Shown piece by piece: positions 1 to 64,000 of a stretch of 64,000 bases of DNA. Both the position numbers and the translations under genes were made by a program. Under the pieces are notes generated by a model, which was given only the letters and a program-made list of their open reading frames with translations, did not search any database and had not been told where the DNA came from. Within the stretch, counting starts at the first letter, position 1; each line of letters starts with the position of its first letter. Source of the DNA: Ignavibacteria bacterium (GTDB lineage: Bacteria > Bacteroidota > Ignavibacteria > Kapaibacteriales > Kapaibacteriaceae); NCBI GenBank assembly GCA_016191145.1, contig JACPPD010000011.1, positions 1-64,000 on the forward strand. The letters are read 5' to 3'.

Positions 1-93
1 CCTCTTCCCATTCCGAACAGAGTCGTTAAGCCCCGTTGCGCCGATGGTACTGCACCTGAACTGGTGTGGCAGAGTAGGTAGTCGCCAAGGTCT
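1..93 (+). rRNA. rrf: 5S ribosomal RNA, 3' part (5' end outside window)
   Basis: The sequence CCCATTCCGAACAGAG followed by GCGCCGATGGTACTGC and a closing GGCAGAGTAGGTAGTCGCC matches the conserved central and 3' portions of bacterial 5S rRNA (loop B/C and helices IV-V). About the first 25 bases must lie left of the window. It is followed directly by an intrinsic terminator, as expected for the last gene of an rRNA operon. The exact 3' end is approximate. Confidence 0.93.
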
Positions 94-103
94 TTCTTAA
101 AAT

Positions 104-134
104 ACCCCTGCACCCTGTGGTGTGGGGGTTTTTT
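104..134 (+). terminator. Rho-independent terminator of the rRNA operon
   Basis: An 11-pair stem (104-114 with 119-129, including two G-U pairs) closes a 4-nt loop and runs into a T tract at 129-134. It lies about 10 nt after the 5S rRNA end. Confidence 0.85.
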
Positions 135-135
135 C

Positions 136-157
136 GTGCCAAGTGGCACCTGGCACT
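136..157 (+). repeat. short heptamer-type repeat remnant (TGGCA/TGCCA words)
   Basis: Just after the terminator the sequence reads GTGCCA, AGTGGCA, CCTGGCA in tandem, with partly self-complementary words. The same words occur at both edges of the large 7-bp array at the right end of the window (63014-63027 and 63297-63312), and one array unit (GGTGCCA) is intermediate. It may be a decayed or seed copy of that repeat family; this relation is inference. Confidence 0.45.
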
Positions 158-218
158 TAAATAAATGATAACTTGCCACAGCCTTGAAATAGGGGAGATT
201 TAATTTTGAAAGGTTGAC

Positions 219-515
219 ATGTTATCGGCAATCATAAACAACTCTGGTACTGTTGTTACCAATATTAGTGCAACAATCTCGGGCGGCGGTACGATCTCAG
301 TACGCCCGGCAACGGTTTTGCCCCCATACTTAGCAACGTCGATTAAAACTGTTGCAGTCGGTGGGGCTCAGGCAGTTGTAACTATTAGTTTCAACATCAA
401 TGAAATAACTTATTCGCTAGTACTTAATGGAGGCTTGCCCATACCAGATAACCAATATGGATTATTGATTATTGAAGCGGACGGACGTCTTGTTGAACTT
501 AACGGGATATTCTAG
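219..515 (+). CDS. hypothetical protein, 98 aa
   Basis: Not recognised. The ATG ORF encodes a beta-rich protein, heavy in V, I, T, S and G with alternating polar/nonpolar residues and no cysteine, signal peptide or membrane helix. A Gly-Gly-Gly turn near residue 25 and a hydrophobic C-terminal third (LLIIEAD) suggest one small beta domain. There is no strong ribosome binding site, but a TAATTTTG word (201-208) lies just upstream. It is followed after 9 nt by another small unknown ORF in the same direction, so the two may form a pair. It could be a genuine lineage-specific gene or chance ORF; codon use looks protein-like. Confidence 0.5.
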   Translation: MLSAIINNSGTVVTNISATISGGGTISVRPATVLPPYLATSIKTVAVGGAQAVVTISFNINEITYSLVLNGGLPIPDNQYGLLIIEADGRLVELNGIF

Positions 516-524
516 ATCCAATCA

Positions 525-782
525 GTGCTGGTTCATTTGACATATCGGGTTATGTCTACGCAGACAGTGTTATTCGCAGAAGACGTTGAGGTCAACACTC
601 CTGCGTTGCGTGGGAGAACTGAGGTGGAAATTGAATTTATAATTTCACAATACATTAGTGATTGGGCCGCACGTCATGAGTGGTACAATCCTTCCGTACA
701 TTCTGTAGCATGGCTTAGCATCGATCAAAAAGGTAATGGCCTATCATTCGTACCTTCCGAACCTCGTGATGATGGGTATTAA
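525..782 (+). CDS. hypothetical protein, 85 aa
   Basis: Not recognised. The ORF opens with GTG at 525; an ATG at 552 is an equally plausible start and gives a 76-residue protein. The product is acidic, with an amphipathic central helix (VEIEFIISQYISDWAARHEW) and no signal peptide. It sits 9 nt after the preceding small ORF on the same strand, and the secreted amine oxidase follows. No family motif was seen; function is unknown. Confidence 0.45.
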   Translation: MLVHLTYRVMSTQTVLFAEDVEVNTPALRGRTEVEIEFIISQYISDWAARHEWYNPSVHSVAWLSIDQKGNGLSFVPSEPRDDGY

Positions 783-805
783 TCAGTAGACACTTCTGCA
801 AACGA

Positions 806-2773
806 TTGCACACTTTCATTTCATACAAGTCTCCTGTGCTTCTCAATATCATTCTCGGTGCATTGGCTGTGATGTTTGCTGGCCAACAACATGCAATTGC
901 CAATTCCACATTTGTCCAACCTTCTAAAAAAGAAATCGAGCGTACTGTGTCAGTTATCAAAACTGACCAGCGCTGTCCGAAATCAGTACAGTTTATTTCC
1001 TGCGGTCTGAAAGATCTGCCCAAACATCCAATTGTGCCGCCAAACTCAACGACTCAGCTTCTGACGGTTCTCCGCGATCGGGTGGCGCGCCGTGTACACG
1101 AGATCAGTACGGATCTAAAGAGCGGTGCCGTAGTTGAATGGAAATTAGTTGATAATGTACAGCCAATGGTGGCAAGCGACGAATATGATTCGGCAGAAGT
1201 CATCGTCCGCCACCATAAAGGTTGGCGTCAGGCAATTTTGCGAAGGGGCTTGGATTCGAATGATCTTGCCATTGATATCTGGGCAAGCGGAGTTCCGCTC
1301 TCGAGTTCCCGCGCTCGCACAGTACGCGCGCTGACGTACGTGAAAACACATCGAAAATCGAATTTATACGACAGACCGGTAGAAGGTTTGGTGTGCATGG
1401 TGAATCTCGACGCTAAACGCGTGACCGAATTTCACGATGTCGATTTTGCTCCTGTTGCTAAGCCTTCTCAGGATTTTAACGATGCTTACAAAACGTCGAA
1501 ACAGATCAAATTAGCCCCCTTCACAATTTCACAGAATCCAAATGCAGCAATTATTCTGAAGGGCAGCGATGTAGAATGGGCAAATTGGAAATTATCCGTT
1601 GTTTTATCTCCCAGAGAAGGCCTTGTTCTGCATAACGTGCAGATTGAGGATGGAAAGAAGCTGAGAAAAATCGCACACAGAATTTCGTTGTCAGAAATGG
1701 TAGTGCCGTATGGCGATACATCACGGTACTGGTATTGGCGAAATGCGTTTGATGCTGGCGAATATGGCGTTGGTAATCTTACAACTCCTCTTACTCTTGG
1801 AGAGGATCTCCCCACGAACGCGCGTACAATAAATGCTTCTCTTGTGCTGGCATCGGGAAAAGTGAAAGAAGTACGGAATGCTATTGGCATTTATGAGAGA
1901 GATGCTGGTGTTTTGTGGAAACATGCAGATCCGTTTACTGGTGAGAATAGGGTGAGAAGGGGACGTGAATTGGTAATTACTCATACTGCAGTTGTAGGTA
2001 ACTATGATTATAGTATTAGTTATATACTATCACTGGATGGTTCCATTACATGTGATGTGTCTCTGTCGGGTATACTGCTACCCAAGGCTGTTCGCGATAC
2101 GAGTTACAATATTGAATCAAATGCCGGACAGATGTTTGGAGCCCTGGTGGCTCCCAATATTGTGGCTCCATCGCACCAGCATTATTTCTCGTTTCGCATT
2201 GATTTAGACGTTGATGGAGATTCAAATCGCGTTAGCGAGGTAGACCAATGGTCTCCGAGCGGTGAAGAAAATTTATTTTTTAATGCGATCAAAATGGATG
2301 ACTATGAATTCCTGTACGAAAAGGAAGCCGTCAGCGATGTTTCCTTGCAGCACGCGCGTATGTGGAAGGTAACCTCTGCTGATGCCCGCAACGCTCTTAA
2401 TGGTAATACTGCCTATGCGCTTATTCCGCATGGCAATTCGGTTCCCTATTTGAGACCCGAAAACTTTGTTACTAAAAGAGCGGAATTTATAAAACATCAC
2501 CTCTGGGTAACCAGGTATCGCGACGATGAATTGTATGCCGCCGGAAATTATCCGAATCAATCGGAAGGGGGCGAAGGATTGCCTGTATATGTGAAAAACA
2601 ATGAATCGCTTAGAAACAAGGATATTGTTTTGTGGTACACGATGGGATTAACTCATCAACCCCGCCCCGAGGATTGGCCAGTAATGCCATCTGCTCACAT
2701 TGGTTTTTCGCTGAAACCAGTTGGGTTCTTTGACAGGAATCCAACGCTTGGATTGCCCCCTAAACGGCGCTAG
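806..2773 (+). CDS. copper-containing primary amine oxidase, secreted
   Basis: Oxidatively deaminates primary amines to aldehyde, ammonia and hydrogen peroxide using copper and the tyrosine-derived cofactor topaquinone. Family hallmarks are all present: catalytic-base Asp about residue 316 in AFDAGEYG, cofactor Tyr about 400 in GNYDY, copper His 457 and 459 in HQHYF, third copper His about 631, and the late WYT...PRPEDWPVMP block. Length (about 655 aa) fits the family. The ORF opens with TTG at 806; an in-frame GTG at 836 would give a cleaner signal peptide (LLNIILGALAVMFAG), implying periplasmic or extracellular location. Neither start has a strong Shine-Dalgarno. Its 3' end overlaps convergent pdxA by 14 nt. 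Substrate cannot be told from sequence. Confidence 0.9.
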   Translation: MHTFISYKSPVLLNIILGALAVMFAGQQHAIANSTFVQPSKKEIERTVSVIKTDQRCPKSVQFISCGLKDLPKHPIVPPNSTTQLLTVLRDRVARRVHEISTDLKSGAVVEWKLVDNVQPMVASDEYDSAEVIVRHHKGWRQAILRRGLDSNDLAIDIWASGVPLSSSRARTVRALTYVKTHRKSNLYDRPVEGLVCMVNLDAKRVTEFHDVDFAPVAKPSQDFNDAYKTSKQIKLAPFTISQNPNAAIILKGSDVEWANWKLSVVLSPREGLVLHNVQIEDGKKLRKIAHRISLSEMVVPYGDTSRYWYWRNAFDAGEYGVGNLTTPLTLGEDLPTNARTINASLVLASGKVKEVRNAIGIYERDAGVLWKHADPFTGENRVRRGRELVITHTAVVGNYDYSISYILSLDGSITCDVSLSGILLPKAVRDTSYNIESNAGQMFGALVAPNIVAPSHQHYFSFRIDLDVDGDSNRVSEVDQWSPSGEENLFFNAIKMDDYEFLYEKEAVSDVSLQHARMWKVTSADARNALNGNTAYALIPHGNSVPYLRPENFVTKRAEFIKHHLWVTRYRDDELYAAGNYPNQSEGGEGLPVYVKNNESLRNKDIVLWYTMGLTHQPRPEDWPVMPSAHIGFSLKPVGFFDRNPTLGLPPKRR

Positions 2774-3758
2774 TACGTGCGTGAAAGATTTCGATGCCTA
2801 GATTGAGGGCTTGAAGTGTACTCGCTGGCTGCGCCAGCGATTTTCCGGCAATTGAAAACGCAGTACCGTGATCGGGCGATGTTCTAACAAACGATAAACC
2901 CGATGTGAAGTTTACACCGGCTCCGTGCGAGAGAAGCTTAATTGGTATAAGACCCTGATCATGATACATCGCAATTATGCCGTCATAATCCCGATAGGCA
3001 TCAAATGCAAAGAAACCGTCTGCAGCAAATGGACCTTCGAACACCCAATGCGTAGACGGGTGATTTTCCGATAATAAATTTACTGAGGATATTGTCCGAC
3101 CAATAATATCTACATCTTCACTGCTGATGTAACCGTTTTCTCCTGCGTGAGGATTTACCCCCAACACTGCAATTTTGGGTACACTAACCTTAAAATCTCC
3201 GTGAAGGGTATTGGCAAAACGGATCATCTTGTCTTTAAGCAGGTCAGGTGTAATTAGCGCCGATACGGAGTTGAGAGAGACATGGCCGGTGATTAGCGCT
3301 ACTCGTGTATTGTGGTGGCACAACACCATGAGCGATGAGTTGCCATCGGCATTACCCAACATCTCAGTCTGACCTGGATGCGGCCACCCTGCAAGAGTGC
3401 ACGCTTCCTTACTAATCGGCAACGTTAGCATTACCGTAGACTGCTTATTAAGAGCCTGCGATATTGCTGTATTTAGCGACTCAACTGCATGATGTCCGGA
3501 AGACTTCGAAACCACGCCAAATTCAATTTCTGGCTTGTGCTCGATATTTATAAGCTGAACAGTTATATCGGCTACAAGCATTACGTCGCCTTCGACCACA
3601 GCATCCAGGTCAGCTAGCAGAAGGTAATGCCTGAGCGCATCAATGTTGACGGCGAGCGTTATGGTGCAGTCTGCTACACCAAGCCGCAATGCTTTTACAA
3701 AACATTCAATGCCAACGCCATTTACGTCGCCACAGGATACTATGACAGAAGGAATCAT
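2760..3758 (-). CDS. pdxA: 4-hydroxythreonine-4-phosphate dehydrogenase
   Basis: PdxA oxidises 4-phosphohydroxy-L-threonine with NAD in DXP-dependent pyridoxal phosphate synthesis. The 332-aa product has the N-terminal GDVNGVGIE loop (variant of GDPAGVGPE), metal-site regions PHPGQTEMLG, NPHAGENG and MYHDQGLIPIK, and the closing RTSPDHGTAF block, in family order. It lies downstream of rodA on the minus strand (33 nt between) as the last gene of the miaB-to-pdxA run. The partner PdxJ is not in the window. The 3' end overlaps the convergent amine oxidase. Confidence 0.95.
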   Translation of the reverse strand: MIPSVIVSCGDVNGVGIECFVKALRLGVADCTITLAVNIDALRHYLLLADLDAVVEGDVMLVADITVQLINIEHKPEIEFGVVSKSSGHHAVESLNTAISQALNKQSTVMLTLPISKEACTLAGWPHPGQTEMLGNADGNSSLMVLCHHNTRVALITGHVSLNSVSALITPDLLKDKMIRFANTLHGDFKVSVPKIAVLGVNPHAGENGYISSEDVDIIGRTISSVNLLSENHPSTHWVFEGPFAADGFFAFDAYRDYDGIIAMYHDQGLIPIKLLSHGAGVNFTSGLSFVRTSPDHGTAFSIAGKSLAQPASTLQALNLGIEIFHARTSAV

Positions 3759-3791
3759 TAGGCCTCACTATGCGACACGAAAGTTTACCAT

Positions 3792-5087
3792 TCAAGCTCT
3801 AACGTTAGAGGACCTGCGTCGGCGGGTTTTATAAAAATTGAGTAAAACACCAACCATTGCAAGATTCATTATCAACGACGTTCCGCCTGCGCTGAGAAAC
3901 GGAAGCGGAATACCCATAACGGGAAAAATCCCGATTGCCATTCCAATGTTTACGAGTGTGTGATATAAGAGAATTGATGCAAATCCGATTGCAACTACGC
4001 TTGCAAACCTGGTTCGAACAATTGCGGCAATGCTCACGCATCTCAGGATTACGGAAACCAACAGTACTATCACAAACACTCCGCCAATGAACCCAAATTC
4101 CTCCGTTGGCACACAAAAGATGAAATCTGTCCACTGCTCGGGTATATACCGAAGCTGTGTTTGAGTACCTTGAAGAAAACCCTTTCCGGTAAGGCCTCCG
4201 GAGCCGACTGCAAGCATTGATTGAATGACGTGATAGCCCTCATCTTTCGGGTTGCGCTCGGGTTCAAATAACGTAATCAGCCGGTTCTGTTTGTATGGCT
4301 CCAGCCTGTCGAAGACAGGCTTAACGGCAAGGCCAATTCCGATAACGAGCAGGACTGCGGCAATTGTTACAGCAATCTTTCTGCGGAATAAAAATGCTCC
4401 GCCGGCTGCCGCGGCTGATATGCCAACAAACCACCAAATATTATCAAACAGAATTGCATACAACGAGCTGACAGCCACAAAAGGAATGCACGCCACGATA
4501 TATAGCAGGAACAGATTTCCTCCGACCCACAGGTACAAACCGATCGCCATTGCAAGAAATACTGTTGCACTGCCGGTGTCCGGTTGCTGCATGATGAGCG
4601 CCGTTGGCAATAACACCATCCCGGTAATAAATAACAGATCGCGAACAGTTCGTATGTCAAAACTTTTACGGTTTACATAGGCTGCAATAGCCAGGAGTGT
4701 TGTAATCTTTGCAAGCTCTGATGGTTGGAATGTAAAACGTCCAAACTTTATCCAGCATTGCTGGCCATTCACTTCGTATCCAAGCGGTGTTAGAACTACA
4801 ATGAGTCCAATAATTCCAATTGAATAAGCTGCAAAGGCAAAATCCTTCATCCATCTCTCTGGAATGAAAAAAATCGCTATTCCAGCGGCGCAGCCGATAA
4901 TTGCATAATAAACCTGATTCTTGAATACGTCGCTTGCACCTGTTTCGTAGGTGGCGCTGTAGATAGAGATGAGTCCAAGAGCAAGAACACCAAAGACGGC
5001 AAGGAGAAGTCCCCAGTCAAGCAGATCGTTAACCCGACGCTGCAGTGCTACATCGTCTTCGTCGAAAAGAAAGGTGTTGTTTGCCAT
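3792..5087 (-). CDS. rodA: rod shape-determining protein RodA (SEDS glycosyltransferase)
   Basis: RodA is the SEDS-family peptidoglycan polymerase of the elongation complex, acting in the inner membrane with a class B PBP. The 431-aa protein has about ten hydrophobic segments, a large loop with PSELAKI (residues around 122), and the conserved C-terminal GGTSLIMNLAMVG segment. It is somewhat longer than E. coli RodA, mainly through an N-terminal extension (about 25 residues) and the central loops. It lies 25 nt downstream of purC. No mreB/mreC/pbp2 genes are adjacent, which is unlike the usual mre arrangement. Confidence 0.93.
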   Translation of the reverse strand: MANNTFLFDEDDVALQRRVNDLLDWGLLLAVFGVLALGLISIYSATYETGASDVFKNQVYYAIIGCAAGIAIFFIPERWMKDFAFAAYSIGIIGLIVVLTPLGYEVNGQQCWIKFGRFTFQPSELAKITTLLAIAAYVNRKSFDIRTVRDLLFITGMVLLPTALIMQQPDTGSATVFLAMAIGLYLWVGGNLFLLYIVACIPFVAVSSLYAILFDNIWWFVGISAAAAGGAFLFRRKIAVTIAAVLLVIGIGLAVKPVFDRLEPYKQNRLITLFEPERNPKDEGYHVIQSMLAVGSGGLTGKGFLQGTQTQLRYIPEQWTDFIFCVPTEEFGFIGGVFVIVLLVSVILRCVSIAAIVRTRFASVVAIGFASILLYHTLVNIGMAIGIFPVMGIPLPFLSAGGTSLIMNLAMVGVLLNFYKTRRRRSSNVRA

Positions 5088-5112
5088 CTGTGCAGCTAGT
5101 TAAATATATTTA

Positions 5113-6006
5113 TCATGTTTTCCATTCGCGCTGCGTAATCCGTTCAAACGCTTCGATATACTTTGCTTGCGTAGCACCGGTTACTTCCTCTGGAAGCGAT
5201 GGAGGCGGGTATTGCTTGTTCCAGGTAATTGATTCAAGCCAGTCGCGTAAGACTTGCTTATCGAAGTTTTGCTGTTGTTGTCCAGGTTGATATTGCGAAG
5301 CCAGCCAGTAGCGGGAAGAGTCGGGAGTGAGCGCTTCGTCTATCAGGAGGAGTTCACCATTCGGCAGCAATCCAAATTCAAACTTGGTATCTGCCAGAAT
5401 CAAATCATTATGTTCAACGTTTGCTGCAGCCGCCTGATACAAATCAAGACTATACGATCGGACGAGTTGCGCAGTTCTGTCTCCTAGCAATTCGGTAGCT
5501 GCATCAAATGAGATGTTTTCATCGTGCCCTTCTTCAGCCTTTGTGGCTGGAGTGAATATTGGCTCGTCTAACCGCGATGATTCAACATAGCCATCGCGAA
5601 GGTGAATGCCGCATACAGTGTGGTGCTCGCGATATTCCTTCCATCCGGAACCGGCGAGATAGCCCCTTACCACACATTCAACCGGAAGCGGCGTAGTCTT
5701 CTGGACTATCATCGACCGGTCAGATAATAACTCGCGTTCCGATGGCGTTAGCTGAGCAACTGAATCGAGTGAAGTGGTGATGAAATGGTTGGATACAATG
5801 TCGCTTGTAACGTTGAACCAGTAAACACTAATTGCCGTTAACAATTTGCCTTTGTCAGGAATTGTTTCGTTCATCACAACGTCGAAGGCCGAGATTCTAT
5901 CAGTTGCCACGATGAGAAGCTGTTCGCCCAAATCGTACACATCGCGGACCTTACCGCGCTTGAGAAGCGGTACGTGAGATAGCGATGTTGTGTGCACCGA
6001 CGACAT
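5113..6006 (-). CDS. purC: phosphoribosylaminoimidazole-succinocarboxamide synthase (SAICAR synthetase)
   Basis: PurC joins aspartate to CAIR using ATP in de novo purine synthesis. The 297-aa product is the long form of the family: RGKVRDVYD at the N-terminus, DRISAFD, PVECVVRGYLAGSGWKEY, EEGHDENISF and a late LIDEALTPDSSRYW with the catalytic Asp. A start at 6006 (MSSVHTT) is preferred over the upstream in-frame ATG because AGGAG lies about 12 nt before it on the minus strand and homology begins right after. The end of the upstream SBBP gene runs 56 nt into this coding region. Confidence 0.94.
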   Translation of the reverse strand: MSSVHTTSLSHVPLLKRGKVRDVYDLGEQLLIVATDRISAFDVVMNETIPDKGKLLTAISVYWFNVTSDIVSNHFITTSLDSVAQLTPSERELLSDRSMIVQKTTPLPVECVVRGYLAGSGWKEYREHHTVCGIHLRDGYVESSRLDEPIFTPATKAEEGHDENISFDAATELLGDRTAQLVRSYSLDLYQAAAANVEHNDLILADTKFEFGLLPNGELLLIDEALTPDSSRYWLASQYQPGQQQQNFDKQVLRDWLESITWNKQYPPPSLPEEVTGATQAKYIEAFERITQREWKT

Positions 6007-7555
6007 AACACAAAGATACTCCTGCCCCATTGCGCAAAACATACATACCCGTCGGCAAATCGCTGATCTGCTCCCGTCTTAATGGTAAGGGGCTAACCAA
6101 TCGGCCGTCAATGCTGTATGTATACCATGTTTGATTGTCGGCATCATTGTCTTCTGCTTCATTAACTGAAGTGGCCGACTCAGTATACTGCAGAATCACA
6201 ACTTCATTTTGAGTTATTTCGGAAGCATTGTCAAGAATATTCCAACGGCCTTCACCTCCGGCTAGCGCAACGAAACCGTTGTTGGAAAGAGCTACAGATT
6301 GTACCGCTCCCACTTTGTCGGCCCCTAGTTGAATTGCACGCATCCCTGCCGATGCAATCGTCCCTGTGATAACGAAGCCATCTGTGAACGATCCTGGTGT
6401 TTGAGACGCCACGTCAGGCGTACTTGCGTTTAGGAACACATCCAGTTGGCCGTTAAAGCTTCCACCGACAACGATATTGTTGCCATAAAATGATACATCA
6501 AGAGTTTGCAAACTATTCCTTCCTTGCTTCTCGAAGATTCCGGCAATATCAATGGGCTTCTCGACAGGCGATGCGAAGTAACGTACAAGTAACTTTTTGT
6601 CGGTCTCGCATGCCGCTTCTTCGGTAGATTCAAATCCGCTGAACATCAACTGTGGAGTAACATCCCATACACTCGTAAGCCAACTGCACGCCTCTGTTAC
6701 TAATGCTTTAGGCAGCATTCCAAATTTATTTACCGTCATTAAACCAACTCGTGTGTTTTCTCCAACTCTAAGCGTATCGGTTCCGAAGACAACAGTACCA
6801 AGCACGGATGCCAGTATTTGGAAGTCGTTATCAGAATTTACAAGTACATGACTAAACGTGCTATTCGAGAGTACGTCGAATCCCTCCACGTTCGTTGATG
6901 TCCTGATCCATAACTGATTGCCTTCTTTATCCAACCGCTGCAGATAACCCGCGCTTTCTCGAGGAGCCTTAACAACAACAGTATCGAATCTCGATGTACC
7001 AACAAATTCGCCGACAACGGCGAATCCATCGTTGATGATTGCGATAGATAACGGTTGCTCGGGATTAACATCTCCATCGTTTCTCGACCAATCAACATCT
7101 CCTTCTGAGTCAAGCAGCGCAATTACTGCGTCAGCGCTTCCCCTGCCAGTATAGAGAACGTCGCCGATTAAATAAGTTGGAAATCCTACAGTATTAGCTC
7201 CGCATAAAAGCCCTGCTACAAGCCCCTTACCCGGAACAACGGTCATGCAGGTAACGATATCGGTTCCGTTGCCTCCAAATCTCTTAAGCCACAACGGATT
7301 TAATTGTTCATCGAACGCGCAGATGAATGCATCCAGCAATGCATCCGATTCTATAGTGTATTGTCCAACTGAAAGTGTTCCGCTAAAAGCTCCACCAACG
7401 TATATGCGGTTCGTTACTGAGTCTGTTACAACTTTTGAATAGGGTGGCGCTTGTTCGCCAACATTCAGCCTCAGGGATCTGGTTAAAACATGTTGCCCGA
7501 ACATTGGGAACAAGCAACAATGAAAAAGGATGACGGCAAACACATATTGTGCCAT
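5951..7555 (-). CDS. secreted SBBP-type beta-propeller repeat protein with degenerate T9SS-like C-terminus
   Basis: About 534 aa from the start chosen here (MAQYVFAVILFHCC), which supplies a signal peptide ending near FGQH and avoids overlap with miaB. The body contains repeats of the form WLKRFGGNGTD...VAGLLCG and DAVIALLDSEGDVDW, the pattern of SBBP/beta-propeller surface proteins. The C-terminus (YSIDGRL...LPTGMYVLRNGAG) resembles a T9SS type A sorting domain, but continues about 14 residues further through the start of purC, suggesting loss of the original stop. It is a paralogue of the 686-aa SBBP protein at 20690. Ligand and role are unknown; surface exposure is inference. Confidence 0.8.
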   Translation of the reverse strand: MAQYVFAVILFHCCLFPMFGQHVLTRSLRLNVGEQAPPYSKVVTDSVTNRIYVGGAFSGTLSVGQYTIESDALLDAFICAFDEQLNPLWLKRFGGNGTDIVTCMTVVPGKGLVAGLLCGANTVGFPTYLIGDVLYTGRGSADAVIALLDSEGDVDWSRNDGDVNPEQPLSIAIINDGFAVVGEFVGTSRFDTVVVKAPRESAGYLQRLDKEGNQLWIRTSTNVEGFDVLSNSTFSHVLVNSDNDFQILASVLGTVVFGTDTLRVGENTRVGLMTVNKFGMLPKALVTEACSWLTSVWDVTPQLMFSGFESTEEAACETDKKLLVRYFASPVEKPIDIAGIFEKQGRNSLQTLDVSFYGNNIVVGGSFNGQLDVFLNASTPDVASQTPGSFTDGFVITGTIASAGMRAIQLGADKVGAVQSVALSNNGFVALAGGEGRWNILDNASEITQNEVVILQYTESATSVNEAEDNDADNQTWYTYSIDGRLVSPLPLRREQISDLPTGMYVLRNGAGVSLCYVVGAHNIAISRTASQAR

Positions 7556-7565
7556 CGATGCAATG

Positions 7566-8900
7566 TTAAAGCAGCCGGCCATACAACGTTGCGCTGGACG
7601 AACGTTCGATAACAATGTTTACAATATCGCCAACAACGTAACCTCGTACATCGTCGTGCGGAAAGATGACAGTCTTATTGGTATCCGTGCGTCCCTTCCA
7701 CTCCATCTGATTTTTCTTTGATGGTCCTTCGACAAGAACACCAAAAATCTTACCAATTTCCGTTTCGTTCATTTCCCGCGAAATAGAATTCTGAAGAGTT
7801 ATGATGTCGTTTAAGCGTCGTGCTTTCACTTCGTCGGGAACATCATCACCCATCTTCCATGCCTTTGTGTTTTCGCGCGGTGAATAGGCGAACATATATG
7901 CTCCATCGTACCGAACTGTGCGCATCACGTCGAGTGTTTCCTGATGTTCACTATCCGTCTCCGTACAGAAGCCAGCAATGATGTCGGTGGAAAGCGCAGC
8001 TTCCGGCATTGCGTTTCTGATTTTTTCGACAAGTAGCAAGTAATGGTCTGTTGTATACGTACGATTCATCAGCTTGAGAATCCGGTTGCTCCCGCTTTGT
8101 ATCGGCAGATGAATGTGCTTGCAGATGTTTTGGTGCATCGCCATGGTTTCGATGAGTTTGTTGCTCATGTCCTGCGGGTGCGATGTTGTGTAACGCAGAC
8201 GCATGTGTGGGACGGCACGCGCGCAAGCATCGAGCAGATCGGCAAAATCGAGCCCCCTCTCATCATCATTGTATGAGTTAACGTTTTGCCCAAGGAGTGT
8301 CGCTTCTTTGAAGCCACTGTCTGCCAACATTGCCAATTCATTTACGATGTTCAACGCATTTCGAGAGCGCTCTCGACCGCGTGTAAATGGTACAACGCAA
8401 AACGTGCAGAATTTGTCGCACCCACGCATTACGCTAACCCAGGCGCTAACACCTTCTGTGCGCAGGGGCTGAATATCGTCGTAGGTTTCAACTCGCGAGA
8501 GTCTTACGGCGATTCCCTTTTCCCCCTCTAATGCATCGTTTACCAGGGCTGGCACTTTGCGGTATTCGTCGGGTCCGACAACAATGTCGACAAGATCTTT
8601 TTCAAGAAGTTTATCTCGAAGGCGTTCCGCCATACAACCCAGCACACCAACAACAAGATCGCGATTTTGCTTCTTGAAATGTTTCAGGTGCATAAGCCGC
8701 TCGTGAATCTTTCGCTCGGCATTATCACGGATAGCGCAAGTATTCAATAAAATTACATCGGCCTTGCCGGGAGCATCTACCGACCTGTATCCCGATTTTT
8801 CCATTACACCCATCACAATCTCAGAGTCGCTTACATTCATCTGGCACCCGTAGGTTTCGATGTAAACGCTAAGACCCTTGCTGAAGGGGGCTTCCAACAC
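7566..8900 (-). CDS. miaB: tRNA-2-methylthio-N6-dimethylallyladenosine synthase MiaB
   Basis: Radical-SAM enzyme that adds a methylthio group to isopentenyladenosine-37 of tRNA. The 444-aa protein has the UPF0004 N-terminal cluster Cys residues (ETYGCQMN, LNTCAIR, GVLGCMAER), the radical-SAM CxxxCxxC motif in CDKFCTFCVVPFTRG, LGQNVNSY and a C-terminal TRAM domain. The ORF begins with GTG at 8900; translation could begin a few codons later since homology starts at about residue 11. It is first in the minus-strand run; the next gene starts about 10 nt after its stop. Confidence 0.95.
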   Translation of the reverse strand: MLEAPFSKGLSVYIETYGCQMNVSDSEIVMGVMEKSGYRSVDAPGKADVILLNTCAIRDNAERKIHERLMHLKHFKKQNRDLVVGVLGCMAERLRDKLLEKDLVDIVVGPDEYRKVPALVNDALEGEKGIAVRLSRVETYDDIQPLRTEGVSAWVSVMRGCDKFCTFCVVPFTRGRERSRNALNIVNELAMLADSGFKEATLLGQNVNSYNDDERGLDFADLLDACARAVPHMRLRYTTSHPQDMSNKLIETMAMHQNICKHIHLPIQSGSNRILKLMNRTYTTDHYLLLVEKIRNAMPEAALSTDIIAGFCTETDSEHQETLDVMRTVRYDGAYMFAYSPRENTKAWKMGDDVPDEVKARRLNDIITLQNSISREMNETEIGKIFGVLVEGPSKKNQMEWKGRTDTNKTVIFPHDDVRGYVVGDIVNIVIERSSSATLYGRLL

Positions 8901-9006
8901 ATCTGTGACTGGATCTGTGGGCTGTATGATGGGGAGATTATGCAGGCAGCAAAGTTAACGATGATATGAAGAGTCACGGTGCAGGCTACTGACAGCACAT
9001 TTCAGC

Positions 9007-9396
9007 ATGATCAGCCCCCTTCAGGAAAAGTCGTACGAGCTCATTGTACGCGTTACTTCCATTCACATCGTAGACGCCGGAGATTGGCGCATCAGAAAAC
9101 TGCGTAAGAGGCTCTTTGAGGAAGCGATACACTTTGCGTCGGGAATTGAAACTACCATTTGTTCGCCCGACAAGGATCGGTTTCGGGAGCGGCTTCACGA
9201 TGTGCATCAGGCGCTGCGTCAGATTAAGCTTTGGGTGAGGCTTCTCGACGATCTGGGATTCATCGATCCGGAAACGGCAGTTCCATTAAACGATATCGCT
9301 GAGGAGGTGCATCGGCTGGTGATTGCGGCATTAAAAAAAGTGTCGCAGCCAGACCAGAGACTACGCTATGATTCAAACGACTTCAATGGCCGATAA
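9007..9396 (+). CDS. four-helix bundle protein (S23/IVP family)
   Basis: A 129-aa all-helical protein resembling the four-helix-bundle family first described from 23S rRNA intervening sequences and also found free-standing. Helix patterns YELIVRVTSIHI, RLFEEAIHFASGIETT and HQALRQIKLWVRLLDDLGF fit the family spacing. It begins 106 nt from divergent miaB and converges on the esterase gene 5 nt away. The family has no enzymatic activity; a nucleic-acid or protein-binding role is only inferred. It is not inside an rRNA gene here. A competing 73-aa ORF on the opposite strand is not convincing. Confidence 0.7.
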   Translation: MISPLQEKSYELIVRVTSIHIVDAGDWRIRKLRKRLFEEAIHFASGIETTICSPDKDRFRERLHDVHQALRQIKLWVRLLDDLGFIDPETAVPLNDIAEEVHRLVIAALKKVSQPDQRLRYDSNDFNGR

Positions 9397-9401
9397 GGAA
9401 T

Positions 9402-10136
9402 TCAGAACCGACTGCCGAGAACATGCGGAAGCATTGCGCGCCACGTGGGCCAGTCGTGGCCCCATTCATGCCCCCAAAGGTCGAGTTCGTGTTGTATTGA
9501 CTTCGCCCTAAGGATATTGCTGATGTTGACAGATGCTTCCGGGTCTTCGTAGGCGCCTCTGCCCGAGAGAATATAAATGTGATGTTTGGACCTGAGCAAA
9601 TTAAGCCAATACATTTCTTCCAAATTGGGTAAATAGTCAACAGGAGAATTGAAATAACAATCTTCATCGTAATAACCTTTAGTATATGCTTTCAAATCGT
9701 ATATACCGCTCAATCCAATTGTTCCGTCGAAGATATCGGGCCGGCGATAAAAATTATTAGCAGCGTGAAGAGCGCCAAGCGACACACCTGATGTAAAGAT
9801 GGGCACCTGCCCGTCGCAATCGCGAAAAATAAACGGTACTACTTCTTCGATAACATATTGATTGAATTGCTGATGTCGGATGGACTTATCGCGCGGATGC
9901 ATCTGGTCGTTAAGCCAGCTCTCGCTGTTAATGCTATTGATCGAATACACCTTGAATTTGCCTGCATCAATAAAATGCTGAATAGAATCTATCAGATAAA
10001 ATCGCTCATACTCGAGGTAATCCGCAGCAGCACTGGGGAATAACAATAGCGCCATACCGTAGTGTCCATAAGAAACAATCTCCATGTTCTTGCTAAGATT
10101 TGGACTCCACCACGTTGAAATTTCCCGCCGCATCAT
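9402..10136 (-). CDS. esterase-like alpha/beta hydrolase (COG4947-like)
   Basis: 244 aa, cytoplasmic (no signal peptide). The nucleophile elbow GVSLGALHAANN (Ser about residue 119) sits after a FRDCDGQVPIF strand, and the C-terminal GHEWGHDWPTW supplies the likely catalytic His. Organisation resembles the putative esterase/esterase D group; substrate is unknown. It reads toward and almost touches the convergent four-helix-bundle gene. It lies 81 nt downstream of the thiamine pyrophosphokinase gene on the same strand and may be its operon partner. Confidence 0.8.
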   Translation of the reverse strand: MMRREISTWWSPNLSKNMEIVSYGHYGMALLLFPSAAADYLEYERFYLIDSIQHFIDAGKFKVYSINSINSESWLNDQMHPRDKSIRHQQFNQYVIEEVVPFIFRDCDGQVPIFTSGVSLGALHAANNFYRRPDIFDGTIGLSGIYDLKAYTKGYYDEDCYFNSPVDYLPNLEEMYWLNLLRSKHHIYILSGRGAYEDPEASVNISNILRAKSIQHELDLWGHEWGHDWPTWRAMLPHVLGSRF

Positions 10137-10217
10137 CTCTCCGGTTATAATGTTGGCAATTTAACATTCACACTATTGCTCCGGCTCCCCAACTAATTTC
10201 TTCTCTTTGTCTCGTAC

Positions 10218-10898
10218 TCAGTCAATAATTGGCGTCAAGGGCAGCCGAGCGTCGCAGAAAAACAGCAACGACCCTTCGTGAAGCGTCACCTCAACCACGT
10301 CGGCGTGGGAGCGGTTTCTGGCGCTGGTGCGTGTGCCCAGGGAAAGCTCTTCGTCATTCAGGTTCCAGACAAGACCTCGTGTGCTGATGCGCGCATGTGG
10401 TTGTGGAACAAGCGATAGAATTTCGTTTTCGTTCGGACTGAACGTGAATGAAGAGAAAATAGGAATGGCAACACGATTCATCTCATGCACGATGATTTCC
10501 ATTGATTGGGCGTAGCGCATCAGGACAGACCAGTTGTTGAGCGTGTGCTCAAGGTCGCCACCATGCATGCCAACTACCATAAGCCTATTCCACAATTGCG
10601 CCGATGCAAAACGCAAAGCTTTCTCAAAATCGTTACTATTCTGATCGGGATCATGGATTATTTCACTGATACCTTTTACCTCAGCGAGTAATTCCTGAGG
10701 CACAGAATCAAGGTCTCCAACAATAAACTCAGCGCTGATTCCCAATTCAGAAATAGGTACAATGGCGCCGTCTGCAGCAATAAGTGGCATGCTGGCAAAT
10801 GCACTGAACACTTCTACATCCGGAATAACGCCATTGAGACAAACAACTGCGTCTATTCCACCGGTTGTGAATTTCAACAATCGTCTACCATCACTCAC
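10218..10898 (-). CDS. thiN: thiamine pyrophosphokinase
   Basis: Transfers pyrophosphate from ATP to thiamine to make thiamine diphosphate. The 226-aa protein has the family landmarks ADGA (about residue 42), FIVGDLDSVP, DQNSNDFEKAL and VVGMHGGDLEHTLNN, with the substrate-binding C-terminal beta domain. The GTG start overlaps the TGA stop of the upstream TPR/transglutaminase gene, so the two are probably translationally coupled. The C-terminal half is divergent, but the Asp-rich catalytic part is intact. Confidence 0.88.
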   Translation of the reverse strand: MSDGRRLLKFTTGGIDAVVCLNGVIPDVEVFSAFASMPLIAADGAIVPISELGISAEFIVGDLDSVPQELLAEVKGISEIIHDPDQNSNDFEKALRFASAQLWNRLMVVGMHGGDLEHTLNNWSVLMRYAQSMEIIVHEMNRVAIPIFSSFTFSPNENEILSLVPQPHARISTRGLVWNLNDEELSLGTRTSARNRSHADVVEVTLHEGSLLFFCDARLPLTPIID

Positions 10899-13800
10899 TG
10901 CCGATTATCCTTTGCCGCCGGCTTGGGTGTGCGCACCACCGTTCCTCGAGGGGCCAGCAGCAAGGCCTGCCTGTCGGCGCGCACAACGTTATTGTAAAAA
11001 TCTTTATAGGCTAGATAATCCTGAGGCATGATAAGCCGACGGAGATTGACAACTTTTCTGTTCAGATTTAAGCCATCGGCATTTTTCGATGAAGAAAAAT
11101 AGTAGCGTGCGGCTGGATTAGTGTACTCCATAAATTCCTGCATGCCAATGGTCTCGTATCCATGTGGAATGGAAAGGGTAATCGTTTCGTTCACTGTATC
11201 AATTCCTTCCCATTTCTGATAGGGGTATTTGCGCTGTTGGTAGGACAACGCGGCAACGGGACGGAATGGATTATACCACGGCACCCGTACTACTTGAAAT
11301 AAGCCAGCCTCCGACGTAAAGTTTCTCACTGTGAATTTCAAAGAGTATGATAGTGAGGATGATAATGTGTCTAAATTGTTCAGCTCATAGTTTTCGAGCA
11401 CAACGTCGGCATAGTCGTCCGAGAGTGACTCATTCAATTCCTTTTCGATTTCTTTCCTTGTGGCATTTTTCCATCGAGTGCGATACGATTGCGTAAGCGC
11501 TCCAGTATGCACGAAATCTTGCGAAATAGTTGCCGACAGATCTGTGTTTAAGGTAACATGTGTAGACAGCTTTACGTTGTTCGGAGTGAAAATCGGTCGG
11601 TCCAAACTCGAGGGGAGACTCCAGCCCGGCTTAATCACCAAACACATAGCATCGAGGTCGGCAATTGGAATGCTTCCGATTGGCACATCGGGTGCTGTGA
11701 GGTCAATAAAAATGGGGCCTTCTTTCAATTCAACGAGGACAACTGCATGGTCGAAATCAATCGAAGGAAGGATGTTTGATGCAAGGGGCGATGAATACGT
11801 GTCAACCAATACATGGTATGCGGTAATACCCCGTTCTGCAAGCATAGAAATGCAGAGGGTTGCAACATCCTTACAGTCGCCAATTCGTGTAAGAAGCACA
11901 TCGCGAGCCTTTTGCGGAACAATGCCCGACTGGCGAAATGGCACGTAGCTATACCGAATGTTTGAGGTGATGTATCGGTAAACGCCCTCGATAATTTGAT
12001 GATTTGTGAATACTCGATTGTTTGGGAAAAGTGAATCAACGACATCTTTGATTTCGACTGTCGAACGCGTTTTTGTTCTCGCAATATCATAATACCAATC
12101 TACAATCTCGCGCCACGATCCGATAGACGATATGTGCAGCACAGCACCAACGTCGCGCAATCGCGGCATGCCTTCTTCATATTCAATTGCAGGCAGATTT
12201 TTCAGTTCCCAGATATATAGATCGTTTGAATCAACAGAAATTATCTTTGGTTCGATTGCGGAATTATTCATTGTGTATTGAAAGGCTTCGGATTTTCTTA
12301 TTAGCAATGAATAACGGGCAATCTGGACGGGTAGGAATGAGTTGAAAACAAAGTCACCATAAAAATATTTAGATAGTGTGCCAACCTCATATTCCGTTGT
12401 GCGGGTTTTAACATAAATGAAGTCGCCCTCCTCAAGTCCTTTGAATACGGCAGTTCCATTAGACACATCTGCAGGAATTTCGCGCCCATTGGCCTTACGC
12501 ACAACAGCTTTGTCGACCGACATTGAGCGGGACTCACCTCCCGGAAGTGTTACCTCCTTGAAATAGTCGATGCCCTCCTTGGTGAGAATGCGAATCAGTA
12601 TTTCATTGAAAGATGAGCTCCTGCTTCCACTGTAGACAACTTTTCGAATATCATATAGCAAATAAACGGCGTCGTCTTCCGGATACCGCTGCGCATTTGG
12701 AGCATCAGCAATGAGTGAATCTATGTTGTAGATAGAGAAAAAGCTAAATGGATCGGGCTGTCCGCGCAGCTCCCTTAGCATTTCACGGGCGTTGAACGAT
12801 GCAGGGTTGTATGAGATTGCCAATTCCATACAGCGTATTGCGTTTGATATTTGACCAACTGTTCTGTACAGATTGCCTAGTTGATACCAATACATGGGAT
12901 TCGTTGGAGCAATTGCCATGGCATTCTCCATCGACTCGATTGCCTTAGAAAACTCCTTTCTTTTGGTATACGTTTCGGCCATGGTGGTGTACACATTAGG
13001 CGACGATGGATTAAGTGCCAATACCTGCATCATCACGTCGCGCCACTTGTCAATTTTCCCATCTGCCAGGTATAACCGTGCTTTGAAAGCCAACCCTAAA
13101 TACGAATATTGAGCTTTTAAATGTTTCTCAGCTATCTCAAGTGCTTCGGCATATCGGCCATCGGTCTGGACAACGACTGCGATATATTCCGCTGCGTATT
13201 TAACAACATCGGGATGATCTTCGAATGCACTCGCCGTCAGGGAATTTATTGCGCTGATGTTATTACGGCGGCGGGCGACTTCAAGTGCGGCATCGTAATA
13301 GTCTACGCTCCTCGGCATCAGAGTTTTTAGGGTGCCAAGAATTTCTTCTGCGTCGTCAATCCTTTCTGCATTTACAGCGCGGTTGAATGAATACACAACA
13401 GACACCGGTAGGTCGGGTCGCAAAGTGGAGATGCGTTCGACGGTCGAAACCTGGTCGTCTGTTCTTCTGCTTCGCGAAAACGATTCTATCAGAAGGTTGA
13501 GTGCGCAAATAAAATCCGGTTCGCGTTGCAGAAGCGGCTTTAAGGTGCGCTGAGCCTCGGTTACATGATCGTTGCGCAAGTATGCCTGGGCAAGTAGTAA
13601 ATAATTTTCAATTTTATTCGGGTAGAGAGTTATTTGTTTTTGAAAATAGGCGATGAACGGATTCTCGATAAGATGAGCGCCAACAGGTCCTCGAGTATAT
13701 GCCTGAGGTCTTGTCGAAAATTCGAGCCCCTTTGCAGGTTCTCCTGTTACGTCGGTAATCCTTAACAGAAAATTGCATTGATCGAGTTCGGAATTGTCGA

Positions 13801-14692
13801 CCTTCACTATAATCTTGCTCCATCCCATGGGGAGGGTGACTTGGTAATTGTAGGTATCGAGATCGTTATTGGACTCATCGATTGTTTCTCCTACAAGAGA
13901 GTCGTTGAGCAGCATTTTATATGCGCCCGAAGTACCCAAACGGAAGTGAACGGTTTGTGCCACAGGCGACTTCACATACACAACTGCATAGAACACGCCG
14001 GTAACCCAAGGAAAGTATGCTTCGTGATCCATCCAGCGGTCGTTTCGAACTGCTTTTGGCTCAAACCATCGAACCATACATCCGCTCAAGCCTTCATACG
14101 TGCCGCTTGTATCGTCGTGTATTTCGGGCGGGTACCGCTTATCGTGTCCGGAGCCCGAAATATTATTAAAAGGACCAATCAATCTCCACGTTGTAATGGC
14201 GCCCGTTTTTTCGTTCCTGTTCTTCCCTGACTCAACATCGCCCCTTGCCACATCAATCATAGCCAGGTGTTCGTAACCCATAGCCCTCATAATGCCCAGC
14301 GAGTCTGGATTCGCAATCATTTCCTTCCACAGTTGTTCAAGACCAGATTCGGCGTTATGCATTGCGCCAGAGTACCACCGTGTGGCGCCAGACGCATAAA
14401 ATAGTGCATGCGGATTCTTAGATGCATCGATGGCGTTTCTGAGGTATTTCCACGACTGGTCATAATCCAGCCGTAGAGAGAGAGCAAACGACATACCCAG
14501 GTTGGCGCTCTCATCGGCAGGGTTTGCCGTCAGCGCAAGCTGAAACTTTGCAACTGCGCCGGTATCGTCGTTCTTGAGAAGCTTAGCCCACCCTTCCTCG
14601 GTTTGCGATGCGTTTGATTGAACGGTCAGTGACAGAAGGCACAACAAACTAACAACAAATGTTTTGAACGACTTTATGATTGATTTTGACAT
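10895..14692 (-). CDS. TPR and DUF3857/transglutaminase-like secreted protein
   Basis: A 1265-aa protein with a signal peptide (LLCLLSLTVQSNAS). Residues about 30-640 contain TPR repeats (for example NAMAIAPTNPMYWYQLGNLY and GQISNAIRCMELAISYNP) and a PA14-like insert around 230-310. DUF3857 follows from about 690, then a transglutaminase-like core near 900-1010 with Cys in RIGDCKDVATLC, a downstream His in FDHAVVLVEL and Asp in FIDLTAPD, and a DUF3858-like C-terminus. This architecture is frequent in Bacteroidota-related phyla, function unresolved; the triad suggests a protease or transamidase acting in the periplasm. The end overlaps thiN by 4 nt. Confidence 0.88.
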   Translation of the reverse strand: MSKSIIKSFKTFVVSLLCLLSLTVQSNASQTEEGWAKLLKNDDTGAVAKFQLALTANPADESANLGMSFALSLRLDYDQSWKYLRNAIDASKNPHALFYASGATRWYSGAMHNAESGLEQLWKEMIANPDSLGIMRAMGYEHLAMIDVARGDVESGKNRNEKTGAITTWRLIGPFNNISGSGHDKRYPPEIHDDTSGTYEGLSGCMVRWFEPKAVRNDRWMDHEAYFPWVTGVFYAVVYVKSPVAQTVHFRLGTSGAYKMLLNDSLVGETIDESNNDLDTYNYQVTLPMGWSKIIVKVDNSELDQCNFLLRITDVTGEPAKGLEFSTRPQAYTRGPVGAHLIENPFIAYFQKQITLYPNKIENYLLLAQAYLRNDHVTEAQRTLKPLLQREPDFICALNLLIESFSRSRRTDDQVSTVERISTLRPDLPVSVVYSFNRAVNAERIDDAEEILGTLKTLMPRSVDYYDAALEVARRRNNISAINSLTASAFEDHPDVVKYAAEYIAVVVQTDGRYAEALEIAEKHLKAQYSYLGLAFKARLYLADGKIDKWRDVMMQVLALNPSSPNVYTTMAETYTKRKEFSKAIESMENAMAIAPTNPMYWYQLGNLYRTVGQISNAIRCMELAISYNPASFNAREMLRELRGQPDPFSFFSIYNIDSLIADAPNAQRYPEDDAVYLLYDIRKVVYSGSRSSSFNEILIRILTKEGIDYFKEVTLPGGESRSMSVDKAVVRKANGREIPADVSNGTAVFKGLEEGDFIYVKTRTTEYEVGTLSKYFYGDFVFNSFLPVQIARYSLLIRKSEAFQYTMNNSAIEPKIISVDSNDLYIWELKNLPAIEYEEGMPRLRDVGAVLHISSIGSWREIVDWYYDIARTKTRSTVEIKDVVDSLFPNNRVFTNHQIIEGVYRYITSNIRYSYVPFRQSGIVPQKARDVLLTRIGDCKDVATLCISMLAERGITAYHVLVDTYSSPLASNILPSIDFDHAVVLVELKEGPIFIDLTAPDVPIGSIPIADLDAMCLVIKPGWSLPSSLDRPIFTPNNVKLSTHVTLNTDLSATISQDFVHTGALTQSYRTRWKNATRKEIEKELNESLSDDYADVVLENYELNNLDTLSSSLSYSLKFTVRNFTSEAGLFQVVRVPWYNPFRPVAALSYQQRKYPYQKWEGIDTVNETITLSIPHGYETIGMQEFMEYTNPAARYYFSSSKNADGLNLNRKVVNLRRLIMPQDYLAYKDFYNNVVRADRQALLLAPRGTVVRTPKPAAKDNRQ

Positions 14693-14756
14693 GACTATAC
14701 ATTGTATAATGTGGTTTGCTACATTGCAGGCATTTCTAACAATCTAGCAAACATCC

Positions 14757-15215
14757 ATGTTTACGGTAAAATCGCTGTTGGTTCCTACAGACTTCTCTGA
14801 GAATGCCAACCAGGCGCTCGGACTCGCAAAAGAAATTGCGCGCGGAACGCAGGCAACATTACATCTTCTGCATATTGTTGAACCGGTTGTATATCCTGCA
14901 GACTGGAGCTATGCACAGGTTGGCTTCGCCGATATCGAGCAGGAACTTGAGGAGAATGCCGAGAAAGAGTTAGAGCAATTGAAGGCATCGCTAACAAAAG
15001 ATGGATTTAAGGTTGAGACTTCGGTTCGCAGGGGAAGAGCGTCCGACGAAATTTGCAATTATGCATCTGAGAACAGCATTAGCATTATCAGCATTGGAAC
15101 GCATGGACGAAGTGGTCTGGAACATTTTCTGTTTGGAAGCACAACTGAGAGAGTGCTCAGAAAAGCTCCCTGCCCTGTACTTTCGGTAAGACTCGATACA
15201 TCCAAGAAGAGCTGA
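14757..15215 (+). CDS. universal stress protein (UspA family)
   Basis: 152 aa, single Usp domain. The N-terminus KSLLVPTDFSENANQAL and the ATP-binding signature near residues 114-131 (GTHGRSGLEHFLFGSTTE, the G-x2-G-x9-G-S/T pattern) mark an ATP-binding type Usp. The final TGA shares one base with the ATG of the fructose-bisphosphatase gene (TGATG), so the two are translationally coupled. Stress-linked regulation of carbon flow is a possible context reading, not shown. Confidence 0.92.
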   Translation: MFTVKSLLVPTDFSENANQALGLAKEIARGTQATLHLLHIVEPVVYPADWSYAQVGFADIEQELEENAEKELEQLKASLTKDGFKVETSVRRGRASDEICNYASENSISIISIGTHGRSGLEHFLFGSTTERVLRKAPCPVLSVRLDTSKKS

Positions 15216-16240
15216 TGCCGCTGGTAAAAACGTCGAAGCTAATAACAATTGAGCGCCATATCTCGGAAGAGCATGCTCTTCATCCGCAGGCTACTGGTGA
15301 GTTCTCGAGATTGTTGCGAGATTTAACATTGGCATTGCGCATCCTAGCACGCGATGTGAGACGCGCCGGGCTTAACGATGTTCTTGGCTTGACTGACGAG
15401 ACGAATGTCCATGGTGAACGCGTAAAGCGCCTGGATATTCACGCTAATGATGTCATCATCCGAGCTATGGACCACGGAGGCCACCTATGCGTAATGGCTT
15501 CGGAAGAATCTGACGCTCTTATTCAAATTCCCGATGAATACTCAAAGGGAAAATATGTTCTGGTTTTTGACCCACTCGATGGCTCGTCGAATATTGATGT
15601 GAACGTCAGCATCGGAACCATTTTCTCCGTGTATCGGCGGCTAGACCCTACGTTGACCACAGGTGGAAACGTAGAAGACTGCCTGCAGCCTGGTTATAAG
15701 CAAGTTGCTGCGGGGTACGCGATGTATGGATCCAGCACACAGCTTGTATACTCAAGCGGCAATGGAGTAGACGTGTTTACTTTCGACCCAACCATAGGTG
15801 AATTTTTGCTAACCTTCGAGAAGATTCGGATTCCCAGGAAGGGCAAAATTTATTCAGTGAACAGCGGCAATGCATATAAGTGGCATCAGGGTGTTAGAGA
15901 TTATGTGGCGCATCTGCTGCGTCCGTCAGACGATGGGCTGCGTCCGTACTCGCTTCGATATGTTGGAACAATGGTTGCCGATGTCCATCGGACACTGCAT
16001 TACGGAGGCATCTTTATGTATCCGGCAGATTCCATGTTACCCAGTGGCAAGCTGAGGCTCGTCTACGAAGTAAACCCAATGGCATTTATCATTGAGCAGG
16101 CGGGGGGCATGGCATCGAATGGAACGCAGCGTATTCTTGAATTGGAACCGGAGTCGTTGCATCAGCGCTCGCCATGTTTTATGGGAAGTCCGGACGACGT
16201 CCGCGAAGTTGAATCATTCATTAACAGTTCTCCGGAGTAG
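15215..16240 (+). CDS. fbp: class I fructose-1,6-bisphosphatase
   Basis: Hydrolyses fructose-1,6-bisphosphate to fructose-6-phosphate in gluconeogenesis. The 341-aa protein shows EESDAL, the metal/phosphate motif DPLDGSSNIDVN (residues about 119-130), YAMYGSSTQLVYS, RYVGTMVADVHRTL, GGIFMYPAD and the active-site LRLVYEVNPMAFIIEQAGG. It starts within the stop codon of the universal stress gene and ends 2 nt before the superoxide dismutase gene. The three genes form one transcription unit by spacing. Confidence 0.95.
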   Translation: MPLVKTSKLITIERHISEEHALHPQATGEFSRLLRDLTLALRILARDVRRAGLNDVLGLTDETNVHGERVKRLDIHANDVIIRAMDHGGHLCVMASEESDALIQIPDEYSKGKYVLVFDPLDGSSNIDVNVSIGTIFSVYRRLDPTLTTGGNVEDCLQPGYKQVAAGYAMYGSSTQLVYSSGNGVDVFTFDPTIGEFLLTFEKIRIPRKGKIYSVNSGNAYKWHQGVRDYVAHLLRPSDDGLRPYSLRYVGTMVADVHRTLHYGGIFMYPADSMLPSGKLRLVYEVNPMAFIIEQAGGMASNGTQRILELEPESLHQRSPCFMGSPDDVREVESFINSSPE

Positions 16241-16242
16241 AA

Positions 16243-16950
16243 ATGCCACACCGCAGAGAATTTTTGACGTCGGCGCTTGCAACAGGGCTGACGCTCAGCG
16301 CTGGATCGCCCCTTTCAATAATTGGAGCTCCACTTCCCGTTCCCACGCAAACCCACAAACTCCCTGCACTGCCTTACGACTACAATGCATTGGAGCCACA
16401 CATCGATGAGCAGACGATGAGGCTGCATCACGACAAGCACCATCAGGGTTATGTAAACGGATTGAATAAAGCCGAAGACATGCTCTCTGAGGCACGGAGC
16501 AGCGGCGACTATTCACTTGTACAACATTGGAGCAGGCAGGCTGCTTTTCATGGAGGCGGACATTGGCTGCATTCCATGTTTTGGAAGGTGATGGCGCCTA
16601 ATGGGAAGGGAGGAGGCGGTGAACCCTCGGGAGTCGTTATGGATGCCATTCAATCTGATTTTGGATCGTTTGACGCATTTAAAAAACAATTTACTTCTGC
16701 AGCAAATGCCGTAGAAGGCAGCGGATGGGCGTTGTTGCTTTACCAGATGGAGGACAAAAAACTCCTTGTCTTACAGGCAGAAAACCAACAAAAACTCTCA
16801 GTTTGGGGAGCCGTACCAGTGCTGGGCATTGATGTGTGGGAACACGCTTATTACCTCAAATACCAAAATCGACGGCTCGATTATATCGAATCCTGGTGGA
16901 ATGTTGTGAATTGGAAACAAATAGAAATGAATCTAAACGCATTGATCTAA
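16243..16950 (+). CDS. Fe/Mn superoxide dismutase, apparently Tat-exported
   Basis: Converts superoxide to oxygen and hydrogen peroxide. The 235-aa product has metal ligands in LHHDKHHQGYV, HWLHSMFW and DVWEHAYY, with the GGG context more typical of Mn-type or cambialistic enzymes. Unlike most cytoplasmic members it carries an N-terminal extension of about 35 residues with a twin-arginine signal (HRREFLTSALATGLTLSAG), suggesting export in folded, metal-loaded form. It follows fbp with 2 nt spacing. Metal choice cannot be fixed from sequence. Confidence 0.93.
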   Translation: MPHRREFLTSALATGLTLSAGSPLSIIGAPLPVPTQTHKLPALPYDYNALEPHIDEQTMRLHHDKHHQGYVNGLNKAEDMLSEARSSGDYSLVQHWSRQAAFHGGGHWLHSMFWKVMAPNGKGGGGEPSGVVMDAIQSDFGSFDAFKKQFTSAANAVEGSGWALLLYQMEDKKLLVLQAENQQKLSVWGAVPVLGIDVWEHAYYLKYQNRRLDYIESWWNVVNWKQIEMNLNALI

Positions 16951-17071
16951 CGATTTCTCTTGTATCTTGCAGTGCCGGATTGTGGGCAGACCGCCAATTC
17001 GGTCGCGTTTGATGTTATTAATTCAGTGTGCTATCAACGTGAGACACGAAGGTCTGCTAAGGACTGTTGGT

Positions 17072-17371
17072 ATGAATATTTATGTTGGCAATTTGCCGTA
17101 CAACATGAACGATGCTGAACTCCGTTCAGTATTCGAGGAGTTTGGTACGGTCGACTCGGCTTCCGTAGTGAAAGATAAATTCACCGGACGCAGCCGTGGA
17201 TTCGGCTTTGTAGAAATGTCTGACGGCGATGCCGGCACGCGTGCTATCGAAGCAACGAATGGTCGTAGTGTAGCAGGACGCAACCTTGTTGTTAACGAGG
17301 CGCGCCCAAGAGAAGAACGTCCTCGTTTCGATCGCGATCGCGGTGAAAGAGAACGCGGACCTCGCTATTGA
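17072..17371 (+). CDS. RRM-type RNA-binding protein
   Basis: 99 aa with one RNA recognition motif: RNP2 as NIYVGNLPYN and RNP1 as SRGFGFVEM, followed by an Arg/Glu/Asp-rich tail (residues about 80-99) typical of small bacterial cold-inducible RNA-binding proteins. The longer in-frame ORF begins at 16967, but the start at 17072 is preferred because AAGGA precedes it by 8 nt and the RRM begins at once. The preceding 120 nt probably contain its promoter and leader. A strong terminator follows. Confidence 0.92.
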   Translation: MNIYVGNLPYNMNDAELRSVFEEFGTVDSASVVKDKFTGRSRGFGFVEMSDGDAGTRAIEATNGRSVAGRNLVVNEARPREERPRFDRDRGERERGPRY

Positions 17372-17396
17372 TTACAATCGACGACAGTAGTCAGAA

Positions 17397-17425
17397 AGCC
17401 ACATCTTAACTGATGTGGCTTTTTT
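17397..17425 (+). terminator. Rho-independent terminator after the RRM gene
   Basis: A perfect 9-bp stem AGCCACATC/GATGTGGCT with a 6-nt loop, followed by TTTTT at 17421-17425, 26 nt after the stop codon. Confidence 0.92.
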
Positions 17426-17539
17426 ATAAATGGGTAGGGGAGCCCTCCATTGGCAGAACAAGCGAACTAAAACCACACCTTAATCAGATAAATCTTGGTT
17501 CCTGGGGTTTTCTTATTTACCACGTTTTGAGGGATGGAA

Positions 17540-18871
17540 ATGAGGACGTTATTTACCGCCTTAGCGATCTCTGCTTTTTGTGTCTCGGCGTCTACCGCTC
17601 AGTACTCGAAGGGAAGAATATTTGCAGGTCCGATGGTGGGACTGACAGGCTATGAAACATCTTTGGGTTTCGGCGCCATGGGTGAATATGCCATCAGCGA
17701 CGGTTGGAGTGCAGGCCTTGCTCTTGGATATACTAACTTCTCTATTCGCTCTACATTCCCTCCAGGTTTCGAGCCTGCAAACGTGCCATCTATTGACTAT
17801 ACAATCGTTAGTATCATAGGTTTCGGAGCGTATCACTTTCGACCTTTCGAAACTATCGACCCCTTTCTTTATGGGGGGCTGGGATACAACTCGTGGAATT
17901 TTAAATATTTGCTGGATGGCAAACCAGTGGATATCCCACCTGGATTTTCGCCAGTGTATAAAAGCGGAGTTGGTATGGCTTTGGGTGCTGGCGCCCGGTA
18001 CCATTTTAACGATCTTATCTCTGGAAGGCTCACTGTTGGTTACCCCTTTCTTGTCGGCTTAGGTGTTGACGTTGCGTTCGGAGAACCTGCTGTGAAAAAA
18101 GATGGAGATACGGTACTACCGAAACCAGTTGTTGTAGACACCGCTCCCCCAAAGAAATATCCTCTCCACGTTGGATTGTATATCAATGGAAAGGCAAGTA
18201 TTAAAACTGAGGTTGCCAAAGGCTGGAAAACCGGTCCGGTTTTTAATACGCCTCCTGATTTTGGAGTATCCATTATGGCGCCGTTCGGCAAGGAGTCGAC
18301 TGTCGGTTTCGGACTCGACCTTGGAAGCTCATCGTACGGCTATATCATGAAACCAGAAAGCAACGCCAACGATTCAAACACTGTTCAAGAGCGATTTCAA
18401 TACTTTAACGTCTTCCCCCATTTGAATGTATCAGGATTTATCATCGGCGTCAACTGGGGATTCAAAACCAATTACACGACATATTTTGTAAACGGCGACA
18501 CGGCTTCGATGGTTGGCCAATATGTGGAAACTATTCAGAGCGGTAAGGTGGATACTACGGTGTTAACGCCCAACCCTAATGGCCCCGCTTATGACCCAAC
18601 AAAATATGTGGCTGATATCATTGAAATTCGTATCGGCGGTTCAATCCCGATTGTCGATTCCGACATTGGCCGTCTTTCCTTAAACGTCATGGCCGGGTAT
18701 ACGTTAACCGGAATGTTCATTGATTACAGAAATTATATCGGATCATACCCTCTTGTTCAGGATCCCAATGACTACACGAAACTCAAAAGAGGCGACCCGG
18801 AAAAGACATTCAATCCAGTGATACCCTCGCTTTCCGTAGGGGTGCAATGGTATTTCAAAATCGGCCTGTAA
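17540..18871 (+). CDS. outer-membrane beta-barrel protein, apparently two-domain
   Basis: 443 aa from the ATG at 17540, chosen over 17534 because GAGGG lies at a better distance. A signal peptide (LFTALAISAFCVSASTAQ) is followed by two stretches of amphipathic beta strands rich in G, Y and F: residues about 20-195 (GYPFLVGLGVDVAFG end) and about 215-443, separated by a Pro/Lys/Asp-rich linker (LPKPVVVDTAPPKKYP). The protein ends in a barrel-like strand with a near-terminal aromatic (VQWYFKIGL). This looks like two outer-membrane barrels or a barrel duplication; no named family was recognised. A terminator follows. Confidence 0.75.
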   Translation: MRTLFTALAISAFCVSASTAQYSKGRIFAGPMVGLTGYETSLGFGAMGEYAISDGWSAGLALGYTNFSIRSTFPPGFEPANVPSIDYTIVSIIGFGAYHFRPFETIDPFLYGGLGYNSWNFKYLLDGKPVDIPPGFSPVYKSGVGMALGAGARYHFNDLISGRLTVGYPFLVGLGVDVAFGEPAVKKDGDTVLPKPVVVDTAPPKKYPLHVGLYINGKASIKTEVAKGWKTGPVFNTPPDFGVSIMAPFGKESTVGFGLDLGSSSYGYIMKPESNANDSNTVQERFQYFNVFPHLNVSGFIIGVNWGFKTNYTTYFVNGDTASMVGQYVETIQSGKVDTTVLTPNPNGPAYDPTKYVADIIEIRIGGSIPIVDSDIGRLSLNVMAGYTLTGMFIDYRNYIGSYPLVQDPNDYTKLKRGDPEKTFNPVIPSLSVGVQWYFKIGL

Positions 18872-18892
18872 TTTAATCGCATAAAGATCATA

Positions 18893-18932
18893 GCGGGGGC
18901 GGTAACCGGATTGGTTGCCGCCCCCGTATTTT
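18893..18932 (+). terminator. Rho-independent terminator after barrel gene
   Basis: A 13-pair stem (18895-18907 with 18913-18925) of GGGGGCGGTAACC against GGTTGCCGCCCCC, loop GGATT, then ATTTTT. Confidence 0.9.
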
Positions 18933-18972
18933 TGATGTCTTTGTCTCCACTCCTGAATCCAAGGGAAGTTTC

Positions 18973-20061
18973 ATGCAGTTGTTCGAAATGATACAGTCAA
19001 TGGGGCACGAGCAGGTTGTTCTTTGCTCGGATCTGACGACAAAACTTCGTGGTGTTATTTGCATTCACAATACTTCATTGGGTCCGTCTCTCGGTGGCAC
19101 CCGAATGTGGAAGTACAGCTCAGACGAAGAAGCAATTACAGATGCACTGAGGCTGTCTCGTGGCATGACGTACAAGGCTGCTGTTTCTGGAGTTAATCTT
19201 GGCGGCGGCAAGGCTGTAATAATTGGAGACCCACGCATTGATAAAAGCGAAGCCATGTTTCGCGCTTACGGCAGGATGGTAGAATCGCTGCGCGGAAGGT
19301 ATATCACTGCTGAAGATGTTGGTACCACCGTTCGCGATATGGAGTGGATCCGCATGGAAACTAAATACGTGGCAGGTGTCGGAGGCACCGGCGGATCGGG
19401 CGACCCCAGCCCCATAACAGCTCTCGGTGTATTCTCGGGCATGAAGGCTTCGGCAAAATTTGCATGGGGTTCCGATTCGCTAAAGGGCAAGAGAGTTGTT
19501 ATTCAGGGGGCAGGTAACGTTGCCTCAAACCTTGCTGAACATTTGGCGCATGAGGGCGCCCACATCTTTGTTTCCGATATTTATGAGGACAAGGCTGCGG
19601 CTGTTGCTGAAAGAACAGGTGCAACGGTAATCGCGTCCAACGAAGTCTTTACCACAGATTGCGATATCCTCTCTCCGAATGCCTTAGGTGCAATACTAAA
19701 CGATGATACAATTCCACAACTAACGTGTGCCATTGTGTGTGGTGGTGCAAATAACCAGCTTAAGGATGAACATAAACACGCACATATGATCCGTGAACGC
19801 AACATCATTTATGCCCCTGATTATGTTGTAAACTCAGGCGGTTTGATGAATGTGGCTTCGGAGGTGGAAGGCTATGACAGAGCCAAGGTTATGCGGCAAG
19901 CCGAAGGCATCTATGATATCACCATGAACATCCTTGCAACAGCTAAGAATCGTAACATCCTCACAATTGATGCATCGAACGCGATTGCTGAAGAACGTAT
20001 TGAAAAGGTACGGCACGTTCATGGTACCTACATTGGGTCACCGACAATTCGAGGCGTATAA
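18973..20061 (+). CDS. leucine dehydrogenase (Glu/Leu/Phe/Val dehydrogenase family)
   Basis: Reversible NAD-dependent oxidative deamination of branched-chain amino acids. The 362-aa protein has the N-terminal substrate domain with SLGGTRMW, the catalytic-Lys loop VNLGGGKAVI (Lys about residue 80), the TAEDVGTT block, and a Rossmann domain with VVIQGAGNVASNLAEHL. Length and motif spacing match leucine rather than glutamate dehydrogenases (which are longer). nusB follows after 14 nt. Confidence 0.9.
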   Translation: MQLFEMIQSMGHEQVVLCSDLTTKLRGVICIHNTSLGPSLGGTRMWKYSSDEEAITDALRLSRGMTYKAAVSGVNLGGGKAVIIGDPRIDKSEAMFRAYGRMVESLRGRYITAEDVGTTVRDMEWIRMETKYVAGVGGTGGSGDPSPITALGVFSGMKASAKFAWGSDSLKGKRVVIQGAGNVASNLAEHLAHEGAHIFVSDIYEDKAAAVAERTGATVIASNEVFTTDCDILSPNALGAILNDDTIPQLTCAIVCGGANNQLKDEHKHAHMIRERNIIYAPDYVVNSGGLMNVASEVEGYDRAKVMRQAEGIYDITMNILATAKNRNILTIDASNAIAEERIEKVRHVHGTYIGSPTIRGV

Positions 20062-20075
20062 AGACTGGGAGTACT

Positions 20076-20660
20076 GTGAAAAAACAAGACGCGGACAAAT
20101 TTCCCGTCAGCCGAACAAAGGTTGTTAAAGGTACGCGCCATCTGGCTCGCGAAAAAATTTTACAGGTGCTTGCAGCTACCGCCGAAGGGGAAATTTCGCT
20201 GGACGACGTCTTCCCGCACGTATTCTTCAGGCAGTTCACATTTGATACGGATCAGCCTTCAGACAAAGACGGGCGAATCCTACGTCAGGATGAAGTATTT
20301 GAACTCGAAGCCGACATCCCAATAGAATGGGCTACCGAAGATCTTGAATATGCCAAACGTGTTTTGCAAAAAACTGCAGAAATGCAGGAGCGTAGCAGGC
20401 TGCTGATAGATAAGCATTCCAAGAACTGGGATTTGGAACGAATAGCCATGCTCGATCGGATACTGATGAATCTGGCTATTGCAGAACTTGTAGCTTGTGC
20501 CGATATTCCTATTAAGGTTACCATTAACGAAGTGATTGAACTTGCTAAGAGATATTCTACCGATAAAAGCGGAGTTTTCATCAACGGGATACTCGATGCA
20601 GTCATTCAAGAATTGACCGAGGAAGGATTAATTACAAAATCCGGACGTGGTTTGTTATAA
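20076..20660 (+). CDS. nusB: transcription antitermination protein NusB
   Basis: NusB with NusE binds boxA in rRNA leader transcripts. The 194-aa protein has an Arg-containing N-terminal helix (REKILQVLAATAEG) and the diagnostic C-terminal half: RIAMLDRILMNLAIAEL, IPIKVTINEVIELAKRYS and FINGILDAV. The start is GTG at 20076, supported by GGGAG 5 nt upstream. An unusually long middle (about residues 45-90) and Lys/Arg-rich N-terminus make it longer than E. coli NusB. Lies 29 nt before the SBBP gene. Confidence 0.93.
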   Translation: MKKQDADKFPVSRTKVVKGTRHLAREKILQVLAATAEGEISLDDVFPHVFFRQFTFDTDQPSDKDGRILRQDEVFELEADIPIEWATEDLEYAKRVLQKTAEMQERSRLLIDKHSKNWDLERIAMLDRILMNLAIAELVACADIPIKVTINEVIELAKRYSTDKSGVFINGILDAVIQELTEEGLITKSGRGLL

Positions 20661-20689
20661 TTCGCTGAAATAAAAGAAGGATTGAACCA

Positions 20690-22750
20690 ATGCGGCACAT
20701 TCTAATTACACTTCTTGTTGTGGGTTCCGTATCAATTGCCGTTGCACAACCCAGATGGCAGTGGGTGAAAACGGGGACAGGTCCGGCCTTCGACGAAGGG
20801 CATGCCTTGGATATCGGACCCGATGGCGACCTTTTCCTGATAGGCACCTACTACGATTCTGTGAGTTTCGATGGCAAGGTTCTTCCGTCGATCGGCAGTT
20901 ACGATATTTTTTCCGCGAGATATTCATCAGTTGGCACGCTCCGAGATTGGGATTCATACGGTTCGTTATATAGCGACGATGCAAATTCTATCGCAGTTGA
21001 TAAAAATGGCAACTATTATGTATGCGGAATATTCAATACTGAAGCTATGGTGGGAGGCAATATAATTACTGCGATTGACGACGGATCCACTGATGACATC
21101 TTCCTTGCCAAATTTGATAAATATGGCGTCATGGGCTGGGTAAAGGTTTTCGGTTCTGTGAATTACGACGACGATGTTCCATACGTGGCTGTAGACTCGC
21201 TTGGTAACGTGTATCTGGCAGGGGGCTTTGGAACAACTGGTGTATTTGATTCAAAGACTGTTGAAAGCAAGGGAAAACTTGATATCTATATTTCAAAAAT
21301 TTCCGCAGCGGGAGATGTAATCTGGGTTCAATCTTTTGGCTGGATTGATAACGATATAGCGCGTTCCGTTGCCGTTAGTCCCAATGGAGATCGGATTTAC
21401 ATCGCTGGTACTTTTATTGGTAACGTCGACTTCGGTGCCAAACAAATTTCAAGTTTTGAGAATAAGGAAGATGTTTTCGTTCAGGCTTTTAATGCCAACG
21501 GAGTTGTTCAATGGGCTGAACGTATCGGCTCTAATGTTCCTGATCGCAACGTGAACATCACGAGCGACAAGAATGGAGAGTTAATTATTACAGGTGCATT
21601 TTTTGCATTGACGTCATTCTTTTCCCGGCAGATACAAGCCAACGGTGAGTTTTTCAGCGACATGTACCTTGCACGTGTTGGAAAGGATGGAGCCATCGGT
21701 GCGCTGAAATCGTATGGCGGGCCATATAACGACGCTGGGTTGGCCGTTACAACAGACGCCAACGGTGCATTCTACGTTACAGGCTACTTCGATTCATCAT
21801 CGGTCTTCGGAGGTACTGTTGTGTATTCTGCTGGCGGACGCGATGCATTTGTTGCCAGGTTCTTCCCTAACGGAACCTTCGAGTGGATTAGAACGGCGGG
21901 AGGTGTTTTCGATGATGAAGGCAGAGGAATTGTTGTGAACCCCAATGGAATCCCATACGTCAGCGGCTTTATAGACACTGAAGCATGGTTCGGAGGCATT
22001 AAGGTCGAAGGCAATTTTACAGATCCCTTTTTAGCAGCTCTTGAATGCGGACCCGATACACGCATGATGCCAGATCTTGATGAGATTACGATTTGCGAGG
22101 GTTCCGACACATCAATCGTCATCCGGTCGGGGTATCCATCTTACGTGTGGAACGTTGGCGGCAGCGTAGTTCAGACAGGTATTAAAAATAGTTACAGACT
22201 AGACACACTGAAGGTAGGTACGTATCCGGTTTATTCTACAGTCACAGATTTCTACTCATGCTCTTTAGTATCAGACACAATTATCGTTAATGTAACCGAA
22301 GGACTTCCCAAACCTGTTATTACTAGGCTCGGTAATGATCTTACCACCAATGTGCCCGACGTTAATTATCAATGGTATCTCGAGGGGAATCTAATTCCCG
22401 GAGCAACGCAGTCGTTCGTGACTATTCAGGGAGATGGCTTGTATCGAGTGTTTATTTACGATGGCAAGGGCTGTTCGCGATGGTCGGACAACTTCCTTGT
22501 AGGAATCACAGGTGTCGACGAAAACGAACAACAGGTGATGATTTATCCAAATCCGTTTAGCAACGCTCTCACAGTCATCGGATGGGAAGGGGCATCCATC
22601 AGAATCACCGATTTATTTGGCAGACTAGTTTCGCAGATTCAATCGGCAGCTCCTGTGCAGCAGATTGCGGTCGAGGCGTCCACAGGTACATATTTTGTTT
22701 CAGTGCAGCGTGGACATCAGAGCATCGTAAAATTAGTTACTAAACAATAG
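20690..22750 (+). CDS. secreted SBBP-repeat protein with T9SS type A sorting domain
   Basis: 686 aa. Signal peptide MRHILITLLVVGSVSIAVAQ, then seven or so repeats of about 50 residues (GNYYVCGIFNTEAMVGG, GNVYLAGGFGTTGVFDS, DRIYIAGTFIGNVDFG, GAFYVTGYFDSSSVFGG and others) with regular FDKYGVMGWVKVFGS-type turns, typical of SBBP/beta-propeller surface proteins. An Ig-like segment precedes the C-terminal sorting domain (QVMIYPNPFSNALTV ... YFVSVQRG), which directs T9SS export and surface attachment in this group. Paralogue of the protein at 5951-7555. Confidence 0.9.
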   Translation: MRHILITLLVVGSVSIAVAQPRWQWVKTGTGPAFDEGHALDIGPDGDLFLIGTYYDSVSFDGKVLPSIGSYDIFSARYSSVGTLRDWDSYGSLYSDDANSIAVDKNGNYYVCGIFNTEAMVGGNIITAIDDGSTDDIFLAKFDKYGVMGWVKVFGSVNYDDDVPYVAVDSLGNVYLAGGFGTTGVFDSKTVESKGKLDIYISKISAAGDVIWVQSFGWIDNDIARSVAVSPNGDRIYIAGTFIGNVDFGAKQISSFENKEDVFVQAFNANGVVQWAERIGSNVPDRNVNITSDKNGELIITGAFFALTSFFSRQIQANGEFFSDMYLARVGKDGAIGALKSYGGPYNDAGLAVTTDANGAFYVTGYFDSSSVFGGTVVYSAGGRDAFVARFFPNGTFEWIRTAGGVFDDEGRGIVVNPNGIPYVSGFIDTEAWFGGIKVEGNFTDPFLAALECGPDTRMMPDLDEITICEGSDTSIVIRSGYPSYVWNVGGSVVQTGIKNSYRLDTLKVGTYPVYSTVTDFYSCSLVSDTIIVNVTEGLPKPVITRLGNDLTTNVPDVNYQWYLEGNLIPGATQSFVTIQGDGLYRVFIYDGKGCSRWSDNFLVGITGVDENEQQVMIYPNPFSNALTVIGWEGASIRITDLFGRLVSQIQSAAPVQQIAVEASTGTYFVSVQRGHQSIVKLVTKQ

Positions 22751-22762
22751 AGTGGTGCAGGC

Positions 22763-23143
22763 TTAGGAATTCTGCCGATACTCTGCATTGTATCCACTGA
22801 GTTCCTTTCTCTGCCAAAACCGCTTCTTCATGAATTTGTCGAGGATATCTCTTGCTTCGTCAAGGGATACTTGAGCCGCATTTGAGAATTTCAGAGCTTC
22901 AATAAAACCGGAATCGCTAAGCTGATGTGCAATTTCTTCTTCGAACATCATGTAGGCGCGACGTCGTTTCTTTATTCCAACATAACATAGAACGATGCCT
23001 ACAGACGTAAATACACTAGCCAAACCAAAATTCCCTTTCCATGCGTCGGAATTGCCAACAAGCGCCCCCACCATGATTAGGGAGCTAAATACTGCGAACA
23101 TCATCATCAAACCGGCCAACATCAGAAAAATGCGATAATTCAT
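22763..23143 (-). CDS. small two-helix membrane protein, unknown
   Basis: Not recognised. From the ATG at 23143 it encodes 126 aa with two hydrophobic helices (YRIFLMLAGLMMMFAVFSSL and FGLASVFTSVGIVLCYVGI), a KKRRR cytoplasmic stop-transfer and a charged helical tail (EEEIAHQLSDSGF). An in-frame start at 23272 would overlap the divergent carboxylase start and is rejected. It converges on the SBBP gene 12 nt away and diverges from the carboxylase gene with about 50 nt between. Confidence 0.7.
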   Translation of the reverse strand: MNYRIFLMLAGLMMMFAVFSSLIMVGALVGNSDAWKGNFGLASVFTSVGIVLCYVGIKKRRRAYMMFEEEIAHQLSDSGFIEALKFSNAAQVSLDEARDILDKFMKKRFWQRKELSGYNAEYRQNS

Positions 23144-23193
23144 AGCGTGCAAGTTACCGCGTATTTTGGAAGTGGTTTTTACCGGAGGTGGAA

Positions 23194-24726
23194 TTGAAGA
23201 ACAGAATTGACAAACTGAATTCATTAAAGCAAGAAGCGCAACTCGGCGGAGGACAGGCAAGAATAGATGCACAGCATGCCAAGGGAAAGCTCACGGCGAG
23301 GGAACGACTCGATGTTCTACTCGACGAAGGAACGTTCCGCGAATTCGATATGCTTGCGCGGCACCGATCAACGAGATTCGGATTGGAGAAGCAGCGTCCG
23401 CTTGGCGACGGAGTAGTTACAGGTGTTGGTGAAATCGATGGAAGAATTGTTTGTGTCTTCTCTCAGGATTTCACGGTGTTTGGCGGATCGCTCAGTGAAG
23501 TTCATGCAGAAAAGATTTGTAAGATCATGGATTTTGCAGTGAAGGTTGGCGCACCTGTAATTGGCCTTAATGATTCTGGCGGAGCACGAATACAGGAAGG
23601 TGTTGTTTCACTCGGCGGGTATGCCGACATCTTTTTACGTAATACTCTTGCAAGCGGTGTTATACCTCAAATCAGCGTAATCCTTGGCCCGTGTGCGGGC
23701 GGAGCCGTGTATTCGCCGGCGCTGACGGACTTCGTCTTCATGGTTAAAGGAACGTCGTACATGTTTGTTACCGGACCCGATGTTGTTCGGACAGTTACGC
23801 ATGAAGAAGTAACGTTCGACGAATTGGGAGGCGCAGATACACATGCAGAGCGCAGCGGCGTAGCACATTTTGCTCTGGACAACGAAGTTGAGTGCCTGCT
23901 TGCGGTACGGAAATTGGTATCGTACCTGCCGCTTAGCAACAGAGAAAAGCCCCCTATCCGCCAGACGATCGATCCAGCAGACAGATTCTGCGATACATTG
24001 AAAACAATTGTTCCGGATAATCCTAACCATCCTTACGATATCAAGGACGTGATCCGTGATGTGGTGGACGAGGGAGATTTTCTTGAAGTTCACGAAAAGT
24101 TTGCACCAAACATGGTTGTAGGTTTCGCAACGTTGGATTCAATGCCTGTTGGAATTGTTGCAAACCAGCCTGCATCTTCTGCCGGTGTGCTCGATATAGA
24201 CAGTTCCGTGAAGGGCGCACGATTCGTTAGGTTTTGCGATGCGTTCAGTATTCCGCTTGTAGTATTTGAAGACGTACCTGGTTTTCTTCCGGGAACAGAC
24301 CAGGAATGGCGCGGCATTATTCGGCATGGTGCAAAGCTGCTCTATGCATTTTGCGAAGCTACCGTTCCCAAAGTAACGGTGATCACGCGCAAAGCATACG
24401 GTGGTGCATACGACGTGATGAATTCCAAGCACATCCGGGGCGATTACAATGTTGCGTGGCCTACGGCTGAGATTGCCGTTATGGGAGCCAGGGGAGCCGT
24501 AGAAATTCTCTATAAGAAATCAGGCGATGGCAAACGAAATACAGAGGAACTGGTTCGGCAGTATAATGAAGAATTTGCCAACCCATACGAAGCTGCAGAA
24601 CGTGGATACATCGACGACGTAATCGAACCTCAGTACACACGCAGAGAGCTGATACGTTCGCTACGTGCACTTAAAAACAAAATTGACCAAAATCCGCCAC
24701 GAAAACACGGCAATATTCCGTTGTGA
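23194..24726 (+). CDS. acyl-CoA carboxylase carboxyltransferase (propionyl/methylmalonyl-CoA type beta subunit)
   Basis: Transfers the carboxyl group between biotin and an acyl-CoA, probably propionyl-CoA/methylmalonyl-CoA. 510 aa with both crotonase-like halves: [33 protein letters not shown], the oxyanion loop GGARIQEG and [16 protein letters not shown] in the first; [20 protein letters not shown] and [13 protein letters not shown] in the second. TTG at 23194 is chosen because GGAGG at 23184-23188 is correctly spaced for it and overlaps the earlier GTG at 23188. Biotin-carrier and biotin-carboxylase genes are not adjacent, so the exact complex (carboxylase or decarboxylase) is open. Confidence 0.9.
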
Positions 24727-24823
24727 ATTTTTGTGACAATCGCTCGAGTCAGCATGTTCAACAGCATGTCCGTATCGAGCTGGACAATGGCTGGGAATCG
24801 ACGTTGAATACGTTGGAAAATAT

Positions 24824-25399
24824 TCACCTGCCTCCAAGTACAACAACGCATTGGAAGTCGTACCGCGGATGAGAGGCAACAGCAACTCCAACAAGAGAGA
24901 ATTTAGCGTACAATAGGCTTTCTCTATGTCCTCTCGATGGATTGCCTTCGTCTATGAGGAGAGCCGCAAGCATTAGACGCGACGTTTTTTGTCCGTACGT
25001 TATGCATTCTGCTATGTTTTCTATGGATGAGTATCGTTTAACTCGCGAACCTGGATTGGAACCATCAGACCCGATGTGACCGACAACATTCATATTGTAA
25101 CTATCATTAGCATGATCCAAAGCTGCCTTCAGCAAGTTTGTGTCGGGCGTTAGTGTGGGAAGTTTCGATTGCGTTCTCAGGCGCTGCTTAATTTCCTTAA
25201 CAGCTTTTTCGAGCCCCTTTCGATTTGAAACGAAGGAACGCCATTCATAATAATATTCATCTATAGCCGATTCGAAGGATTGGGGATCGTTTCTGAGCTG
25301 ATTGAGTGTCTGAATAAAATTGACGCTCACAGAATCCGATTGAGCGCTGGCAAAATGAGAGACGCAGCACAAAAAAGTCACCGTCAGAAAACAGCGCAT
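24824..25399 (-). CDS. secreted CAP/SCP-domain protein
   Basis: About 191 aa with signal peptide (MRCFLTVTFLCCVSHFASAQ). The CAP fold is suggested by an N-terminal NQLRNDP helix, a HANDSYNM helix, GHIGSDGSNPGSR, ENIAEC and the late LLIDEGNPSRGHRESLL...VGVAVASHP strand, matching bacterial CAP proteins. The start ATG at 25399 shares a base with the MarR stop (TAATG), so translation is probably coupled to the regulator. Role unknown; CAP proteins are extracellular and non-catalytic in most characterised cases. Confidence 0.82.
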   Translation of the reverse strand: MRCFLTVTFLCCVSHFASAQSDSVSVNFIQTLNQLRNDPQSFESAIDEYYYEWRSFVSNRKGLEKAVKEIKQRLRTQSKLPTLTPDTNLLKAALDHANDSYNMNVVGHIGSDGSNPGSRVKRYSSIENIAECITYGQKTSRLMLAALLIDEGNPSRGHRESLLYAKFSLVGVAVASHPRYDFQCVVVLGGR

Positions 25400-25863
25400 T
25401 ACCAATCTTCGTATATACGCTCGCAAATTCGGGAAATTACCTGAGCATCGGAAGAGGACAGCCTACGTTTTACTTCTTTCTCAACATCGTCGATATACTT
25501 CTGCATTCGCGTCAGCAATTCGATACCATCGGTGGTGATATATGTTATCGAAAGGCGTTTATCGTCAGTGCTCTTCCCGCGTCGGGCATACCCGTTAGCT
25601 TCGAGCCGATTTATAAGTCGCGTAACATCGGGTGCATGGTTCAACATTCTCTTAATGATGGTCAATCTTGCATGTCCTTCAGGATATACGCCCTTCAATA
25701 TTCTGAGAATGTTGAATTGAGTGAGTGTTAACCCAAATTCCTGACACTTCATTCGCAAAAGGCTGCTCAGGTATTCTGCTGTGACAATAATGTTAAGAAT
25801 AGCTTCCTGATGTACAGACGAAAAGTTACTTTGTTTTAACCGACGAGTAAGTTGTTCGCCCAT
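25399..25863 (-). CDS. MarR family transcriptional regulator
   Basis: 154 aa winged-helix repressor-type regulator. The helix-turn-helix region spans FGLTLTQFNILRILKG through IIKRMLNHAPDVTRLINRLEANGYARRGKSTDDKRLSITY, the MarR recognition helix and wing. Start at 25863 is favoured over the longer ORF (25884) because GGAG lies 8 nt upstream. It is first in a two-gene unit with the CAP protein and has a palindrome directly upstream of its start, likely its own operator. Confidence 0.88.
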   Translation of the reverse strand: MGEQLTRRLKQSNFSSVHQEAILNIIVTAEYLSSLLRMKCQEFGLTLTQFNILRILKGVYPEGHARLTIIKRMLNHAPDVTRLINRLEANGYARRGKSTDDKRLSITYITTDGIELLTRMQKYIDDVEKEVKRRLSSSDAQVISRICERIYEDW

Positions 25864-25877
25864 TGATGTTCTCCAGC

Positions 25878-25901
25878 AACACAAATTGATCTAATTGTGT
25901 T
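25878..25901. promoter_or_regulatory. inverted repeat, probable MarR operator
   Basis: AACACAA at 25878-25884 is matched by TTGTGTT at 25895-25901; 10 of 12 positions of the two 12-nt half-sites pair. It sits 15 nt upstream of the MarR start, where MarR-family proteins commonly bind to repress their own gene. A TTGACA word lies further upstream on the minus strand, but no convincing -10 was placed. Confidence 0.6.
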
Positions 25902-26047
25902 ACAACAGATACTTTGCGTTATGTGTCTGTATCCCTAACATGTCAATTGCAATATTCTCATTTATGCTATTGACACACCGATCCGGCATGAAGAACAATT
26001 ATTTCATCAAATGGTTTACACTAATTGGAAAAAAAGAATGCAATTGC

Positions 26048-27097
26048 TTATGAAATAATTCTCAGCGCCGTGATTACATCATCAAGATTGCCATCAATTA
26101 TATGTTCTAACGCATAATTTTTTGCATCACCTTCTAATCTGTGATCCGTAACTCGATTCTGTGGAAAGTTATAAGTTCTAATTTTTTCAGACCTATCACC
26201 GCTTTTAACCATATCCTTGCGCGCTCCTGCAATTGCGGAGTGTTGTTTCTCTGATTCATATTCATAGAGTCGAGCACGCAGCACCTTCATCGCCTTTTCC
26301 TTGTTCTTGAGTTGTGAACGTTCGTCCTGGCACTGAACAACAATGCCGGTTGGAATGTGAACCAAGCGAACTGCAGTCTCAACTTTATTTACATTCTGTC
26401 CCCCCTTTCCACCCGCCCTAAAGATATCGATGCGTATATCGTTATCGTTGATTTGAACATCGACTTCCTCGGCCTCGGGTAGTACAGCAACAGTTGCTGC
26501 CGATGTGTGAATGCGTCCCTGCGCTTCGGTTTCCGGTACGCGTTGCACTCGGTGTACACCACTTTCATATTTCAATGTGCCATAGGCCTCATCACCTGCT
26601 ACGGAGAAAATTATTTCTTTAAATCCTCCGTGCTCACCTTCGGTAAAGTCGATGGTCTCTAATGTCCATCTCTTCCTGTCTGAATAACGTTGGTACATGC
26701 GAAACAAATCGCCGGCAAATATTGCAGCTTCATCTCCGCCTGTACCGGCGCGGATTTCAACGATGCAGTCCTTGAAATCATTAGGGTCCTTAGGAATGAG
26801 CAGTATGCGGAGTTGCTCTTCGAGCAATTGATGTTTTGCTTCGAGATCTCTCAGTTCTTCGTACGCCATATCCCGAAGAGAACTGTCGATGTCTGGATCG
26901 GCGATCATCGATTTCGTTTCTTGGATCTGATGTGTTATGTCCAGGTAATTTCGCACAGCAAGAACAACGGGTTGAAGGCTCTTGTACTCCCTGGACACGT
27001 CTCTCAATTTGCGTGGGTCGCCCACGACAGACGGGTCGTGAAGCGACTGCTCGAGCGCTGCAAATGCGTCGATTATGGATTGTAAACGTTCTTCCAC
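26048..27097 (-). CDS. prfA: peptide chain release factor 1
   Basis: Recognises UAA/UAG and hydrolyses peptidyl-tRNA. 349 aa with [20 protein letters not shown], the RF1-type domain, and the catalytic GGQ in [19 protein letters not shown]. The PETEAQGR sequence distinguishes it from RF2. No programmed frameshift is present. A TATTTTTG word 30 nt upstream (27124-27131 on the minus strand) resembles a Bacteroidota -7 element. prmC is not adjacent. Confidence 0.95.
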
Positions 27098-27174
27098 GGA
27101 TATTATAAGCTAAAGCTAAACCTCAAAAATATCGCAAGTTGCAATACGTTCGGTCGATTCGTTCCAATTATCAC

Positions 27175-29145
27175 ATGAAACCAACACATACACTATCATT
27201 CATCACATGTTTGGCTTTAATTGGCTGCGCCAGTGAAGATCCAAACATCGTAAATCCACCACCTGGCAGTGAAAAGATCATTGTTCGCTTGTTGAATTTA
27301 GTACCCGACGATGTTGACAGGAAACTGTTGCTTGACAAAGGTTATCAATCGGAGTTCATCGCCCCCGGCGCCATTAGCGATACGGTGCAGGCACCTTCCG
27401 ATTCTAGCTTTATTGAAATCATTGGCGATAGCTCGGAATTCAAATCAGTGAGACGTTTCCGGTTTACCCAACAAAGCGTTTACGATGTAATAGCTCTGGG
27501 CAAACCAAACACGGCGCTGAATGCATTTGATACTATTATGGTTTCAAATGCCAATGTTGCACTTACCACGTTGCCTGTTGCTCAGTTGCGTCTCATCAAT
27601 GCCTTCCCGGACACAACTAGTACGTTTGATCTGCGCATTGGCTGCCCTAACGGACAGTCCATAGGTGGGGCGCCAACTCCATTCCGCCAGTCAACATTAT
27701 ATACAGAATTACCACCTGGATTGAATGTGCTGACGTTGCTTTCAACCTCCTCGGGAGTCACAACTGTAGTTAGCACTTTCGAATGTATTCTGGTTGAACG
27801 CACTCCATATTCAGTTGTTGTTAAACAAAGCTTGGGTGCATCGGCACCCAACATCTTCTTTTATTCCGAAGCGGACTTCTCAAGCGGCGCTGAGCGTCCG
27901 ATCACTCCTGTTTTAGTTCGCGATGCAGACATTCGCGTCTGCAACGTAGGTCAAAGCTCCGTAACGGTAACGCTGCTTGGCACAAATCAATTGTTGGCTT
28001 CCGATATTCTGCCGCAAACAATCAATGCCTATGTATCGGTACAAACATGCGAAAAGGAATCAGCCGATGTTTTTGAAGCGCGGTATACGGATGGCAGAGT
28101 AGGGATAGACAGTACTGCGTTGGTGGTAGGGGGCCAGTATACGCTTGTTGCAACCGACTCTGCGAACGATGCAAGAATCGTAATCATCCCACCCCGACCG
28201 GTTGTTTATGGAGCCAGTGGGAAGGCTATTGTGAGAGTTGTAAACGCGTCTGCTTCTGCCGGAGCAGTATCAATGTCTGTTGGTGCACGCAGCAGCACAA
28301 CTTCATCAAGTGGGATTGAATCTGGATTGCAGTTGTCTGCAAATCGCCAGTTCAATACTATATCGTTACCCGTCATTGTTGAACCCGGTGAAATCCCGAT
28401 TACGGTGGCAAATTCAACGTCGCCGACATCGATGAAACTAATCGGCAGAACATTTCTTTTGCCGGATCGTTCGTACATTTTTTTACTTGCAAACGAATCG
28501 AACGGCCTTCTTGCAATTAATATTATTGATGAAGGTGACATTCCGGGATCGTTGACTCCTGCAGAAGATGCCACACTTTTACGATTTGTTAATGGATCGG
28601 CGGCTGAAGAATACAATGTTGTTTCAGTCGGTACAGTTGTGCAGGGTGGACGTGTTCCTTACAGAAATTCTTTTGCCACATCAGTGCCAATCGGCATAGT
28701 TCCAGTGGCTGTAGGATCTATTTCTACAACGATTCAAACTGTAGAGGGACAGCGTTCGCTGCTCATCTATGCAATCAGAGAAAATCAGGGTAGTAAGTTG
28801 ATTGAAATTGCCTCCGATCCTTTGCGTCAGATTCCAGGGATTTCCGATCGAAGAGTCATCAATGCAACTGCTGACCTTCAGTTTGTGTCAGTCTCCTACG
28901 ATACCAACTTTAGAAGTGGAGGCAGCTCGGAGACAGTTGCCACAGAAGTCCCCTTTGGCCAGACATCACCTGTGTTTACCTTGGAGCGCGACCGTCGCGG
29001 AACAATGTACTTTTACGATTCACAAACGCTGAAGGACATCTACAGTCTGCCGATTGGTTTTGGCCCCCTTGGCAATAGCTATTCTCTTATCGTCACAGGA
29101 ACGAGACAGGCTGGTTACGAGGTTATCGTTCTCCAAGAGTTATAG
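27175..29145 (+). CDS. lipoprotein with DUF4397-like repeats
   Basis: 656 aa from ATG 27175, giving a short signal and lipobox (LALIGC, Cys about residue 19). The rest is tandem beta domains opening with RLLNLVPDD, QLRLINAFPDT, IVRVVNASASAG and LLRFVNGSAAEE, and containing LPPGLNVLTL-type turns: the repeat motif of DUF4397 (about 100-150 aa each). Probably anchored in the outer membrane. The next two secreted genes follow on the same strand. Function of the domain is not established. Confidence 0.78.
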   Translation: MKPTHTLSFITCLALIGCASEDPNIVNPPPGSEKIIVRLLNLVPDDVDRKLLLDKGYQSEFIAPGAISDTVQAPSDSSFIEIIGDSSEFKSVRRFRFTQQSVYDVIALGKPNTALNAFDTIMVSNANVALTTLPVAQLRLINAFPDTTSTFDLRIGCPNGQSIGGAPTPFRQSTLYTELPPGLNVLTLLSTSSGVTTVVSTFECILVERTPYSVVVKQSLGASAPNIFFYSEADFSSGAERPITPVLVRDADIRVCNVGQSSVTVTLLGTNQLLASDILPQTINAYVSVQTCEKESADVFEARYTDGRVGIDSTALVVGGQYTLVATDSANDARIVIIPPRPVVYGASGKAIVRVVNASASAGAVSMSVGARSSTTSSSGIESGLQLSANRQFNTISLPVIVEPGEIPITVANSTSPTSMKLIGRTFLLPDRSYIFLLANESNGLLAINIIDEGDIPGSLTPAEDATLLRFVNGSAAEEYNVVSVGTVVQGGRVPYRNSFATSVPIGIVPVAVGSISTTIQTVEGQRSLLIYAIRENQGSKLIEIASDPLRQIPGISDRRVINATADLQFVSVSYDTNFRSGGSSETVATEVPFGQTSPVFTLERDRRGTMYFYDSQTLKDIYSLPIGFGPLGNSYSLIVTGTRQAGYEVIVLQEL

Positions 29146-29178
29146 ATTGGTACTGCGGTATATTTGACGTTTCCCGTG

Positions 29179-29949
29179 ATGAATCTACCACACTCCGTGC
29201 TGCGATTAATCCTTGCATCATACTTCACACTCTGTCTGGTCGTTGGCCTGCGAGCCGAGGATACCATTAGTGTTCCGTCGGAGACTGTACTTACCCGCGG
29301 TCAGGTGGCCGTGATCGAAGTTGGCGGATCGCTTTCTCAAAGTGGTAGGACGCAACTTACATTTAGATATCCAAGGACAGTGATTGCAATTCAAGGGGCG
29401 AGGGGAGCTGACGTGTATGCATTTCAGTGCCCGGATATCACTATGATTTCAGATATACAGACCGACGATACAACAGGCGAGGTAATCCTCGAATGTAGCA
29501 ATGTTGGGCCTGGGCAATCGCAAATGATTTTGCTGCTGGATGTGCTGGCACTGTATGGCCGTGAGACCCAAGGACTATTGAGTCCTCGGCGCCTGACTGT
29601 GAATGGAACCGAAGTAGGCGATGTAGTTTTTAATCCAGGTAGAATACGTCTCACAGGAGGAAGCCGACCCTCCGATCAGTCCATTGAGGCTATTACTGGA
29701 AACTTCCCTAATCCTTTCAGTCTGAATACTGAGTTTGTTTATGTAGTTGCTGAAGATAGCAACCCACAATTCGTGATTCTGAATGTAACCGGGCAGATTG
29801 TTAAAGACCTCGGCGCCATTGCAAGTTTCAAAGGGGAAAACCGCCTCAAGGTTGAATTAGAGCAAAACGAATTGGGCCAGGGTCATTATATGATAAGAAT
29901 GATTACAGATTTGGGAGTGTATTTCTATTCGTTTATGAAATTGAACTGA
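29179..29949 (+). CDS. small secreted protein with cohesin-like domain and T9SS-like C-terminus
   Basis: 256 aa from ATG 29179. Signal peptide (LRLILASYFTLCLVVGLRAED), then about 130 residues whose strand pattern (RGQVAVIEVGG, GRTQLTFRYPRTVI, GEVILECSNVG) resembles cohesin/carbohydrate-binding type modules, then ITGNFPNPFSLNTEFVYV, which is the PNPF-type start of a T9SS sorting domain, ending YMIRMITDLGVYFYSF. The stop overlaps the next gene's ATG (TGATG), so it is translationally coupled to the IgGFc-binding/barrel protein. The cohesin resemblance is by eye only. Confidence 0.72.
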   Translation: MNLPHSVLRLILASYFTLCLVVGLRAEDTISVPSETVLTRGQVAVIEVGGSLSQSGRTQLTFRYPRTVIAIQGARGADVYAFQCPDITMISDIQTDDTTGEVILECSNVGPGQSQMILLLDVLALYGRETQGLLSPRRLTVNGTEVGDVVFNPGRIRLTGGSRPSDQSIEAITGNFPNPFSLNTEFVYVVAEDSNPQFVILNVTGQIVKDLGAIASFKGENRLKVELEQNELGQGHYMIRMITDLGVYFYSFMKLN

Positions 29950-32327
29950 TGGGAAGAGGACTCTATATAGGTCTGTTGATTGCGATGGCGTTCTTATTCG
30001 CTTTCGAAGCACCCAAGGTGTGTTCGGCACAAAGTAAAAGCTTGATCTCAAAGAATTCAGAGGGTACGGAATTCTGGCTGTGCTTTATGAAGAATTACAG
30101 ATCGGTAGCTCCAAGCGATCCGCAAAACAGGCCTGACTTCTTAAAACTGCAGTTGTTCTTAACAAGCAGTTTCGATGCAACAGTTCGAATCGAGATCGAA
30201 GAAATTGGTTACGAAAATGTTGTAGAGGTAAAGGCGAATACCGTTGTTAACTGCATCATACCGCCAAGTGCGATTCTCCGAAAAAACGAAGTGGCAGAGA
30301 GGCTGGCAGTACACATAACAGCCGACACTACCATCAGTGTTTATGGGCTCAACAGCCGCTATCAAACAACGGATACCTTTCTTGGACTACCAGTAAGCGT
30401 TTTAGGAAATGCGTATCGCACTGTTGGGTATACTAAGGTCTCCCCTGAATTTTTATCGTCGTTTTCAATTGTGGCAACAGAAGATGGGACAGATGTAACC
30501 ATAACACCGAGTGTTGCAACATCGACTGACAGACCTGCTAAACAACCATTTAATGTCAAGCTCAGAAAAGGCGATGTATATACGGTAAGCGCACGGTTTG
30601 AATCAATCGGAGCTTGCGATTTAACAGGCTCTCTCATTGTTGCGAATAAGAAGATCGCTGTTTTCAGCGGACATAACTGCGCCTATGTTCCACCGAAAGT
30701 TGATGCATGCAACCATCTTGTTGAGCAATTACCGCCTATCAATGCATGGGGTATGCACTACTATTTGGGTATGCTGAAAGAACGCTCGAAATACACATAC
30801 AGAGTCATTGCATCGCAGGACGGTACAAAGGTATTTGAAGACAGCAAATTGGTTGCCGTTTTAAAGGCAGGTGAATTTTTCGAGAATCTGAATGTGAACA
30901 GACACGTTCAGATTACTGCCGACCATCCAATTCTGCTTGCTCAGTTTGCACAGGGATATAATAACGGTGATAGTGTTGGCGACCCCATGATGATTCTCGT
31001 CAGCCCCACTCAGCAGTTTCTCAACATCTATCGTTTTGCAACCCCGATAAACGGCGACTGGCACCATTACATAAATGTAATTGCCCCCTCCGAAACTATT
31101 TCCAGTATTCGCCTTAATGGCCGACGCATAGATTCATTAATGTTTTCTGTTCTGGGCGAGAGTAGATACTCAATTGCGCAGATTCCAATTCCATTTGGTA
31201 CACACGTCATCAAGTCGGATTATCCGTTTGGCTTGTATTCGTATGGTTTTGGATATAAAAGTGATGCCTACGATGCTTACGGAAATATGGCGGGGCAGTC
31301 CTTTCTTGAAGTAACAAACCTTCTCGATACTCTGCCGCCATTGTCGGATGGACGCGACATCCTTGATGGATATTCAGTGACGTTTAATGATGATAGGGTT
31401 AGTGACAAAGGTCTTCAGAGTGTTCAGGTAGAGTCGTCAGTCTACCTGGAAGCAAGTGTTCCAAAAATTGACGCAGGTGCACCCAGAGCAACTGTTAAGA
31501 TCCGACCGTCAAAGTCTAGTCAGAACGGCCGCATTGTACTGAAGGCTACCGACGTTGCAGGGAACGTTACTTCGATTACCGTTTGCTATGTGTTCGACAG
31601 CAGAAGCGAGCGCTACAGATTTTTATTTAGTGCAGATAAGTTTGCCGAGTGCTCATCCGAAGAGGGATGGATGGTTGGCGCCTATCCCTCATTTGCACAC
31701 AACTTTCATTCGGCTAGTTTCTCATCAACGGGAAATGTAAGCGTTAACGGTGGTTTTACCGGAGGTCAGGGACTGGGGTATGGTTTTGGAATTTTGGGCG
31801 GACGGAGATTGTCGCAAGATTTAATAATTAATGCCCGTCTGTCGGTAACCAATAAGCTAGGTCCACTCAGTGCACCCGATACGCTTTCGCAAACGGTGGT
31901 GGATCCATCGTCGGGCAAGGAGTTGATTTACCAAGAGGGTACGTCGTTGGAAATCACAGCCCCATATCTAAATGTAGGCGGGACAATACAGTGGTTTCCG
32001 CTGCGCTATTTCTACTTTACAGGTGGATTCCAATTCTCCTTTGCATTGTCGGATGCCGCAGAAATTCAGCGTACAGTTTTGCGTCCATCGAATTGGGTAT
32101 TCGAAAATGGCGCACGAACAATCCCTTTAGGACCACAATCCCTAACATCATTGTCGGGCGTGGGTTTTGACCTACTTGGTGGCATCGGTATTTCGTATCC
32201 TGTGTCGTTCAGGGCGTCGGTTTTCATGGAGACGTTATATATCAGACGTCTCAATAACGTCGTCGATGATGCAACCTGGAACCTCGAGGCTCTTGCATTA
32301 AACATTGGTGCGTTGTGGCGACTGTAA
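29949..32327 (+). CDS. IgGFc-binding domain protein with C-terminal barrel-like domain
   Basis: 792 aa. Signal peptide, then an IgGFc-binding N-terminal-type domain (residues about 35-460: GTEFWLCFMKNY, TVVNCIIPPS, SVYGLNSRYQTTDTFLGLPV, FSIVATEDGTDVTITP, IAVFSGHNCAYVP, HLVEQLPPINAWG, DPMMILVSPTQQFL). A short Ig-like segment follows (about 460-555), then 230 residues of amphipathic, glycine/aromatic-rich strands ending in GALWRL, suggestive of an outer-membrane barrel. This would let the protein anchor itself. Paralogue of the protein at 39621. Natural ligand unknown; the domain name comes from a eukaryotic protein and does not imply antibody binding here. Confidence 0.83.
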   Translation: MGRGLYIGLLIAMAFLFAFEAPKVCSAQSKSLISKNSEGTEFWLCFMKNYRSVAPSDPQNRPDFLKLQLFLTSSFDATVRIEIEEIGYENVVEVKANTVVNCIIPPSAILRKNEVAERLAVHITADTTISVYGLNSRYQTTDTFLGLPVSVLGNAYRTVGYTKVSPEFLSSFSIVATEDGTDVTITPSVATSTDRPAKQPFNVKLRKGDVYTVSARFESIGACDLTGSLIVANKKIAVFSGHNCAYVPPKVDACNHLVEQLPPINAWGMHYYLGMLKERSKYTYRVIASQDGTKVFEDSKLVAVLKAGEFFENLNVNRHVQITADHPILLAQFAQGYNNGDSVGDPMMILVSPTQQFLNIYRFATPINGDWHHYINVIAPSETISSIRLNGRRIDSLMFSVLGESRYSIAQIPIPFGTHVIKSDYPFGLYSYGFGYKSDAYDAYGNMAGQSFLEVTNLLDTLPPLSDGRDILDGYSVTFNDDRVSDKGLQSVQVESSVYLEASVPKIDAGAPRATVKIRPSKSSQNGRIVLKATDVAGNVTSITVCYVFDSRSERYRFLFSADKFAECSSEEGWMVGAYPSFAHNFHSASFSSTGNVSVNGGFTGGQGLGYGFGILGGRRLSQDLIINARLSVTNKLGPLSAPDTLSQTVVDPSSGKELIYQEGTSLEITAPYLNVGGTIQWFPLRYFYFTGGFQFSFALSDAAEIQRTVLRPSNWVFENGARTIPLGPQSLTSLSGVGFDLLGGIGISYPVSFRASVFMETLYIRRLNNVVDDATWNLEALALNIGALWRL

Positions 32328-32346
32328 ACAAAATTACAGTTAACAA

Positions 32347-33021
32347 ATGGATCGTGTCCTAACCAGGATCACTGCTGTTGCCGTAAAGGATTTACGCAGC
32401 GAAGCGCGAACCCGATTTGGTATTACGGCTCTTGGATTATTTATACTGACTACGGTTGCTCTGATTGCTTTTTCGACTTCCGACGAAATCCTACGCAAAC
32501 CTATAGCGTCGGCTATGCTTTGGGTGCTGATGGTATTTACGGCTTTCACGGGATTAGGACGTAGTTTCATCAGCGAGGAAGAACGAGGGACGGCACTGTT
32601 TCTGCGATTGAATGCATCGGCAGAAGCGGTGTTCTTCGGTAAGCTCATGTTTAACTGTTTGCTAAGCCTGAGCGCGAATTTGCTGGCGGCAATACTATTC
32701 TTGTTTTTCCTGAGTATTGAAGCGTCGTGGAGCGCAGGTCTGATTATCCTGACGGTAACAATCGGCAGTGTGGGTCTGTCTAGCGTCCTGACGATTATCA
32801 GCGCAATAGTTGCAAAGGCTGGATCGCGCAACACGCTACTTCCGGCTTTATCTTTTCCAATGCTTGTTCCCATCATCATGCCCGGCGTCGATTCAATGCT
32901 AATGGCTTTTGCCGGCATGCCGCTTGCCGATGCCGCGGGGGACTTGGTGTTCATCCTTAGCTATGCTGGTATTGTCACGTTAATCGGATATTTTGTATTT
33001 GATATCATTTGGTCGGATTGA
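32347..33021 (+). CDS. ccmB: heme exporter protein B (CcmB)
   Basis: CcmB is the integral membrane partner of the CcmA ATPase in system I cytochrome c maturation. The 224-aa protein has six hydrophobic helices and an N-terminal KDLRSEARTRFG plus the conserved ISEEERGTALFLRL loop. No ccmA, ccmC, ccmE or ccmF is near; it sits between a surface-protein gene and a metallophosphoesterase. TGATG overlap with the next gene indicates translational coupling. Confidence 0.86.
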   Translation: MDRVLTRITAVAVKDLRSEARTRFGITALGLFILTTVALIAFSTSDEILRKPIASAMLWVLMVFTAFTGLGRSFISEEERGTALFLRLNASAEAVFFGKLMFNCLLSLSANLLAAILFLFFLSIEASWSAGLIILTVTIGSVGLSSVLTIISAIVAKAGSRNTLLPALSFPMLVPIIMPGVDSMLMAFAGMPLADAAGDLVFILSYAGIVTLIGYFVFDIIWSD

Positions 33022-33980
33022 TGAAGCATCTTCTTGTACTGTTTTTATCTGCCTCGATTATTGGCTGCACATCAGCGCCAACCCCTGTTTACATGTTTTC
33101 GTCAAAAGTTGACACGCACGGGGCAAGGATTGCATTTATGGGCGATACACAACGAACAGGGCATATAGAGTTTTTCAGACGAGACTATGAAGATGACAGA
33201 CAAGCTATTGCCCGGCAGCTAGCCCATGATGATGTTGATGCAATTGTTATTCTTGGCGACATGACGTTTTGGGGAGCTTTGCCGAGTGATTGGAGGTATT
33301 TCGATGCATTAATGCAGCCTATCCGTGCAAAGAATATTCCAATGTTTCCGGTTATGGGAAACCATGAATATTTTATTGATGGAGCGCAGTCGGTACAAAA
33401 CATAAGGTCTCGGTTTGTGGGCTTCTCCAACACGTGGTATTCAGTTGTTGTCGATTCGGTGGGGATTATCGTTCTTAATACAAATCACTCCGACATTGGC
33501 AGCGTTGCTATGAATGAGCAATACAGATGGTTTAAATCGAAAATTGCAGATTGGGAAAGGGATCCGGCTATACAGTTTGTTGTTGTAAGCGGACATCATC
33601 CGCCTTTTACCAATAGTTCTGTTGTTGAACCAAATACGGTTTTATCAAAATACTTTGTACCAATATTTACTAACGCGTCTAAAACTTCATACTGGTTCAG
33701 CGGGCACTGCCATGGCTATGAACGTTTTACAGTACAGGGAAAATCTTTCATTGTTTCCGGTGGTGGGGGTGGTCCTTTACAGACTATAGCATGCGGTTCC
33801 GACAGAAAATTCACCGACGAGTACAATGGCGATGTCCATCGCCCCTTTCATTATTGTGTTTTGGAGAGATCGGGGAAAAGGCTGTCTGTACACATGGTTC
33901 CGCTTGCAAAATCGGTAGCTGCTGCCGACAGTGTTTCAATGTGGACTATGCCTAAGATGTTTACAACAAGCACTGACTAG
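33021..33980 (+). CDS. metallophosphoesterase lipoprotein (purple acid phosphatase-like)
   Basis: 319 aa. Signal peptide with lipobox (SIIGC) predicts an envelope lipoprotein. Dinuclear metal motifs are complete: FMGDTQRT, ILGDMTFWG, VMGNHEYF, SGHHPPF and SGHCHGYERF (residues about 35, 77, 115, 194 and 235), followed by a glycine loop (GGGGGPL). It starts at 33021, overlapping the ccmB stop; the upstream GTG at 33009 is not needed. One of two metallophosphoesterases in the window, each near an IgGFc-binding protein. Substrate unknown. Confidence 0.86.
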   Translation: MKHLLVLFLSASIIGCTSAPTPVYMFSSKVDTHGARIAFMGDTQRTGHIEFFRRDYEDDRQAIARQLAHDDVDAIVILGDMTFWGALPSDWRYFDALMQPIRAKNIPMFPVMGNHEYFIDGAQSVQNIRSRFVGFSNTWYSVVVDSVGIIVLNTNHSDIGSVAMNEQYRWFKSKIADWERDPAIQFVVVSGHHPPFTNSSVVEPNTVLSKYFVPIFTNASKTSYWFSGHCHGYERFTVQGKSFIVSGGGGGPLQTIACGSDRKFTDEYNGDVHRPFHYCVLERSGKRLSVHMVPLAKSVAAADSVSMWTMPKMFTTSTD

Positions 33981-34043
33981 TGAATAGGGGATGAAATTTC
34001 ATTCATGCGGTGTATTGTCGGCTGCCAGCGATGTTCGTAGCTA

Positions 34044-35282
34044 ATGAATCAGATTGCGTTACTTTTTAGAAGCACACTGGAGCCGACCGCCAAGGTTAAC
34101 TACAGAAATGTTGCGCATGTGGCAGGGGGCAATAGCACGGCTAGATTCAATAACAGGCTTTATGCACTGGATCTGGCTCGCTTTTTAGCAATGGTATTTA
34201 TGATGCAGGGTCATGTACTCGATGCATTAGTAAACAGCACAATTATTGATATCAACATTTTTCCCTGGAACGTTTGGAATCTTTCCCGCGGCTTTACCGC
34301 TCCGATATTCCTGATGGTAAGCGGCGCCGTTCACGCCTTTGCTACAAAGCGCGATCAGAATGGAAATGTTCGAGCCGACATTGTTGCTAAGAGAATCAGG
34401 TGGGGCTTAACCATTATTGGCATAGGTTACCTTCTTGTGTTCCCGGCTGGCAGAGTATGGGATTTGCCATTTTTAAGTTCAGGTGGATGGAACGCATTTT
34501 TTGCCGTTAATATTCTTCAGTTGACGGGTGTTACTATTTTGTTATTTATTGTTACAATGTCGTCTACCACCTCCGTTAAATCAATGGGCGTTCGAGCATT
34601 GGTAATTGCGGCATTGATTGTTGCAACAACTCCGATTGTACAGCTCACCCAGGTAGTATCGGGCCTACCCGGATGGTTCAGGGCATATTTTACTTCTGCC
34701 GAGGGTTCAATATTTCCGGTATTTCCATTTAGTGCCTATCTCTTTCTTGGCTTGGCTATTGGCTGCTGGCTGCATAATGTTCCTATGGAAAACAGGGACG
34801 CTATGCTTAAGAAATTTGGATGGAGAGTTGGTGGTGTTGTTGCGTTATTCGCTGTTGTGCTTCAAGGTACCCTCCTTGTATCGGGAGTTTCCAACGAAAT
34901 CATGGAGCACCAGATGAGTATTATACTCTTTCTTAGGCGTGCAGGAATTGTGATGGTTTTCTTTAGCATCTGCGTTATCGTCCTTGAGCGTACATATCAA
35001 TTTCGCAAATGGTATTCGCTGTTTGGAACCAAATCGCTATACATCTATGCAATTCACCTGATACTGTTATTTGGAACCCCATGGATTGAAGGGATTGGCA
35101 GAACACATTACCATTCGCTAAGCCTGTCGGAGGGGATTGCAGTTGCCATAGGAATAGTGTTTATAACCCTGGCAGTCGCCTGGCTGATTGATTGGTACAC
35201 AAGACAGTCTTGGGCCCTGCGCGCAAGAACAGCTCTCGTTTATGTTGGAACTACTACACTTGCATACCTTTTAATTTTATAG
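34044..35282 (+). CDS. DUF1624/HGSNAT-like membrane acyltransferase
   Basis: 412 aa with about ten membrane helices. The N-terminal RLYALDLARFLAMVFMMQGH (Arg-Asp-His region) and RGFTAPIFLMVSGAVHAF match the heparan-alpha-glucosaminide N-acetyltransferase/DUF1624 acyltransferase group, which acetylates sugars across the membrane. The first 35 residues are a charged cytoplasmic extension. It lies 63 nt downstream of the metallophosphoesterase. The acceptor sugar is not predictable. Confidence 0.75.
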   Translation: MNQIALLFRSTLEPTAKVNYRNVAHVAGGNSTARFNNRLYALDLARFLAMVFMMQGHVLDALVNSTIIDINIFPWNVWNLSRGFTAPIFLMVSGAVHAFATKRDQNGNVRADIVAKRIRWGLTIIGIGYLLVFPAGRVWDLPFLSSGGWNAFFAVNILQLTGVTILLFIVTMSSTTSVKSMGVRALVIAALIVATTPIVQLTQVVSGLPGWFRAYFTSAEGSIFPVFPFSAYLFLGLAIGCWLHNVPMENRDAMLKKFGWRVGGVVALFAVVLQGTLLVSGVSNEIMEHQMSIILFLRRAGIVMVFFSICVIVLERTYQFRKWYSLFGTKSLYIYAIHLILLFGTPWIEGIGRTHYHSLSLSEGIAVAIGIVFITLAVAWLIDWYTRQSWALRARTALVYVGTTTLAYLLIL

Positions 35283-35310
35283 TTTCACGGCCCACGGTGA
35301 AGAGGGGCTT

Positions 35311-35994
35311 ATGGGTTGGATGCGTCGGGTATTCGGGGCCCTGGTAGCGACAACAATCGGTTTCATCATAGGTCAGCCATCAATATTGGCCGAAGCAGAC
35401 TCTTGTCTGCCATGCCCAATTCCATGTGCACGGCCTCAGGACCATTCCTTTTCTGTTCGGTTAACTGGCGGTAGAACAGACATCCGACCGACAGTTTATC
35501 GGCGTGGCAAGGGATACAACAGTTGTTGCCTCGGAGACTGTTCAGTCGCTCCGGTTATTTTATCTTGACGACTGAGTGTGTAGAGACACATCCATTCAAA
35601 TCGATCACGCCGATGCATTTGTTATGGGTGTTACCTTGGGGAAGGTGCCGCCTCTCTGCATGTACCCGTGAAGCCGGTTCGCGTCAACGGCGGCAGGTAT
35701 GGGGGTAACGCAGGCGGCAATCAACTTCTGAGCGATTTGCGGTCTCTGTATTTTGCTATTCTTTTTGATAATGTTTGCAAGGAAACAATATCAGCATATC
35801 GCGATCTGCGCAGTGCAGGAAGAATAAAAGTGTCATCGCGAGGTCAGGCAATTGATCAGCGCGATTTGCCCTACGAATACAAACGCGCTGCCGGTGTCGA
35901 TATACGCATCCCAGAGTTTGAGATGATCAACAATGGTTTCGATGCCCATCCGCACCGGACGGTTCATCTATGCGAGGGCGGGACCTGTCGCTAG
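35311..35994 (+). pseudogene. frame-disrupted secreted protein gene
   Basis: The first ORF (35311-35568) begins with a clear signal peptide (VFGALVATTIGFIIGQPSILA) and a Cys/Pro-rich segment. From about 35465 the protein-like reading moves to the next frame (QTSDRQFIGVARDTTVV, then SLRLFYLDD, a TGA at 35573, then CRDTSIQIDHADAFVMGVTL), and by about 35650 it is back in the first frame (VKPVRVNGGRYGGNAGG onward) to the stop at 35994. That needs two compensating shifts plus one in-frame stop, so this is probably a decayed gene of about 225 codons, or a sequencing-error-affected one. No family was recognised. Its end overlaps the convergent TetR gene by 4 nt. Confidence 0.55.
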
Positions 35995-36656
35995 GAAGTC
36001 TTAATACCCTTTGCAAGCTTAGCTTCTAGCCGCTCCTGCAAAACTTCGCGCGCCTGGCGGGATAGCAAGCCAAGTCCGATAATACTCTGACGAAGCGTGA
36101 ATGCCTTGTCGAGTGGAAAGGACTGAGCATCTAGTACCCACGACAAAAAGATGCCATCGGAAAATCCGGATTCAAGTAATGCGAACGATTTTGCATCAAC
36201 CTTGTTAAACCAGCCCGCAGCAACAAGGTCGGATGTAAGTCTGGCCCCTAGTTCCTTAAGAAACGTACGTGTTTTGTTAATACGTTCGAGAAACAGTGGG
36301 TTATCGGTACGAAGCGCATGTGCCCAGAATTCGAGTATTAAGGGGGCCTGCCCTGCCCTGCTTTGATAAAATTCTACGGCGCTGTCGCGTATGGCATCTA
36401 CTTTCGACAATGCATCCTGGGCTGCATTGACACGATCAGTGATCACGTTTTCGTAATCGCTCATCCATGCATCGTACACCGCAAGAAACAATTCTTCTTT
36501 TGTTCGGAAGTACTCATAAATGGTGCCCTTGCCAATGTCCGCTGCGTTGGCAATCTCCTGCATTTTTGATTCATTGTATCCTTTTTTAGAAAATACATCG
36601 GCAGCATAGCGGATAATATCCTGGCGCTTAGCGGATTTGTTAACGGATGCTGGCAT
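35991..36656 (-). CDS. TetR family transcriptional regulator
   Basis: 221 aa. N-terminal helix-turn-helix (DIIRYAADVFSKKGYNESKM, then IGKGTIYEYFRTKEELFLAV) is the standard TetR DNA-binding domain; the C-terminal two-thirds is an all-helical ligand domain. It begins one base after the transaldolase stop codon, so the two are co-transcribed. Effector unknown. Confidence 0.9.
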   Translation of the reverse strand: MPASVNKSAKRQDIIRYAADVFSKKGYNESKMQEIANAADIGKGTIYEYFRTKEELFLAVYDAWMSDYENVITDRVNAAQDALSKVDAIRDSAVEFYQSRAGQAPLILEFWAHALRTDNPLFLERINKTRTFLKELGARLTSDLVAAGWFNKVDAKSFALLESGFSDGIFLSWVLDAQSFPLDKAFTLRQSIIGLGLLSRQAREVLQERLEAKLAKGIKTS

Positions 36657-36657
36657 A

Positions 36658-37317
36658 TCACGTCTTTGCCGACACCATCTTCTGATGGTCCCTTAGAAAG
36701 GCTGCGAGGCCGGCGTCTGTTAGCGGGTGTTTCATTGCCTGCATAAGCACGTTATACGGTGTTGTGGCAATATGTGCGCCAGCCTTGGCAACCGCCAGCA
36801 AATGCATCGGGTGACGAATTGAAGCAGCAATGATCAGCGCTTCCAGACCATGAACGTCCCATATTTCGCACGTCTCCTCAATAGCCTTTACACCGTCGGT
36901 TGTAATATCGTCGAGCCGGCCTATGAACAGGCTCACATACGTTGCACCGGCATTTGCTGCAATAAGTGCCTGCAACGGAGTGAACATGAGCGTCACGTTC
37001 GTGGGTATTCCATTATTTGCAAGCTCTCTAACTGCAGACAATCCTTCCGGGATAAATGGGATTTTGATGGTTGCCTCAGGAAACCATTCCAGAATCTCGT
37101 TTGCTTCTCTAAGCATGCCGGAAGTGTCTGTGCTTACAACTTCAACGCTAACATGACCGCCAACGGTACGATGAATATCGAGGATCAATGCCCTGATGTC
37201 GAGCGAAGGGTCTTCCCTGGCTAACAGCGTTGGGTTTGTTGTAACGCCGCTGATAAAACCTAACGATGCAGCGTGCTTTATGTCTTTGAGATTTGCACTG
37301 TCGACGTATAATTCCAT
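36658..37317 (-). CDS. fructose-6-phosphate aldolase/transaldolase (TalC/FSA type)
   Basis: 219 aa, the short transaldolase subfamily. MELYVDSANLKDI, GVTTNPTLLA, the Schiff-base Lys in ATIKIPFIPEGL (about residue 84), YVSLFIGRLDD and the C-terminal ATTPYNVLMQAMKHPLTDAGL all match. Whether it acts as transaldolase or fructose-6-phosphate aldolase cannot be told; many Bacteroidota-type members are transaldolases. GGAG lies upstream of the ATG on the minus strand. TetR follows with 1 nt spacing. Confidence 0.92.
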   Translation of the reverse strand: MELYVDSANLKDIKHAASLGFISGVTTNPTLLAREDPSLDIRALILDIHRTVGGHVSVEVVSTDTSGMLREANEILEWFPEATIKIPFIPEGLSAVRELANNGIPTNVTLMFTPLQALIAANAGATYVSLFIGRLDDITTDGVKAIEETCEIWDVHGLEALIIAASIRHPMHLLAVAKAGAHIATTPYNVLMQAMKHPLTDAGLAAFLRDHQKMVSAKT

Positions 37318-37342
37318 CTAAAAACTCCAATGTCAATTAAAT

Positions 37343-38107
37343 TCAATCCCGACCCAGCAACTTAATAGCCGGAAGCTCAGGAAGTACCTGATAATAGTAA
37401 AACAAACGGAGAACTGAATCCAAACCTTGTTCAACTTCATCCGACCATTGATAATTGATTTGTCCCTCGCGTGCCAAATATTCTGTTTCTCCATTCAATG
37501 ACTCATGAACCATAACATTTGTGAGAGTATCCGATGCCATTGCCCTTACGTTCGCCGCTATGTTTCCAATTTCAGCATCTGTCCGGTAAACCCACAGTCC
37601 AACTGGCAAGGGTAACTCTATCATATCGAACCATTCCTCACCGATGTCGAGGGCAATTTGAGATGGAAAAGAATTACCCACCAGGGGGTATTCTTCAATC
37701 AGGCAATCAACCGTTGAGAAGTCGGCGGCAAGCACAACAGGATTGTCGGCCACTTCATATTTCTCCCTCATCAGCAATGAACCTATGACCGGTAAAAACT
37801 CCTTCGGCGTTCGCGACCCAATAGTATCGATTTCTTGGGCATTCTCACTAAACATTATTCCGGCAACTGCCGTGTAGTCAATAAGAGAAATGCATGGTTC
37901 GGAAATTATGCGATAATCAACCTTGCCAACGCCCCTTCCATATCCAAGAGGAGATATCAGCGCCAAGTCTACATGGTTGTTCAGCAGCAACGAGGCGCAA
38001 TCTTCGCCTGAAGCGCGATGCACCCGCCAACCCATCTGCTCGCAGACAACATCAACGTTTTGCAAAAGGGGCTTATACAGCAGATTTTGGGGTATGGCGA
38101 TTCTCAC
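37343..38107 (-). CDS. MqnA-like chorismate dehydratase (menaquinone, futalosine pathway)
   Basis: 254 aa, periplasmic-binding-protein fold without signal peptide. Features fitting MqnA are the N-terminal RIAIPQNLLYKPL, VDLALISPLGYGRG, the ISEPCIS strand, LFS-like IMFSENAQ, TPKEF and IALDIGEEWFDMIELPLPVGLW. MqnA dehydrates chorismate to 3-enolpyruvylbenzoate. The first motif differs from the usual SYLN and the sequence is divergent, so a related MqnA/MqnD-type enzyme or uncharacterised paralogue is possible. Other mqn genes are not in the window. Confidence 0.65.
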   Translation of the reverse strand: MRIAIPQNLLYKPLLQNVDVVCEQMGWRVHRASGEDCASLLLNNHVDLALISPLGYGRGVGKVDYRIISEPCISLIDYTAVAGIMFSENAQEIDTIGSRTPKEFLPVIGSLLMREKYEVADNPVVLAADFSTVDCLIEEYPLVGNSFPSQIALDIGEEWFDMIELPLPVGLWVYRTDAEIGNIAANVRAMASDTLTNVMVHESLNGETEYLAREGQINYQWSDEVEQGLDSVLRLFYYYQVLPELPAIKLLGRD

Positions 38108-38151
38108 GAGTGTAAAATAACATGCTCACGACGTGTGTATCGTTTACGTCG

Positions 38152-38685
38152 TCATGATGTGCAAATCGTTGCAGCCTGATACATGATGATTCCTGCAGCC
38201 ACAGCAACATTGAGTGAATGCTTAACACCATGCATGCTTATCTCGAAAGCACCATCGCATTCGGCCATTATATCGTCTGTGACTCCCGAGAGTTCATTTC
38301 CCAACACAAAAACGGCCGGAAAATCCTGCTGACTCAATGATGGTATTCCGCGAGATTCGTGTGCAACTTCTACGGCATAGATCTTCCATCCATTTTGCCG
38401 CATTTCGCCTATCGCTTCAAGAGTTGAACGGTAATACTTCCATGGGACCGATGCTTCTGCATCGAGCGCCGTCTTGGAAATTTCTTTGCGTGGCGGCGAG
38501 GGTGTGAAGCCCGTAAGGATCAGCATGTTTGCACGAAACGCGTCTGCAGTTCGAAATATGCTGCCCACATTGTAAAGACTCCGCACATCCTGAAGAATAA
38601 TGGCAAATGGAAATCTTTCGGCAGCCCTGATGGAATCCAACGTCATCCGCCGGGAGGTAAGCTCTTCAAAGGTAAGTTTCCTCAC
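38152..38685 (-). CDS. SpoU/TrmH-family RNA 2'-O-methyltransferase
   Basis: 177 aa, a bare SPOUT domain. Motif 1 ILQDVRSLYNVGSIFRTADAF, motif 2 FVLGNELSGV and motif 3 ISMHGVKHSLNVAVAAGIIMY form the trefoil-knot SAM site. Lacking N- or C-terminal extensions, it resembles small TrmL/TrmH-like enzymes; target tRNA or rRNA position unknown. It is divergent from the metallophosphoesterase gene with 27 nt between. Confidence 0.9.
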   Translation of the reverse strand: MRKLTFEELTSRRMTLDSIRAAERFPFAIILQDVRSLYNVGSIFRTADAFRANMLILTGFTPSPPRKEISKTALDAEASVPWKYYRSTLEAIGEMRQNGWKIYAVEVAHESRGIPSLSQQDFPAVFVLGNELSGVTDDIMAECDGAFEISMHGVKHSLNVAVAAGIIMYQAATICTS

Positions 38686-38712
38686 AGCACGAATATCGTA
38701 CTTTGCCGCACC

Positions 38713-39624
38713 ATGAACAGACGCTCTATCGTTTCTTCCTTGTTAGCGCTGCCCTTCGTCCGATTCAGGTTGATGAAAGGGGGCGAACCACGCAGCAAGG
38801 TTTATCGAATTTTTATCATTGGCGATTGGGGAACTGGTGGCAAGTTGCAGAAGAGGGTTGCCAATGGTATGGACGCAGTTGCATCAAGGCTGGGAGCGCC
38901 CCTGACCATCATCAGCACTGGCGATAACATTTACCCCGATGGAGTAAGCAGTGCATCGGACATCCAGTGGAAGACAAAGTTTGAAGATGTTTACAATGGA
39001 AAACACCTGAGGCAAATTCCCTGGGTAGCTGTTCTTGGTAACCATGACTACCGAAAAAGCATCATGGCTCAGGTTGAGTATGGCAGAATTAATTCCCGCT
39101 GGATAATGCCATCAACGTACTTTTCTCATCGGCTGGAGGCAGATAACGAAACTACCTTGTCTGTAATTTGTTTAGACACACAGCAAATCCTTCAACAATC
39201 CGAAGGGTGGCAAAAGCAAATCGATTGGCTGGATGCTGAACTCAATAATCACGTTAGTTCAGATTTGATAATTGCCGTGGGACATCATCCGATTCGATCG
39301 TATGGCTATTATGGCGATCAGGCAGGATTAGTGAAGTTTGTGAAGCCAGTATTGGACAAGAATCGTGTTCACATTTATGCGTGCGGGCACGACCACGATT
39401 TGCAGGTGATTAAGAATCCGGCTGATGAGTTCTATTGCATCGTTTCTGGCGGCGGCGGTGGCTTCCGGAAAACAACTAAGGGACAGCATACGTTGGCAAA
39501 CGCAACAAACGGTGGATTTGTACAGCTAGTGCTCCACAACGCAACAGCAGAAGCTCTAATTATGAATCCCGATGGTGAAACGCTCTACCAGGTTGATCTG
39601 AAGGAAACAGCGCGGAAGAAATGA
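38713..39624 (+). CDS. metallophosphoesterase (tartrate-resistant/purple acid phosphatase-like), possibly Tat-exported
   Basis: 303 aa. N-terminus NRRSIVSSLLALPF resembles a short twin-arginine or Sec signal. Metal-site motifs are IGDWGTGG, STGDNIYPDG, VLGNHDYRK, VGHHPIRSYGYYG and YACGHDHDLQ, the order of tartrate-resistant acid phosphatases; a GGGGGF loop follows. The gene's last 4 nt overlap the start of the IgGFc-binding protein (ATGA), indicating coupling and a probable functional link. Confidence 0.88.
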   Translation: MNRRSIVSSLLALPFVRFRLMKGGEPRSKVYRIFIIGDWGTGGKLQKRVANGMDAVASRLGAPLTIISTGDNIYPDGVSSASDIQWKTKFEDVYNGKHLRQIPWVAVLGNHDYRKSIMAQVEYGRINSRWIMPSTYFSHRLEADNETTLSVICLDTQQILQQSEGWQKQIDWLDAELNNHVSSDLIIAVGHHPIRSYGYYGDQAGLVKFVKPVLDKNRVHIYACGHDHDLQVIKNPADEFYCIVSGGGGGFRKTTKGQHTLANATNGGFVQLVLHNATAEALIMNPDGETLYQVDLKETARKK

Positions 39625-42614
39625 AGACCATAGCCATAATATTCTTTATTATCTTATTGTCGGCAGATGGTATTTGTCAGACATTCCCCGATAGTAAGGG
39701 GCGCGATTTCTGGTTTACGTTTATACCGAATATTCATACCGACGGTGTGGAAATTCCGTCGACGCCAACTGCGATACTTGAGCATCAATTGTATATCTAC
39801 ATCAGCAGTGAGACGCCAACAAAAGGAACAATTACTCTTACTGATTCTACCGGAACCGATTCAGTTGTAAACTTTAGTATTACGGATCCGACGCAGGTGT
39901 ATTCGTTTCAGACCTTTTTTCTGCCGTATGAGCTTCGCGGTTTCAATTATGGACTCAACATTCAGCTCGATTCCGGCCAGCAGCTTGAACGGCCGATGAA
40001 AATCTCGGCACATATTGAAGCCGACAACGACGTTACCGTATATGCGCTCAATCAGGCTTGGTATACAAGCGACGCGTTTTTAGTGCTGCCCACAGATGCA
40101 CTTGGAACGGACTACGCAGTAATGTCGTACACATCGGACTTTAGTTTTTCAGGTTTCAGGGTATCGTCATCCTCGACTCCCTCGCAGTTTGCAGTTGTTG
40201 CTACTGAGGATAGTACTGTTATTGAAATAAAGCCTACAGCCGACATATTCAATGCTCAAAAAGGTGACCTGGTTTCCGTACTTCTCAATAAGGGAGAGAG
40301 CTATCTCGTTCAGGTTTATCCTCGAGGATTCAGTGACATAGACCTAACAGGGACAATTATCTCTGCCACACGTCCCATTGCAGTTTTCTCCGGCCACCAG
40401 CGCGCAGTTGTTCCCATTCAGAACGCTCCTGAGCTGGGATCGAGAGATTGTTTGGTTGAACAAATGACGCCGATCAGCACGTGGGGGCGTCGGGCGTTTG
40501 TTACTCAACTGGCCCGATCTGCAAATGAATTGGATATTGGATCGAATTTGTTTAGAGTATTGGCGGCATTCGATTCTACGGTTGTTTACGTAGACGGCGT
40601 ACAGGTTGCAACTATCAATGCTCAGGAGTTTTATGAAGGCAGAATTACTGGCGCCGTCGAAGTAGTGACGTCGATGCCCACATTAGTTGCAATGTTTAAG
40701 AAAACATCGGGCTCGGGAAGTGGAAATGCTACAAGAATCGGCGATCCGTTTATGATGGTTGTCCCGCCCGCTGAGCAGTTTATGGACAGGTATCGGTTCA
40801 TAAGCATTCAGGCTTTCGATTACGAGTCTTTCAATAACAACCCTCCGGTGGTGATCGGCAATGTATATGTTGAGCAGTACCTGAATGTTGTTATACAAAC
40901 CGACAAAGCATCGACTGTAGTGATTGACGGTGTGCCAGTTAACCAAACCCTTTTTAATAGAATAGGTGCATCAGAGTTTTCGTGGGCACAAATCAGCATG
41001 GCCGACGGTGTTCATGAAATCAGCGCCGATACAACCTTCGGAATTTATTTGTATGGGTATGGAGAGGCTAATTCTTACGGATACACAGGAGGAATGGCAT
41101 ATCAGCCTTACGACGTTGCCCCGCCATCAATTACAGGTATCGAAGCATGCGGATTGTTTACGGGAAGAGTTACCGATTCCATTCTGGGCGACAGTAGGCT
41201 GAGGTATGTTGTGCCAGTATCTGGTTCGGCCATTAACGTCGATTTCAAATTAGAACGTTTTTCCCCGCCGCAGGCAGGAGTGAATTTCACATTGGTGTTA
41301 TTCAACCCCTTCCTGGACGGGAGCATTGAATTGGAAGCAAGCGACAATCTCCGGCAGATTACGAAAACATTCATCAATGTTCCTGGTTTCACCGTCGGCT
41401 TAAAGGACCGTTTCGGCGCGCAACAACCGTTACAGCAGCAACGCGTTATACCTGCAAACCGTATGCGCTGCGATTCATTTACCGTTGAAAACTATGGCAA
41501 GTTCAGGCACACAATTACATCGTTGCGTACTACTGGCGGCGCTCAGATTAGCAATGTTGCTTTGCCAATGAGTCTGGCTCCCGGTGAATCTGTAGATATT
41601 TCTGTATGCTGGACAATTCCGTTTGAAGGAGTTGTCTTCGACACAATAATCATTGGAGATTCATGCACAGAACGCAGATTGGTTGCTTATGAAATCGAAT
41701 CTAAAGCCGACAAAGAGAGGCCCGATTTAACATCTATCCAGGATTCGTGCGCAGTTGTTATCAATGTTGATATTACAGAAGAGCGATCATCTGATTTCGG
41801 TCTTCGATCTGTGCGTATTCTGGATAGCATCCAGGTAAATTGCACAATACGCACTATAGGCGAGAGTATACAGCGAGCAAGCTTTGTAGTAACCGTTACC
41901 GATCCTTTCAATGATGCGATTTATGGCTTCGAGGCTATTGATTCAGCCGACAATATCACATTTTTTATAGATACAATTCCGGGCTTTACACTATCTATCA
42001 ACGGCAGTACAAGCCCCTTTACATCGTACACGTTTTCCCCAGTCGACATTGGCGAAACCAGATGCGACACAATTGTTATTGTGAACTATGGGTTGGCCGC
42101 AAAAACTTTGAAGGCCCCGTACATGAGGAAGAATATTCTATTTTCATTTCCTCCAGATCAGTTTGAAATAACCATAGAGCCATCTGAAACGGCATCGCTT
42201 GTTGTTTGCTACGAACCTTCACTGGTGAGCGAAGTACAGGATACCGATACAATTGTCTTGACGCATGGCTGCAATGCGAAAGAGATTGAGTTATTGGGTA
42301 GTGGAGCCCCATCATATTATTCGGGAATTACGCGGTGCCAGGTTCCTCTTGATGTAGTTGTTGAGAAAACCAACAGATTTGTTGTGTATCCCATGCCGGC
42401 ACGAGCAGAGGTGACCGTACTGCTTAAATCAGAGACTTCCAGACTGACTGTGAAACTCGTTGATGCTTCGGGAATCGAAGTGTTAGTGAGACAGTACTCC
42501 GGAACACCTTCCAAGGCCTTGCTTATTGATATTAGAGGTGTTGTACCAGGTATTTACGGAATCGTTCTCATTCACGATTCCGGAATTGATACAGGAATTA
42601 TAGCCGTTGATTAA
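39621..42614 (+). CDS. IgGFc-binding domain protein with Ig-like repeats and T9SS-like C-terminus
   Basis: 997 aa. Signal peptide (IIFFIILLSADGICQ), then an IgGFc-binding-type domain (about 25-480: GRDFWFTFIPN, VTVYALNQAWYTSDAFLVLP, FAVVATEDSTVIEIKP, IAVFSGHQRAVVP, CLVEQMTPISTWG, DPFMMVVPPAEQFMDRY), then a chain of Cys-containing Ig/ASH-like domains (about 500-900). The C-terminal stretch FVVYPMPARAEVTVLL...GVVPGIYGIVLIH is a T9SS sorting domain with PMPA in place of PNPA. Paralogue of the 792-aa protein at 29949, whose C-terminus is instead barrel-like. Confidence 0.87.
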   Translation: MKTIAIIFFIILLSADGICQTFPDSKGRDFWFTFIPNIHTDGVEIPSTPTAILEHQLYIYISSETPTKGTITLTDSTGTDSVVNFSITDPTQVYSFQTFFLPYELRGFNYGLNIQLDSGQQLERPMKISAHIEADNDVTVYALNQAWYTSDAFLVLPTDALGTDYAVMSYTSDFSFSGFRVSSSSTPSQFAVVATEDSTVIEIKPTADIFNAQKGDLVSVLLNKGESYLVQVYPRGFSDIDLTGTIISATRPIAVFSGHQRAVVPIQNAPELGSRDCLVEQMTPISTWGRRAFVTQLARSANELDIGSNLFRVLAAFDSTVVYVDGVQVATINAQEFYEGRITGAVEVVTSMPTLVAMFKKTSGSGSGNATRIGDPFMMVVPPAEQFMDRYRFISIQAFDYESFNNNPPVVIGNVYVEQYLNVVIQTDKASTVVIDGVPVNQTLFNRIGASEFSWAQISMADGVHEISADTTFGIYLYGYGEANSYGYTGGMAYQPYDVAPPSITGIEACGLFTGRVTDSILGDSRLRYVVPVSGSAINVDFKLERFSPPQAGVNFTLVLFNPFLDGSIELEASDNLRQITKTFINVPGFTVGLKDRFGAQQPLQQQRVIPANRMRCDSFTVENYGKFRHTITSLRTTGGAQISNVALPMSLAPGESVDISVCWTIPFEGVVFDTIIIGDSCTERRLVAYEIESKADKERPDLTSIQDSCAVVINVDITEERSSDFGLRSVRILDSIQVNCTIRTIGESIQRASFVVTVTDPFNDAIYGFEAIDSADNITFFIDTIPGFTLSINGSTSPFTSYTFSPVDIGETRCDTIVIVNYGLAAKTLKAPYMRKNILFSFPPDQFEITIEPSETASLVVCYEPSLVSEVQDTDTIVLTHGCNAKEIELLGSGAPSYYSGITRCQVPLDVVVEKTNRFVVYPMPARAEVTVLLKSETSRLTVKLVDASGIEVLVRQYSGTPSKALLIDIRGVVPGIYGIVLIHDSGIDTGIIAVD

Positions 42615-42675
42615 TTGAAGTTCATTCGACACTTGAGCCTGTTCGGAATCGTCCTGATTCAACAATCACATTTTG

Positions 42676-42683
42676 TACTTTTG
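42676..42683 (+). promoter_or_regulatory. candidate -7 element (TACTTTTG) upstream of S41 protease gene
   Basis: TACTTTTG fits the Bacteroidota -7 consensus TAnnTTTG and lies 26 nt before the ATG in a 95-nt gap after the preceding stop. No clear -33 TTTG at the expected distance was found, so support is weak. Confidence 0.3.
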
Positions 42684-42709
42684 CCCTTCTTTTTCAATAA
42701 CAAGCCATC

Positions 42710-44332
42710 ATGAGTTTATCCAAAGGTCGAATTGCCGCCATTGTTCTTGTTGCCATTGTTACGGGCGTTTGGTTGGGGATGTACGTTCAGCCGGCAGTAG
42801 GCGGGGATAATGTATACGAACAGGTTAAGAAGTTCAGTGACGTTTTGGCGATGGCCGTGAAAACTTATGTCGACGACGTCGACACACAAAAACTCACCGA
42901 AGCTGCCATTCGAGGCATGTTGGATGAACTCGATCCGCACTCTGTTTACATTCCTGCCAAGGATATGGAACGCGTCGAGGAGGAATTCAAGGGATCGTTC
43001 GAGGGCATCGGCATCGAATTCGATATTATTAGCGATACCATCACCATTGTAAGCCCTATCACCGGAGGACCGAGCGAAGCGCTTGGAATACTTGCAGGGG
43101 ATAAGATTGTTCGTATTAACGATACCAGCTCAGTTGGGATGTCGCGCTCCGATGTTCCCAAGAAACTACGCGGCCAAAAAGGTACGGTGGTTAAAATTCA
43201 TATCAAGCGTAGCGGCGAAAAGGAATTGTTAGCATTTGAAATTACGCGCGACAAGATTCCGCTGAATTCTGTTGATGCATATTTCATCATTGACGGTACG
43301 GACATCGGCTACATAACTGCGAACAGATTCAGCTCGACTACTCACGACGAAATTGTTTCGGCTGCACGTACTCTTCGATCCCTTGGCATGAAGAAGTTGC
43401 TGCTCGACCTGCGCAGCAATCCGGGCGGATACTTAGATCAGGCATATCGCATCGCAGATGAATTCATTGCCGACGGCCACAAGATTGTGTACACAAAGGG
43501 ACGCGTGTCCGAATTCGATGAAGATCTTTGGTCTACTCCGTCAGGTGAACTCGAAGACATACCGCTTGTTGTGCTCATCAACGGTGGATCGGCGTCGGCA
43601 AGCGAAATTGTTTCGGGCGCCATACAGGACCTCGATCGCGGAATTGTTGTTGGAGAAACCTCCTTTGGAAAGGGGCTTGTACAGCGTCAGTATCCGCTCA
43701 GTGACGGCTCGGCTTACCGGCTGACTATCTCAAAATATTACACTCCATCAGGCAGGCTAATCCAACGGCCATACGACGATAAGAGCAAGTATTACCGCGG
43801 CGAAGGTCGAGTGGAAGGTGAAGATGGCGAGAATATCGAGCATGGTAAGGACGTTAAGGTAGACGACGTTTCAGGTAAACCAAAATTCAAGACGTCGGGC
43901 GGCCGTACTGTTTATGGTGGCGGTGGCATCACACCCGACTACATTGTAAAAGCCGATACAATCGGTATGCTCGCACGCAAGCTTCGAGCAAAAAATCTGT
44001 TTTGGAAAACAGCCGATCTCATCATGAAGGAACGCGGCCGTGAGTTGCGCCAAACGTATTCCGCAAGTATGCCGAAATACCTAAAGGACTTTTCGATCAC
44101 CGACTCCGATATTGCAAAACTTAAGCAGTTTGCTGCTCAAGATTCGATTGAATGGAAGCAGGATGAATACAAGATGGACGAGGACTTCCTCAAGACGGTA
44201 ATCAAGGCCTACATTGGAAGGTTTTTATACAACAACAACGGGTACACTGCTGTGATACTAACCATGGATAACCAAGCCAGGAAGGCCATGCAACTGTTTC
44301 CGGAAGCAAAGAAAATAGCAGGACTGAAATGA
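42710..44332 (+). CDS. carboxyl-terminal processing protease (S41)
   Basis: 540 aa with an N-terminal signal anchor (IAAIVLVAIVTGVWLGMYV), PDZ domain (about 100-185, SFEGIGIEF to IKRSGEK), and S41 catalytic core: nucleophile region NGGSASASEIVSG (Ser about 298) and general base Lys about 321 in SFGKGLVQ. Cleaves C-termini of envelope proteins in the periplasm. A charged Glu/Asp/Lys-rich insertion (about 360-390) and an extra C-terminal helical part (about 420-540) are seen. The stop overlaps the DUF3108 gene (ATGA). Confidence 0.93.
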   Translation: MSLSKGRIAAIVLVAIVTGVWLGMYVQPAVGGDNVYEQVKKFSDVLAMAVKTYVDDVDTQKLTEAAIRGMLDELDPHSVYIPAKDMERVEEEFKGSFEGIGIEFDIISDTITIVSPITGGPSEALGILAGDKIVRINDTSSVGMSRSDVPKKLRGQKGTVVKIHIKRSGEKELLAFEITRDKIPLNSVDAYFIIDGTDIGYITANRFSSTTHDEIVSAARTLRSLGMKKLLLDLRSNPGGYLDQAYRIADEFIADGHKIVYTKGRVSEFDEDLWSTPSGELEDIPLVVLINGGSASASEIVSGAIQDLDRGIVVGETSFGKGLVQRQYPLSDGSAYRLTISKYYTPSGRLIQRPYDDKSKYYRGEGRVEGEDGENIEHGKDVKVDDVSGKPKFKTSGGRTVYGGGGITPDYIVKADTIGMLARKLRAKNLFWKTADLIMKERGRELRQTYSASMPKYLKDFSITDSDIAKLKQFAAQDSIEWKQDEYKMDEDFLKTVIKAYIGRFLYNNNGYTAVILTMDNQARKAMQLFPEAKKIAGLK

Positions 44333-45120
44333 AGGCACCAGCGGTAGCTTGTTTTATTCTTGCATTATTCCTTACAAATCTTTTTGTTGCATCGGCGTCC
44401 GATGGACAGTTTTTATACCCTGGTGAAGAGTTGGTATATCGCGTATCGTACCTCAACATCACGCTCGGAACAATTAAGTGCGTTACAGAACCAGCCACAA
44501 CATACGATGGCAAGGCTAGTTCGAAAGTAAAAATTTATATCAATTCACACCCTAATATCCCTTTTATCTCGCTGCATGCCATATATGAAAGCTGGATGGA
44601 ACAAGATGCCAGGTACTCATATAAGTTTAATGCTAACACGATGGGCGACGATGATAAATGGTACTTCGATGAGTATTTATTCGACTACGACAAAAAGCTG
44701 GTGTCGATGGAGAAGTTCTATGATAAGAAGAAGATTCAGACCAAGTCGTATTCAATAAAGCGGAAATATAACGATGGCAGTTCACTATTGTTTGCCGCCC
44801 GTTCGTTTCTGTTTTCAAAGAAGAGCTACGTTCTGCCAACGGTAATAATGGATGATACAGTCAGCACTGTAATAAATTTTACCGGTGCAAAAGAGGAAGT
44901 TGAAATTGATGCGGTGGAGTATCCGGTAAAAACAGTTTCATTCATAGGGAATGCCAATTGGACGGGCATTTATGGACTGACGGGCAAATTCAGAGGATGG
45001 TTCTCCGATGACGAAGCAAGAGTTCCCATTAAAGCGGAAATGAGCGTGTACGTGGGCTCTGTTACCATAGAGCTTCAGTCTTGGAAACGTGGAACGTGGC
45101 AGCCTCCAAAAGCATCGTAA
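44329..45120 (+). CDS. DUF3108 domain protein, secreted
   Basis: 263 aa. Signal peptide (CFILALFLTNLFVASASDG), then YPGEELVYRVSYLNITLGTIKC, the standard opening of DUF3108, a beta-sandwich/barrel domain family of unknown function. Translationally coupled to the S41 protease (4-nt overlap) and overlapped at its 3' end by the BadF-type kinase gene. Such proteins often accompany envelope proteases; no catalytic residues are known. Confidence 0.85.
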   Translation: MKAPAVACFILALFLTNLFVASASDGQFLYPGEELVYRVSYLNITLGTIKCVTEPATTYDGKASSKVKIYINSHPNIPFISLHAIYESWMEQDARYSYKFNANTMGDDDKWYFDEYLFDYDKKLVSMEKFYDKKKIQTKSYSIKRKYNDGSSLLFAARSFLFSKKSYVLPTVIMDDTVSTVINFTGAKEEVEIDAVEYPVKTVSFIGNANWTGIYGLTGKFRGWFSDDEARVPIKAEMSVYVGSVTIELQSWKRGTWQPPKAS

Positions 45121-46037
45121 TCATCATCGATGGCGGCGGTACTAATACCACCGTTGCCGCTATCGACTCATCATCGGTTGTCGACCGAACCACACTTCCA
45201 ACATTTAAACCTATCGCTGGAAGTTTGAGGACCGACGAACTCTGTCGCTCACTAGGTTCATGGTTAGCTACAGCCCAAACGTCGGCGATAGAAATTAAAT
45301 GGATTTTGATTGGCATGGCAGGTATATGGTCTGCCGTGGAAAAACAACAATACCTGAATTCGTTTGCTGAATCGTGGGCTGAATACATTTCGCCGGATGT
45401 ACCGCGTGCTTCTGTGGTCAGTGATGTAGAGCTTGTTCACCTCGCCGCGCACGGTAGCTCGCCTGGAATTGTGTTGATTGCCGGCACCGGCTCGATATGC
45501 ATTGCACGCACGTATGATGGACGCATGCTCAGATGCGGAGGTTGGGGGCCACGCATCGATGATGCCGGTAGCGGTTTTTGGATGGGCAGGGAAGCTCTTA
45601 GAGCAGTTGCGCAAATGCTTGATGGTAGGGGGCTTTACACTACGCTGATACGTCCGGTTGCAGCATACCTACACGCCGATGCAGACAACCACGCAGCAGT
45701 GTCTGCTGCCCTAAGAAATGCCGCTATCGACCGATGCTCCAAACTTGCGCCGGCTGTGCTCTCGTTTGCCAGCGAAAACGACGTTGTAGCTCTGCAGATA
45801 AGGGAAGAAGCGGCCGATGAGCTTGCTCGCCTTGTGATTACATTGGTGAATGAATTGACTCGAGCGGACAGCGCTAATACTGACAGTTTGAAACTTGCAT
45901 TTGCAGGGTCACTATTTAAAGATATTGAGTTTCGAGAATCGGTATCGGTGAGAATAGTAAATGTATACGAGAATATTGTGATGAAGTTTGTAAACGATGT
46001 TGTATTAGAAGCAGCATCGGTACTCGAATCGCGCTAG
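45096..46037 (+). CDS. BadF/BadG/BcrA/BcrD ATPase-family N-acetylglucosamine kinase-like protein
   Basis: About 313 aa from GTG 45096; a TTG at 45081 is possible. The ASKHA ATPase fold shows phosphate-1 DGGGTNTTVAAID, phosphate-2-like VLIAGTGSICIAR, GGWGPRIDDAGSGFWMGREAL and a late adenosine-region LAFAGSLFKDI. Closest in pattern to N-acetylglucosamine kinases of the BadF family, which recycle cell-wall amino sugars. It overlaps the DUF3108 gene by 25 nt and converges on the LD-carboxypeptidase gene, whose substrate is also murein, which supports the sugar-kinase reading. Confidence 0.82.
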   Translation: MAASKSIVIIIDGGGTNTTVAAIDSSSVVDRTTLPTFKPIAGSLRTDELCRSLGSWLATAQTSAIEIKWILIGMAGIWSAVEKQQYLNSFAESWAEYISPDVPRASVVSDVELVHLAAHGSSPGIVLIAGTGSICIARTYDGRMLRCGGWGPRIDDAGSGFWMGREALRAVAQMLDGRGLYTTLIRPVAAYLHADADNHAAVSAALRNAAIDRCSKLAPAVLSFASENDVVALQIREEAADELARLVITLVNELTRADSANTDSLKLAFAGSLFKDIEFRESVSVRIVNVYENIVMKFVNDVVLEAASVLESR

Positions 46038-46043
46038 CCACTC

Positions 46044-46994
46044 TTACTCCGACGTTGCAGATTCGACGAACGTTACCATTGGTCCGTCCGCACTAACCTT
46101 TGTTAATATACCAATCGGAAGTGTAAGTTTTTTTGGCTCGTGACCATACAACAAATTGGAAAGTACAGGCCCCCTAACATATTCGCTGATTTCACGGATC
46201 ACTTCGTCAACATCACGGTTGGGGGTAGTACTCCGCTGTGTGTTTGCCTGCGACCACGATCCGGTTAGTAATGCCGAAACCTCCGTCATGTGTCCGGCAT
46301 TCAGCAAGTGTGTAAACATTCTGTCTATCCTGTAGGTGTGTTCATCAACATCCTCTACGGCCAGCACACAAGAGTCTAACGAAGGCATATACGGTGTACC
46401 GATGAGCGACACTAGTATGCTAAGATTCCCGGCTATCAACCGGCCTGTTGCATTGCCAGCCTTTACAGCCGAGAGTGCCCGCTCCTGAATAACGTCGCCC
46501 AATGGTTTTGCAGATGTAAGGGCTCTCCAAAACCATTCTTCAGAATATTTATCAAATTCATCAGCCATGTCTACACTGGGTAGTGCGCCAGTAAACGTAA
46601 CGAGACCAGTCTTATTCAGAATTGCAAGTTGGAGGGCAGTAACGTCGCTAAAGCCAACAAAAATTTTGGGATTATTCTTAATAATCTGGAAATCAATTCG
46701 AGATAATAACCGCGATGAGCCATAGCCGCCACGAGCGCAAAAAATTGCGCTTACGGACGAATCGCTGAACATTTCGTGAAGATCTGCAAGCCGCTCGCCA
46801 TCTGTTCCGGCAAGGTATCCGACATAACTTTTTAGCGCATTGCTGCCAAGTTTCACCCGATATCCAAGTGACTCCAGATATTGAATACCTCGCGTCAGTC
46901 TCGCTGGCTCGCGTTGGGGTGAAGCGGGCGAAACAATTCCAATAGTGGCATTAGGCGAGAGATGTCGTGGCTTGATTATTGTGCCGTGGTTCAT
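46044..46994 (-). CDS. LD-carboxypeptidase (peptidase S66), murein recycling
   Basis: About 316 aa from the ATG at 46994. Hydrolyses the L,D bond between D-Ala and the diamino acid of recycled muropeptides in the cytoplasm. Catalytic triad context: nucleophile Ser in GFSDVTAL (about residue 113), Glu in LAVEDVDEHTYR and His in YGHEPKKLTLPIG. IGIVSPASPQ and CARGGYGSSRLL are further family blocks. It converges on the sugar-kinase gene. Confidence 0.93.
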   Translation of the reverse strand: MNHGTIIKPRHLSPNATIGIVSPASPQREPARLTRGIQYLESLGYRVKLGSNALKSYVGYLAGTDGERLADLHEMFSDSSVSAIFCARGGYGSSRLLSRIDFQIIKNNPKIFVGFSDVTALQLAILNKTGLVTFTGALPSVDMADEFDKYSEEWFWRALTSAKPLGDVIQERALSAVKAGNATGRLIAGNLSILVSLIGTPYMPSLDSCVLAVEDVDEHTYRIDRMFTHLLNAGHMTEVSALLTGSWSQANTQRSTTPNRDVDEVIREISEYVRGPVLSNLLYGHEPKKLTLPIGILTKVSADGPMVTFVESATSE

Positions 46995-47172
46995 GATGCC
47001 CAAAATAGCTGTGGAAAACTGTCATGTACTGTTTGAAAAGCCGACATTGCTTTGGGTATTTCAGTACCGAAACTGTGAATAATATTTTTTAACCTAATCA
47101 ATAATAGGAACTTACGGACAGCATTAGGTAATTTTGCGCAATTGGCATAAGGTTTGGAGGGTTACCCTTCCC

Positions 47173-49740
47173 ATGAGAGAGGACCGGACAATACTCAAGG
47201 TGCTGGGTATAGGCATCTGCATGCTTTGTGCAGGGATGGCAGTGTTTGCCCAAACACGGATTGGCGGAATCGTCAACGACTATATCCAGGTCTACGAAAT
47301 ACTCTCGTGCGACAGTGCCGTGAAGGTTACAAACTCTCAAAGGTACTCACCGGCTGACCGAGTTCTGATGATTCAAATGAAAGGGGCTCGAATTTACACA
47401 TCGAACGATTCCCTCTTTGGACAGATCACAGATATAGGTACCTCCGGCTATGCTGAGTTTTTGACTATAAAGTCGGTGAACGGCGATCTAATTGAATTCA
47501 CAACGCGGCTGACGAACGACTACGATGTAAACGGCTCGATACAGCTTGTGCGTGTTGCCCGATACGATAGCGCACGTATTACAAGCCCCTTAACAGCGCC
47601 GCCATGGAACGGAACCATCGGCGGAATTGTATGTTTGGAAGTATCCGGAAATTTATACCTAAACAATATTATAAATGTTAGTGGTTTAGGCTTTCGTGGC
47701 GGCAGTCCCTCGATTAACAACGAAGGCTGCAACACAACTGACTACGTGATATACGATTGGTTTCTTGGAAAATCGGGTGAAAAGGGCGAAGGTATTGCGT
47801 CGTTACGCGTCAACGCTCCTGTTTCCGGTAGGGGCCCTCTTGGTAATGGCGGCGGAGGCGGCAATGGTACCAATAGTGGAGGCGGCGGGGGATCTAATGG
47901 CGGAAGAGGCGGTATGGGGGGTGATGCTGTTCGATACTGCAATGCTAACAGGTATGTGGGAGGAGTTCCCGGATACGCTTTATCGTCGTTTGTGCCGCAG
48001 CAGAGAATGTTCCTTGGGGGTGGCGGCGGCGGTGGGCACCAAAACAACGATCAGGGAGTGGATTTCCAATTCGGTACCGGAGGTAATCACGGCGGCGGAA
48101 TAGTTGTACTGCGCGCCAATGCGATTTATGGAAATGGTTTCTCGATTCTTGCAGATGGATTGTCGGTTCAGGACACAACTGAATGGGATGGGGCGGGAGC
48201 TGGCGGCGCTGGTGGTACCGTTCTTATAGAATGCAACTATGTTGTATCGCCACTCTCCATAAGCGCTGTGGGAGGTAATGGAGGGAACGTTAAAAATCCT
48301 TACTCATCGCACGGACCCGGCGGTGGCGGCGGCGGTGGTGTAGTTGTAATGCCAAGGGCATTCCCAAATGTTAGCGTCGACGTGGCAGGCGGTAAGTCAG
48401 GCCTCGAACTTGATTCCAACAACGCCGACAACAACTACCTTAAACAGAATGGTTCGACCGATGGAGATTTGGGCGTAGTGTTCACCAATGGAATGACGTG
48501 GCGCAAGCCATACTCGATTACGCTTTCCGTACAGGGTGATGCCGAGCTATGTCCCGGACAGCCAGCAGTCCTTGTTGCGTCGGAAGGTTTCAAATCCTAC
48601 AAATGGAGCAACGGCGACACATCGCGTGTGACAACGGTTATGGAAGGGGGCAAGTATTACGTAACCACTGTCGATCAAGGTGGCTGCATTCATAAATCAC
48701 GGGATATTACAATAGTTTACGATCCAATATCTTTTAAAGTATCTCCGCCTATAAACTTTGGAGTTATCAACTACAAACAGACTTCTTTCCGAACGTTTAC
48801 AGTTACGAATACCGACGATGAAGCCATCACAGTTGATTCAATTCCTGGGTTTTCTCAGTTCACGCTTGTTAGTCCTACTACATTTCCGATGATTATACCT
48901 GCCGGAGGTATTCTTGATGTAGTGGTGTCTATTACTCCGCAGACAGACACTACCTATTCCGATCTGGTGAGAGTTTTTGTTTCGAATCCATGTACTGGTT
49001 CAGCAGATGTGAGAATTACTGCAGTTGTAAATGGAATTTCTGTAAGGTTCGATGTGCCCGATACTACTGCAAAGGTTGGGACTATCGGTTTCACAATACC
49101 TATCAAAGCAAATATCGTATCGTCAAATAAGTCGCTCGATAGTACAGTTGCCCGCATCACGCTTAAATTCGACGATCGTGCGTTTGCTCCTTCCGGAGTT
49201 CAGTATGGAATTATTGTCGGAGATATTATAGACCGCATATACAAAATCAGAACTGTTACCATAGAAACCAGTCCGGTAAACATTACCAGGGAGGGGGCTA
49301 CGGTTGCGCTGTTGGAAGGGACAATCTTAAATGGCACCGTCGACAGAACGCTGTTATCCATAGCCAACGTAGAGTATGCCTATGTATTCCAACCTCCGAC
49401 TACAATTCTGGACACTGGATCGATACAAACAGATTATCCGTGTTTCAAAAAAGGTCGACAGATAACGTTCTATCAATCATCATTAATTTCTGCCTATCCC
49501 AATCCAGCACGGGATGTACTGAATATCAGTGTGAACCTTTCTGCCCCGGGGAAATATGAAGTTAATTTTTTTGATATTCTTGGGCAGTCGATATACACAA
49601 CGTCAATAGTTCACGATGGAGTTGCGGATAAGTTTTGGGATTTGCCCATCGATGTTTCCATCTGGCCCGTAGGATCTTATCTGATGGTGTTCAGCGCGCC
49701 ATTATCCAGCTACACCAGACAAATTGATATCGTTCGGTGA
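47173..49740 (+). CDS. glycine-rich secreted protein with T9SS sorting domain
   Basis: About 855 aa from ATG 47173 (the longer ORF begins at 47134); GGAGGG lies 12 nt upstream. Signal peptide (VLGIGICMLCAGMAVFAQ), then a conserved N-terminal domain, a glycine-rich zone between about residues 215 and 390 with blocks such as GNGGGGGNGTN, GGGGGSNGGRGGMGG, LGGGGGGGH and GPGGGGGGG, an Ig/ASH-like domain (INFGVINYKQTSF), a cohesin-like segment (TLKFDDRAF), and a T9SS CTD (ISAYPNPARDVLNIS). Probably a surface structural or adhesive protein. A TAATTTTG word at 47129-47136 may be its -7 element. Confidence 0.88.
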   Translation: MREDRTILKVLGIGICMLCAGMAVFAQTRIGGIVNDYIQVYEILSCDSAVKVTNSQRYSPADRVLMIQMKGARIYTSNDSLFGQITDIGTSGYAEFLTIKSVNGDLIEFTTRLTNDYDVNGSIQLVRVARYDSARITSPLTAPPWNGTIGGIVCLEVSGNLYLNNIINVSGLGFRGGSPSINNEGCNTTDYVIYDWFLGKSGEKGEGIASLRVNAPVSGRGPLGNGGGGGNGTNSGGGGGSNGGRGGMGGDAVRYCNANRYVGGVPGYALSSFVPQQRMFLGGGGGGGHQNNDQGVDFQFGTGGNHGGGIVVLRANAIYGNGFSILADGLSVQDTTEWDGAGAGGAGGTVLIECNYVVSPLSISAVGGNGGNVKNPYSSHGPGGGGGGGVVVMPRAFPNVSVDVAGGKSGLELDSNNADNNYLKQNGSTDGDLGVVFTNGMTWRKPYSITLSVQGDAELCPGQPAVLVASEGFKSYKWSNGDTSRVTTVMEGGKYYVTTVDQGGCIHKSRDITIVYDPISFKVSPPINFGVINYKQTSFRTFTVTNTDDEAITVDSIPGFSQFTLVSPTTFPMIIPAGGILDVVVSITPQTDTTYSDLVRVFVSNPCTGSADVRITAVVNGISVRFDVPDTTAKVGTIGFTIPIKANIVSSNKSLDSTVARITLKFDDRAFAPSGVQYGIIVGDIIDRIYKIRTVTIETSPVNITREGATVALLEGTILNGTVDRTLLSIANVEYAYVFQPPTTILDTGSIQTDYPCFKKGRQITFYQSSLISAYPNPARDVLNISVNLSAPGKYEVNFFDILGQSIYTTSIVHDGVADKFWDLPIDVSIWPVGSYLMVFSAPLSSYTRQIDIVR

Positions 49741-49764
49741 TTTCAAGGCAGCATGCTGCCCACA

Positions 49765-51165
49765 TTAACCTGATGAAGGGCTAAGGGGCTTGTACATTAC
49801 TGGCTGACGATTTTGCATAACGGCATCGATGTGGGCCAATGCATCGGGTTTCGTCCAATCTTCATAAATGGCGGGGTCCGATAGAAATTCCTCCATCAGG
49901 TTTTCCTGCTCAATTCCAATTCGACGTGCCTCACAGTATGGAACGTTGGGAGAGAACGTTACAAGTGTGTACTGGGGAATAAATCTGTCGGGATATCGTT
50001 CGTGTAAAAACGCTTCAATCTTCTTTCTACGTAAGAATCGCTGATCTGCAACCTTATCGCGCATCTCAATGAAATTTTCTACTGCGAGGTCGGCAATTGC
50101 GTCGGCATCCGGCTTACGATATGCCTCATAGTAACGCAGCGCCATTGGCCAATCATCGTTTGCAGCTTCGAGACATTCAAGAAGAACGCGGCAATCCTCG
50201 AATCCACAATTCATCCCCTGACCGTAGAACGGAACAATTGCATGTGCAGCATCGCCAATCAATGCAACTTTGCCATTCAAAACCCACGGAGAACACTTAA
50301 CCGTTACGAGCGACGATTCAGGATTTGCCGCAAAATCTTGGATAAGTGTTGGCATCATTGGTACTGCATCAGAAAAATTCTGCTGAAAGAAGGCGCTGAC
50401 ATTTTTTTCTGTTTTCAGTTCATCGAACGATGGCGATCCTTGATGCGCTAGGAACAGTGTACAGGTAAAGCTCCCATCGATATTAGGCAGGGCTATCATC
50501 ATGTAAGACCTGCGAGGCCAGATATGCAGTGCATTCTTCTCGAGACGAAATTGTTGGCCATGGTCACTCCCCGCTGCAGGAGGAATGTGCAGTTCCTTAT
50601 AGCTGTGAGGTAAATACGTCTGCGAATATTCAAATCTGTCTGTGATTTGCATCCGAGCTCGTACTGCGCTGAATGCTCCGTCCGCCCCGAAAATCAACCT
50701 ACTCGCCACCGACTGCGAAGCGCCTGACTGTTCATTAACAAAAGTTACAGATCCATTTAGAACGTCAACATCAACGCATCGCTGATTAAACTCGATGCTA
50801 ACTCCGTGATGTTCAGCCATCGAAAGCAGCCTCTTGTTGAGCTCGCCTCTCGACACGCTATTAATTGCCTGATTACCAACTCCATACGGTTGAAACGACA
50901 GGTTGTATTGAGCATCGTGTATCATTCTGCCTTGCATCGGGATGGCAATGCGCAGAATTTCATCTGCCAGGCCGGCAATCTCCAGCGCCTTCAAACCCCT
51001 ATCGGACATGGCAAGGTTTATGGATTTGCCTGCCGATATCGTTTCCTCACGCATGTCGGGCCTGCGTTCAAACAGCCGCACTGAATAGCCCCTTTTAGAG
51101 AGCATCGTTCCAAGCAGCGACCCGACCAGACCTGCGCCGACTATAATGACGTCTTGTTCCTTCAT
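49765..51165 (-). CDS. kmo: kynurenine 3-monooxygenase
   Basis: FAD-dependent hydroxylase converting L-kynurenine to 3-hydroxykynurenine with NADPH. 466 aa. GxGxxG FAD motif VIIVGAGLVGSLLG, the KMO-like ISAGKSINLAMSDRGL, MQGRMIHD, SRGELNKRLL, FGADGAFSAVRA and second FAD motif ALIGDAAHAIVPFYGQGMNCGFEDC. The C-terminal membrane-interaction region is present. It is the last gene of the trmB-to-kmo cluster. No kynureninase, TDO or HAAO neighbours were seen. Confidence 0.92.
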   Translation of the reverse strand: MKEQDVIIVGAGLVGSLLGTMLSKRGYSVRLFERRPDMREETISAGKSINLAMSDRGLKALEIAGLADEILRIAIPMQGRMIHDAQYNLSFQPYGVGNQAINSVSRGELNKRLLSMAEHHGVSIEFNQRCVDVDVLNGSVTFVNEQSGASQSVASRLIFGADGAFSAVRARMQITDRFEYSQTYLPHSYKELHIPPAAGSDHGQQFRLEKNALHIWPRRSYMMIALPNIDGSFTCTLFLAHQGSPSFDELKTEKNVSAFFQQNFSDAVPMMPTLIQDFAANPESSLVTVKCSPWVLNGKVALIGDAAHAIVPFYGQGMNCGFEDCRVLLECLEAANDDWPMALRYYEAYRKPDADAIADLAVENFIEMRDKVADQRFLRRKKIEAFLHERYPDRFIPQYTLVTFSPNVPYCEARRIGIEQENLMEEFLSDPAIYEDWTKPDALAHIDAVMQNRQPVMYKPLSPSSG

Positions 51166-51179
51166 GACTTTAAAAATCG

Positions 51180-51755
51180 CTATTCTGTTTTCTGCAATGG
51201 CTTAAAGATGGGATCGATTAAGTCGAGTGAGCCCCCTTCATCTACATTAATTATTACCCATTCTGTAGAGGGGCTGTACGTTGTGAGTCTGCCCACCTTT
51301 TCGCACGCCACTTCGATATCTACGTACCTCCCGTATTGTGCAACGACGATACGGAATGGTGCATTCCGAGGTATAGGAATAGCTTTATAAAGCGTATCTG
51401 TATTGGTAGAAACCGTTGTTAGGTTGGGCTCAATTACCAGAGATATACCCCTAACACTATTTAATGAATCATCGTAAGGAGTTGTTCGGAATTGAAGTTC
51501 AATCCGATTTTTCTCTCCCAGAAGCACTTCAGTATCAAATGTTGCATCGGTCAGTTCCTGGCATCTCAAAGCTACGCGTGCCGTGTCGCTGATCGAAACA
51601 CGCTTATCGTTAACAACATCAACGTTGCCACGGTTGTTTAAAATTCTTCCGTCGATAGGCCAGCCACTGTTACGTTGTAGTGTAAAGCGGGTTGGCGAAC
51701 AAGCCGAGAGCAGGATTAATACCGCGAGCACCCCCGAAATGTGGGCCTTAAGCAT
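51180..51755 (-). CDS. hypothetical lipoprotein
   Basis: About 191 aa from ATG 51755 (an in-frame start at 51782 is possible). Signal peptide with lipobox (LILLSAC). The mature part is beta-rich (RNSGWPIDGRILNN, RIELQFRTTPYDD, ISLVIEPNLTT, FRIVVAQYGRYVDIEV) without a recognised domain. It lies between the barrel protein and kmo, with 14 nt to kmo; probably part of the same envelope operon. Confidence 0.75.
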   Translation of the reverse strand: MLKAHISGVLAVLILLSACSPTRFTLQRNSGWPIDGRILNNRGNVDVVNDKRVSISDTARVALRCQELTDATFDTEVLLGEKNRIELQFRTTPYDDSLNSVRGISLVIEPNLTTVSTNTDTLYKAIPIPRNAPFRIVVAQYGRYVDIEVACEKVGRLTTYSPSTEWVIINVDEGGSLDLIDPIFKPLQKTE

Positions 51756-51802
51756 CGATGTTAACGAAGAACGAGCGCTCATTTAGAAAGGTCAAAATTG
51801 TG

Positions 51803-53224
51803 CTATCGGTACCGAAGTTCTTTCTTGCCAAATATCCTGTCGAACACACTTACACCAAACCCGAAATACAAGCTGCTGAATTTCAATCCGGCAACACCTG
51901 GAGTTAAGGGCGTTGTGCTGGGAGCTCCCGTCGCATCAAGGTTAGATGAAGATCCGGTTTCACCGGAGACGTAACCGGCTGTTACGACGATGGAAAAATT
52001 ATCAGAAATTGGAAGCGCTGCTCTAACGCCGAGATTCACAAAGGTTGACGGCAGGTAACTGAATTCGCTGAATGGTTCTATGGTGAACAAGTTTCCGAAA
52101 GGCTGCCAATAGTAACTGAGTCTGAGCGGCAGCACTCCAACGGCATATTCGTCGGCGCCTATAAAAAGAAATTCAATAATCGATGTTCCCGCAGTTAGTC
52201 TGTTGTCGAGTATTGGAATTGCTAATCTGGTGTTTAACAGCCTTGCATTGAATCCGGTGATTCCTGGTTTTTCATCTCCGGTTTTATCTGTGGCAAAAAC
52301 AGAACGCTGAGCGCTTGTCGATGCTATAAACTGAACCTCAGCAGCGCCGATTTCCCAAGCGCTATGCTCATGGTATTTCCATTCAACTTCGAGTTCTTCT
52401 TCCCGATTTAGAAAGTCGAGGGCCGACGTGCCGATACCGATGTAAGGAAAAGAAACTCCTACACCATTAACATAGTTCGTCACTCCCCAAATGAATCCCA
52501 TGTAGACTCGCATATTCAATCCACCGATGCTTCCCAGATCTGCCGAAACGGATCCATTCAGAAATGGAGACGGAGCGCCTGATATCGATACTTGCGGAGT
52601 GATTGCGAAGTAGGGAATCTGCTCTCTAAAGTAAAAACGTTTATGAATGCTTAAAACACCAGCTCCCAACAGTCTGTTTTTAACATCATTATCGGGCTGA
52701 ATGATTTCGAATGCGGAAATACCCCACGTCCAGTTTGGGTCGTTGCCAAAAAACCGAAGCTTCCATTCGCCAAAGCCCACACGATAGTGAAACCCAGAAA
52801 ACAGTGTTACACTGTCGAATTCGGGCTCTTTATTAAACAGCAGATTGTCGAGTTGATAAAACAATCCGAACAAACCAGTGTAGGTGGAGTTACCTGTTAG
52901 CTGTCCCCCGATTAATCCAATTCCTTCAAAAACTCCAAGGCGAATAAAGTTCGGATAGGATCGCTCGACAACGCTGTCGTGTTGGGTAAGATGCCTATCC
53001 ACGACAACAGTACGGGAAGAGGGATAGATAACTCCGTTGTCGCGCTCTCCCGGTTGATTGTGCACCTGCTGAACTTCTGTAGTGTCGATGTCCGTAAGCG
53101 TGTAAACATCTTCCTCGACTCGAGTGTAGCTACATCCAACGATGACTACCGAGAGCAAGATGAAAATCTGTGCTGCTACAGCTAGATGAAGGTGGCGTGG
53201 CGTTTTTAGATAATCATTCTTCAT
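51803..53224 (-). CDS. outer-membrane barrel-like protein with lipoprotein-type signal
   Basis: 473 aa. A hydrophobic N-terminal segment ends in a Cys (LLSVVIVGCSY), lipobox-like. From about residue 95 the sequence is a succession of amphipathic strands (IRLGVFEGIGLIGGQL, SVTLFSGFHYRVGFGEW, LNMRVYMGFIWGVTNYV, AVGVLPLRLSYYWQPF, FSIVVTAGYVSG), consistent with a barrel. The combination of lipid anchor and barrel is unusual; cleavage by ordinary signal peptidase I is an alternative. It overlaps the end of the PBP gene by 11 nt. No named family recognised. Confidence 0.68.
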   Translation of the reverse strand: MKNDYLKTPRHLHLAVAAQIFILLSVVIVGCSYTRVEEDVYTLTDIDTTEVQQVHNQPGERDNGVIYPSSRTVVVDRHLTQHDSVVERSYPNFIRLGVFEGIGLIGGQLTGNSTYTGLFGLFYQLDNLLFNKEPEFDSVTLFSGFHYRVGFGEWKLRFFGNDPNWTWGISAFEIIQPDNDVKNRLLGAGVLSIHKRFYFREQIPYFAITPQVSISGAPSPFLNGSVSADLGSIGGLNMRVYMGFIWGVTNYVNGVGVSFPYIGIGTSALDFLNREEELEVEWKYHEHSAWEIGAAEVQFIASTSAQRSVFATDKTGDEKPGITGFNARLLNTRLAIPILDNRLTAGTSIIEFLFIGADEYAVGVLPLRLSYYWQPFGNLFTIEPFSEFSYLPSTFVNLGVRAALPISDNFSIVVTAGYVSGETGSSSNLDATGAPSTTPLTPGVAGLKFSSLYFGFGVSVFDRIFGKKELRYR

Positions 53225-55334
53225 TGTTGATTTGATCTGAAGGTGGATTCAGAATCATGTCTGGTGTAACAGAGTCGACGTCTTCAGGCGGGATTGGAAA
53301 TCTTGCCTCGTGATATACAACTCTGTCGTCGTTCCAGATTTTTTGCATCAGACGCCCCCATACTGGCGCCGCTGCCCTGCCGCCCTGACCATAATCGCCA
53401 GTGAACTGCACGCGCCGATCGTCGAAGCCTGTCCATACGCCTGCTGCCAGTTGAGGCGTGCATCCAATAAACCAAGCATCTGCAAAATCGTTAGTGGTCC
53501 CAGTTTTGCCGGCTGCATCGTGACGGTAAAACTGACGTATGCTGCTTCCAGTACCACCGTCGACCACACCTCGCAGCATTGAAAGCATATCTTCCGATAC
53601 ACTGCTCCCAATTGCATCGGTGATGTTCTGTGGCAGTCTGGCCTCGTACAAAACATTACCCATTCGGTCTTCAATTTTTGTAATAGCCGACGGTTCGACG
53701 TATACCCCTTGGCTGACAAAGGGAATATATGCAGCAGTAAGTTCCAATGGAGTTACTTCGACGGCGCCAAGAGCAATCGATGGCACAGCAGTTAGGGGAG
53801 AAGTGATCCCCATTCGTTGGCAGACAGACACAACGGCCGAAGGTGTGGTGTGTTCCGTAATCAACCGTGCCGCAACAGTGTTGGTAGAAAACTTCAGAGC
53901 ATTTCTTAGCGCCATTGGTCCGCCGTGCTTGCTCCAACCGCGCGGCGCCCATGTTTCTCCAGTTGGTAGAATGTAGCTGAATGGACCGCTGTCGACGGTT
54001 GAGTCCGGCGTCATGCCCGACTCCAATGCAGCAGTATAAACAAATGGTTTAAATGCAGAACCGGGCTGACGCCGAATCTGTGTTACGTGATTCAACGAAT
54101 AACGAAATGCCTGATCGAGTTTCATGGCCTGCGGCGACGCTCCAACGAGAGCAAGAATTGCTCCGGTTCGAATATCAAGCACAACAACGCCAGCCTGAAT
54201 TGTGGATGCTATCCTTTTTACTGAATCAACAAATCTCTGATTTCTCCGAAGGCTTATCGCTATACGACTGCGTTTCTCTTTTGGAGCAGCTATATACTCT
54301 GAACGCTGCGAAATAGCACGCTGCAATACACCGTCCAAAACCTTACGCTTGGAATTCCACGACCACGTACGGTCGAACAGTTTCTGGTAATCTGCAAGAT
54401 GTTCGGCGACGGCATCGTTTGCATGACGTTGAATGCGGGCATTCAACGTTGTATGAATGATGAGTCCATCGCGATAAAGGTCGTAGCCTTTCAGCCTGTC
54501 ATTCCATTCACCGCCGCGGCCAAGTTGCTGGCGGATCATTTCTACAAAGTGCGGCGCAATACCTCTGGATACATCCTTTCTATCGGGTTTAGCAAGAGGC
54601 GCCGTTGTGGCCTCTGCCCATTCGCTTTCTGATATTAATTCCTGGTCAAGCATCATTCCCAGAATCAGGTTGCGTCGGGCGATTCCGAGACTGTCATCGG
54701 CATTATACTTTTCCGGCGCCTTAAACAATCCCACCAGATATGCACTTTCGGCATTGGTGAGTTGCATCGGCTCCTTGTTAAAGTACACTTGCGAAGCAAC
54801 TCTAATTCCGTATGCACCTCTCCCATAGTAAACAGTGTTAGCATACATTTCGAGAATTTCGTTCTTTGTATATGTGCGTTCTATTTGAATGGCCGTCCAC
54901 GCTTCCCTGATCTTTCTTGAAAGGGACATTTCCTGCGTGAAGTAAAGGTTTCTCGCCAATTGTTGTGTTATTGTGCTTGCCCCTTCCTTAGTTCTGAATG
55001 CAAATACATTCTTGACCATGGCTTTGATAATGCGATTTACGTGAACGCCCCAATGGTCGAAAAACGCTCTATCTTCGGTAGCAATAAGGGCGCTAATGAA
55101 CGATCGCGGAATAGAATCGTAGGGGGCATACGTTCTGCGTTTTGTTGCGAAATGATCCAGCAGTTCGCCATCTGCGCTGATAACCTGAGTTGCCAGGTCT
55201 TGCTTTGGATTTTCTAATTCTTCGAGGGTTGGCAGACCGCTGCTAAGTACAATAGAAACATAAATGGCAGTAGAGATAACGGTTAGAATCAGTCCGACAA
55301 TTAATATTCGGGAAGCGAGTTTGGGATTAATCAT
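53214..55334 (-). CDS. class A penicillin-binding protein (transglycosylase/transpeptidase)
   Basis: 706 aa bifunctional peptidoglycan synthase. N-terminal membrane anchor (about 8-32). Glycosyltransferase family 51 domain with catalytic Glu87 in ATEDRAFFDHWGV and STITQQLARNLYF. Transpeptidase domain: SxxK nucleophile Ser426 in QPGSAFKPF, SxN at Ser483 in KFSTNTVAA, and KTG at 610-612 in AAGKTGTTNDFADAW. It starts 4 nt inside the PorE-like gene's end and its stop is overlapped by the barrel gene, placing it at the centre of the cluster. Confidence 0.94.
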   Translation of the reverse strand: MINPKLASRILIVGLILTVISTAIYVSIVLSSGLPTLEELENPKQDLATQVISADGELLDHFATKRRTYAPYDSIPRSFISALIATEDRAFFDHWGVHVNRIIKAMVKNVFAFRTKEGASTITQQLARNLYFTQEMSLSRKIREAWTAIQIERTYTKNEILEMYANTVYYGRGAYGIRVASQVYFNKEPMQLTNAESAYLVGLFKAPEKYNADDSLGIARRNLILGMMLDQELISESEWAEATTAPLAKPDRKDVSRGIAPHFVEMIRQQLGRGGEWNDRLKGYDLYRDGLIIHTTLNARIQRHANDAVAEHLADYQKLFDRTWSWNSKRKVLDGVLQRAISQRSEYIAAPKEKRSRIAISLRRNQRFVDSVKRIASTIQAGVVVLDIRTGAILALVGASPQAMKLDQAFRYSLNHVTQIRRQPGSAFKPFVYTAALESGMTPDSTVDSGPFSYILPTGETWAPRGWSKHGGPMALRNALKFSTNTVAARLITEHTTPSAVVSVCQRMGITSPLTAVPSIALGAVEVTPLELTAAYIPFVSQGVYVEPSAITKIEDRMGNVLYEARLPQNITDAIGSSVSEDMLSMLRGVVDGGTGSSIRQFYRHDAAGKTGTTNDFADAWFIGCTPQLAAGVWTGFDDRRVQFTGDYGQGGRAAAPVWGRLMQKIWNDDRVVYHEARFPIPPEDVDSVTPDMILNPPSDQINNEE

Positions 55335-57019
55335 TGCAATACCTTCACCAGTTCAACACGTCGTGCCCGCTTACGCCACAACTCAATATGCTCATCGTTC
55401 CTGCGATCCGGCAACATGGATTCGCCCGCACTGCGCCCTTCTAACAATGACCGTTCGACACCGCGTTTTTGCAATTCATCCATAACAAAATTTACACGGT
55501 TCTTTCCCAGAGTCATATTGGAAGCATCATCATCTACGTCATCCGTGTGACCAATCAGGACCAGCTTTTTCAATCGCTTCCCGCTCATTTTAACATTTGT
55601 GGCCAGCATATCGAGCGATTGTTGCCATGTTTGTTTTGTTTCTGCGCCGTTGGAATCCAGCGTATAGTCGTATGGATTGTCGAAGACGGCTGTTGGAAAG
55701 TTTACTCTAAGAACAAATATTTCCGGAAGGACGAATGGCTTCGCAATCTGAAATGTATCGTTAGCTGCGTATTCCGGAACAACCACACGCATTTCGTCAA
55801 AGAACAAATCTGGCGCCTGTGCCGAAATCTCAACTTCGGTTTCAACGGGAACCGATAATTGGTAATCCCCAGCAGTGTCGGTAGTTGTAGACCCGATAAT
55901 TTTATGTGTGCTTGCGTCGGTAGCAGTTACATCTGCATCGGGAACAGGGTTGTTTGTGTTTTGGTTGATGACCGTACCAGTTACCGTTGCGAGCTGCTTG
56001 GGCTGTTGAATCGGAACTTGTTCCCGCGATGCAAACGGAGCCAACACGAATACATCAAAGTCTGCAGGTGCCTCTTGAGAGAGTCTCGGTCTGTTCGATG
56101 AAAAGTACATGGTAGATGTATCAACCGATCGCGGGAACAGTTCGTCGAAACGGCTATTTAACGGCTGACCCAAATTGCGTGGCGTTCCGGCGCTCAACGT
56201 GTTGCCGTTCCGGTGCAGGGCAACTTCAAATAAATCGTATCCACCAACGGATGCATGACCCGCACTGGAAAAAAGCATGATACTATCATTTGCAACAATA
56301 AAGGGCGATAGTTCATCGCAGGGCGTGTTTACGCCCCCTTCAAGAATCTGCGGAACGGACCACGAGGTTCCGGTACGGACACTATACCACAAATCTGTTC
56401 CGCCTATGGTGCCGGGTCGGTCGGAGGCGAATACAAGGAACCTACCGTCGGCAGAAACGGTTGGATGTCCGTCCCAAAACACGCTGGTGTTTACGCTTAT
56501 CAATTCGGCGGCGGAGGGTTGCACAGATGTTATCGAGCTGCTTCGAAGAGCCACAGCGGCAATGGAAGCGTCTCCCATCACTGCATTCGCATCAACAATG
56601 GTAGCGTATGCGCTATGCGTCCCAACATTGGCATTCGATGATTGAACTTTCTCAACCCGATCAACCGCAGTGCGTCTTACGGGCGTATACACAGACGATG
56701 CCGCATCCTCACCCTCCAGAAGCATGTCGATTATGCCGATGGGGAGTAACGCCCACTCGTTTTTCAGTGATGAAGCGCCGACGACTCGTTTCAGAGACCT
56801 TTTCATTCCGCCCAAGACTTTTGAAGTGTCGATAGAAACAACGTTGTATTCTTCGGGCTGGCAGGGCGGTGCAGGAGGAGGCAGGGGGCATGGCAGGGCG
56901 CTGCGCTGAGGCCGATACGAAGAACATCCCGTAAGTAATGCGCTAATAATAAACGGTATGATAAATAACAATACTGTCCAGTTATTTCTCGTTGAAATTA
57001 ACCGCTGCAGTAAGCGCAT
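55331..57019 (-). CDS. PorE-like OmpA lipoprotein (PD40 propeller, CRD, OmpA domain)
   Basis: About 562 aa from ATG 57019; longer in-frame starts (57046, 57085) overlap aat more. Lipobox LLTGC after a hydrophobic stretch, a Pro-rich segment (PCPLPPPAPP), PD40/WD40-like blades (GRFLVFASDRPGTIGGTDLW, SIMLFSSAGHASVGGYDLFE, STMYFSSNRPRL), a carboxypeptidase-regulatory-like domain (VTGTVINQNTNNPVPDADV), and a C-terminal OmpA-type peptidoglycan-binding domain (LVLIGHTDDVDD...RARRVELV). This domain order is that of the T9SS-associated PorE lipoprotein, though the N-terminal TPR of PorE is missing. The peptidoglycan-binding role is predicted; the T9SS role is inferred. Confidence 0.82.
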   Translation of the reverse strand: MRLLQRLISTRNNWTVLLFIIPFIISALLTGCSSYRPQRSALPCPLPPPAPPCQPEEYNVVSIDTSKVLGGMKRSLKRVVGASSLKNEWALLPIGIIDMLLEGEDAASSVYTPVRRTAVDRVEKVQSSNANVGTHSAYATIVDANAVMGDASIAAVALRSSSITSVQPSAAELISVNTSVFWDGHPTVSADGRFLVFASDRPGTIGGTDLWYSVRTGTSWSVPQILEGGVNTPCDELSPFIVANDSIMLFSSAGHASVGGYDLFEVALHRNGNTLSAGTPRNLGQPLNSRFDELFPRSVDTSTMYFSSNRPRLSQEAPADFDVFVLAPFASREQVPIQQPKQLATVTGTVINQNTNNPVPDADVTATDASTHKIIGSTTTDTAGDYQLSVPVETEVEISAQAPDLFFDEMRVVVPEYAANDTFQIAKPFVLPEIFVLRVNFPTAVFDNPYDYTLDSNGAETKQTWQQSLDMLATNVKMSGKRLKKLVLIGHTDDVDDDASNMTLGKNRVNFVMDELQKRGVERSLLEGRSAGESMLPDRRNDEHIELWRKRARRVELVKVLQ

Positions 57020-57581
57020 CTGCAAGAAGTATTTGGTAGTCGGCATCGGGTATTTCGATGGCGCCAAGTTGTTTAGTAAATTCATTGATATACTGTGTAT
57101 CCAGCAGTCTGAATCCGCAGATGTTCAAATGTGCTACAAGATGCACAAATGCCGCTTTAGAAGCATTGCTTTGCGCTGAAAACATAGACTCGCCGAAGAA
57201 CGCGCCGTTGATTGCAACGCCGTACAAGCCCCCTACAAGAATATCTTCTGACCACGACTCAAAGCTATGAGCAAATCCCATAATGTGAAGCTGGTGATAT
57301 GCCTCGATGATCTCTGGGCTTATCCACGAATCGGTGCGGCGAGAGCAGTTAGTAATTACTTCCAGAAAGGCTTCGTCGGATGTTACGCGAAATGTTCCTT
57401 TGTGGATTACCTGCCGAAGTGATCTCGGTATCTGAATTGATTCCAAGGGAATAATTGCCCGTGGATCAGGCTTGTGCCAAAGGATCGATCCGGTATCCGG
57501 GTCGGCCATTGGGAAGAAACCATTGCGATAGGCAATAAGCAGAACATCGGGCAGCAAGGTTGAGCTATGAGCAGATCGCAT
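56982..57581 (-). CDS. aat: leucyl/phenylalanyl-tRNA-protein transferase
   Basis: Transfers Leu or Phe from tRNA to N-terminal Lys/Arg of proteins for degradation by the N-end rule (ClpAP). 199 aa with RNGFFPMADPDTGSILWHKPDPRAI, GFAHSFESWSEDILVGGLYGVAI, FFGESMFSAQSNASKAAFVHL and the closing LLDTQYINEFTKQLGAIEI, the whole family core. It begins sharing one base with the trmB stop and its 3' end overlaps the PorE-like gene. Confidence 0.93.
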   Translation of the reverse strand: MRSAHSSTLLPDVLLIAYRNGFFPMADPDTGSILWHKPDPRAIIPLESIQIPRSLRQVIHKGTFRVTSDEAFLEVITNCSRRTDSWISPEIIEAYHQLHIMGFAHSFESWSEDILVGGLYGVAINGAFFGESMFSAQSNASKAAFVHLVAHLNICGFRLLDTQYINEFTKQLGAIEIPDADYQILLADALTAAVNFNEK

Positions 57582-58255
57582 TACTTTTCAGCGCAGTAGA
57601 GAGTGTATGGAATTGCTTTCCGTTCACAAAACAATTGGTGGTCTGTTTTAAAAGCAAAAGGCCAGCGATGCGCTGTTTCGTCGTTCATTTCAATAAGTTT
57701 CAGCGCACCGTGCCTAACAATCGTGCTGCGCTGAAAGTCATCAACTTCGTTTCTGTCAGTTGCCAGATACAGTCTTCCGCCGGGTCTCAGAACCTTGTTC
57801 ACTTCGTCGAGGAAATGTGGTGAGAATGCACGACGTTTAAAGTGACGTCGCTTTAGCCATGGATCCGGGAACAGATAGGTAGCATAATCGATTGATTCAG
57901 GGTCTATCCATTGCAGTCCGTTTACAATTGAGTACCACAGGGCGCGCATGTTGTGCATGTGCTCGCCGCCAGCTACGCCATTGATCCAATCAACGAGCGT
58001 CTTTCGAATCTCCAAACCGATGATAGGCACATGGGGATATGCCATTGCATGCCTTAGCAGGAATCCGCCTCTCCCGCATCCAAGATCGATTACGCGTGCA
58101 GGTTCGCCGATGCCATATACTTCGCTCCACGTGATATTCTCGATTGTTGGGGGGTACCATTCAGCCCATTGCTGTTGTGGTGCAGAGAGATACGCCTGTG
58201 AACTCACATGATGCCGCACCCGTGGAATTGGATATCGTGTATAATCTATCACCAT
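57581..58255 (-). CDS. trmB: tRNA (guanine-N7-)-methyltransferase
   Basis: Methylates G46 of the tRNA variable loop. About 224 aa from the ATG at 58255; the longer TTG ORF (58291) is less likely. SAM-binding VIDLGCGRGGFLLRHA, PIIGLEIRKTLV, the family motif YLFPDPWLKRRHFKRRAFSPHFL and LYLATDRNEV are present. It is the first gene of the trmB-to-kmo cluster and is divergent from secD across about 150 nt. Confidence 0.93.
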   Translation of the reverse strand: MVIDYTRYPIPRVRHHVSSQAYLSAPQQQWAEWYPPTIENITWSEVYGIGEPARVIDLGCGRGGFLLRHAMAYPHVPIIGLEIRKTLVDWINGVAGGEHMHNMRALWYSIVNGLQWIDPESIDYATYLFPDPWLKRRHFKRRAFSPHFLDEVNKVLRPGGRLYLATDRNEVDDFQRSTIVRHGALKLIEMNDETAHRWPFAFKTDHQLFCERKAIPYTLYCAEK

Positions 58256-58344
58256 CAAAACTAACGCCCCTTCCACTTTCCGTTGTCCCAATTTCAGTTA
58301 GTCAATTTCTCCCGTTAGCACCCGATTGGGATAAACTGTATCTG

Positions 58345-58352
58345 TATATTTG
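58345..58352 (+). promoter_or_regulatory. candidate -7 element (TATATTTG) upstream of secD
   Basis: TATATTTG fits the Bacteroidota -7 consensus TAnnTTTG, in the gap before secD (start 58406). A TTG lies 16 nt upstream, shorter than the usual 19-21 nt spacing, so support is moderate at best. Confidence 0.35.
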
Positions 58353-58405
58353 CGGTTCTGATTTTATTAATGCATCGACTGGGTCTTTGACGCAGGGAGG
58401 AATCC

Positions 58406-60448
58406 TTGAAGCAAAATGTTTTATGGCGGTGGGGTATCATCATCGCACCCATACTGGCCGCCGCGTATCTGATGTGGCCAACGTATCGGTATTATCAAAT
58501 GGATGAAGAGCGTCAGGCACTGTCTTCCGATTCCGTGCAACTGGCGCAATGGGATGAATTACATGGTGAGGATTTTCAAAAAGTCAGACAGAACCGCCTC
58601 AAGCTGGGTCTCGATTTGAGAGGGGGCATGTACGTCACACTCGAAGTCGACGTATTGAAGCTGATTGAAGAAGCTGCCGATGAAACGAGTGTCGATGGCG
58701 AGTTTACTTCGATCATTGAAAAGACGAGGAAGGAAACGGACAACACAGACCTCGATGTTCTCGATACATTTCTCGGATTATTCAAGGCCAGCGGAAAGAG
58801 TCTGCTTCAGTACTTCACGATATCTAGTCAGTTGGATCCAACCGAAGAAGCTGTAGAGGAACGTCTGCGTCGCGATGCCGATGCCGCCGTCGATCAGGCC
58901 TTGCAGGTTATCAAGCAGCGGATCAATCAATATGAATTATCGGAAACGGAAATTCAGAAGGTTGGATCGAGGCGGATTCAAATCGAATTGCCGGACGTTA
59001 AGGACGAGCAGGAGATTCGGTCGCTCTTGCAGACAACAGCACGTTTAGAGTTCAAGCGTGTCCTCATGAATCGTGAAACTATCCGAACATTCTATGCCAT
59101 CGACCGTGTGTTGAAGGGGGTATCGCCCGATTCAACAGATGTTGTTTCCGATAGCGCAATCGCCCGGGCCGATACTGCATCAAAGGACACTGCAGTCGCC
59201 GATACAAGTGGTTCCGACACAGCGAAATCAGACACCACAAATCCCTATACAAACCTTCCGAAGGAAGAACAGGAACGTGCAATCAAGCGCGACTATCCGT
59301 TTACCCACATGATAGCCGGATACTTTGCTGCCAACGAAAAGGCAACAATGCAGCCGTTTGATTTTGTACTAAAGAAACCCGAAGATTTTCCGGAAACGGG
59401 CATCTACAGATTTATTATCGGTGAGAAATTTCTCTCTCAATTACTCCGTCTGCTTAACAGGCCCGAAGTACAAAAGGTTATCCCTGTAGACTTGCAGATT
59501 CTCATCGGCGCCAACGCAGAGGGTCGAACGGCATCGGCTGAAGGTACAGGTGTTTATGATGTTTATACCGTTGCACGAGAGGCCGATCTAACTGGTGATG
59601 TAATCACGGAGGCATTTCCAACGTACGACCCGAGTTCCGGGCATCCAGTAGTAAGCATGAGCATGAATCCGGAAGGTGCAGAGAGATGGGCGCAGATCAC
59701 CGGTGCGAATGTTGGAAAGCGTATAGCCATTGTTCTCGACGGGAGAGTATACTCTGCGCCGAACGTCATTAATAAAATTCCCAATGGCAGCTCGCAAATC
59801 ACTGGCATGGGCGGTGTGCAGGAAGCAAATCTTCTGGCAGTTGTGCTGAAGGCAGGGGCATTAAAGGCGCCTGTGAAAATTATTGAAGAACGTGTTGTGG
59901 GGCCATCGCTGGGAGAAGATTCAATTAGGCGCGGCATCATGTCGTCGATCCTATCGTTTGCTCTAGTTGTACTTTTTATGCTTGTTTACTATATGCTTGG
60001 CGGTGGACTGGCCGACGTTGCATTGCTGATGAACGTCCTGCTAGTAGTAGCAACACTCGTTGGTTTACAGGGAACACTAACGCTGCCCGGTATTGCCGGT
60101 ATCATCCTGGCCACTGCTATGGCTGTAGATGCTAACATTCTCATCTTCGAGCGGATGAGGGAAGAGCTCGCAGCGGGCCGAACATTGCGTACGGCCTTGG
60201 AGCAAGGGTATGCCAAAGCGTGGAGTGCTATTCTCGACTCGAACCTGACGAACATGCTTTCCGGCGTCGTGCTCATTTTCCTCGGAAGCGGACCCGTAAA
60301 AGGATTTGCGTGGACATTAATAATTGGTGTGTTAATGACCTTGTTTACCGCCGTCGTCGTCACTCGTTCAATGTTTGAACTCTACCTGAGCACAGGCGCA
60401 ACAACGATTAATCTTGGACAGAAAAAAACAGCGCAAGCTGTTGTGTAA
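58406..60448 (+). CDS. secD: protein translocase subunit SecD
   Basis: Part of SecDF, which uses the proton gradient to drive late stages of Sec export. 680 aa; TTG start preceded by AGGAGG at about 9 nt. N-terminal helix, LKLGLDLRGGMYVTLEVD, the periplasmic P1 domain, and six membrane helices with VGPSLGEDSIRRGIMSS and TAMAVDANILIFERMREEL. Residues about 238-281 hold a low-complexity Asp/Ser/Thr/Ala insert (for example DTASKDTAVADTSGSDTAKS), not usual in SecD. secF follows after 9 nt. Confidence 0.96.
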   Translation: MKQNVLWRWGIIIAPILAAAYLMWPTYRYYQMDEERQALSSDSVQLAQWDELHGEDFQKVRQNRLKLGLDLRGGMYVTLEVDVLKLIEEAADETSVDGEFTSIIEKTRKETDNTDLDVLDTFLGLFKASGKSLLQYFTISSQLDPTEEAVEERLRRDADAAVDQALQVIKQRINQYELSETEIQKVGSRRIQIELPDVKDEQEIRSLLQTTARLEFKRVLMNRETIRTFYAIDRVLKGVSPDSTDVVSDSAIARADTASKDTAVADTSGSDTAKSDTTNPYTNLPKEEQERAIKRDYPFTHMIAGYFAANEKATMQPFDFVLKKPEDFPETGIYRFIIGEKFLSQLLRLLNRPEVQKVIPVDLQILIGANAEGRTASAEGTGVYDVYTVAREADLTGDVITEAFPTYDPSSGHPVVSMSMNPEGAERWAQITGANVGKRIAIVLDGRVYSAPNVINKIPNGSSQITGMGGVQEANLLAVVLKAGALKAPVKIIEERVVGPSLGEDSIRRGIMSSILSFALVVLFMLVYYMLGGGLADVALLMNVLLVVATLVGLQGTLTLPGIAGIILATAMAVDANILIFERMREELAAGRTLRTALEQGYAKAWSAILDSNLTNMLSGVVLIFLGSGPVKGFAWTLIIGVLMTLFTAVVVTRSMFELYLSTGATTINLGQKKTAQAVV

Positions 60449-60457
60449 GGAACAGAT

Positions 60458-61405
60458 ATGGACCTCATTAAAAAGACAAACATCGACTTCATCAGTAAGC
60501 GAAATGTATTCTTTATAACATCGTTTGTTGTTAACGTCCTTGGCCTCCTGCTAATCGTTTTCACAGGAGTCGACCTGGGCATTGATTTCACGGGCGGGAC
60601 ACAGGTTTCGGTACGCTTTCAGAAGAACACCGCAACTACTGAAGAAATTCGATCTACGCTGTCAACTATTGGTTACAGTGGTGCGCAGCTCAAGAGCTTT
60701 GGTAATCCAGGCGAGTATTTAATCAGAGTGGCAGCATCGGGGAATGCCTCAAAAGTTTCTGCCGATATTGTTTCTAAACTGCAGAGTACATATTCAAACG
60801 ATACAATTGAGCTGCTGGGTGCCGACAATGTGGAAAAGAAGATCTCCGGTGAGCTTGCCATCGATTCGTTGATTGCCATGGTTGTTGCATTCGTTGTGAT
60901 GTTGATATACATCGCCTTCCGATTTGAATTTGTCTACGGTCTGGGTTCCATTGTGGCGTTGCTTCACGATGTGCTTATGGCCTTCGTTATCTCGGTTCTG
61001 TTCAATAAAACAGGTTTGTTAAACCTAGAGCTTAGCATAAACTCAATAGCTGCCTACCTAACAATCCTTGGATACTCGATTAACGACAAAGTTGTTGTCT
61101 TCGACAGAATACGCGAGAACCGGGAGAAGCACAAAGGCATGGCATTGGCCGACCTCATCAATGTTTCGTTAAACGAAACGCTTTCCAGAACGCTAATCAC
61201 CGGTGTTGCAGTTCTTGGGGCACTTCTCATCCTCGTATTCATGGGGGGAGAAGTATTGGAGGGATTCGCCTTTACAATGTTTGTCGGCATCGTTATAGGC
61301 ACATATTCTTCGATCTATATTGCTTCCTCGTTTGTGCTGTGGTACACGGACAGAATTAGGCACAAGCGTGTTGGAACTGTGCACGCAGCTCAGGCCAAGG
61401 GGTAA
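60458..61405 (+). CDS. secF: protein translocase subunit SecF
   Basis: 315 aa. LGIDFTGGTQVSVRF, the SecF periplasmic domain, FEFVYGLGSIVALLHDVLMAF, GYSINDKVVVFDRIRENR and LSRTLITGVAVLGALLILVFMGG match SecF throughout; six membrane helices. Directly follows secD, forming the complex partner. A STAS-domain gene follows after 3 nt. Confidence 0.96.
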   Translation: MDLIKKTNIDFISKRNVFFITSFVVNVLGLLLIVFTGVDLGIDFTGGTQVSVRFQKNTATTEEIRSTLSTIGYSGAQLKSFGNPGEYLIRVAASGNASKVSADIVSKLQSTYSNDTIELLGADNVEKKISGELAIDSLIAMVVAFVVMLIYIAFRFEFVYGLGSIVALLHDVLMAFVISVLFNKTGLLNLELSINSIAAYLTILGYSINDKVVVFDRIRENREKHKGMALADLINVSLNETLSRTLITGVAVLGALLILVFMGGEVLEGFAFTMFVGIVIGTYSSIYIASSFVLWYTDRIRHKRVGTVHAAQAKG

Positions 61406-61408
61406 CCC

Positions 61409-63015
<1,607 letters not shown>

Positions 63016-63027
63016 TGGCACTTGCCA

Positions 63028-63293
63028 GGTTCAGGGTTCAGGGTTCCAAGTTCAGGGTTCAGGGTTCCAAGTTCAGGGTTCCAGGTTCAAAGTTCATGGT
63101 GCCAGGTTCAGGGTTCCAGGTTCAAGGTTCAGGGTTCAAAGTTCAAGGTTCAGGGTTCCAGGTTCAAGGTTCATGGTTCCAGGTTCAGGGTTCCAGGTTC
63201 AAAGTTCAGGGTTCCAGGTTCAAGGTTCAGGGTTCCAAGTTCAGGGTTCAGGGTTCCAAGTTCAAGGTTCCAGGTTCAGGGTTCAGGGTTCCA
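63028..63293 (+). repeat. 7-bp minisatellite array (RGTTCMN units), about 38 copies
   Basis: Exactly 266 bp can be cut into 38 uninterrupted heptamers, nearly all GGTTCAG, GGTTCCA, GGTTCAA, AGTTCAG or AGTTCAA, with GGTGCCA and GGTTCAT/AGTTCAT variants. No insertion breaks the 7-bp register. Since 7 is not a multiple of 3, every frame reads the same heptapeptide-type repeat (FRVQGSG), so ORFs here are not evidence of a gene. Flanked by GTGGCACTTGCCAG on the left and AGTGCCACGTGCCAC on the right. Confidence 0.95.
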
Positions 63294-63622
63294 AGGGAGT
63301 GCCACGTGCCACAGTACAGCCGTGTGGTCCGCAATGCGGGGATCGGGGGAATGCAAACAGCCTCCAAATGATAAATGAAATGACATGCCAGGACCGTGCA
63401 CTCAAGCATGGAATACCACGAACCTGGATCGTTGAACCGTAGACACACGGCTCATGATAACGGACTAATGCTGCCATAACAGGAAGATCGCGGATAAACA
63501 TCTATGGCGCAACTCAACAAATACTCGACAGCAATTTGAAGCCCTCGATACTCGTGATACTGCCGACAGCCATGTTATAGGGGTTTAGAAGAGTACAAAT
63601 AAATATATTTAGTATTAAATCC
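63294..63622. other. non-coding spacer between inverted repeat arrays
   Basis: About 330 nt with no convincing ORF, RNA gene or transposase remnant. The left edge has AGTGCCACGTGCCAC; the interior contains isolated AACCTGG and TTGAACC words, similar to the arrays. The right end is A/T-rich (AATAAATATATTTAG). I see no other structure in it. Confidence 0.6.
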
Positions 63623-63777
63623 TTGAACCATGAACCTGGAACCATGAACCATGAACTTGGAACCCTGAACCTTGAACTTGGAACCCTGGAACCCTGAACC
63701 CTGAACTTGGAACCCTGAACCTGGAACCCTGAACTTTGAACTTGGAACTTTGAACCCTGAACCTTGAACTTGGAACT
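63623..63777 (-). repeat. second 7-bp array, inverted relative to the first, about 22 copies
   Basis: Units TTGAACC, CTGAACC, TGGAACC, ATGAACC and versions with final T are the reverse complements of the units at 63028-63293. One 8-bp unit (CTGGAACC, near 63686) shifts the register once. Together the two arrays form a long imperfect inverted repeat with a 329-nt spacer. Confidence 0.94.
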
Positions 63778-63789
63778 TCCTATAAGAAA

Positions 63790-64000
63790 ATGTGTTATGT
63801 TTTGCTACCCGTGTCCCTCCCTCGAACCATAGTTCTCTTCCTTTCCTTTTTGCTTCTGTCGTTGAGTGCCATTGGACAGCGTTGGGAAGAGGTTACACTG
63901 CCTGCCCCTTACAATGCAGGGTATTACCTTGACATTTTCTTTTTACCATCGTCGCCTCAGTATGGATGGGCGTGCGATTACGATTCCGGCTATGTTGTTC
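63790..64000 (+). CDS. secreted protein, N-terminal part (runs off the right edge)
   Basis: An ATG at 63790 opens an ORF without stop to the window end (about 70 codons). A signal peptide is clear (TIVLFLSFLLLSLSAIGQ), followed by RWEEVTLPAPYNAGYYLDIFF and GWACDYDSGYVV, reminiscent of the first blade of BNR/YCF48-like beta-propeller secreted proteins. Start could also be the GTG at 63811. It begins 12 nt after the second 7-bp array. Confidence 0.72.
   Translation, partial: MCYVLLPVSLPRTIVLFLSFLLLSLSAIGQRWEEVTLPAPYNAGYYLDIFFLPSSPQYGWACDYDSGYVV

Follow-up and report, generated by a model that had tools for sequence, protein, structure and literature searches.

The window, that is, the whole stretch of 64,000 nucleotides analysed here (on contig C8 of genome G000), contains near its right end a gene that we take, from its sequence, to be purA, followed by two arrays of 7-bp units in opposite orientation. 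The features, in window coordinates, are the following.

61747..63015, plus strand: the host gene, presumably purA, whose stop codon lies 12 bp before the start of the left array
63016..63026, plus strand: left junction, TGGCACTTGCC, directly after the purA stop codon
63027..63292, plus strand: left arm, 38 heptamers, mostly RGTTCMN, 266 bp in a single register
63297..63620, plus strand: conserved noncoding core, with sequence copies elsewhere in the genome
63621..63776, minus strand: right arm, about 22 reverse-complement heptamers
63772..63799, plus strand: right junction, GGAACTTCCTATAAGAAAATGTGTTATG, common to the near relative G001, which does not have the window element

The preliminary description had read the left array as 38 copies in 266 bp with no register break, and this was confirmed at 63027-63292 in the draft assembly (draft genomes may mis-size arrays); one unit, TGGTGCC at 63097, is degenerate. 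It had also placed a 22-copy reverse-complement array after 329 nt. The array is there, with about 22 units, and is not perfectly in register because of a single 8-bp step near 63685-63690; the spacer measures 328 nt. Tandem Repeats Finder, at its default threshold, reported no tandem arrays in the 64 kb besides these two (7 rows with scores of 135-402). The unit types were few (AGGTTCA 13, GGGTTCC 10, AAGTTCA 7, and GGGTTCA 5) and the top score, 402, corresponded to a higher-order period of 56 bp, both in agreement with the duplication by blocks that had been proposed from the few variable positions of the units. The large stem foreseen for the complementary ends was also predicted by folding: the RNA of 63016-63790 reached -375.7 kcal/mol (z = -15.3 against 20 dinucleotide shuffles). 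Considering that G001 has a GGCACYN-like array at the same site, we infer that TGGCACTTGCC resembles remnants of a sister heptamer family, GTGCCAN.

No transposase, reverse transcriptase, or CRISPR accompanied the arrays, as had been noted. A search of Rfam gave zero matches in 60000-64000 at the gathering threshold and in 62900-63900 at E up to 5, the genome had no RVT_1 and no DDE_Tnp_1 match, and its four Y1_Tnp matches lie on other contigs (C2, C3, and C19), none of them beside the window element. A CRISPR array was ruled out by the contiguous 7-bp units, which have no spacers between them. The location of an intervening sequence (IVS) of 23S rRNA was discarded as well, since the element is not in rRNA but between purA and the downstream gene and had no Rfam match.

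A genome-wide search for such arrays, with their orientation and position relative to gene ends, had been proposed, and the lack of other copies had been named as what would speak against the feature. Using the window left array as query, which would miss arrays too dissimilar to it, we obtained 16 matches in the 2.47-Mb genome, which merged into 13 arrays at 9 loci. Array pairs were present on C2, C3, C7, and C8 (the window locus), and a half element at C7:74707-75222 had the core and the right array without the left one. Further arrays were located on C10, C5, C19, and C15, and on C10, C5, and C19 no partner array was seen. At 7 of the 8 intergenic loci the array began 1-19 bp after a stop codon and GTTC was on the sense strand of the adjacent gene (ORF ends were assigned mechanically); the exception was the array on C19, 91 bp from the stop codon.

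The spacer proved to be part of the element. Its 324-nt core was present four times in the genome, the window copy included; the other copies are the following.

C3:24132-24456: core copy, 92% identity
C7:72726-73077: core copy, 88% identity
C7:74707-75027: core copy (C7b), 73% identity

The copies vary by 5-nt and 28-nt insertions and the window core has no open frame of at least 40 aa wholly inside it, so the core was taken as noncoding. A conserved RNA fold is not claimed for it: RNAalifold on the four copies gave -47.8 kcal/mol, the covariation term being +1.75, and two-sided changes were seen in 3 of 77 pairs. Among 98 relatives the core gave one chance match of 22 bases (G026) and zero in the other 97 genomes, only 7 candidates being scored in genomes with many first-look candidates.

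Occupied and empty states of the same site could be compared at orthologous positions: the 3′ end of purA, pheT, and the plasmid sites described below. The purA site was compared by eye in 6 of 23 family loci. The window element was absent in the five genus members read (G001 to G005), and G006 has another neighbour gene. In G001, with 92% identity over the PurA query, the right junction is shared and preceded by some 100 bp in which GTGCCRN-type heptamers lie on the opposite strand. In G002 to G005 purA is followed by the same next gene, with some 20-170 bp between them and no arrays. At pheT, the array C15:9717-9912 (L060:5218-5413), compared with G001, adds about 54 residues in frame to an ORF of 909 aa. 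It is translated as repeats like GSQFNVQGS within PheT and shows a higher-order unit of about 30 bp; behind it, three reverse-complement units were recognised by eye. The parts of PheT that flank it adjoin without insert in 21 of the 22 other family genomes, being 24 nt apart in G001; G003, whose gene is split between contigs, was not scored as insert-free.

The arrays of the two sister species also differ in their units. G001 had 22 matches of GTGCCAN type on 12 contigs (7 control matches) and one GTTCCAT unit in a mixed array; in the genome of the window the GTGCCAN/GTTC pattern search gave 346 matches against 12 in the control, with GTGCCAN units at several edges of GTTC arrays, and matches occurred in 4 of 23 family genomes. 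Units one base apart at the same site in sister species suggest that a new variant sweeps through the arrays. No S23 gene was detected in G001 despite its arrays, its genome being 80% complete.

The preliminary description had overlooked, besides the repeated core, a sister array pair at C2:31137-32120, so that its overall interpretation stands in part. The arms of this pair are made of GTTC units related to those of the window, and its core is a different one: an open frame of 120 aa on the minus strand that matched PF05635 (23S_rRNA_IVP/S23, four helix bundle protein) with E 1.3e-27, the sole PF05635 match found in the genome. The AlphaFold model of this protein (pLDDT 95.6) matched 2GSC (Xcc0516) with TM 0.86 and E 2e-5. 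The match to Avd of diversity-generating retroelements (DGRs; 4DWL) was weaker (TM 0.77, E 0.11) and failed the E cut-off; the likeness to Avd is one of predicted fold. Avd acts together with a reverse transcriptase, whereas the genome of the window has no RVT_1 match. In published reports, Xcc0516 is described as a homopentamer (PMC4990558) and PF05635 as occurring near DGRs (PMC10053308). A reverse transcriptase as partner, an idea taken from the Avd fold, was rejected, since there was no match in the genome and the correlation between S23 and reverse transcriptase was not significant after genome size.

Of 99 genomes within the order, 45 had PF05635 at E 0.001 (38 over the family cut-off), with a maximum of 17 matches per genome. 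Several of these loci have inverted heptamer arrays of other units at their flanks (CACCAAT, GAATTAA, GGGTATT, GTTACTG, and GGAAGCC). At L064 (G094 C80:32992-36309) the whole unit is tandemly amplified as CACCAAT array-S23-array-S23-array with very similar S23 genes. At L087 (G072 C37) the S23 gene adjoins, by eye, a 5S rRNA-like sequence and the heptamers are on its far side.

To a broader extent, S23 loci were taken from GTDB, using the best 80 of 589, a sample that favours the subfamily of the query. By record title they belong to Clostridia, Planctomycetes, Acidobacteria, Bacteroidota, Cyanobacteria, Proteobacteria, Chloroflexi, and others, also candidate phyla such as Uhrbacteria. A period-7 or period-14 array was present within 600 bp of the S23 ORF in 29 of 155 flanks versus 19 of 1039 distant segments (best 80 of 589 loci; 5 of 160 flanks, shorter than 150 bases, were left out). 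Six of the 80 loci had no flanks long enough for the arm tests, which were carried out on 74. When the left flank was compared with the reverse-complemented right flank, 45 loci scored above the 95th percentile of 843 control pseudo-elements and 18 above the 99th (p = 6e-22); in direct orientation these figures were 14 and 9. The best period was 7 in 34/74 loci versus 37/660 control pairs of the same contigs, these pairs being drawn from GTDB contigs only, and 32 of the 74 had no array of any period from 4 to 13 at threshold.

For the matching of the two arms, 129 loci were sampled before removal of duplicates: 74 of 80 from GTDB, 24 of 30 from the order and the genome of the window (5 not entered, 1 too short), 10 of 15 matches in G091, 10 of 17 in G077, and 11 of 29 plasmid records, chosen among the higher entries of the hit table. 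Without L071 (the same as L254), L066 (the same as L264), L284 (a near copy of L274), and L083 (orthologous to L081), 125 remained (74, 21, 10, 10, and 10, respectively). The best period was 7 in 76 of them, 8 in 7, 9 in 2, 10 in 1, and none in 39. The arms of a same locus matched with a mean of 24.1 against 11.3 when re-paired, the maximum of 5000 permutations being 13.4, and the score of the own arms was in the top 5% of cross-scores in 94/125 loci. For the 74 GTDB loci alone the means were 22.2 and 11.2, with a permutation maximum of 14.1. As predicted RNA duplexes, the own pair was stronger than a random cross pair in 106/125. With the four removed loci kept, period 7 was found in 79/129, the top 5% in 94/129, and the stronger own duplex in 114/129. 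Even within one genome the own arms beat those of other S23 copies (G091, p = 7e-6; G077, p = 8e-5); the ten copies of G091 have several units, for example GAATTCT, AATTACT, TTAATGG, and ATAAGTT, some common to two copies. The heptamer is thus specific to each element, varying even among S23 copies of one genome, and both arms of one element match. In L144 (Muribaculaceae), L150 and L167 (candidate phyla), and L254 (G091), the units are of 8 or 9 bp, still inverted.

A universal heptamer consensus is weak at best. The shared pattern GGnnAGT, read upstream on the S23 sense strand in the 56 of 105 loci with a usable array, had an information of 2.50; the maxima of the two nulls, with 40 draws each, were 2.26 and 2.47, which places the pattern above the column-permuted nulls and barely above the strand-flipped ones. 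As for rRNA, none of the best 80 of 589 GTDB loci was placed in it by a scan whose reach is limited by exact motifs and unassembled rRNA; the only candidate of the scan, L155, was not supported by Rfam.

The cyanobacterial plasmids allowed the sites to be compared in 7 records out of 14, 2, and 31 matching. Two plasmids of Nostoc C057, p057_A and p057_K, are empty at the 3′ end of a TraM-like gene; at this site pC052_D (Nostoc C052) and pNe_5 (N. edaphicum) have, after the stop codon, the arms and S23; and pNsp_c (Nostoc ATCC 53789) has the arms and a core without an open frame over 26 aa. This occupied site without S23 is a parallel to the window element. The nrdB-nrdA site is occupied in N. 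edaphicum and empty in Calothrix NIES-4105. The cas6-cas4 site is occupied in Anabaena 90, in Nostoc UHCC 0302 the two genes are 23 nt apart without S23, and in Dolichospermum UHCC 0315A (98.8% identity) other sequence stands in place of S23. No clean target duplication was seen at the compared plasmid sites, where occupied and empty versions differ by tens of bases or by other repeats. With regard to insertion sequences and MITEs, which have a fixed terminal inverted repeat and a target duplication, the arm sequence was observed to differ between elements.

Among the cyanobacterial plasmid loci, 5 of 11 had no inverted match, or a short one only, within 150 bp. S23 lies between cas6 and cas4 of CRISPR loci on plasmids of Anabaena sp. 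90 (L275) and Pseudanabaena galeata (L277); in L277, one of these five, the flanking heptamers are direct and not inverted. The S23 genes reported earlier in cas loci (PMC3936711) may be such insertions.

The closest known system is the S23-bearing IVS of 23S rRNA. According to PMC4990558, it was called a selfish element whose mobility was proposed in the 1990s; in Coxiella three GACAGAT heptamers and a degenerate fourth precede the S23 ORF, fewer in some strains, and RNase III cuts at the first heptamer. The protein family, the similar size, the inverted ends, and the heptamers beside the ORF are thus common to both (PMC4990558), whereas the IVS is in rRNA and the elements described here are at intergenic or intragenic sites, with long tandem arrays as arms and, in the window copy, no S23 ORF. 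IVP ORFs have also been reported in rRNA of CPR (PMC11270868). The GGGAATC/GGGGATT heptamers of Xanthomonas and Nostoc are likewise tandem and dispersed, with 70 and 75 inverted pairs in two Xanthomonas genomes; the text of that work does not mention S23, nor does it describe a general association of the repeats with mobile elements (PMC4692102). The TAACTGA repeats of Beggiatoaceae, cyanobacteria, and Bacteroidetes resemble our arrays as heptamer arrays of patchy distribution, but S23 is unmentioned in their description (PMC4679880), and the exact TAACTGA tandem was present in 0 of 223 loci here. By their gene-less dispersed copies beside a gene-bearing form, our elements also recall REP/REPIN with RAYT. 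That system is made of a palindromic sequence and a Y1 transposase, whereas here the protein is S23 and heptamers were found at 1 of 20 Y1 loci. Cyanobacterial STRR repeats are also tandem, dispersed heptamers. Membership of the window element in REP/RAYT was rejected because there is no Y1 match alongside.

It is conceivable, though unlikely, that the element is moved in trans by a Y1 (HUH/RAYT-like) transposase, in the manner of REP/REPIN, with S23 as a passenger. Over 99 genomes the numbers of S23 and Y1_Tnp matches correlated with a Spearman coefficient of 0.55 (0.46 after genome size; 0.52 over 41 genera), figures that treat related genomes as independent except at genus level. The correlation was weaker with DDE_Tnp_1 (0.23; 0.04 after size) and with reverse transcriptase (0.21; 0.12 after size), and the genome of the window has Y1 matches only, four of them. 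Against this, mobile genes that occur together need not be causally linked, and related genomes do not count as independent. Moreover, a period-7 array was found at one flank only among 20 Y1 loci (4 with cut or masked flanks), which makes them a negative control for the S23 association, and several Y1 loci carry REP-like hairpins or, in the genome of the window, 12-bp arrays. Three of its four Y1_Tnp (RAYT-like) matches (G000 C3:10753, C2:86776, and C2:94283; L292 to L294) have 12-bp tandem arrays, for example GCCGGGAGAAAC, at their flanks. It is possible that these form a parallel array system tied to another protein.

Plain slippage of minisatellites, by which arrays would grow at neutral sites and the inverted pairs and S23 neighbours would be coincidental, seems to us quite unlikely as the whole explanation. 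It would account for units that vary in blocks and for arrays that are single, and the GTGCCAN units of the near relative at the purA site, one base different, suggest turnover of the units in place. It leaves unexplained the 324-nt core at four sites, the empty and occupied plasmid sites, and the matched arms of the S23 elements, where it is largely refuted by the comparison over 125 loci. Slippage is probably the process that alters copy number within the arms.

We consider it very unlikely that the arrays are a structural RNA selected at gene ends for the benefit of the host, with the hairpin serving purA and other genes as a terminator or to stabilise their 3′ ends. The sense orientation and the short distance (1-19 bp) from the preceding stop codon at 7 of 8 intergenic loci would fit such a role, as would the very stable predicted fold (z -15.3). 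But an insertion also does the least damage just behind a stop codon, none of the five other genus members read has the window element downstream of purA (one has another kind of heptamer array there), and S23 genes at unrelated sites are surrounded by a similar architecture. Termination by the arrays is possible and, if present, would be secondary, since one array sits inside the reading frame of pheT.

The feature in the window is therefore best explained, and in our opinion probably so, as a non-autonomous copy of a widespread selfish element formed by inverted 7-bp arrays around a core. A selfish element had been one of several options in the preliminary description, and this option holds up; for two others, a nucleoid-binding site and a recombination hotspot, there is nothing specific in favour. 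What looks like the autonomous form has an S23/23S_rRNA_IVP gene as core, the C2 copy being one such; the window element, whose core is noncoding, is filed as non-autonomous, like the site in the Nostoc ATCC 53789 plasmid. The elements are dispersed in the genome of the window and present or absent at given sites, and S23 genes are accompanied by matched inverted period-7 arms in many phyla, with heptamers proper to each element. The best reading is that the ends are defined by period and self-complementarity and not by a fixed sequence. Against the reading as an element stand the S23 loci without arrays, the plasmid loci with a short inverted match or none, the unpaired arrays on C10, C5, and C19, the half element on C7, the arrays of G001 without detected S23, the lack of a clean target duplication at the plasmid sites, and the weakness of the unit pattern common to the elements.

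By analogy with the S23-bearing IVS of Coxiella, read-through transcripts of the element would pair along the arms to give a long double-stranded stem, to be cut by RNase III, in such a way that insertion after a stop codon or in rRNA would cost the host little; arrays within 19 bp of stop codons and in sense orientation are what one would expect if an insertion has to be harmless. S23, a putative Avd-like four-helix bundle, may bind the RNA of the arms or stem, or single-stranded DNA, and promote the spread of its own element. It may also act in trans on gene-less copies such as that of the window, as the GTTC units shared with the C2 arms suggest. The arms could be kept alike through slippage or through templated copying within the hairpin.

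More tentatively, and as a proposal less likely to be right than the reading of the window itself, it could be that these elements are a bacteria-wide class of mobile element without known recombinase, whose ends would be recognised by period and self-complementarity and whose sole encoded factor would be the Avd-like S23, acting on hairpin RNA or single-stranded DNA. The IVS of 23S rRNA, many heptamer repeats (STRR, GGGAATC, and TAACTGA), and the S23 genes stranded in cas loci would then all be its manifestations. In the open-access literature we found no paper that connects S23 with inverted heptamer arrays; most subscription papers are outside that scope and a prior description is possible. 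The earlier work on TAACTGA called for a repeat-binding protein and for the study of its gene neighbourhoods (PMC4679880), and S23 is a concrete candidate for the repeat-binding protein sought in earlier heptamer work. On the plasmids named above, a single site is seen empty, occupied with the gene, and occupied without it. The function of S23/IVP proteins and the origin of bacterial heptamer arrays, both long-standing puzzles, thus become one testable question.
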